A DNA stretch of 23,454 nt from positions 1 to 23,454 of the IMG/VR virus record IMGVR_UViG_3300025128_000344, one strand, 5' to 3'. Shown here piece by piece: positions 1 to 23,454 of the stretch. The position numbers and the translations under genes are program-made. The notes below the pieces were generated by a model that made no database searches, was not told where the DNA came from, and saw only the letters and a list, made by a program, of their open reading frames with translations. This stretch comes from a virus. How positions within the stretch are numbered: position 1 is the first letter of the stretch; every line of letters begins with the position of its first letter.

Positions 1-497
1 GTAGAATTAATAAAACAAAATATTATTTTTTAGAGCGTGAAAACTTTTTAAATCAATTACGAGAAGAAATTAACAGACATGTAAGACGTTGCAAAAATAA
101 AGGTTTCAAGCCTGCTGTAAGATTAAACGGCACTAGCGATATTGATTGGAATATACACGGGCTATATGAAGAATTTAAACAAGTTAAATTTTATGATTAT
201 ACCAAGATCTATAAAAGAGCTTTAAAATATGTAAAGGGCTATTATCCTAAAAATTATCATTTAACATATAGTTTAAATGAAGATAACAAACCGCAAGCGC
301 TGGACATCTTAAAGCGTGGCGGGAATATTAGCGCTGTTTTTAGATCTAAAAAACTTCCTAAAAAATTTCTAAATTATAAAGTTTTTAATGGTGATAAATC
401 AGATTTAAGGTTTAACGACCCGAAAAATATAATAGTTGGTTTATATGCTAAAGGGCGGGCGTTAAAAGATCAAACGGGATTTGTGCAAGATGTTTAA
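1..497 (+). CDS. GP88-like phage protein, C-terminal part (5' truncated)
   Basis: The reading frame is open from base 3 and stops with TAA at 495-497, giving about 164 residues with no start inside the window. Visible stretches include VRLNGTSDIDW, FYDYTKIYKRAL, NYHLTYSLNEDN, the LKRGGNISAVF / LPKKFLNYKVFNGD block, and a C-terminal DLRFNDPKNIIVGLYAKG. From memory these match the conserved core of the phage GP88 family, whose molecular function is not established. The next small gene begins 8 bases before this stop, so the four plus-strand genes at the left edge look translationally coupled. The family name is recalled rather than searched. That this is a real coding sequence is much more certain than the family. 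Confidence 0.75.
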   Translation, partial: RINKTKYYFLERENFLNQLREEINRHVRRCKNKGFKPAVRLNGTSDIDWNIHGLYEEFKQVKFYDYTKIYKRALKYVKGYYPKNYHLTYSLNEDNKPQALDILKRGGNISAVFRSKKLPKKFLNYKVFNGDKSDLRFNDPKNIIVGLYAKGRALKDQTGFVQDV

Positions 498-600
498 TGT
501 TGTGCGGATATATGGCGCTAAGGCGGACGCGCAAGGGTTCTACAGAGAACAAGCGCCATATTTAAAACGAACAAGCGAGCGAGCAGAAGGGATAATATGA
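490..600 (+). CDS. Hypothetical 36-residue microprotein
   Basis: An ATG at 490 lies inside the last codons of the GP88-like gene and opens a frame ending in TGA at 598-600. The protein begins MFNVVRIYGAKADAQGFY and is basic and polar, with no membrane segment or known motif. Its stop overlaps the ATG of the next gene as ATGA, and its start overlaps the preceding gene by 8 bases. That is the packing expected of a coupled phage microgene. The small size means chance cannot be excluded. The main evidence is the exact overlap at both ends and the absence of any alternative gene in the gap. Confidence 0.5.
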   Translation: MFNVVRIYGAKADAQGFYREQAPYLKRTSERAEGII

Positions 601-773
601 CAATAAAAAATATAGCAGATAAGATAATAAATGACGCTTTAAATAGTGAGCAATATTTTCAATATTTAATTAATGGAAGTAGTAAATCGCAAGCGTTAAA
701 ACTAGTCATAGATGAGATGAAACAAAATGGAGTTTTTGAAAAATATGCAAACCAACAAGCGAGGAAACAATGA
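597..773 (+). CDS. Hypothetical 58-residue protein
   Basis: This frame starts at an ATG overlapping the preceding stop (ATGA) and ends in a TGA that overlaps the ATG at 770, again as ATGA. The translation starts MTIKNIADKIINDALNSEQY and runs to ...ANQQARKQ. It is a mostly helical-looking, charged polypeptide without cysteines or membrane segments. A purine-rich stretch (GAAGGGAT) lies shortly before the start and can serve as a ribosome binding site. I do not recognise the family. Coupling on both sides supports a real gene. Confidence 0.6.
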   Translation: MTIKNIADKIINDALNSEQYFQYLINGSSKSQALKLVIDEMKQNGVFEKYANQQARKQ

Positions 774-1003
774 CACAAAGAGATGAAGGACACGACTATC
801 GAGATAGTAAGAACAAGGCGCAAGCGTATGAGCGGAAAAAAGTTACTATTATTTGGGGAACAGAGGCAGTTAAAGGTATAGACCCAGTTGAAATAGGACT
901 TAACAAAAAAACTTACCGATTTGAAAACGAAGAGCAACTTAAATATTTTATGATGGGTGTTAAAGAAGGCAACGGGTGGTTAGAGTATGAGGTAGAGGAA
1001 TAG
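770..1003 (+). CDS. Hypothetical 77-residue protein
   Basis: This is the last gene of the plus-strand microgene chain. Its start overlaps the previous stop as ATGA, and AGGAAACA just upstream is a plausible ribosome binding site. The N-terminal third is very polar (MTQRDEGHDYRDSKNKAQAY). The rest looks like a small alpha/beta domain (KVTIIWG, KTYRFENEEQLKYFMMGV, GWLEYEVEE). I do not recognise the family, but the ending resembles short phage proteins predicted to fold independently. It converges on the minus-strand nuclease gene with a single-base gap and no visible terminator between them. Confidence 0.7.
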   Translation: MTQRDEGHDYRDSKNKAQAYERKKVTIIWGTEAVKGIDPVEIGLNKKTYRFENEEQLKYFMMGVKEGNGWLEYEVEE

Positions 1004-1004
1004 A

Positions 1005-1373
1005 CTAATTCAACCTCTCTAAACATGATAAACAATCTTCAAGATTTTCAGCTATGGGTGTAGCCTTTAATCCGCAAGCGACAAGCTCTTCCACTTGTTT
1101 ACCAAGATACAAGCACAGGCGGGAGCGCTTAACATCATCAACCAATATAAACGTATTAACAGGGTGGCGTATATGAAAACTAATTTGGTGAGGGGACAGG
1201 CGGATCTTATACCCAGATCGAACTACCTTAAGTTCCAACGTAAAGAAAAAATTATTAATATAACCAAGAAGATCAGGCGTGCCTAGACTACTAGTGTTCT
1301 CAATCCTAGTCCACTTAATCGCAGGCGTATTTCTTTTGAGATACTGCCAGAACTGACTTTCATTTCTGGCCAT
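1005..1373 (-). CDS. Small PD-(D/E)XK nuclease (resolvase/VRR-NUC-like)
   Basis: From the chosen ATG at 1373 the product is 122 residues beginning MARNESQFWQYLKRN. The nuclease-like core reads E5, then GTPDL with D34, a beta strand FFFTLELK with E47 and K49, and SPHQ with Q63. This matches the E...D...ExK...Q arrangement of small PD-(D/E)XK endonucleases such as phage Holliday-junction resolvases and VRR-NUC proteins. A longer frame starts at 1433, but it would overlap the 2OG gene by 74 bases, and the extra 20 residues do not belong to the fold. The likely role is trimming branched DNA during replication or packaging. The substrate is inferred, not shown. Confidence 0.65.
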   Translation of the reverse strand: MARNESQFWQYLKRNTPAIKWTRIENTSSLGTPDLLGYINNFFFTLELKVVRSGYKIRLSPHQISFHIRHPVNTFILVDDVKRSRLCLYLGKQVEELVACGLKATPIAENLEDCLSCLERLN

Positions 1374-2022
1374 GTCTTTTTGCTTGCAAATTAAAATGTA
1401 TAAATCTAAACGGATCAATGCCATTGTCGACACTAAATTGATGAGGCAACCAAGAATTAAATAATAACAATGTACCAGGTTTTACAGAAACAATCTGCCG
1501 TTCCATTGCGGGACATAGCTTACTATGATCTTTGATTGGAAGATTAAGCATCATACGACCTGCACGAGGGTCATGAAACACAGGCTTGGAGGTTCGATCT
1601 GAACACTCAACAAAGTAAAAACCTGAGATATGATTATCCCAATGAACATGCGTATCTTGATGACCTCCACCTTCATGCGCAAATTTTTGAATCCACATCT
1701 CAGTGTAGTCAATAGAGTAATCTGACAAATCAAAACCTTGATTTTCTAATATATTTCTAGCCGTGTTTCTAATTAACAATTCAAAATTATTAAATCGTTC
1801 ATCCTTATACATCTCAGCGCTTGAGTGATAAGACATACCATGATCCTTAACATCTGTTTTAAATTTTTTATTTCTTTCATCAATTGATTTTTGTTTATTT
1901 GATATAGCCTTGTCTGTATATTCGTCACAAACAGACATGAAGTCTTTATTTTTTAAATACTCTGGAAGATCTGCTTTATAAAGTATGGTATCGAATAAAG
2001 AGAAAGAGTGTAAATCACTCAT
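1360..2022 (-). CDS. 2OG-Fe(II) oxygenase family protein
   Basis: The 220-residue protein carries the double-stranded beta-helix signature of iron/2-oxoglutarate dioxygenases. It has H125-x-H127 in a segment running into SGFYFV, a HDPRAG turn around 150-155, and near the C-terminus PGTLLLFNSWLPH (H194) followed by R206 in PFRFIHFN. The H...H...R pattern and the SGxYFV strand resemble the putative phage/cyanophage 2OG-FeII_Oxy_5 group. Such enzymes hydroxylate proteins, nucleic acid bases or small molecules. Nothing here identifies the substrate. The gene overlaps the nuclease by 14 bases and follows the 79-residue gene by a TAATG overlap, so the three form one operon. Confidence 0.8.
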   Translation of the reverse strand: MSDLHSFSLFDTILYKADLPEYLKNKDFMSVCDEYTDKAISNKQKSIDERNKKFKTDVKDHGMSYHSSAEMYKDERFNNFELLIRNTARNILENQGFDLSDYSIDYTEMWIQKFAHEGGGHQDTHVHWDNHISGFYFVECSDRTSKPVFHDPRAGRMMLNLPIKDHSKLCPAMERQIVSVKPGTLLLFNSWLPHQFSVDNGIDPFRFIHFNLQAKRHGQK

Positions 2023-2261
2023 TAAAGTATAATTCCACCGTGATCTTTTATAACTTTACCCATGGGGGCCTTCTCAGGTATGACTTCAATAACAATTCTA
2101 TGTGTTTCTCTTGCACCAATTATTTGATTTTCTAGAAGTTTAATTGATTTAATATCATGAAACACACCATCAAGTGTCATGACCTGCATACGGGCAGACT
2201 TAACATTTTCTGCTTTCAAAAACTTATCTAATACTTGACGTATTAATTTTGCATCTATCAT
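2022..2261 (-). CDS. Hypothetical 79-residue protein
   Basis: This is the first gene of the minus-strand operon leading to the 2OG oxygenase and the nuclease. It ends in a TAATG overlap with the oxygenase gene. The sequence has an N-terminal helix (AKLIRQVLDKFLKAENV) followed by strand-rich segments (ARMQVMTLDGVFHDIKSIKLL, THRIVIEVIP). That suggests a small alpha/beta fold, but I recognise no family. The ATG at 2261 sits only 8 bases beyond the predicted -10 box of its promoter and no Shine-Dalgarno lies between. It is therefore a candidate for leaderless translation. Confidence 0.65.
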   Translation of the reverse strand: MIDAKLIRQVLDKFLKAENVKSARMQVMTLDGVFHDIKSIKLLENQIIGARETHRIVIEVIPEKAPMGKVIKDHGGIIL

Positions 2262-2265
2262 TGAT

Positions 2266-2294
2266 TTGACTTGTACCTTAAATTACTCTATACG
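2266..2294 (+). promoter_or_regulatory. Sigma70-type promoter for terS, half of a symmetric divergent element
   Basis: TTGACT at 2266-2271 (5 of 6 with TTGACA), a 17-base spacer, and TATACG at 2289-2294 (4 of 6 with TATAAT). The expected transcription start falls at about 2301-2302, on the terS ATG itself, implying a leaderless mRNA. The element overlaps a mirror-image promoter on the other strand, with TTGAC and GTCAA bracketing exactly 33 bp. Confidence 0.5.
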
Positions 2295-2298
2295 TCAA
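2270..2298 (-). promoter_or_regulatory. Sigma70-type promoter for the 79-residue/2OG/nuclease operon
   Basis: Read on the minus strand: TTGACG (2298-2293), a 17-base spacer, and TACAAG (2275-2270, 4 of 6 with TATAAT). The start is expected near 2263-2262, next to the ATG at 2261, again giving almost no leader. Because the two promoters interleave, RNA polymerase bound to one should exclude the other. Confidence 0.45.
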
Positions 2299-2301
2299 CA
2301 T

Positions 2302-2826
2302 ATGGGAGTTCCAAAAAGATTAACTGAAAAGCAAATCAAATTTGCTCAATTAATTGTCGCCAATGAAGGCCGAATGAATGGCACAGAGTGTGCTAAAGAG
2401 GCTGGATATGGTGAGGCGGCAAGGATTAGAGCATATGAATTACAGAACCCCAAGAAGTACCCTCTCGTAGTTAAATACATTGGTGAACTCCGTGAAGAGA
2501 ATCAAAAAAAGTATGCCGTTACTTTTGAGAGACACATTACGGAGCTTGCCAAGATTAGAGAAAACGCATTAAGAAAAGGAGCCTTCTCTGCTGCAACCAA
2601 TGCAGAAGTTGCACGTGGTAAAGCTGCTGGACTTTACGTTGAACAGAAAATTATTAGGACCGGTAAGATTGATGACTTGAGTGCAGAGGAACTAGAGACG
2701 AGGATGAAAGAGATTGTAGATCAATACTCACCTATACTTGAAGGCGTTGGAGTAAAAGATATCACCAAAGAAGTAAAAGAAAAAGTTAAAAAATCAAGAC
2801 TTCCAAAACTAAAAAAACTTAATTAA
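2302..2826 (+). CDS. terS: Terminase small subunit
   Basis: The 174-residue protein starts MGVPKRLTEKQIKFAQLI and continues with a helix-turn-helix-like region (NGTECAKEAGYGEAARIRAYELQ, then YPLVVKYIGELREE). It then has a long charged coiled-coil-forming region with the RGKAAGLYVE stretch and a Lys-rich tail. This is the layout of Terminase_2-type small subunits, which bind the packaging site and load the large ATPase subunit. An upstream in-frame TTG at 2266 lies inside the -35 box and is not accepted as the start. The gene stands alone here, without the large subunit, divergent from the 2OG operon. It ends 8 bases into the convergent 114-residue gene. Confidence 0.8.
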   Translation: MGVPKRLTEKQIKFAQLIVANEGRMNGTECAKEAGYGEAARIRAYELQNPKKYPLVVKYIGELREENQKKYAVTFERHITELAKIRENALRKGAFSAATNAEVARGKAAGLYVEQKIIRTGKIDDLSAEELETRMKEIVDQYSPILEGVGVKDITKEVKEKVKKSRLPKLKKLN

Positions 2827-3163
2827 TTTTTTTAATAGATTGTATTACGGCTGTTGGAATGATGGTTGTATTACCAATACTATCAAACGTAGGTTTATTT
2901 TTTGTTTTTATATAGTCAGTAAATATTCTAGTAACGCCATTCTTTTGACTAACAAGATAACCTTTTGATACACAAGTCGGTAACTCTTCTTTGTTTAATG
3001 ATTTAGTATCGGACCAACCTGCATCGCCCTCGATATCACACCACTCTATTTCTACAAATGGGTATGCTTCAATCTTGTTTCCTAAAGATTTTAAATTGAG
3101 TGGGATAGTTTTCTTGTTCCTCACTCTTCTTTTTGTTTTTCTCTTCTGTCTTCTTTTTGGCAT
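2819..3163 (-). CDS. Hypothetical 114-residue protein with basic N-terminus
   Basis: The protein opens with a very basic tract (MPKRRQKRKTKRRVRNKK), which may contact nucleic acid. A beta-rich domain of about 80 residues follows (AYPFVEIEWCDIEGDAGW, CVSKGYLVSQKNGVTRIF, then GNTTIIPTAVIQSIKKI). The second part resembles the small SH3-like proteins that are frequent in marine phages, whose function is unknown. The gene converges on terS with an 8-base overlap. A second frame overlaps its 5' end, so the precise start is not certain. Confidence 0.7.
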   Translation of the reverse strand: MPKRRQKRKTKRRVRNKKTIPLNLKSLGNKIEAYPFVEIEWCDIEGDAGWSDTKSLNKEELPTCVSKGYLVSQKNGVTRIFTDYIKTKNKPTFDSIGNTTIIPTAVIQSIKKIN

Positions 3164-3221
3164 GATAATATCTCGGATTGTGTTTAAAGTTAAATTTATC
3201 CCAAAAATCTTTTTCTGTCAT
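3069..3221 (-). CDS. Possible 50-residue overlapping protein (doubtful)
   Basis: A frame starting MTEKDFWDKFNFKHNPRYYH runs into a Lys/Glu-rich tract and ends at 3069, overlapping the 114-residue gene by 95 bases in another frame. The first 20 residues look protein-like, while the tail mirrors the Lys/Arg codons of the overlapping gene. A TATAAT on the minus strand (3234-3229) lies just before an alternative ATG at 3224, but no convincing -35 box accompanies it. It may be a short real gene, the N-terminal part of a frameshifted gene, or chance. Confidence 0.25.
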   Translation of the reverse strand: MTEKDFWDKFNFKHNPRYYHAKKKTEEKNKKKSEEQENYPTQFKIFRKQD

Positions 3222-3240
3222 CATGCTAATTATATATTTC

Positions 3241-3262
3241 CTTCCACATAAAAATGTGGAAG
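3241..3262. repeat. Perfect 9-bp inverted repeat of the TTCCACAT core
   Basis: CTTCCACAT (3241-3249), a loop of four A, then ATGTGGAAG (3254-3262). It could form a tight hairpin or serve as a dyad for a dimeric binding protein. There is no T-run on either side in the reading direction, so it does not look like an intrinsic terminator. Confidence 0.6.
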
Positions 3263-3408
3263 CCATTTTGTTAAAAGCATTGGTATATAACACTTTCCAC
3301 ATTTCTACATTAATACTTAAAATATTTTTCACCTACCTCGGTCCGATTTTGGGAAGAGAAATGTGGAAAACGTGGAAAACATACTATTTGCTATATATAC
3401 CAACGGTT

Positions 3409-3496
3409 CTAGCTTCCACATTTTCCATTTTAAAAATGTGGAAAATGTGGCAAATGTTCATTTTATGCGGGTTTTTGACACTAGCTTCCACATTTT
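3409..3496. repeat. Two 16-bp direct repeats spaced 72 bp apart
   Basis: CTAGCTTCCACATTTT occurs at 3409-3424 and again at 3481-3496. Each copy is followed by reverse-orientation TGTGG cores (3437 and 3447 after the first, 3501 after the second). The region thus contains a duplicated unit inside the larger repeat cluster. Confidence 0.65.
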
Positions 3497-3510
3497 TGAT
3501 TGTGGCAATT

Positions 3511-4197
3511 TTATGATTTAGCCGTATTCTTGCCATAATATGCGTCAATACGTCTCAACCACTCCCATTTCCATTTTCTAAACTCTGCTCCGTTGACAAT
3601 AAAACGCTGGAAGAAATTATCTGGTGTACACATCAAGATCACTCCCTGCTCGATGCTCGTCCCGTAGACTTGGTCGTGGGCCATAGCATATGCCACCAGC
3701 TGTATCTTATAATCTTCTATCCACTCGTCACGTTTGGGCTTGTTCGATTGTTTAAAGTCTATTATACTTTCGCGCCCCTGATAAATCCCACACATATCAG
3801 TCTGGCCTGCATACAACCCAGGATAGTGTAGCGTGCACTCAACACCCCAGATCTCTTCTAAATCAGGAAAACCTTTATCAATAATCATCTGTCCCATGCC
3901 TCTCGCTTCTTGTCCCAAGTCAGTCAAATCTAGCACATTGCCACCTTTGAGGTGAGTTTCCAAATAACTATGCATCGCGGTGCCCCGTAGAGCAGCCTTA
4001 TTTTTAATTTTATCGGCCTCCGTAGCACCGACCCTATCTTTCCACCTAGCCAAGCTCTCCGTCTTCTCTTCGCTCTGCGTCCCTGCTATAATAGTCGTGA
4101 CAGACGGTAGTTTCTCGTCACCCACTTCATATCTCCTAGTGCCGTCTATATTAGATCTAACGGTCTTAGGGTATTTATATAATTTATTCCACTTCAT
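3511..4197 (-). CDS. RecB/Cas4-like PD-(D/E)XK exonuclease
   Basis: The 228-residue protein has the full motif series of the phage PD-(D/E)XK exonuclease family. It shows RGTAMH (H76), WGVE with E120, AGQTD with D134, IIDFK with D147 and K149, and a final YKIQLVAYAMA helix carrying Q166 and Y170. Such single-domain enzymes degrade DNA ends to make single strands for recombination or to recycle host DNA. A recombinase partner is not visible in this window. It is the last gene of the operon that starts at 6375. Its ATG overlaps the TGA of the LAGLIDADG-like gene (ATGA), and it ends at the edge of the repeat-rich region. Family assignment is firm; the biological role is inferred. Confidence 0.85.
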   Translation of the reverse strand: MKWNKLYKYPKTVRSNIDGTRRYEVGDEKLPSVTTIIAGTQSEEKTESLARWKDRVGATEADKIKNKAALRGTAMHSYLETHLKGGNVLDLTDLGQEARGMGQMIIDKGFPDLEEIWGVECTLHYPGLYAGQTDMCGIYQGRESIIDFKQSNKPKRDEWIEDYKIQLVAYAMAHDQVYGTSIEQGVILMCTPDNFFQRFIVNGAEFRKWKWEWLRRIDAYYGKNTAKS

Positions 4198-4616
4198 TCT
4201 AAACTCATGTATTGTTTGTATTCATCAAGAGACACTACCTTATCGTTTAATACTTTTAATTTGCGGTCTGAGTAATGATTTATAATTTTTTGTATACCTT
4301 CTATCTTCACATGAGCATACGGAAACAAAGCACAAGAAACATAGAACGCGTCTCTAAATTGACAACGCCAACGCCACTGCTTCTTCCAGCCAACAGCATA
4401 GGGGGTTTTGTATCTCTTCTCACCAACTGTGCCAACACCCAACACCTCGTGGACCCAACGCAGAATAGATTGGTCCGTCATGGCCATCTCCATTCTAATA
4501 CTCCAGGTGGGGTATGGTTTCTTGTTATGAGATCGCTTTCTCATGTATTGTTTGTATTGAATACTACCCTCGCCATCAAATAAACCAGCGATATAAGCTA
4601 TGTCAGTATCCTTCAT
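4194..4616 (-). CDS. LAGLIDADG-like homing endonuclease
   Basis: A 140-residue protein with IAYIAGLFDGEGSI at residues 6-19, which is the LAGLIDADG helix with its acidic catalytic end. A basic, aromatic beta region follows (WSIRMEMAMTD, WKKQWRWRC), as expected for a DNA-contacting saddle. Only one motif is clear, so the enzyme probably works as a homodimer. It is inserted between the 72-residue gene and the exonuclease, with 4-base overlaps at both ends. It is therefore fully integrated in the operon and not in an intron. Such enzymes cut intron- or intein-free alleles to spread themselves. No split gene is evident next to it. Confidence 0.8.
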   Translation of the reverse strand: MKDTDIAYIAGLFDGEGSIQYKQYMRKRSHNKKPYPTWSIRMEMAMTDQSILRWVHEVLGVGTVGEKRYKTPYAVGWKKQWRWRCQFRDAFYVSCALFPYAHVKIEGIQKIINHYSDRKLKVLNDKVVSLDEYKQYMSLE

Positions 4617-4831
4617 TCAGGATCTGCTATTTCTTGCAACACTACAATTCTATTTTGTAGTTTATTAATCTCATCTAGGTGTTGCTCGACCCTCGTATAT
4701 AAACCACTAAACAATGCCTCCGGATGCTCGTCGTTCGTTTCCATACTTAAGACTTTACGTAACTTCTTCTCCTCATCTATGACAGCATTAAACTGACGTT
4801 TAATCACTCTCTTTACTGTTGTCTTGTTCAT
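4613..4831 (-). CDS. Hypothetical 72-residue coiled-coil protein
   Basis: This is a charged helical protein. The N-terminus is basic (MNKTTVKRVIKRQFNAV) and is followed by two heptad-rich segments (DEEKKLRKVLSM and VEQHLDEINKLQNRIVVLQEI). A GGAGG lies nine bases before the ATG, supporting the start at 4831. It overlaps the upstream 2OG oxygenase gene by 32 bases and the downstream endonuclease by 4. I recognise no family. A role as a small oligomeric accessory factor is only a guess. Confidence 0.65.
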   Translation of the reverse strand: MNKTTVKRVIKRQFNAVIDEEKKLRKVLSMETNDEHPEALFSGLYTRVEQHLDEINKLQNRIVVLQEIADPE

Positions 4832-5483
4832 CTTTCTTAACCTCCTTTACCTTTTTAAGATCCTTCCATTTAATAGAATCATTGACGTTACCTGATACAG
4901 ATATACGCACACAATCACTCTTGAACGGAAACACCCAATGTTTTAACGATGCAGGAAAGATAAACATATCTCCCTCTTCAGGAAAAAAAGAATGATGACT
5001 TATATAATTCCTTGATCCTTCACCATATATAAATGTTAATCCACCAGGACCAGCACTACGGCCTTGGTATTTTTTATTCTCTTCTATTAACTCTTTCGGC
5101 ATTTGTAAGAATATAACCCAAGACAAACTACCACCGTGATCGTGGGGTGGGTTGAAGTCTCCGGGTCCTTGAAAGTTTGCCCACAACGCCTCGATTAGAT
5201 ACTGTTGTCTAAAGGTGTCAATAGTTGCACCTACCTCTGGTGCCCACTTAGACTGCGCGTTAGCATACATCTCAAAGACAGTATGAAAGAAAGGTTGAAA
5301 CATTTCTATATCTCTAAACCCTACCTCCTTGGTGATGACACCTGCGAGATTCTTTTCGTAGTCTTTACTACTTGCTTGTGCTTCGCTTAAAAGTTTCTTA
5401 CGTATATCATCAGGTATTTTAAACTTAACCAACAACGGGCCCCATCTAAACATCTGATAATCTAGACGTATTTTTTCTGTCAC
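4800..5483 (-). CDS. 2OG-Fe(II) oxygenase family protein (second copy)
   Basis: A 227-residue protein that starts with GTG at 5483, preceded by a purine-rich AAGGTGG. The metal site appears as PPHDHGGSLSWVIFLQ (H114, H116) and, after a GDMFIFPASLKHWVFPF stretch (H182), an Arg in CVRISVSGN (R193). PEEGD plus FPASLKHWV is the usual strand before the distal histidine in phage 2OG oxygenases. The C-terminal 25 residues are a Lys/Glu/Asp-rich tail. It is clearly a different subfamily from the copy at 1360-2022, so the two are not a recent duplication. The substrate is unknown. Confidence 0.8.
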   Translation of the reverse strand: MTEKIRLDYQMFRWGPLLVKFKIPDDIRKKLLSEAQASSKDYEKNLAGVITKEVGFRDIEMFQPFFHTVFEMYANAQSKWAPEVGATIDTFRQQYLIEALWANFQGPGDFNPPHDHGGSLSWVIFLQMPKELIEENKKYQGRSAGPGGLTFIYGEGSRNYISHHSFFPEEGDMFIFPASLKHWVFPFKSDCVRISVSGNVNDSIKWKDLKKVKEVKKDEQDNSKESD

Positions 5484-5486
5484 TAC

Positions 5487-5705
5487 CTACCACCTTCCTT
5501 TTGTTGTAACAGAGTAACCACTAGGAACATCGCCATATCTAACTTGATCACTTGTTTGATATCTCACATCATCTCCAACTTGATGACTTGTTGTAGCTGG
5601 TGGTTTTATATACCAACCCCAAGTCTCCTTGTTTTTAATATCTCTTTCTTTTAAATCGTTAGCTCTTTTTAATTCAGCTGCGATTATCTTTAACGTTTTT
5701 ATCAT
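5487..5705 (-). CDS. Hypothetical 72-residue protein
   Basis: The start ATG at 5705 follows GGAGAAAAG, a good ribosome binding site. An N-terminal helix (KTLKIIAAELKRANDLKERD) leads to a Trp/Pro-rich linker (WGWYIKPP). The C-terminal part has a small imperfect repeat (DDVRYQTSDQVRYGDVPSGY). The stop is three bases before the GTG of the 2OG oxygenase. The family is not recognised. The polar, repeat-bearing end is unlike an enzyme and suggests a binding or scaffolding peptide. Confidence 0.6.
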   Translation of the reverse strand: MIKTLKIIAAELKRANDLKERDIKNKETWGWYIKPPATTSHQVGDDVRYQTSDQVRYGDVPSGYSVTTKGRW

Positions 5706-5893
5706 CTTTTCTCCATTTCTAGTATTTGTATATACTCGTTCAATCGATCTACTTCTTTCGCTTGAGTTAAGTTATCTCTTTCTAGCTCCTTGATCCTTTT
5801 TCCTGCTTTCTTGCATGCAGTTTTAAGAATATCTTTTTGTTTTTGTAGTTGATCTATTCTTTCTTCTAGATCGTGAGGTCCTCTATCATTCAT
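5702..5893 (-). CDS. Hypothetical 63-residue coiled-coil protein
   Basis: Almost the whole protein is a heptad-patterned helix, from LEERIDQLQKQKDILKTA through GKRIKELERD to VDRLNEYIQILEMEKR. A short polar head (MNDRGPHD) precedes it. A parallel coiled-coil dimer is the simplest reading. The gene ends in a 4-base overlap with the 72-residue gene and begins two bases after the zinc-ribbon gene. Function is unknown. Confidence 0.65.
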   Translation of the reverse strand: MNDRGPHDLEERIDQLQKQKDILKTACKKAGKRIKELERDNLTQAKEVDRLNEYIQILEMEKR

Positions 5894-5895
5894 AA

Positions 5896-6081
5896 TTAAT
5901 TATACAGCTTCTTGAGTAAAGGATGATATTCAAAGTATTCATCAAACTCTTTATCGTGTATCTCCCCTTGTGAGTTGCAAGTAACACACTGCATAACTGT
6001 ATCGTTTGCAGGGTTAGCCGCCTTTCCAACTTTAACAAAACCGTTACCAGAACAATTAGGACAGATCTTTTTTTGTGTCAT
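5896..6081 (-). CDS. Small zinc-ribbon protein, DnaJ-like CxxCxGxG
   Basis: The 61-residue protein has two knuckles, CPNCSGNG (C7, C10) and CVTCNSQG (C32, C35). They are separated by a short loop and together form a DnaJ-type zinc ribbon. An acidic tail follows (DKEFDEYFEYHPLLKKLYN). There is no J domain. Single ribbons of this kind are common as phage microproteins and usually mediate protein or nucleic acid contacts. GAGAAAG before the ATG serves as a ribosome binding site. The gene starts inside the end of the 48-residue gene. Confidence 0.75.
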   Translation of the reverse strand: MTQKKICPNCSGNGFVKVGKAANPANDTVMQCVTCNSQGEIHDKEFDEYFEYHPLLKKLYN

Positions 6082-6202
6082 CTTTCTCTTCCACTATTTT
6101 CAACGATGCTATCATTGCAATAATTTGTGCTACTTCTGCGTATGGTTTTGCCATAAGATATTTTAAAAGCTGTTCTCTTTGTTCTTTTGTCATCTGCAAC
6201 AT
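6056..6202 (-). CDS. Hypothetical 48-residue helical protein
   Basis: The ATG at 6202 overlaps the RHH gene stop as TAATG. It is preceded by GAAGGAG at good spacing, one of the best ribosome binding sites in the operon. The protein begins MLQMTKEQREQLLKYLMAKP and continues with an amphipathic helix (YAEVAQIIAMIASLKIVEE). It ends 26 bases inside the zinc-ribbon gene. It has the look of a small helix-hairpin protein. I do not recognise the family. Confidence 0.65.
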   Translation of the reverse strand: MLQMTKEQREQLLKYLMAKPYAEVAQIIAMIASLKIVEEKDDTKKDLS

Positions 6203-6375
6203 TATTTCTCCTTCGCTTTTCCGTTTAACTTTTCTATTTTTTCATTCACTAAAATATTTATAGTCTGACTTCTACTTAAGATAGTGTTTGGCTGTATAAT
6301 GCGCCTGATCTTATCTACTTTAGTATATGTATCCGTGGACAGTGATACGTTTTTGTATTTGCTTATGTCCGTCAT
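6202..6375 (-). CDS. Ribbon-helix-helix (Arc/CopG-like) regulator, 57 residues
   Basis: The small protein fits the RHH fold. It has a beta strand KNVSLSTDTY, helix one TKVDKIRRII, a turn, then helix two from LSRSQTINILVNEKIEKL with the typical SRS-Q start. Members bind DNA as dimers through the paired strand and often control their own promoter. It is the first gene of the minus-strand operon that runs to the exonuclease. It has AAAGGA eight bases before its ATG and directly follows a strong divergent promoter region. Autoregulation is inferred from this position. The usual RHH length (45-60 residues) fits. Confidence 0.7.
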   Translation of the reverse strand: MTDISKYKNVSLSTDTYTKVDKIRRIIQPNTILSRSQTINILVNEKIEKLNGKAKEK

Positions 6376-6387
6376 ATAATGTATCCT

Positions 6388-6416
6388 TTCATATTTGATG
6401 TAGGATAATATATAAT
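6388..6416 (+). promoter_or_regulatory. Sigma70-type promoter for the 71-residue exported protein
   Basis: TTCATA (6388-6393, 4 of 6 with the -35 consensus), a 17-base spacer, and a perfect TATAAT (6411-6416). The predicted start near 6423 leaves a leader of about 10 bases that just includes the AAGGGA ribosome binding site at 6422-6427. It overlaps the opposite promoter and could share an operator. Confidence 0.5.
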
Positions 6417-6434
6417 TTTCTAAGGGATTGTCAA
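6407..6434 (-). promoter_or_regulatory. Sigma70-type promoter for the RHH-led operon
   Basis: On the minus strand there is a perfect TTGACA (6434-6429) and, 16 bases on, TATATT (6412-6407). An alternative TATTAT (6410-6405) has an 18-base spacer. Transcription would start near 6400 and give a leader of about 25 bases with an AAAGGA site. A small inverted repeat, TATCC (6382-6386) with GGATA (6403-6407), lies around the start and could be an operator half-site pair. Confidence 0.6.
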
Positions 6435-6649
6435 TGACAAAATTTATTATATTCGTGTGGATGTGTAGTAGCGTTGCTCAACAATGTATACCAGGTGTGG
6501 TAACACAGAAAGTTTTTGATAATTATAAAGACTGTGCAGTGTTTGGTTATGATTACTCATCAAATGTATTAAACAACATGTCTGTTGAAGACATGGAAAA
6601 ATATAGAACCACTATTCTATTTGAATGTAGAGAAGATATCACTACTTAA
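6434..6649 (+). CDS. Putative exported 71-residue Cys-containing protein
   Basis: The chosen ATG (6434) has AAGGGA six bases upstream; an in-frame TTG at 6428 is less likely. The first 16 residues (MTKFIIFVWMCSSVAQ) form a short signal-like segment ending in a plausible SVA-Q cleavage site. Cysteines at 11, 18, 34 and 65 could form disulfides after export, and C11 might even be a lipid-attachment site. The rest (VFDNYKDCAVFGYDYSSN, then the tail ending ECREDITT) is acidic. It has its own divergent promoter, and its 3' end overlaps a convergent gene by four bases. Function is unknown. Confidence 0.65.
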   Translation: MTKFIIFVWMCSSVAQQCIPGVVTQKVFDNYKDCAVFGYDYSSNVLNNMSVEDMEKYRTTILFECREDITT

Positions 6650-6858
6650 TCTTTACACATACATCCATAAAATTCACCACTACCATCTTTCATAACGTGA
6701 GCGTTAACAGGATAGTCATGATAAGTTGTAAGATGTAGTCTCAATATATCACAGAGGTCAAAGCAATCTGCTTTTCCCAATAATAACATACCCTCCGTCA
6801 TCTGCTTTGTGACAGCTACTAATTGATACAACCCGTCGTTTAGAAGTATTAATTCCAT
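6646..6858 (-). CDS. Hypothetical 70-residue protein
   Basis: The ATG at 6858 is preceded by AAAGGAGG at six bases, the strongest ribosome binding site in this region, so this start is preferred to an upstream TTG at 6864. The sequence starts MELILLNDGLYQLVAVTKQM and continues LLGKADCFDLCDILRL. It contains C and H residues (HDYPVNAH, GCMCKD) that could bind metal, though no standard motif is complete. The gene overlaps the upstream 68-residue gene by 101 bases in a different frame. No family is recognised. Confidence 0.65.
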   Translation of the reverse strand: MELILLNDGLYQLVAVTKQMTEGMLLLGKADCFDLCDILRLHLTTYHDYPVNAHVMKDGSGEFYGCMCKD

Positions 6859-6964
6859 CTGCAACCTCCTTTATTTTTTTATACCAAAGATCTTTAAGCT
6901 TAGGGTCTTTGGTTCTATCCCAATCTCTTGCTATTTCGTCTATTTCTTCTAATTGTTTCTGCAT
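6758..6964 (-). CDS. Hypothetical 68-residue protein with long overlap
   Basis: The N-terminal two thirds look like a genuine helical protein (MQKQLEEIDEIARDWDRTKD, then LWYKKIKEVADGI). The last 30 residues lie in the 101-base overlap with the next gene. Their composition changes there (TSKRRVVSISSC), as expected of an out-of-frame tail. It begins within the last 50 bases of the 69-residue gene. Either the phage uses an unusually long overlap, or the tail is an extension past a lost stop, or a small indel has shifted the frame. Confidence 0.5.
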   Translation of the reverse strand: MQKQLEEIDEIARDWDRTKDPKLKDLWYKKIKEVADGINTSKRRVVSISSCHKADDGGYVIIGKSRLL

Positions 6965-7124
6965 TTCTTGTGCCTAGTTCTATTATACTTTTTATTCTTT
7001 TTGCTTTTAACTCTACATCCACGCCATAAGGCCGCCACGCCTTCTTCATTAAGTTTAGTTCTAATATAAATGTAGACCACTGACTTTGTGATATGCCGTT
7101 AACATTTAGTGTTACTGTTTTCAT
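6915..7124 (-). CDS. Hypothetical 69-residue phage protein
   Basis: The start ATG at 7124 has AGGAG five to six bases upstream. The protein reads as an alpha/beta unit (MKTVTLNVNGISQSQWSTFI, then LELNLMKKAWRPYGVDVELKA) followed by a helix (IKSIIELGTRNAETIRR) and a basic end. From memory this pattern recurs among small proteins of marine phages; I know no function. It is the first gene after the promoter at 7177-7205 and begins the chain of overlapping genes that runs to 6646. Confidence 0.65.
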   Translation of the reverse strand: MKTVTLNVNGISQSQWSTFILELNLMKKAWRPYGVDVELKAKRIKSIIELGTRNAETIRRNRRNSKRLG

Positions 7125-7176
7125 ATGCTCCTTTCTTACGGGCAGTTATTATCTAGTTCATGCCCAGGAACGAATC

Positions 7177-7205
7177 AGTATAGGATATTTTGGGAGGACA
7201 GTCAA
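7177..7205 (-). promoter_or_regulatory. Sigma70-type promoter upstream of the 69-residue gene
   Basis: On the minus strand: TTGACT (7205-7200), a 17-base spacer, and TATACT (7182-7177). Transcription from about 7170 gives a leader of roughly 45 bases. Within it GGGCA and TGCCC (7165-7161 and 7144-7140) can form a hairpin with a 16-base loop just before the ribosome binding site. Confidence 0.6.
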
Positions 7206-7337
7206 CTATTGTGGACGACCTTGACGGTTGTATTTTTTGCTACTTCTTTTAACGTTTTTGTTTAGTTTTTTACTGTGCCTACGTGGACGTTTTCTAGGCT
7301 TTGGCCTCTCTACAAATGCTTTAAACTTTCTCGCCAT
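7206..7337 (-). CDS. Highly basic 43-residue protein
   Basis: An ATG at 7337, overlapping the end of the zinc-ribbon gene, opens a 43-residue frame beginning MARKFKAFVERPKPRKRPRR and ending KKYNRQGRPQ. More than a third of the residues are Lys or Arg. Short proteins starting MARKFK(A/P)FVER are, from memory, recurrent in marine phages. A nucleic-acid or ribosome contact is plausible from charge alone, but nothing more can be said. Its stop is adjacent to the -35 box of the downstream promoter. Confidence 0.6.
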   Translation of the reverse strand: MARKFKAFVERPKPRKRPRRHSKKLNKNVKRSSKKYNRQGRPQ

Positions 7338-7539
7338 GTTTCTTTAAAAATTTTTTATCACTTTCACTAAGTTGTATATAACTAATCCTACCATTAATAT
7401 GTTGTTTGGTATCTGCACCACAATTTGTGCATCTATAAAATTCAGATACTATTGCCACTAATATAGAGTCCTCTTCACAATGTTTACAGTAACCTGTAAC
7501 TGTGTCTATATTGTGAAAGTCAAAAATTAATTTCTTCAC
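7321..7539 (-). CDS. Small zinc-ribbon protein
   Basis: Translation starts with GTG at 7539, overlapping the endolysin stop (GTGTGA). The 72-residue protein has CKHC (C18, C21) and CTNC (C37, C40), a four-cysteine ribbon separated by a beta hairpin (ILVAIVSEFYR). A basic helix (SESDKKFLKKHGEKV) follows. The arrangement is that of a transcription-factor-like or rubredoxin-type ribbon. The partner is unknown. It follows the endolysin in the operon and overlaps the basic 43-residue gene by 17 bases. Confidence 0.7.
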   Translation of the reverse strand: MKKLIFDFHNIDTVTGYCKHCEEDSILVAIVSEFYRCTNCGADTKQHINGRISYIQLSESDKKFLKKHGEKV

Positions 7540-8012
7540 ACTAAATCTTTCGCTCTACCTAGTATTGGTTTATATTTTGTTTTACCCTCTGATTTATAAG
7601 CGTGTAGAAAAGATGCACGTCTACCTTCGGGTATATAACTACAATGTATCCACCCACTATTTGGTTCGCCAGGAGTGTAATATTCTAATATCAATTGATC
7701 ATAGTCTAGGTTATTCTTGATCCAGTCAGCCAATTCAGCGTTGTCGGTTCCCATCACTTCGAAATCCGCCGCCTCTGATTTTGCATGTTGGCTGTTCGCT
7801 GAACTTCCGATAGCCATACACAACTCTACGCTGCGGTAGCCGCTCGTCACTTTGACCCTGCCAAAATGATCACGCACTGGTTGCAATATATTTTCACACA
7901 ATGCTTTTAGTTTTTCTATTTGATCTGCATTAGGATTGTTATCAATACCCTTCCTAATAGCAGTGTCTGATTTAATTAACTCTTGAAGAGTGAAGTTCCG
8001 TGAAAGGTTCAT
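7536..8012 (-). CDS. M15-family peptidase, phage endolysin
   Basis: The 158-residue protein begins MNLSRNFTLQELIKSDTA, a helix typical of M15A-type peptidases. Further on it has VTSGYRS, SQHAKSEAADFE (zinc ligands His and Asp) and GWIHCSY (third His). These features define the peptidase M15 group of D-Ala-D-Ala or L-Ala-D-Glu cleaving enzymes, used by phages to open the cell wall at lysis. It has no signal peptide, so release should depend on a holin. Candidate membrane proteins lie directly upstream (8017-8370) and at 20769-20966. An in-frame TTG one codon upstream is less likely as a start. Confidence 0.9.
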   Translation of the reverse strand: MNLSRNFTLQELIKSDTAIRKGIDNNPNADQIEKLKALCENILQPVRDHFGRVKVTSGYRSVELCMAIGSSANSQHAKSEAADFEVMGTDNAELADWIKNNLDYDQLILEYYTPGEPNSGWIHCSYIPEGRRASFLHAYKSEGKTKYKPILGRAKDLV

Positions 8013-8016
8013 CAAA

Positions 8017-8370
8017 TTAGTTTGCTAATGGATTAGAAGATTTAACTTTTATTTCTTCTATTTGTACCTTTAGTAGTTCTATTTCTTTTTCGTTGACCAA
8101 AGTTTTTGTGTGTGAGTGCTCAACCGGGTGATCATGGTCTTGTAGTTTGTGTGAGTGTGAAGTGTCTGCGTTTTCTAGTTTCTCAACTTTTTCTTCTAAC
8201 ACAGCGATAGATGTTTCAATACCCGTTGTATCTACAGCTGTCCATTCTTGTGATTCTAATGCATCTATTTTAGTTACAATCTCACCATACTTTACAAAGC
8301 CACCACCTATTGCTGCGATAACTCCTAGTAATGCTGCGACTCCTGCTAGTTGTCCTTTAATCTTATCCAT
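8017..8370 (-). CDS. Membrane protein with coiled coil and His-rich hinge
   Basis: The 117 residues start with a glycine/alanine-rich transmembrane helix (GQLAGVAALLGVIAAIGGGF, residues 6-25). A coiled coil (around 52-68, ETSIAVLEEKVEKLE) follows, then a hinge with six histidines (72-87), then another helix (NEKEIELLKVQIEEIK). A short hydrophobic N-terminus plus soluble coiled coil is common in holin or spanin-like accessory proteins. Its place directly before the endolysin supports a lysis-related role. The His cluster could bind a metal ion. Neither function is proven. Confidence 0.65.
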   Translation of the reverse strand: MDKIKGQLAGVAALLGVIAAIGGGFVKYGEIVTKIDALESQEWTAVDTTGIETSIAVLEEKVEKLENADTSHSHKLQDHDHPVEHSHTKTLVNEKEIELLKVQIEEIKVKSSNPLAN

Positions 8371-10186
8371 TTTTTAATACCTCTAATTCAATCAAAAGCT
8401 TTTGTTTTCTAGAATTTATTTCTTCTAGTTTACGCGCTTGAATTTCTATCTTATCATTTTGAGTATAGGTTGCAAGACTCTTGTCAGCATAAATAAGTCT
8501 AGTATCTATCATGTTTAATTGATCTAAGTATATGTCTTTTGGTTTGTAAAACTGTGTGTTTGAGTATGCGTTTAATGATGCCTGATCACTTGCCATTATC
8601 TCTAATTTAATAATATTTTTTATTTGTAAATTTTTTGAAATACTTTTAATATCCTTGTCGACTTTTGCCATTACCTTTTCAACATTTATAAGCTTTGACT
8701 GTGACTTAACATTTGTTGTTTTTGTTTTCGACTGTACCTTTTCTTGTTTGGCAACTTTCTTTGTCTGAACAGAAGACTTCTTAGCAGTCTTACTATCGGG
8801 TTTCTCTTCTTTAACTTTTTCTTTTTTTTCTTCATTTGTAGCTTTTACCATCTTAGTAGGCTTTTCTTCAACAGTTTCTTCCTCTTCAATTACCTCTTCT
8901 TTGGCGATCTTTGTAGGTTTTTCTTCAGGCATCTCTTCCTCTTGAAATGTTTCATTCATCATAGGCGGACTCTCTTCTATTATCTCTTCTTCTTCAAATG
9001 CCTCTTCTTGAAATGTTTCAGTCATCATAGGTGGTTGTTCCTCCATCATCTCTTCTTCTTGAAATGTTTCGGTCATCATAGGTGGTTTTTCTTTAATCAT
9101 TTCTTCAGATGGCATAGGTAAAAACGATGCAACAATTTCATTAGACTCTTCATACATCTCTTCCATCATCTCTTCCATCATCTGTTCATCAGCCATTAAA
9201 ATTATAGGGCCATCTGACATCTCCATGCCTTCAGGTTCCATCATAAACTCCGGGCCCATATCCATAAAAAATTCTTCTACATACTCGTTTACAAACTCAA
9301 ATGTTTCCATCTCCATCGGCATGTTCATTTCAAACTGTGGTGGCTCTTCGTAAAAAGAAAATGTCTCTTCTTCAAAAAAGAATTCTTGCACATCGTCAAA
9401 TACTTGTTCATCTAAATCACCCAAGTTATCTTGAACTTGATCTAATGAATCTGATGCATCTTGATTTAAGACAGTATCATCGTAAGTCATTGTAAGTTTA
9501 GCACCCAATAAGTTTGGTCCGCCCCTTTGCGCTGTGCCTGTATTGTTATCTGTACCTGTCCAAGACCAATCAGCTTTGTTTGATCCATGATTATTATAAA
9601 TTACTTGATCATTGTATTGTCCACAGCCTGCGGTTTGTCCACCTGATGAACTAGATGGATAGCCATTACAGTTTCCCTGAAACCCTGCTGTATTGTTTCT
9701 TGTTTGTGTAGTTGTAGATAAAACATTACCAGTTGAATCTTTTAATTTTATAACAACAGTATGGGAATCTGTTGCTCCACTTTTACCTTCACAATTACCT
9801 GCTTGGTTATCACAGTTTGCAACATCAATATAACTATTAAGAGTTACACCATTGTCTAACATCTCTTGAGTAATATTATTATTTGTTAATGCAATGTCAT
9901 CAACAGAGAGAGTGGCTGTGCCCGTTACTTCAAAGTCACCACCAACACTATACTTATACCCACAATTAGCTTGTGATGCAGGACATGTTACATCAAATCC
10001 ATTTACTGTAGAACCAGTAGATACAGTTCCAGATCCACCAGGATTTATTTGATCCGTGGAACTAGATCCCCAGTCTACACCATCGTTTGCGTTTGGAAGT
10101 AAGTTACCTGTTGTAATTACATCAGCTCTTGCAACTGAGTACAAAAGCAAAAGAAATATAATAAAAAGTCCTATTAGCCATTTCAT
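8363..10186 (-). CDS. Large secreted Met/Glu-rich protein with degenerate repeats
   Basis: The 607-residue protein has a clear signal peptide (MKWLIGLFIIFLLLLYSVARA, cleavage after ARA). It then has an extracellular-looking region of about 220 residues with TTGNLLPNANDGVDW, several cysteines and Asn/Gly/Thr-rich strands. A region rich in Met, Glu and Phe follows at about 260-370 (MNMPMEMETFEF, EQMMEEMMEEMYEE). Next come repeats built on PPMMTETFQEE (about 365-420) and a long Lys/Glu tract. The C-terminal domain is helical (SKNLQIKNIIKLEIMAS, then RKLEEINSRKQKLLIELEVL). I do not recognise a family. A surface, adhesion or host-envelope role is inferred. It heads the segment directly before the putative lysis genes. 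Confidence 0.75.
   Translation of the reverse strand: MKWLIGLFIIFLLLLYSVARADVITTGNLLPNANDGVDWGSSSTDQINPGGSGTVSTGSTVNGFDVTCPASQANCGYKYSVGGDFEVTGTATLSVDDIALTNNNITQEMLDNGVTLNSYIDVANCDNQAGNCEGKSGATDSHTVVIKLKDSTGNVLSTTTQTRNNTAGFQGNCNGYPSSSSGGQTAGCGQYNDQVIYNNHGSNKADWSWTGTDNNTGTAQRGGPNLLGAKLTMTYDDTVLNQDASDSLDQVQDNLGDLDEQVFDDVQEFFFEEETFSFYEEPPQFEMNMPMEMETFEFVNEYVEEFFMDMGPEFMMEPEGMEMSDGPIILMADEQMMEEMMEEMYEESNEIVASFLPMPSEEMIKEKPPMMTETFQEEEMMEEQPPMMTETFQEEAFEEEEIIEESPPMMNETFQEEEMPEEKPTKIAKEEVIEEEETVEEKPTKMVKATNEEKKEKVKEEKPDSKTAKKSSVQTKKVAKQEKVQSKTKTTNVKSQSKLINVEKVMAKVDKDIKSISKNLQIKNIIKLEIMASDQASLNAYSNTQFYKPKDIYLDQLNMIDTRLIYADKSLATYTQNDKIEIQARKLEEINSRKQKLLIELEVLKNG
8941..9090 (-). repeat. Degenerate repeats inside the secreted protein gene
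   Basis: Three near-identical blocks beginning CTTGAAATGTTTC on the plus strand at 8941, 9007 and 9058 encode PPMM(T/N)ETFQEE on the minus strand. The units are spaced 66 and 51 bases apart, in frame. The differing lengths suggest expansion or contraction by recombination or slippage. Confidence 0.7.
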
Positions 10187-10401
10187 TTTAATATAAGTTT
10201 TTTAATTGATAAAGATCCATCAATATTTGTTTCTAACTCTGCCATAGATTTTATACATTGGTATTTTATATTACCACCAACTTTTAAACCACGTTTAGCA
10301 ACGCGGGCCCCTGCTAAACATTCAGACATTGAAGTTTGAATACGAGCTTCCTTAATCTCTCCTCCTATTATCATAAGTAAAGCTACCACCATTTCTGTCA
10401 T
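10183..10401 (-). CDS. Small membrane-anchored or exported protein, 72 residues
   Basis: The N-terminus is hydrophobic (MVVALLMIIGG) and could be a signal anchor. A polar helix follows (SMSECLAGARVAKRGLKVGG) with two cysteines (C28, C49), then a Ser/Leu-rich end. The pattern of short hydrophobic start, cysteine pair and amphipathic helix recalls small exported proteins in marine phages. It overlaps the next gene (secreted Met/Glu-rich protein) by 4 bases and the upstream 120-residue gene by 4. Function is unknown. Confidence 0.6.
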   Translation of the reverse strand: MTEMVVALLMIIGGEIKEARIQTSMSECLAGARVAKRGLKVGGNIKYQCIKSMAELETNIDGSLSIKKLILK

Positions 10402-10760
10402 TGGTGACTTCCGTTTGCTCTAACTTTATCTTTTAATGCTTCTACATCAGATAATAGTTTTTCTAATTGTTTTTGAGTAAATTCTATGTTGACTTTGTTT
10501 GTCATATTCTGCTCTTGATTTTTTTGTAATTTTTCTACGTCAGAAAAAAGTGCTTCTAAGAGCATGTATTGCTCCTGATCCGTGGGCAGTTGTTCACTTT
10601 TCTTGAGAAGATCAGCTTGAAATAATTCTCTTGACGTTTCTAACGAGGTAAGTCTAGCTGTAATCTCTGTGTATGCGAACACGCCAGCCACAACGCCCGC
10701 GATTATCATGAGCATGTTTTTGACGGGCATACTTACAGAAGTATTCTCGCTTATTTTCAT
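10398..10760 (-). CDS. Transmembrane protein with coiled-coil domain, 120 residues
   Basis: There is a single membrane helix at about residues 14-32 (KNMLMIIAGVVAGVFAYTE). Long heptad repeats follow (TARLTSLETSRELFQADLLK, then FTQKQLEKLLSDVEALKDKV). The architecture parallels the protein at 8017-8370. Two such proteins in one operon hint at a membrane complex or at alternative holin/spanin-like parts. The ATG overlaps the preceding stop as ATGA. The family is not recognised. Confidence 0.65.
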   Translation of the reverse strand: MKISENTSVSMPVKNMLMIIAGVVAGVFAYTEITARLTSLETSRELFQADLLKKSEQLPTDQEQYMLLEALFSDVEKLQKNQEQNMTNKVNIEFTQKQLEKLLSDVEALKDKVRANGSHQ

Positions 10761-11440
10761 CTAGGCCCTTGCCAGTCCTCTGGTTTTATATAATTGTCTT
10801 CTTTATATTTTGCTGCTGCTTCTTGTTCTGCTTTTAATTTAGCTTCTTCTTCATCAATCTTTTGTCTATTATCCATACGTTTTACATATGTTTTATAGTC
10901 TGGTCTTTCATGATCATACTTAGACCATAAAGCCTCTGCTTCTTTACCTATTTTACCATCTATTGGACATGGTGTGCCTGCTTGTATCATAGATTCAAAT
11001 ACTCTTTCATCCTGACATAATATAGCAACTGCAGCTACTTTCATACCAAAATCGTTAAGTATTCTTGCTAGTTTTAATCTTTCACAATTTTTGTCTATCG
11101 TGTGTTTACCACCACTTAAACCCACACCAAACGTCTGTACACCTGCTGATACTCCAACAGCACAAACGTCTTGCGTCATAGAGTTGTAGGATGGTGCTGA
11201 AGCTGATGGTGGTGCAGACTTAATATTAGAGTTTGTTGTACTGTTTGTTGTGCTATTAGAACTAGACCCAGATTGGTATGTTGTTGTAGCAGTTGATGTA
11301 TAACCACCCTCAATAGCTGTGTTAGATCCTGAAGTATTTGTTTGTGTTGAACCTGGATAAGCTGGTCCCACCCATGCTATCAAACACAATAAAATAATTA
11401 GTATGCCTGTAAAATAATAATTCATCTTACTAGTCTCCAT
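10757..11440 (-). CDS. Exported Ser/Thr-rich protein, 227 residues
   Basis: An N-terminal hydrophobic stretch (YYFTGILIILLCLIAWVGPA, with a possible cleavage after PAYPG) is followed by about 50 residues dominated by Ser, Thr and Asn. A conserved-looking core comes next (VCAVGVSAGVQTFGVGLSGG, then CERLKLARILNDFGMKVAAV and ILCQDERVFESM) with four cysteines. A charged helical tail ends in IKPEDWQGPR. Such layouts occur in phage-encoded surface or virion-associated proteins of marine phages. I know no assigned function. GAGGT seven bases before the ATG supports the start at 11440. The upstream microgene ends in a TAATG overlap with it. Confidence 0.7.
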   Translation of the reverse strand: METSKMNYYFTGILIILLCLIAWVGPAYPGSTQTNTSGSNTAIEGGYTSTATTTYQSGSSSNSTTNSTTNSNIKSAPPSASAPSYNSMTQDVCAVGVSAGVQTFGVGLSGGKHTIDKNCERLKLARILNDFGMKVAAVAILCQDERVFESMIQAGTPCPIDGKIGKEAEALWSKYDHERPDYKTYVKRMDNRQKIDEEEAKLKAEQEAAAKYKEDNYIKPEDWQGPR

Positions 11441-11535
11441 TATTTAACCTCGTTCTCATACTCGTCCGCATGTAAGTCATTATCCTCACCACAATGGCAA
11501 GGATGATGACATTTACTACAAAGTTTTTTTCCCAT
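11440..11535 (-). CDS. 31-residue Cys/His-rich microprotein
   Basis: A frame from ATG 11535 to TAA (11442-11440) encodes a protein beginning MGKKLCSKCHHPCHCGEDND. Four cysteines and three histidines fall in eleven residues (CxxCHHPCHC), enough to bind zinc. The rest is acidic. The start overlaps the stop of the 34-residue gene and the stop overlaps the next ATG (TAATG). This double coupling argues for a real gene despite the size. It is unlike any standard zinc-finger spacing I know. Confidence 0.6.
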   Translation of the reverse strand: MGKKLCSKCHHPCHCGEDNDLHADEYENEVK

Positions 11536-11639
11536 TAACCTAAGTAAAGTATTATTATTGATGCAACTACTATGCATCTGTAAACTAATAAAGTTTTTTG
11601 CTCAGGCATTGTTATTTTTTTCCAAATATTATCAATCAT
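11535..11639 (-). CDS. 34-residue single-span membrane microprotein
   Basis: An ATG at 11639, 8 bases inside the end of the 216-residue gene, opens a 34-residue frame beginning MIDNIWKKITMPEQKTLLVY. It ends in a hydrophobic helix (RCIVVASIIILYLG). The charged head and short C-terminal span give it the form of a small tail-anchored protein. Its stop overlaps the ATG of the Cys/His-rich microprotein. Coupling on both sides and membrane-rich neighbours support a real gene; its role is unknown. Confidence 0.5.
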   Translation of the reverse strand: MIDNIWKKITMPEQKTLLVYRCIVVASIIILYLG

Positions 11640-12282
11640 TTTTCTTCTCCTCTATCTCATAAAAGAAATTATCAGTATCTTCTGTTTTCCATTTACCAGA
11701 GTCTTCTACATTCCACTCTGATGTTTGAACTTTCCAATCAGGAATATTATCTTTCACTGTGAAAGAAGGTAAGTCCCAGATCAGTCTGTTGTTTGGTTGT
11801 GCTGCATAGTTGCCATCATTTAAAGCAAGTATGTGAGCGCACTTATGTTCGTGCGGTATCTCCGAATGTTCGGTGTCTAATATATTACTCTCTGGATGTG
11901 CAAAGTCAACGGTAAATAAATATTTTCCGTGATGCCATTTTTTATCTTTACCTATGTATTTACCAGATGTTCCTTGAATTATATCCCAAGAACAAACAGC
12001 AGGATAATAACTAAAACAATTCCACAACTGAAGTTCATCAAGTCTTCGTGTGGGTACATCTTCCGGTTTAAATCCTCTTTGAATAAAAGCTGTAATAGGT
12101 AGTCTATAAAAGATTGCGCCATTCTCCATAATTGCATGAAATAAAAGTGCGCTACCTGCAATAGAGCTAATACCAAAGATAATACAGTCTTCAACTTCTC
12201 CATGATGTTTTTTACAATCGTATAAATATTCTCTTCTTATTTGCGCATAAGTCGCTGGTATGTTTGAGTTTAAGTAAGCCAT
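11632..12282 (-). CDS. Conserved phage protein of unknown function, 216 residues
   Basis: The sequence looks like a compact folded domain: YAQIRREYLYDC, IIFGISSIAGSALLFHAIME, GAIFYRLPITAFIQRGF, LQLWNCFSYYPAVCSWDIIQ, GKYLFTVDFAH, SEIPHEHKCAHILALNDGNY, AAQPNNRLIWDLPSFT. From memory these blocks recur in proteins of cyanophages and pelagiphages annotated only as hypothetical. Conserved His, Asp and Cys (HEHKCAH) could form a metal or active site. It follows the DNA polymerase gene in the same operon by five bases. A function in nucleic acid metabolism is suggested only by that position. Confidence 0.7.
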   Translation of the reverse strand: MAYLNSNIPATYAQIRREYLYDCKKHHGEVEDCIIFGISSIAGSALLFHAIMENGAIFYRLPITAFIQRGFKPEDVPTRRLDELQLWNCFSYYPAVCSWDIIQGTSGKYIGKDKKWHHGKYLFTVDFAHPESNILDTEHSEIPHEHKCAHILALNDGNYAAQPNNRLIWDLPSFTVKDNIPDWKVQTSEWNVEDSGKWKTEDTDNFFYEIEEKKND

Positions 12283-12287
12283 TATAA

Positions 12288-14243
12288 TTATCCATTTATT
12301 TGCCCCCAGTTATCTCCTGACTCATAGTCAACTTTATTGGGGATCTTTAATGTAACAGCTTCTTCCATAATCTCAATAATTTTTTTAGCTTGCTTGTCTG
12401 ACTCTACAGAAATATCCAATTCATCGTGTATTTGTATGTGCGGTACAATACCCTCTCTATATAAATTTAACATAGCTTGTTTAGTCATGTCTGCTGCAGA
12501 ACCTTGAATTAATTTATTTAAAGCTTTGTAAGTAAAAGCTCTTTTTATATTTGGCTTTATACTTTTTAAAATTTCGCTTTCTGTGATTTCTCCTAGATCT
12601 AATTTATATTTTTGTTTCTCTATTTCTTTTGTTTTTTGTTTAACTATTGAAGCTTCTCTAGCTTCTGCTTCAGTCATTGGAGGACTAAAGACTCCAGGGT
12701 TATATTCATTTAGTTCCCATTTATCAAACCTACATTTTCTTCCAAGTAAAGTTCTAATATATCCTAAAGCTGCTCCGTCTTTTGATGTGTTGTTCATTAG
12801 ATCTTTAACAAATGGAACACGGTCATGATATTTATTAAATAATTTCTCTGCTTCATCTTTTGTCGATAAACCTAATTCTGCTTGTAGCTTTGCTTTACCC
12901 ATACCATAAAACAAACCTAAATTAATTGTCTTAGCCTGTGTCCTAGATATGTCTGCCATGTCTGCTACAGTCTGATGAAAGTCTACTTCGTTATTATTAA
13001 ACTCATTCACAATCTTTTTTACTTCTTCTTCATTACGAAGTTTCTGACTTGAAGCTGCATAGTGCACAACTAATCTTGGTTCTTGTTGACTGTAATCAAA
13101 ACATCCCCATTTGTGACCACTCTCTGGTATAAATAGAGATCTAATCATAGGCCCTAGCTGCTTGTTCCTCGCTGGGATTTGTTGGAGGTTTGGATTTGAA
13201 TATGAAAATCTACCTGTCACGGTCCCGCCACCCTCACCTCTAATAGGGTTGATGTCTGCGTGTATTCTACCTTTATATTGATACTTGATAATCGTATCTA
13301 TAAATGTAGTATGTGCTTTGTTTATCTCTCTTGCTTTTGAGATTTTATTAACAATAGGATTTTTATGTTCTTGAAGAAAGTTTTTAGTAAATGAAGGTGC
13401 CTTCGATGCTGCAGTTCTTGCGTAAGGTAAACCTAATTTATCAAAAACTTTGGCAATACTTCTTGCAGCCCATATTTGAGGTTCTAGGTTGGTTTCTTTT
13501 TTTATCTCTAGGAGCAATTTTTCTTCTTGTGATGCTAATTGTTGCTTCAATTTATGAGCTTTTTCAACGTCCACTCGAACGCCCTTAATTTTCATATCAA
13601 TTAACGCAGGAAACAATTGAGTTTCTAAATTAAATATATTTGTAAGATTTTGTTTTTTAATTTCTACAGATAATTTTTTAAAAAGTTTTAAAGTTAATTC
13701 AGCATCTTTCTCTGCATAGGCACCAACAAACATATCAGGTAACTTCCACATCTCTGCTTTTGGGTCAACACCAGCTTTAGCTGCGGCTTCTTTCAATGCT
13801 GTCTCGTCTTTAACTTCACCCAACCATTCATATGATACGCTGTTTAGTGAGTATGAGAATTTGTTTTCATCAACCAATGCTGCCATTACCATTGTGTCTA
13901 CAATGTGTCCATTAATATTAACTCCGTATGCTTTTAACCAACAAACATCATACATCGCATTGTGAAATAATTTTGTAGCAGGTAAAGCACATACATCTTT
14001 AATCCAACTCATAACACTGACTTCATCAAAATGATTCTGTTCTAAATGTCCAAAAGAATAATAACCCGACCATCCCTCTACAGCTACCGCAATACCAACA
14101 ATCTCACCTTCTCCAATCAACGCACCAGAACCACGTGATTTTAAACTAGGGTCTTTTGTTTCTAAATCGATTGCAATATACTTGTGATCTTTTAAGTCTG
14201 GAAAAGAAGTGGGGCTATTCCATTCTGTTTGTGCAGTGTACAT
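12288..14243 (-). CDS. polA: Family A DNA polymerase with 3'-5' exonuclease
   Basis: The 651-residue enzyme lacks the 5'-nuclease domain, as in phage T7-like polymerases. The proofreading exonuclease shows D26 and E28 (IDLET), N95/D99 (FHNAMYD) and Y176/D180 (YAEKD). The polymerase domain has GRFSYSNPNLQQIPAR, motif A FDYSQQEPR (D383), motif B RTQAKTINLGLFYGM (R434, K438, Y446) and motif C IHDEL (D607). The residue equivalent to E. coli F762 is Leu442. A segment of about 60 residues between GRK and NKLIQGSAAD is longer than in E. coli Pol I. It replicates the phage genome and is coupled to DUF3310 and the helicase upstream. Confidence 0.95.
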   Translation of the reverse strand: MYTAQTEWNSPTSFPDLKDHKYIAIDLETKDPSLKSRGSGALIGEGEIVGIAVAVEGWSGYYSFGHLEQNHFDEVSVMSWIKDVCALPATKLFHNAMYDVCWLKAYGVNINGHIVDTMVMAALVDENKFSYSLNSVSYEWLGEVKDETALKEAAAKAGVDPKAEMWKLPDMFVGAYAEKDAELTLKLFKKLSVEIKKQNLTNIFNLETQLFPALIDMKIKGVRVDVEKAHKLKQQLASQEEKLLLEIKKETNLEPQIWAARSIAKVFDKLGLPYARTAASKAPSFTKNFLQEHKNPIVNKISKAREINKAHTTFIDTIIKYQYKGRIHADINPIRGEGGGTVTGRFSYSNPNLQQIPARNKQLGPMIRSLFIPESGHKWGCFDYSQQEPRLVVHYAASSQKLRNEEEVKKIVNEFNNNEVDFHQTVADMADISRTQAKTINLGLFYGMGKAKLQAELGLSTKDEAEKLFNKYHDRVPFVKDLMNNTSKDGAALGYIRTLLGRKCRFDKWELNEYNPGVFSPPMTEAEAREASIVKQKTKEIEKQKYKLDLGEITESEILKSIKPNIKRAFTYKALNKLIQGSAADMTKQAMLNLYREGIVPHIQIHDELDISVESDKQAKKIIEIMEEAVTLKIPNKVDYESGDNWGQING

Positions 14244-14482
14244 TAACTATAATCTCTTTCTAAAATCATTTCTAAATAATGCATTGCTTTCTTAATATCT
14301 TCTTCTTTTCCCTTGGAGGAGTGTCTGCATATGTATTTTATAGCCGAGCCTTCTGCAAATTTCAACCCATTTTCATTTATAAACTGTGCTGGCTGAATTT
14401 TAAAAGATCGATAGTGTTTTCCACCCACCTGTTTTTCTAACGAATCATAAGCTATCTCTTTAAAGTCATCTTTGTGTGTCAT
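14243..14482 (-). CDS. DUF3310 family protein
   Basis: This 79-residue protein carries the family signature QVGGKHYRSFKIQPAQFINE, then NGLKFAEGSAIKYICRH and KGKEEDIKKAMHYLEMILE. DUF3310 proteins are frequent in phages, usually within replication or nucleotide-metabolism clusters, and their biochemical activity is not settled. The gene starts at an ATG overlapping the helicase stop (ATGA) and ends at the first base of the polymerase gene, so it is tightly coupled to both. Confidence 0.85.
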   Translation of the reverse strand: MTHKDDFKEIAYDSLEKQVGGKHYRSFKIQPAQFINENGLKFAEGSAIKYICRHSSKGKEEDIKKAMHYLEMILERDYS

Positions 14483-16023
14483 ATTATTTGTCCTCCTATT
14501 GTGTAGTAGTGCGCTGTTAAAGGTGATAAAATATACAACCTTTTCATCGCCCGTGTTGTTCCAACAAAAAACAATCTGTGTGTTGAGTCTGGATCTTCAG
14601 CTGCTTTTTGTGCTAACATTGTTGATTGTGTTTCTGTTCCGTAGTCTATACACAAAACAATATTTTCTCTTTCTCTACCTTTGGCTCCGTGTATGGTAGA
14701 TAATTCTATTCTTGGATCTGTTGATAAATCATCACCGCTTTTTAAAATACTTTTTATATATTTTTTTACATCTTCATCAAAGCTTAACTGTTGCCAATCA
14801 CCTTCAATTAACAAACCATGTTTCTTTTTTAAAATATCTAAAGATATTATTTCCTCACTGCTTAATGTTTTGCCGCTAGAATAACCATACTTAATATGAT
14901 TCTTATTGTAGTTTAAATAAGTCCACATATTTTTTGTTTCTTCAACTGTTGCTAGTTCTCCGTTATTTAATTTGTTCCAAGTTCTATAAGCTTCTAAAGT
15001 TTTTTGTGGTAGGATAGTGTTTCCTTTACCAAAAATTCTTAAACCTTTTCTATAAAAATGCTCTGAAAAATCTTTTAGTAATTTATTAGTTGTTGCTAGA
15101 ATCATCCATTCTCCTTCATTAAAATCTAGCTCTTCTAAGTAACAGTTTTCAATAAGTTCTCCCTCTTCATCTTTAGGGTACCATTTCTTATCTACTCGTT
15201 TACTTATGTAAGGTAGTATCTCTAAGGCTTTTCTATGCACTGCTTTTGGAACTCTGTAAGACTTTTCTTGGTCGTCTCTTTCTCCATCTAAGTCTATAAA
15301 AATATTAGAGTCTGCACCTTGAAAATTATATATTGTTTGGTCGTCGTCCCCTGCAATGTAAGATCGTTTACATCTTGACTCAATGTAAAAAAACATATTC
15401 CATTGCAGAGGATTCAGATCCTGGGCTTCATCAAGAAAAATTGCATCGAGAGCAAGATGTTTCTTTTCCTCAACAAATAGTTTAATCATGTCAGAGAACT
15501 CATACATAACATTTGATTTCTTATAATATTCAATATCTCTTTCTAATTGTTCTACAAAAAATATATCTACAGAGCCTTGATGATAATTTAATTGTATAGA
15601 AGCTTCTTGTAGACTAATCAATTTTGCTCTAGCATAATTTATAACCTGTAAATTCTTATCTTGATGTATGGTGGCTCCGCTTTCGTTAATAAAAGTATCA
15701 AAGTTTACGGCAGAATAAATTGGAAATACATTTTTAAACTGTTTCCATTTCTTACCGTTTAACAATTTTTCTTTAGTATTAATTGCTAGTTCTTTGGTTC
15801 CTATGCCGTGAAGCGTTGATACATATAAAAGTTCAACTTCGGGAAAAACTTTTTGAATTTTTTCTGCACCATCTAAAGCTGCAGCTCTACTAAAAGTAAC
15901 ATAAGCTATCTTCTGTGGATCTGTATGTAGGTCATTAATCTCTTTGTTTAAATAATGATTGACAAGCCTGTAAGTTTTACCTGTGCCTGGTGGACCCATT
16001 ATTTTTTTTCTGATTACTGCCAT
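14479..16023 (-). CDS. UvrD/Dda-like SF1 DNA helicase
   Basis: The 514-residue protein has the SF1A motifs: GPPGTGKT (Walker A, 10-17), VSTLHGIG (motif Ia area), DEAQDL (Walker B, 198-203), GDDDQTIYNFQGA (motif III, 225-237), SYRVP (motif IV), STIHGAKGRE (motif V) and FFVGTTRA (motif VI, 485-492). It lacks long accessory insertions, so it is nearer T4 Dda and short phage helicases than RecB. It translocates on single-stranded DNA, 3' to 5' in UvrD or 5' to 3' in Dda; the polarity cannot be read here. It starts 10 bases inside the primase gene and is the only obvious processive helicase in the replication operon. Confidence 0.9.
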   Translation of the reverse strand: MAVIRKKIMGPPGTGKTYRLVNHYLNKEINDLHTDPQKIAYVTFSRAAALDGAEKIQKVFPEVELLYVSTLHGIGTKELAINTKEKLLNGKKWKQFKNVFPIYSAVNFDTFINESGATIHQDKNLQVINYARAKLISLQEASIQLNYHQGSVDIFFVEQLERDIEYYKKSNVMYEFSDMIKLFVEEKKHLALDAIFLDEAQDLNPLQWNMFFYIESRCKRSYIAGDDDQTIYNFQGADSNIFIDLDGERDDQEKSYRVPKAVHRKALEILPYISKRVDKKWYPKDEEGELIENCYLEELDFNEGEWMILATTNKLLKDFSEHFYRKGLRIFGKGNTILPQKTLEAYRTWNKLNNGELATVEETKNMWTYLNYNKNHIKYGYSSGKTLSSEEIISLDILKKKHGLLIEGDWQQLSFDEDVKKYIKSILKSGDDLSTDPRIELSTIHGAKGRERENIVLCIDYGTETQSTMLAQKAAEDPDSTHRLFFVGTTRAMKRLYILSPLTAHYYTIGGQII

Positions 16024-17552
16024 GGTTCTTTCTCCATTTCATATTTTTTTGTAGATGGTTTATCTAAATTAACGTGGTTCATTTCTAGAACTCTATGTGT
16101 CTTACCATCTATTTTTGGACTAGTTTCTGTTGCTTTAAATAACTGTTGCAACATCCTTAATGTTTTTTGTTTTGGATACGTCTTGTCTGCCCAAGTTTTT
16201 GTTCTTAGTAAGTATTTCCAAAAATTAGAGAACTTAAACATGGTTATGCCGTTTTTATCAGTAAAGGCAACACCTCTTAAAATGTCTTCTTTATCTCGAC
16301 CTGGTGTTTTATTAATATATTCTGACAAAATCTCAGTCAATTGCACACTTATTTTAGAGGACTCTGGAGCAGTTATTGGTTTAGCATTTACCATTAATTT
16401 TATTAATGCTTTTCGCCACGCATGTTTAGGTACGGGCATTAAAGGTTTTCCAATCTGTTCCATACATGCCACAGAAAATTTCTCTGCATCATGAAGTGTG
16501 GCTCCATCTACTTCTACTGTGGGACCATCTAATGAAACAAACCAGATTGGTGGTTCAGATTCATACTTTCTAATTTCTGTAATTTCTAAAGTAGGCCCAT
16601 CTTCTCCTATACCAAATTCTTTTGTTGCACATTTTTTTGCATTACAAAAACTAGATATTGGTTCATCTTTACATTTGTATCTATACTCTTTACTATCGAG
16701 AGATTTTTTTAATACATCAATTTCATTTGCACCCAGCGGTGGCTTCATAAATTTTTCATCGTATATATGCATACGACCTTTCCATTCATTGTTTTGTGTG
16801 TATCTTTTTTTAAGGTATACACCAACATTATACATACAATTATTTCTCTGTCCGTTTGGAACTCCATCGCTTAATAAAGTAACTAAGCATGGAGGCATAC
16901 CTTTAAAATAATCTAAATTTTCTTTCTCATTTACAATGGCAAAATTAGTTAGCTCTTCTTCTGTCATAGCCATTTCGTTGTGGTAATCAAAAAATTCTTC
17001 TAGAGACATTTTCATCCCCTTAGAATTAAATGCGTATCTTACTGAGTCTTTGCAATTATGATAAGGTAGATTTAAAAAACTTCCTGTGTCTCCTCTAGCT
17101 ACGTTGATAGTATCCTGCTTAGGATATATCTCTGCTCTTGCATAACCAATTTCTGATGCTATTATTTTTAACTTGGCTCTCATTACAATGGCTGGGACAA
17201 ACGTTTTTGTAAAAACAAATATGTGGGCTCCACCTGATTTGGAACGAAATACTATTGCTTTAATATTTTTTTCTTGTAGTTTTTTAATAAAGTCTTGGTG
17301 ATTTACAGGGTATACATCTACATCAATACAACCCCATTTTAATTTATTGTCTCTGTTAATAGGAATGATACCTAAGCCAGGATCCTTACCTTCTAAATGA
17401 TCTTGCCATAATTTTTCAATAGGTGGTTTATGCACGGTAAAAGATCTTGTTTCATTTTTACCCTTCTCATTTACTTGACTACTTTTTTTGGTAATGCCGT
17501 GGGCAATATCTAAACCTTCAAAAATATATATAAATTTATTTAACTCTTTCAT
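16014..17552 (-). CDS. Archaeo-eukaryotic-type primase with Cys cluster (TOTE-like)
   Basis: The 512-residue protein reads as an AEP-superfamily primase. It has WGCIDVDVY (D77, D79), FRSKSGGAHIFVF (S106-H110) and EIYPKQDTI followed by GSFLNLPYHN, the set found in primases of the TOTE/REP-like branch. A second domain has a PPCLVTLL..GVPNGQRNN block like a primase C-terminal helix bundle. Four cysteines (C222, C294, C303, C308, the last three within KCKDEPISSFCNAKKC) may hold zinc or an iron-sulfur cluster. It would synthesise primers for the PolA two genes downstream. It overlaps the helicase gene by 10 bases. A ribosome site GAGAG precedes the ATG. Confidence 0.8.
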   Translation of the reverse strand: MKELNKFIYIFEGLDIAHGITKKSSQVNEKGKNETRSFTVHKPPIEKLWQDHLEGKDPGLGIIPINRDNKLKWGCIDVDVYPVNHQDFIKKLQEKNIKAIVFRSKSGGAHIFVFTKTFVPAIVMRAKLKIIASEIGYARAEIYPKQDTINVARGDTGSFLNLPYHNCKDSVRYAFNSKGMKMSLEEFFDYHNEMAMTEEELTNFAIVNEKENLDYFKGMPPCLVTLLSDGVPNGQRNNCMYNVGVYLKKRYTQNNEWKGRMHIYDEKFMKPPLGANEIDVLKKSLDSKEYRYKCKDEPISSFCNAKKCATKEFGIGEDGPTLEITEIRKYESEPPIWFVSLDGPTVEVDGATLHDAEKFSVACMEQIGKPLMPVPKHAWRKALIKLMVNAKPITAPESSKISVQLTEILSEYINKTPGRDKEDILRGVAFTDKNGITMFKFSNFWKYLLRTKTWADKTYPKQKTLRMLQQLFKATETSPKIDGKTHRVLEMNHVNLDKPSTKKYEMEKEPWQ

Positions 17553-17571
17553 ATTGCTCTCTGATTAAACA

Positions 17572-17601
17572 TGGGCGGCCTACGTCTCCATTGGCCGCCC
17601 A
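17572..17601 (-). terminator. GC-rich hairpin between candidate SSB and primase genes
   Basis: TGGGCGGCC (17572-17580) pairs perfectly with GGCCGCCCA (17593-17601), leaving a 12-base loop. This is a 9-bp stem, seven of them G-C, in an AT-rich genome. On the minus strand it lies after the candidate SSB stop and before the primase ribosome site. It is followed only by TGTTTAAT, so it may be a leaky terminator or mRNA stabiliser rather than a full stop. Confidence 0.55.
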
Positions 17602-17610
17602 CTATTCACA

Positions 17611-18333
17611 CTATTTGCTAGCTAAACTAGTGTAAAATTTTTTAGCACGTTCATATAAACTACTATCTTTAACTGGTCCGATCTTAGTAACATTGTAACC
17701 ATACCATTGATTACCTTTACCAGAATTTAAAACCGAAGTTAATTTATAACTGTGACTAAAAGATGATGGATTGTATGGTCCGTTTTTACCATTGAAGGTA
17801 ATTGACAACATCATAGAGTTCCATCCTCTGCTTATTTTACCCTGAGACGAACTCATAGATACTAAAGCTTGTTCAATAGAATCTCCATCAACGATCAATA
17901 CATAGTGCTGACCAACAGTTAAGATATAATTACCATTATCTAATCGGTCTTTACCAGATCCATCTTTAGTGGTTTTTGATAGAATCTCAGAGTTATCGGC
18001 GTATATGTTCTCTGGTCTATTAGAACCAGTTCCAAAATCAGCCCACTCTTGGTACTCTAACTTATAATGGCAGGGAATAACTTCTATTCCTTTTGCTCCA
18101 TCATATAGTTTTTTTGTAACTATATTTAAAAACATGCCTGGTTCCGCACCTTCAACATAACTTTGATTACGCTTCTGTGCTTCTCCTGAGCCGTTCTGTA
18201 AAAGTTTCAAGATAGGTAAAGCCAAACTTTGTGTCTTTACATTCTCAAAACCTGATGCAGCATCATCTTCAAACAATATTGTTGAAGGTAGCTCTGCCTC
18301 TTTTTTTATTGCTACTTGTTTCTCGTCACTCAT
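17611..18333 (-). CDS. Candidate single-stranded DNA-binding protein
   Basis: The 240-residue protein is beta-rich and acidic at its N-terminus. It has blocks such as QSLALPILKLLQNGSGEAQK, GAEPGMFLNIVTKKLYDG, IEVIPCHYKLEYQEWADFG, YILTVGQHYVLIVDGD, SRGWNSMMLSI and LTSVLNSGKGNQWYGYNV. From memory, proteins with this layout sit in phage replication operons and some are annotated as ssDNA-binding or gp2.5-like. I cannot see a defined OB-fold motif, so this is a position-based call. The start has a perfect AAGGAG six bases upstream, implying strong translation, and a hairpin follows the gene. Both fit a stoichiometric DNA-binding protein. Confidence 0.45.
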   Translation of the reverse strand: MSDEKQVAIKKEAELPSTILFEDDAASGFENVKTQSLALPILKLLQNGSGEAQKRNQSYVEGAEPGMFLNIVTKKLYDGAKGIEVIPCHYKLEYQEWADFGTGSNRPENIYADNSEILSKTTKDGSGKDRLDNGNYILTVGQHYVLIVDGDSIEQALVSMSSSQGKISRGWNSMMLSITFNGKNGPYNPSSFSHSYKLTSVLNSGKGNQWYGYNVTKIGPVKDSSLYERAKKFYTSLASK

Positions 18334-18335
18334 TT

Positions 18336-18887
18336 CTATCTCCTTGTGATTTTTGTACTGTTACCCGCGTAAGTTTTAAATAGATCAGAGGGCATCTCAC
18401 GTCCAGATTCGAGACGCTCCCTGACTACTGCTTTAAGTGTCATGGCATGAACCCCTATCTTCTGGACTGGTTCATATCCTTGACCTTTTGCAAGGTCCGC
18501 GTATTTGCTCGCCTTGTTGTCTTCGCCTTGACCAAAGGTAACGGTAACATCGTTTTTAATGATGTCACCTAGGCCATTGTTTCGAAGCCATTGAAAAGCT
18601 TTTTCCTGATTCTCAGGTAAGATAGAGGCACTATAGAATTTTTTTATTTCTATAACTTCTTCATCCTTAAGCTTTAATTTTGTAATATGCATTTTCTCCA
18701 TCATCTCAGGTATTTCAAATTGAGATAATTGTTTTGCTTGTTCTTTTAATTTAGAAACACTTTTCTCTGCGTTTGCAATCTCGTCTTCTAAATTTTTTAA
18801 TTCTATAACTTTACTAGACAAACTTTCAGCTGTGTCTGCTTGAGTTACAGATTGTACTCTGTCTTGTTCATAGTCTATTTGACTCAT
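18336..18887 (-). CDS. Conserved phage replication-cluster protein with coiled coil
   Basis: From the ATG at 18887, preceded by AGAGGTGA, the product is 183 residues. A more upstream start at 18905 has no such site. A coiled coil (LKNLEDEIANAEKSVSKLKE) leads to a conserved domain with LPDL-like EIPEMMEK, LKLKDEEVIEI, NQEKAFQWLRNNGLGDIIKN, DVTVTFGQGED, VQKIGVHAMTLKAVVRERLE and a FKTYAGNSTKI end. The family (HGDIIKN..VxFGRGED in many phages) is common next to SSB-like genes but has no known activity to my knowledge. The stop lies in the ribosome site of the next gene. Confidence 0.7.
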   Translation of the reverse strand: MSQIDYEQDRVQSVTQADTAESLSSKVIELKNLEDEIANAEKSVSKLKEQAKQLSQFEIPEMMEKMHITKLKLKDEEVIEIKKFYSASILPENQEKAFQWLRNNGLGDIIKNDVTVTFGQGEDNKASKYADLAKGQGYEPVQKIGVHAMTLKAVVRERLESGREMPSDLFKTYAGNSTKITRR

Positions 18888-19254
18888 CGATTTCACCTCT
18901 TTCATGTATGTTAAACTCAGTTGGATAGTACATCTTTTCCTGCCTGTCCCAAGTTAACGTTTTATACTTTCCGTTGTTAATATCACACGCAACAGCAATT
19001 GCCAAACCAATAACCTTTGGATCTCCAGATAAAAGTAAATAATCTTTATCAGAAAAATCTTTTAGCAATCTTCTAAGCTGATAAGTTATCGGACCAGGAC
19101 TTCTAACTATTTGTGTGTCCTCTCTAAGAAGAACTTTTATTTGGCCATACTTTTGTGCGCCAACAATATTATATTTTGGACGACCAATTTTTGTACCAGG
19201 AACTTCTTGTAGCAGATAAACTATCGGCTCATTGTTTAGTGTCTTTTCTTTCAT
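18868..19254 (-). CDS. Hypothetical 128-residue protein, first gene of the replication operon
   Basis: The ATG at 19254 starts MKEKTLNNEPIVYLLQEVPG. The core continues KIGRPKYNIVGAQKYGQIKV, SPGPITYQLRRLLKDFSDKD and YLLLSGDPKVIGLAIAVACD, then LTWDRQEKMYYPTEFNI. From memory the same pattern occurs in marine phage hypothetical proteins. An upstream frame extension to 19350 is rejected because it crosses the promoter and is hydrophobic and non-phage-like. No ribosome binding site lies between promoter and ATG; the mRNA is predicted to be leaderless. The gene overlaps the next by 20 bases. Function is unknown. Confidence 0.7.
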   Translation of the reverse strand: MKEKTLNNEPIVYLLQEVPGTKIGRPKYNIVGAQKYGQIKVLLREDTQIVRSPGPITYQLRRLLKDFSDKDYLLLSGDPKVIGLAIAVACDINNGKYKTLTWDRQEKMYYPTEFNIHERGEIDESNRL

Positions 19255-19256
19255 GC

Positions 19257-19284
19257 TTGACAATATAATCTTTTCATTTATATT
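19257..19284 (+). promoter_or_regulatory. Sigma70-type promoter for the SNF2 gene, symmetric element
   Basis: TTGACA (19257-19262), a 16-base spacer, and TATATT (19279-19284). The expected start is near 19291, leaving about 17 bases before the SNF2 ATG, including the purine-rich GAAAGAAGAAA. The element is half of a perfect 11-bp inverted repeat, TTGACAATATA...TATATTGTCAA, with an 11-base centre. Confidence 0.65.
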
Positions 19285-19289
19285 GTCAA
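19262..19289 (-). promoter_or_regulatory. Sigma70-type promoter for the replication operon, symmetric element
   Basis: Mirror of the plus-strand promoter: TTGACA (19289-19284), 16 bases, TATATT (19267-19262). Each -10 box shares bases with the opposite -35 box. The expected start is at about 19255-19254, on the ATG of the first operon gene. The two promoters cannot be used on the same molecule at the same moment. Confidence 0.65.
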
Positions 19290-19308
19290 CTAGAAAGAAG
19301 AAATAAAA

Positions 19309-20742
19309 ATGATTAATTATAAGTTTAAGACAAAGCCATACGCGCATCAATTAACTGCGTTAGAAAAGTCTTGGGAGAAACAAGTTTACGCCTATTTTAT
19401 GGAAATGGGTACAGGTAAGTCAAAGGTATTAATAGACAATATATCAATGCTTTACGACAAAGGTAAAATAAATGCTGCCTTAATTATAGCACCAAAAGGT
19501 GTTTATCAAAACTGGCACGACTCTGAGATACCTACACACCTAGTGGATCATATAGATAAAAAAATGGTGTTGTGGCAAGCCATGATTACTAAAAGTCAAG
19601 AAAAAAAATTAGATACTTTATTTGAAGCAGGAGAAGAGTTACATATTTTAATAATGAATGTAGAAGCATTCTCTACTAAAAAAGGTGTGGCCTTTGCTAG
19701 TAAATTTTTAAACTGCCATAATACTTTAATTGCAATAGATGAATCTACTACAATCAAAAACCCTAGTGCTAAACGCACAAAAAATATTTTAGATCTTGCT
19801 AAAAATTCTAAGTATAGAAGAATACTTACAGGTTCTCCTGTAACAAAGTCACCATTAGATTTATATACACAGTGCCAGTTTCTCGATTCTTGGCTCTTAG
19901 GACACGCTTCTTATTATGGATTTAGAACACGATATGCTGTGATGCGTAATGCAAACTTTAATGGCAGGACGGTACAGATTGTTGTTGGTTATAGAAACTT
20001 AGGTGAATTATCTGCAAAGCTAGAACCTTTTTCTTATCGTGTATTAAAAGATGATTGTTTAGATCTACCAGAGAAAACATTTATTAAACGTATAGTGCAG
20101 TTAAGCCCAGATCAATCTAAGCTATATTTACAAATGAAAGAAAAAGCTTTAGCAGTATTGAATGGTAAGATGGTTAGCACCACAACTGTAATGACTCAAC
20201 TCATGAGATTACAACAAATAACTTGTGGACATTTTACAGCTGACGATGGTTCTACTCAAGAGATACCTAATAATCGTATTGACGAATTAGTGGATGTGTT
20301 AAGTGAGATAGAAGGTAAAGTTGTTATATGGGGCCACTGGCAAAAAGACATGACCCAAATAATAAAAGCAATAGTAAAAGAGTATGGAGAAAAATCTGTT
20401 GTAGATTATTATGGATTAACACCTAAAGAAGAAAGACAAGGTAATATAAATAAATTTCAAACAGATCCTGAGTGTAGATTTTTTGTTGGAACACCTGCAA
20501 CGGGTGGTTATGGTATTACACTAACTGCAGCTAGTAATATGATTTATTACTCTAATGGTTATGATCTTGAAAAAAGAACACAGTCTCAAGCCAGAATAGA
20601 TCGTATAGGTCAGAAATATCCTATGACCTATATAGATATAATATGCAAAGATACTGTTGATGAAAGAATAGTAAAAGCTTTACGTGAAAAAATAAATATA
20701 GCTAGTCAAGTTATGGGTGAAGAATTAAAAGAGTGGATATAA
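19309..20742 (+). CDS. SNF2-like DEAD/H helicase
   Basis: The 477-residue protein has Walker A MGTGKS (33-38), a DEST Walker B (D144, E145), LTGSPVTKSPLDLYTQCQFL (motif III area) and ATGGYGITLTAAS. It ends with a C-terminal helicase motif VI SQARIDRIGQ. This is the compact form without accessory domains, like the Snf2-type helicases found in many phage replication regions. Such proteins translocate on double-stranded DNA to remodel protein-DNA complexes or restart forks. It is divergent from, and shares a promoter element with, the replication operon. It converges on the XhlA-like gene with no strong terminator. Confidence 0.9.
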   Translation: MINYKFKTKPYAHQLTALEKSWEKQVYAYFMEMGTGKSKVLIDNISMLYDKGKINAALIIAPKGVYQNWHDSEIPTHLVDHIDKKMVLWQAMITKSQEKKLDTLFEAGEELHILIMNVEAFSTKKGVAFASKFLNCHNTLIAIDESTTIKNPSAKRTKNILDLAKNSKYRRILTGSPVTKSPLDLYTQCQFLDSWLLGHASYYGFRTRYAVMRNANFNGRTVQIVVGYRNLGELSAKLEPFSYRVLKDDCLDLPEKTFIKRIVQLSPDQSKLYLQMKEKALAVLNGKMVSTTTVMTQLMRLQQITCGHFTADDGSTQEIPNNRIDELVDVLSEIEGKVVIWGHWQKDMTQIIKAIVKEYGEKSVVDYYGLTPKEERQGNINKFQTDPECRFFVGTPATGGYGITLTAASNMIYYSNGYDLEKRTQSQARIDRIGQKYPMTYIDIICKDTVDERIVKALREKINIASQVMGEELKEWI

Positions 20743-20768
20743 GATATTGTAGGACTTACGTATAGGCG

Positions 20769-20966
20769 CTATAATTTTTGTAATAGAACTACGATCACAC
20801 CACCCATGCCAGTCATTACAGCCCCCATGGATACAAGTAGTATTCTTTCTATTCTAGTTATTTGACTTTGTAGTTCATGCATACGATCGTAAGTTTGCTT
20901 TTGCATGATACGGCATAACTTTTCATGTGAATCTATTCTTTGCAGTGCGTCTTGTTTAGCTGGCAT
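20769..20966 (-). CDS. XhlA-like small membrane protein, possible holin partner
   Basis: The preferred ATG is at 20966 (MPAKQDALQRIDSHEKLCRI), overlapping the end of the fibre-like gene by 11 bases. A longer version from 20984 is less likely. A helical cytoplasmic part (MQKQTYDRMHELQSQITRIE) is followed by one C-terminal membrane helix (ILLVSMGAVMTGMGGVIVVLL). Short coiled coil plus C-terminal span is the layout of hemolysin XhlA-like proteins in phages, which help holins. The distance from the endolysin (13 kb) leaves the function open. Confidence 0.6.
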   Translation of the reverse strand: MPAKQDALQRIDSHEKLCRIMQKQTYDRMHELQSQITRIERILLVSMGAVMTGMGGVIVVLLQKL

Positions 20967-22941
20967 ATTTTTTAAACTCCACATCTACCTTATCGTAGTC
21001 AACCATCATATAACCATTAGCATGTTTAACACTTGCCCAAGGAACCTCATGAGCCATAGTGCCTTGATAAACAGTTGAATTATTTCTATAATTAAACTTA
21101 TAGATATTTATGTTAGATGGGGATTTGCCAATTAACTCTATATTTTCTTTTAATCTAATATCACTAAAGCCAAGGTTTCCTAGACCAGAACTTGTTGCGC
21201 TTGTTCCCCCTCGACTGCTTCCTCCGCTTCTAGCACCACCGCCTCCGCCTCCGCCGCCACGATTATCATCTTGTCTTCTCGCTGCTGCCTCTGCTTCTGC
21301 TTTTGCTATAGCTGCTTTTGCTGCTCGCTCCGCTGCTGCTTTTTGCGCGGCTCTTGCACTAGCTTCTGCTCTTTCTTTAGCTGCTTGTTCTGCAAACGCT
21401 TGATCTGCTTCTCTTTGTTGAGCTATTCTAAAAGCTTCTCTAGCCTCTGCTTGTATTCGTTCTTGTTCTGCTGCTGCGGCCGCTGCTTCTTTAGCTTCTA
21501 TTGCTTCTGCTGCGCTAGAAAATGCCTCTCCACTGTCTGTATTAACGTATATTTCACCACCAGGTGTGTCCACAATTTGTATATCTTCAAACAATTCTTC
21601 TGCTTTCTCTGCACGGCTTGGTTTTACTGGAGGCACTATTATATTTTCTGCAGTGGTGTCCATCTCTCCTAATTCTTCTGCTCCTAAATTAAATCTCTCA
21701 GCATCAGCAATTGTTTGTCTCATTTTTGCCTCCGCATCTCTTTGTGCATCTGCTTGTGTTATACCTAATGCATCTGCTTCTTTTGCTTTTGCTTCTTTTA
21801 ATGCAGCAAGTCTTTCATCTAACTGAGTGCCGCTGTAGTCTCCATCGGGATATTTGTCTGCTAATGTTTTCTCTATTGTATCTATTCTTTCCTGGTAAGC
21901 ATCTTGTAAACCATATTGTGTTGGCGTTCCAATTCTACCACCTGATATTGTATTTAAAAAACCACCTGATACAGGATTGTATCCTGCCATCAACTCGCCT
22001 TCTGAAATTCTACCTATATCGTCTCTATCATACAACTCGTCTATTATACCTACTCTTGGATCTTGTTCAGGTAAAAGTTCTTTAGCACCTCTTAAAAGTG
22101 CACCAGTGATAGATTTTTCTCCAAAAGGTAAAAAGTCTAGTATGTTAAAACCTTCTTCATCTACGGCCTCTCCTGTTCCACTTATTAATTCACCAGTCAC
22201 AGCATCGTAAACATTGTCTCCTATTTGAATTGTTTGAACCATTGGTAGATCTGCTATGGGTGTAACACCCGGTATGGTCTCATCTAAAGCACCTTTACTA
22301 AGAACATTATATTGCATTCTAGCATCATTTATTTTATCGCTAGCAAGTTTTTGCAAATCTCTTATAGACATTGTGCCTAGTGAAGAATCTCCTGTGTTAA
22401 CTAAGACATCTCCTTGTCCTCGATCAATAAGTTGTGTGGCATAGTTATAAAGATTTTGTGAATTTTGTAGACCTAACGTATCAAACGCAGGTCTTATTGT
22501 TATATCTCCTGTGTCCGCAGCAGGCACAGTTGCCATGTCAGCACCGCCCCCCATTGGAAAACTAAAAGGGACTTCAGGAATTTGAGGTAACATACCGGTT
22601 GGATCTATTGGTTGAGTAGTGGGGCTTACCACATTACCTTGACCTCCATCGACAGGTGTAAATGGTATAGTGTCTACTTGCCCCATATCTGCACCACCAC
22701 CTACTGGCGTAATAGGAACGGGTGCTGTTGTTTCCGGAACAGATGCCTCTGCTGCAGGAGGTATGCCAAAGCTTGAGTAATATTGTGCAATACCTTGTCC
22801 TCTAGCCAGATCATCTATGTAATTTTGACCAAATAACTTTTGTCTAGTTAAATTTAATTCTGGATCTTGAGCTGCAGCTTTTGCAGCAGCTTCCGCTTCT
22901 AGCTGCGAGCCACTCTGTAATTTAATTCTGTTTATTCCCAT
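20956..22941 (-). CDS. Fibre-like virion protein with S74 intramolecular chaperone
   Basis: The 661-residue protein ends with a Peptidase_S74 domain (residues about 593-661). It shows SDIRLKENI, NIYKFNYRN, YQGTMAHEVP and GYMMVDYDKVDVEF, which trimerise fibres and then cut themselves off before the Ser of SDIRLK. The N-terminal third has Pro/Gly-rich segments with GGGADM occurring twice. The middle carries an Ala/Glu/Arg-rich coiled coil (about 480-560) and a run of glycines with GGARSGGSSRGG. I see no depolymerase motif. It is probably a tail fibre or virion-linked protein and precedes the XhlA-like gene in its transcript. Confidence 0.8.
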   Translation of the reverse strand: MGINRIKLQSGSQLEAEAAAKAAAQDPELNLTRQKLFGQNYIDDLARGQGIAQYYSSFGIPPAAEASVPETTAPVPITPVGGGADMGQVDTIPFTPVDGGQGNVVSPTTQPIDPTGMLPQIPEVPFSFPMGGGADMATVPAADTGDITIRPAFDTLGLQNSQNLYNYATQLIDRGQGDVLVNTGDSSLGTMSIRDLQKLASDKINDARMQYNVLSKGALDETIPGVTPIADLPMVQTIQIGDNVYDAVTGELISGTGEAVDEEGFNILDFLPFGEKSITGALLRGAKELLPEQDPRVGIIDELYDRDDIGRISEGELMAGYNPVSGGFLNTISGGRIGTPTQYGLQDAYQERIDTIEKTLADKYPDGDYSGTQLDERLAALKEAKAKEADALGITQADAQRDAEAKMRQTIADAERFNLGAEELGEMDTTAENIIVPPVKPSRAEKAEELFEDIQIVDTPGGEIYVNTDSGEAFSSAAEAIEAKEAAAAAAEQERIQAEAREAFRIAQQREADQAFAEQAAKERAEASARAAQKAAAERAAKAAIAKAEAEAAARRQDDNRGGGGGGGGARSGGSSRGGTSATSSGLGNLGFSDIRLKENIELIGKSPSNINIYKFNYRNNSTVYQGTMAHEVPWASVKHANGYMMVDYDKVDVEFKKYAS

Positions 22942-22960
22942 TATATCTTTTACCTTATTT

Positions 22961-23454
22961 CTATGCTTTGTTAAACAATATTTGGTCCTTTTCTAAGCTA
23001 GATAATTGTCTAAAGTCTTTTGTTAAATTTTGATTTGTGCCAGAAGATCCTAGAACCGCAGGGTTAGCACTAGCTCCGCTAATAATGCTTTTTATTACAG
23101 AATTAGTGTTTGATTGTTGGTCAATTGTTTGAGGCTTAGATCTTTCAAACATTAAATCTGACATACTTAAATCACCATCTATTAAATCTATTCTTCTATT
23201 TTTATTAATAATACCGTTTAAGGATGGTAGTGCCTTAATATAGGGATTAGGTATAGACACACCTTCTTTTCTATTTAAATCTCTGTTTATTTCACCTGTT
23301 CGTGTAATAAAAAAGTCACTTGGTCTTTTAGGTGTGTATACACCCAACATTAAATCTGATATAATTTTTTTAGATAAACCTCTTCTTTTATCTAATTCTT
23401 TTCTAATTTTATAATCAGGCATTCCAAGTTTTCTCATAGCTTCAATATCTTTAG
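22961..23454 (-). CDS. C-terminal part of a virion-associated protein (truncated)
   Basis: The frame stays open to the right end: codons for KDIEA precede the internal Met at 23437. The visible 160 or so residues include DYKIRKELDKRRGLSKKIIS, VYTPKRPSDFFITRTG, NPYIKALPSLNGIINKN, DGDLSMSDLMFE and a polar Ser/Asn/Gln-rich tail that ends ...DQILFNKA. No catalytic motif is visible. A long virion or internal-core protein is the best guess from its place beside the fibre gene. It ends 20 bases before the fibre ATG. Confidence 0.5.
   Translation of the reverse strand, partial: KDIEAMRKLGMPDYKIRKELDKRRGLSKKIISDLMLGVYTPKRPSDFFITRTGEINRDLNRKEGVSIPNPYIKALPSLNGIINKNRRIDLIDGDLSMSDLMFERSKPQTIDQQSNTNSVIKSIISGASANPAVLGSSGTNQNLTKDFRQLSSLEKDQILFNKA

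Follow-up and report, generated by a model that had tools for sequence, protein, structure and literature searches.

How might one 33-bp sequence start transcription in two opposite directions? The question arises at positions 19257-19289 of a 23,454-base fragment from the IMG/VR virus collection (the window, below, means this whole fragment). Here, TTGACAATATAATCTTTTCATTTATATTGTCAA lies between a single gene for an SNF2-like DEAD/DEAH helicase (PHROG 62; plus strand, 19309-20742) and the replication operon that this gene opposes, the first gene of which encodes a 128-aa protein of PHROG 5888, a family of unknown function (minus strand, 18868-19254). The site is a perfect inverted repeat with 12-bp arms around a 9-bp centre (12+9+12); the original prediction had recognized the repeat but divided it into 11-bp arms and an 11-base centre. 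It can be read as a putative symmetric bidirectional promoter: the SNF2 promoter would combine a -35 TTGACA at 19257-19262 with a -10 TATATT at 19279-19284 (plus strand, spacer 16), and the replication-operon promoter a -35 TTGACA at 19284-19289 with a -10 TATATT at 19262-19267 (minus strand, spacer 16), the last base of the SNF2 -35 doubling as the end of the opposite -10. In a promoter scan of the window, these are the two best matches, each scoring 11/12 against the consensus, which bears out the claim that TTGACA-N16-TATATT is present both ways. The best explanation, to which we give a probability of roughly 0.86, is that 19257-19289 comprises two fused back-to-back promoters of the sigma70/RpoD type.

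Could chance, or ordinary promoter-like noise in AT-rich DNA, produce such a site? Promoter-like sites are not overrepresented in the window as a whole (76 vs 70.7 expected), as noise would predict, but the repeat itself is another matter: the arm pattern, with up to three mismatches allowed, matches once in the window and in 0 of 100 shuffles; perfect repeats with arms of at least 12 and loops of 3-20 (13/300 Markov shuffles) number two in the window, including 19257-19289; and strict TTGAC..GTCAA pairs spanning 30-38 bp, of which about 0.4 would be expected per window, are found twice, both times filling a divergent junction. These shuffle tests, together with a reversed-pattern control and conservation over dozens of lineages (both discussed below), leave chance with a negligible probability.

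What becomes of the arms in related phages? Eighty loci were gathered by similarity of the SNF2 protein, with no DNA motif, and the DNA 5' of SNF2 was then compared. Among the loci with upstream DNA available, a TTGAC...GTCAA pair is present in 38/38 distinct divergent SNF2/replication junctions, including two (L013 and L025) in which an insertion had at first masked it; the pair search itself demanded TTGAC and GTCAA, so this count means that each junction has a pair, not that the letters are invariant. The TTGAC columns carry 2.0 bits and the innermost centre mostly well under 1 bit, near random, in the 33-34 bp class; this comparison of intergenic DNA, proposed as a check of the original prediction, thus gave what had been named as support, with both arms kept and a centre that drifts. 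The arm-to-arm length is 33, 34, 36, 37 or 38 bp, yet the distance from each -10 to its own -35 stays at about 16-17 bp: on either strand of the 34-bp sites, the -10 signal peaks 17 bp away from the -35 of the same promoter, and 38-bp sites have a -10 at 17 both ways as well, even though the other arm is 4-5 bp farther off; on their plus strand, a second register (TATAAG) occurs at 19. The summed -10 score at the SNF2 junctions, 323, is equalled by 0 of 2000 interior permutations. Because spacing is held within promoters but not between them, these data favour overlapping promoters over a rigid operator.

The relatives also supply natural one-way versions. At 13 loci, a gene is inserted between SNF2 and the operon so that SNF2 is no longer divergent; 13/13 keep TTGACA with a -10 (mostly TATTTT) 17 bp on, and the GTCAA arm is missing from all 13, although these loci are related to one another and therefore represent one or a few events. 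At five others (L134, L094, L103, L142 and L157), one flank has gained a gene, and the pair remains at the divergent junction, not with a particular gene. Thus, -35 and -10 hexamers lie on both strands with spacers of 16-18 bp and the pair is kept only where genes diverge, as befits overlapping divergent sigma70-type promoters, and the claim of a bidirectional promoter draws strong support from the comparison, in which the arms are retained at divergent junctions and the reverse arm is lost otherwise. Many relatives have sub-optimal -10 hexamers (TATATG, TAAAAG, TAAATG); this is expected because the opposite -35 fixes the sixth base, but such a -10 is also weak as a promoter element, which counts against the promoter reading. 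The perfect symmetry that had been emphasized is real at the window site but is not a conserved property, as the arms past TTGAC are unlike each other within most sites. Judged by sequence, the conserved property is a TTGAC on each strand followed, some 16-17 bp on, by a TA-rich -10, an arrangement of which perfect symmetry is a special case. The same differences between arms rule out their concerted evolution, in which template switching would maintain a perfect palindrome.

A palindrome invites another reading: a dimeric regulator, of the phage or its host, could bind the TTGAC half-sites as an operator and control both genes, the promoter look being secondary. The dyad in the window is indeed perfect, but across the SNF2 junctions the distance between half-sites ranges over 5 bp, or half a helical turn, while the -35/-10 spacing is kept, the centre is not conserved, the arms past TTGAC are often asymmetric, and the one-way version drops the reverse arm only. 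Instead of the fixed half-site spacing and symmetric arms of an operator, SNF2 sites offer 33-38 bp and asymmetry, and the variable spacing disfavours the suggested double role as an operator. The terS junction, which keeps 33 bp, is more favourable to this idea. This second site of the same build, missed by the original prediction, lies at 2266-2298 (TTGACTTGTACCTTAAATTACTCTATACGTCAA), between a gene for a 79-aa protein (minus strand, 2022-2261; ATG 2 nt after the predicted +1) and a terminase small subunit-like gene (plus strand, 2302-2826; ATG 1 nt after the predicted +1), named terS from its gene-order likeness to HTVC027P gp29 and not by a family search. It reads TTGACT-N17-TATACG on the plus strand and TTGACG-N17-TACAAG on the minus strand. 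Among relatives picked by the terS protein, 29/30 distinct sites are exactly 33 bp, every -10 begins with an invariant TA, and TTTA/TAAA is conserved too. The TTGAC arm is not universal at terS, since TTGCT replaces the left TTGAC in several lineages (L277, L278, L280, L328). The constant 33 bp and the conserved TTTA/TAAA would suit an operator, as would some 31-bp sites with promoter spacers that are too short. The promoter reading, for its part, has in its favour the conservation of the arms and the -10s, drift of the centre, the one-way loci, and recurrence at the unrelated terS junction; an operator is an improbable explanation.

Where would the transcripts begin? The nominal starts of the two fused promoters are about 36 bp apart. 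On the operon side, the A of the ATG is at 19254, one base off the nominal +1 (19255), so that the start codon lies at the predicted +1/+2; on the other side, some 18 nt separate the SNF2 ATG at 19309 from the nominal +1 (19291). As predictions, the leaderless operon gene and the short SNF2 leader proposed originally are therefore right. In most relatives the operon-side start codon is 0-2 nt from the predicted +1, with short leaders in L029, L032, L042 and L082. At terS, almost every relative has the terS ATG within 0-1 nt of the predicted +1, and for the opposite gene the gap is 1-2 nt in most; with distances of 0-2 nt, both mRNAs of this junction are predicted to be essentially leaderless.

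Just outside the arms, nearly all relatives have a GAAAG motif, 3-4 nt away, the position of which is tied to the promoter and not to the start codon. On the SNF2 side (19293-19297, plus strand, 3 nt past the arm), all 38 distinct sites have it 0-6 nt beyond the arm; its operon-side counterpart (19248-19252, minus strand) falls inside codons 1-3 and is shared by 37/38 distinct sites, where it occupies either of two reading frames. A plain Shine-Dalgarno role is insufficient to explain the motif, as the operon-side copy is 3' of the start codon; because this copy is mostly within the coding start and in two reading frames, GAAAG resembles a nucleotide-level element. In HTVC027P, GAAAG is enriched ahead of starts, but less than AGGAG, and on the SNF2 side it is possibly a weak ribosome site or an initial-transcript element. 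The SNF2 leaders of L012, L013 and L025 carry insertions of about 70-140 nt that are bounded by AGAAAG on each side and contain short inverted repeats; an Rfam search of these insertions for structured RNA gave no match. A third divergent junction in the window, 6374-6434, has TTGACA-N16-TATATT on the minus strand (6434-6407), with a -35 that overlaps the ATG of the plus-strand gene; this promoter-like pair precedes a small ORF that looks ribbon-helix-helix-like by eye, for which a PHROG search returned no match.

Does the repeat belong to replication itself, as an origin or cruciform element beside the replication genes? In favour are its AT-richness, its inverted symmetry and its location where the replication operon begins and the GC skew reverses sign. 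However, the skew reversal tracks gene orientation, the centre and the arm distance vary, and the repeat goes with divergent gene starts, even at terS, a long way from the genes for replication. A stronger candidate is located at 3242-3492, where a non-coding stretch of about 350 bp holds seven copies of TTCCACA/TGTGGAA, mostly as inverted pairs (TTCCACATTTT); close relatives (L258-L269, L279-L282) have 6-12 copies in the same place, and more distant ones have none. This DnaA-box-like cluster is a candidate origin or iteron array, and an origin at 19257-19289 is very unlikely.

How widespread is the fused arrangement? The pattern TTGACAWTATA-N9..13-TATAWTGTCAA occurs in at least 119 IMG/VR stretches, as compared to one for the reversed-pattern control; among the matches listed, most are SNF2 junctions and some divide unrelated gene pairs, terminase small subunit junctions (L132, L168, L180) among them. 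With the gap left free, the reversed control yields only two sequence pairs in IMG/VR, of 27 and 37 bp. In a GTDB search that fixed the -10/-35 fusion, demanded perfect -10 hexamers and left the gap free over 25-52 bp, 18/35 bacterial sites are exactly 34 bp, which corresponds to a spacer of 17 both ways, the sigma70 optimum; 11 of these 18 come from one family with TetR-like and DsbA-like neighbours, but when sites are grouped by neighbour families, 34 bp is still the commonest length (8/23). The family comprises eleven clostridial loci (L214-L248) in which divergent TetR-like and DsbA-like genes flank a perfect TTGACATTATA-N12-TATAATGTCAA junction. These junctions are like the phage sites in being 34-bp fusions of two -35/-10 pairs with 17-bp spacers, and unlike them in having unrelated genes and hosts and a neighbour that, read by eye, is TetR-family-like; that neighbour makes an operator likely there, and a plausible central operator in this 34-bp build is a further point for the operator reading of the phage repeat. 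Three phage sites with the same arms span only 31-32 bp (L108, 6899-6929; L155, 6168-6198; L115, 5573-5604); their spacers of 14-15 are too short for a good sigma70 promoter, which counts against the promoter reading.

If the arms serve both genes, do all phages with this gene order have them? The nearest named relative of the window is the pelagiphage HTVC027P, the SNF2 of which is 68% identical; for HTVC023P, the figure is 43%. When both arms were sought at their SNF2/replication junctions, HTVC027P was found to lack the pair and HTVC023P to have neither arm, with the gene order kept in both. The case named in advance as damaging, genes retained and arms lost, is thus encountered in these two phages but in none of the 38 divergent junctions. 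HTVC027P has TTGACT-N17-TATATA for SNF2 and an overlapping TATAAT for the operon, so both -10s overlap within TATATAAT, which suggests that lineages switch between solutions. Its gp30/gp31 junction (15947-15979) has a layout related to that of the window sites: TTGATA-N17-TATAAA and TTGATT-N17-TAAATA stand back to back within 33 bp, and a start codon sits at either promoter end, but the arms are TTGAT instead of TTGAC. As about five such loose pairs are expected by chance elsewhere in the HTVC027P genome, this case rests on its position at a divergent junction.

How, then, would the fused promoters work? The host RpoD holoenzyme would bind in either of two opposed orientations, transcribing SNF2 when facing one way and the replication operon, the first mRNA of which would start at or beside its own AUG, when facing the other. 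Each -35 hexamer would also serve as the stretch that follows the -10 of the opposing promoter, with one base shared in 33-34 bp versions, and because bound polymerases would overlap, the site would accept one occupant at a time. A host sigma factor is a natural choice for this group, since HTVC027P encodes no RNA polymerase and uses that of its host (PMC12753301). Four points here are inferences: initiation of transcription at this site, use of the host sigma70, mutual exclusion of the two polymerases, and an operon mRNA that has no leader.

Could the fused promoters also be a regulatory switch, making SNF2 and replication transcription alternatives between which an activator could tip the balance? 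This would extend the fused-promoter explanation and not compete with it. The overlap of the promoters makes the proposed choice between the two transcripts physically plausible, as simultaneous binding to overlapping elements should be sterically impossible; in E. coli bidirectional promoters, strengthening one -35 much reduced the opposite transcript in most cases tested (PMC12825309), and both -35 hexamers at 19257-19289 are consensus, which makes competition plausible. On the other hand, the basal output of bidirectional promoters in E. coli is as a rule insufficient for competition to arise (PMC12825309), compactness alone explains the overlap, and the text of the HTVC027P transcriptome report (PMC12753301) does not place SNF2 or the replication genes in time. 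Any effect of exclusion in the cell would hinge on how strong the promoters are. A switch is possible, but our support for it is tentative. More speculative still is the notion that in marine HTVC023P-type phages fused, exclusive two-way promoters are the standard divergent junction, at least at SNF2/replication and terS, and that occupancy competition and near-leaderless transcripts might balance the genome arms with no dedicated repressor.

The putative fused promoters matter beyond a single phage: dozens of natural variants that place the same promoters 33-38 bp apart, together with one-way controls, form a test bed for RNA polymerase competition. The sites also predict leaderless phage mRNAs and flag promoters in phages that infect one of the ocean's most abundant bacteria. 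In a text search of two pelagiphage papers for the word, promoters went unmentioned, and a limited literature search found no description of the fused -35/-10 geometry or of these phage junctions.

Overlapping divergent promoters are a known class, to which the phage site would belong as a variant. Lambda-type switch regions contain overlapping opposite-strand promoters with interfering polymerases. The pLS20 conjugation switch (PMC4207663) is similar in that promoters on opposite strands overlap and polymerases interfere; unlike either system, the phage site is a near-perfect dyad of core promoter elements only, with no regulator or operator identified here. A close parallel is offered by the symmetric promoters of Warman, Grainger and colleagues, which share a -10 and are described as widespread (PMC12825309): there, as is proposed for the phage sites, a short symmetric DNA engages RNA polymerase either way, occupancy is mutually exclusive, and the elements are common between divergent mRNAs. 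Those promoters have one -10 and starts separated most often by 18 bp, and sometimes by 10 or 23 bp (PMC12825309), whereas the phage sites have two separate -10s (19262-19267 and 19279-19284 in the window), each touching or overlapping the other's -35, and predicted starts about 36-41 bp apart. By the published definition (PMC12825309), the phage sites are a class neighbouring the shared -10 promoters and not members of it; HTVC027P, with its overlapping -10s, is nearer to that class and would fit it better.
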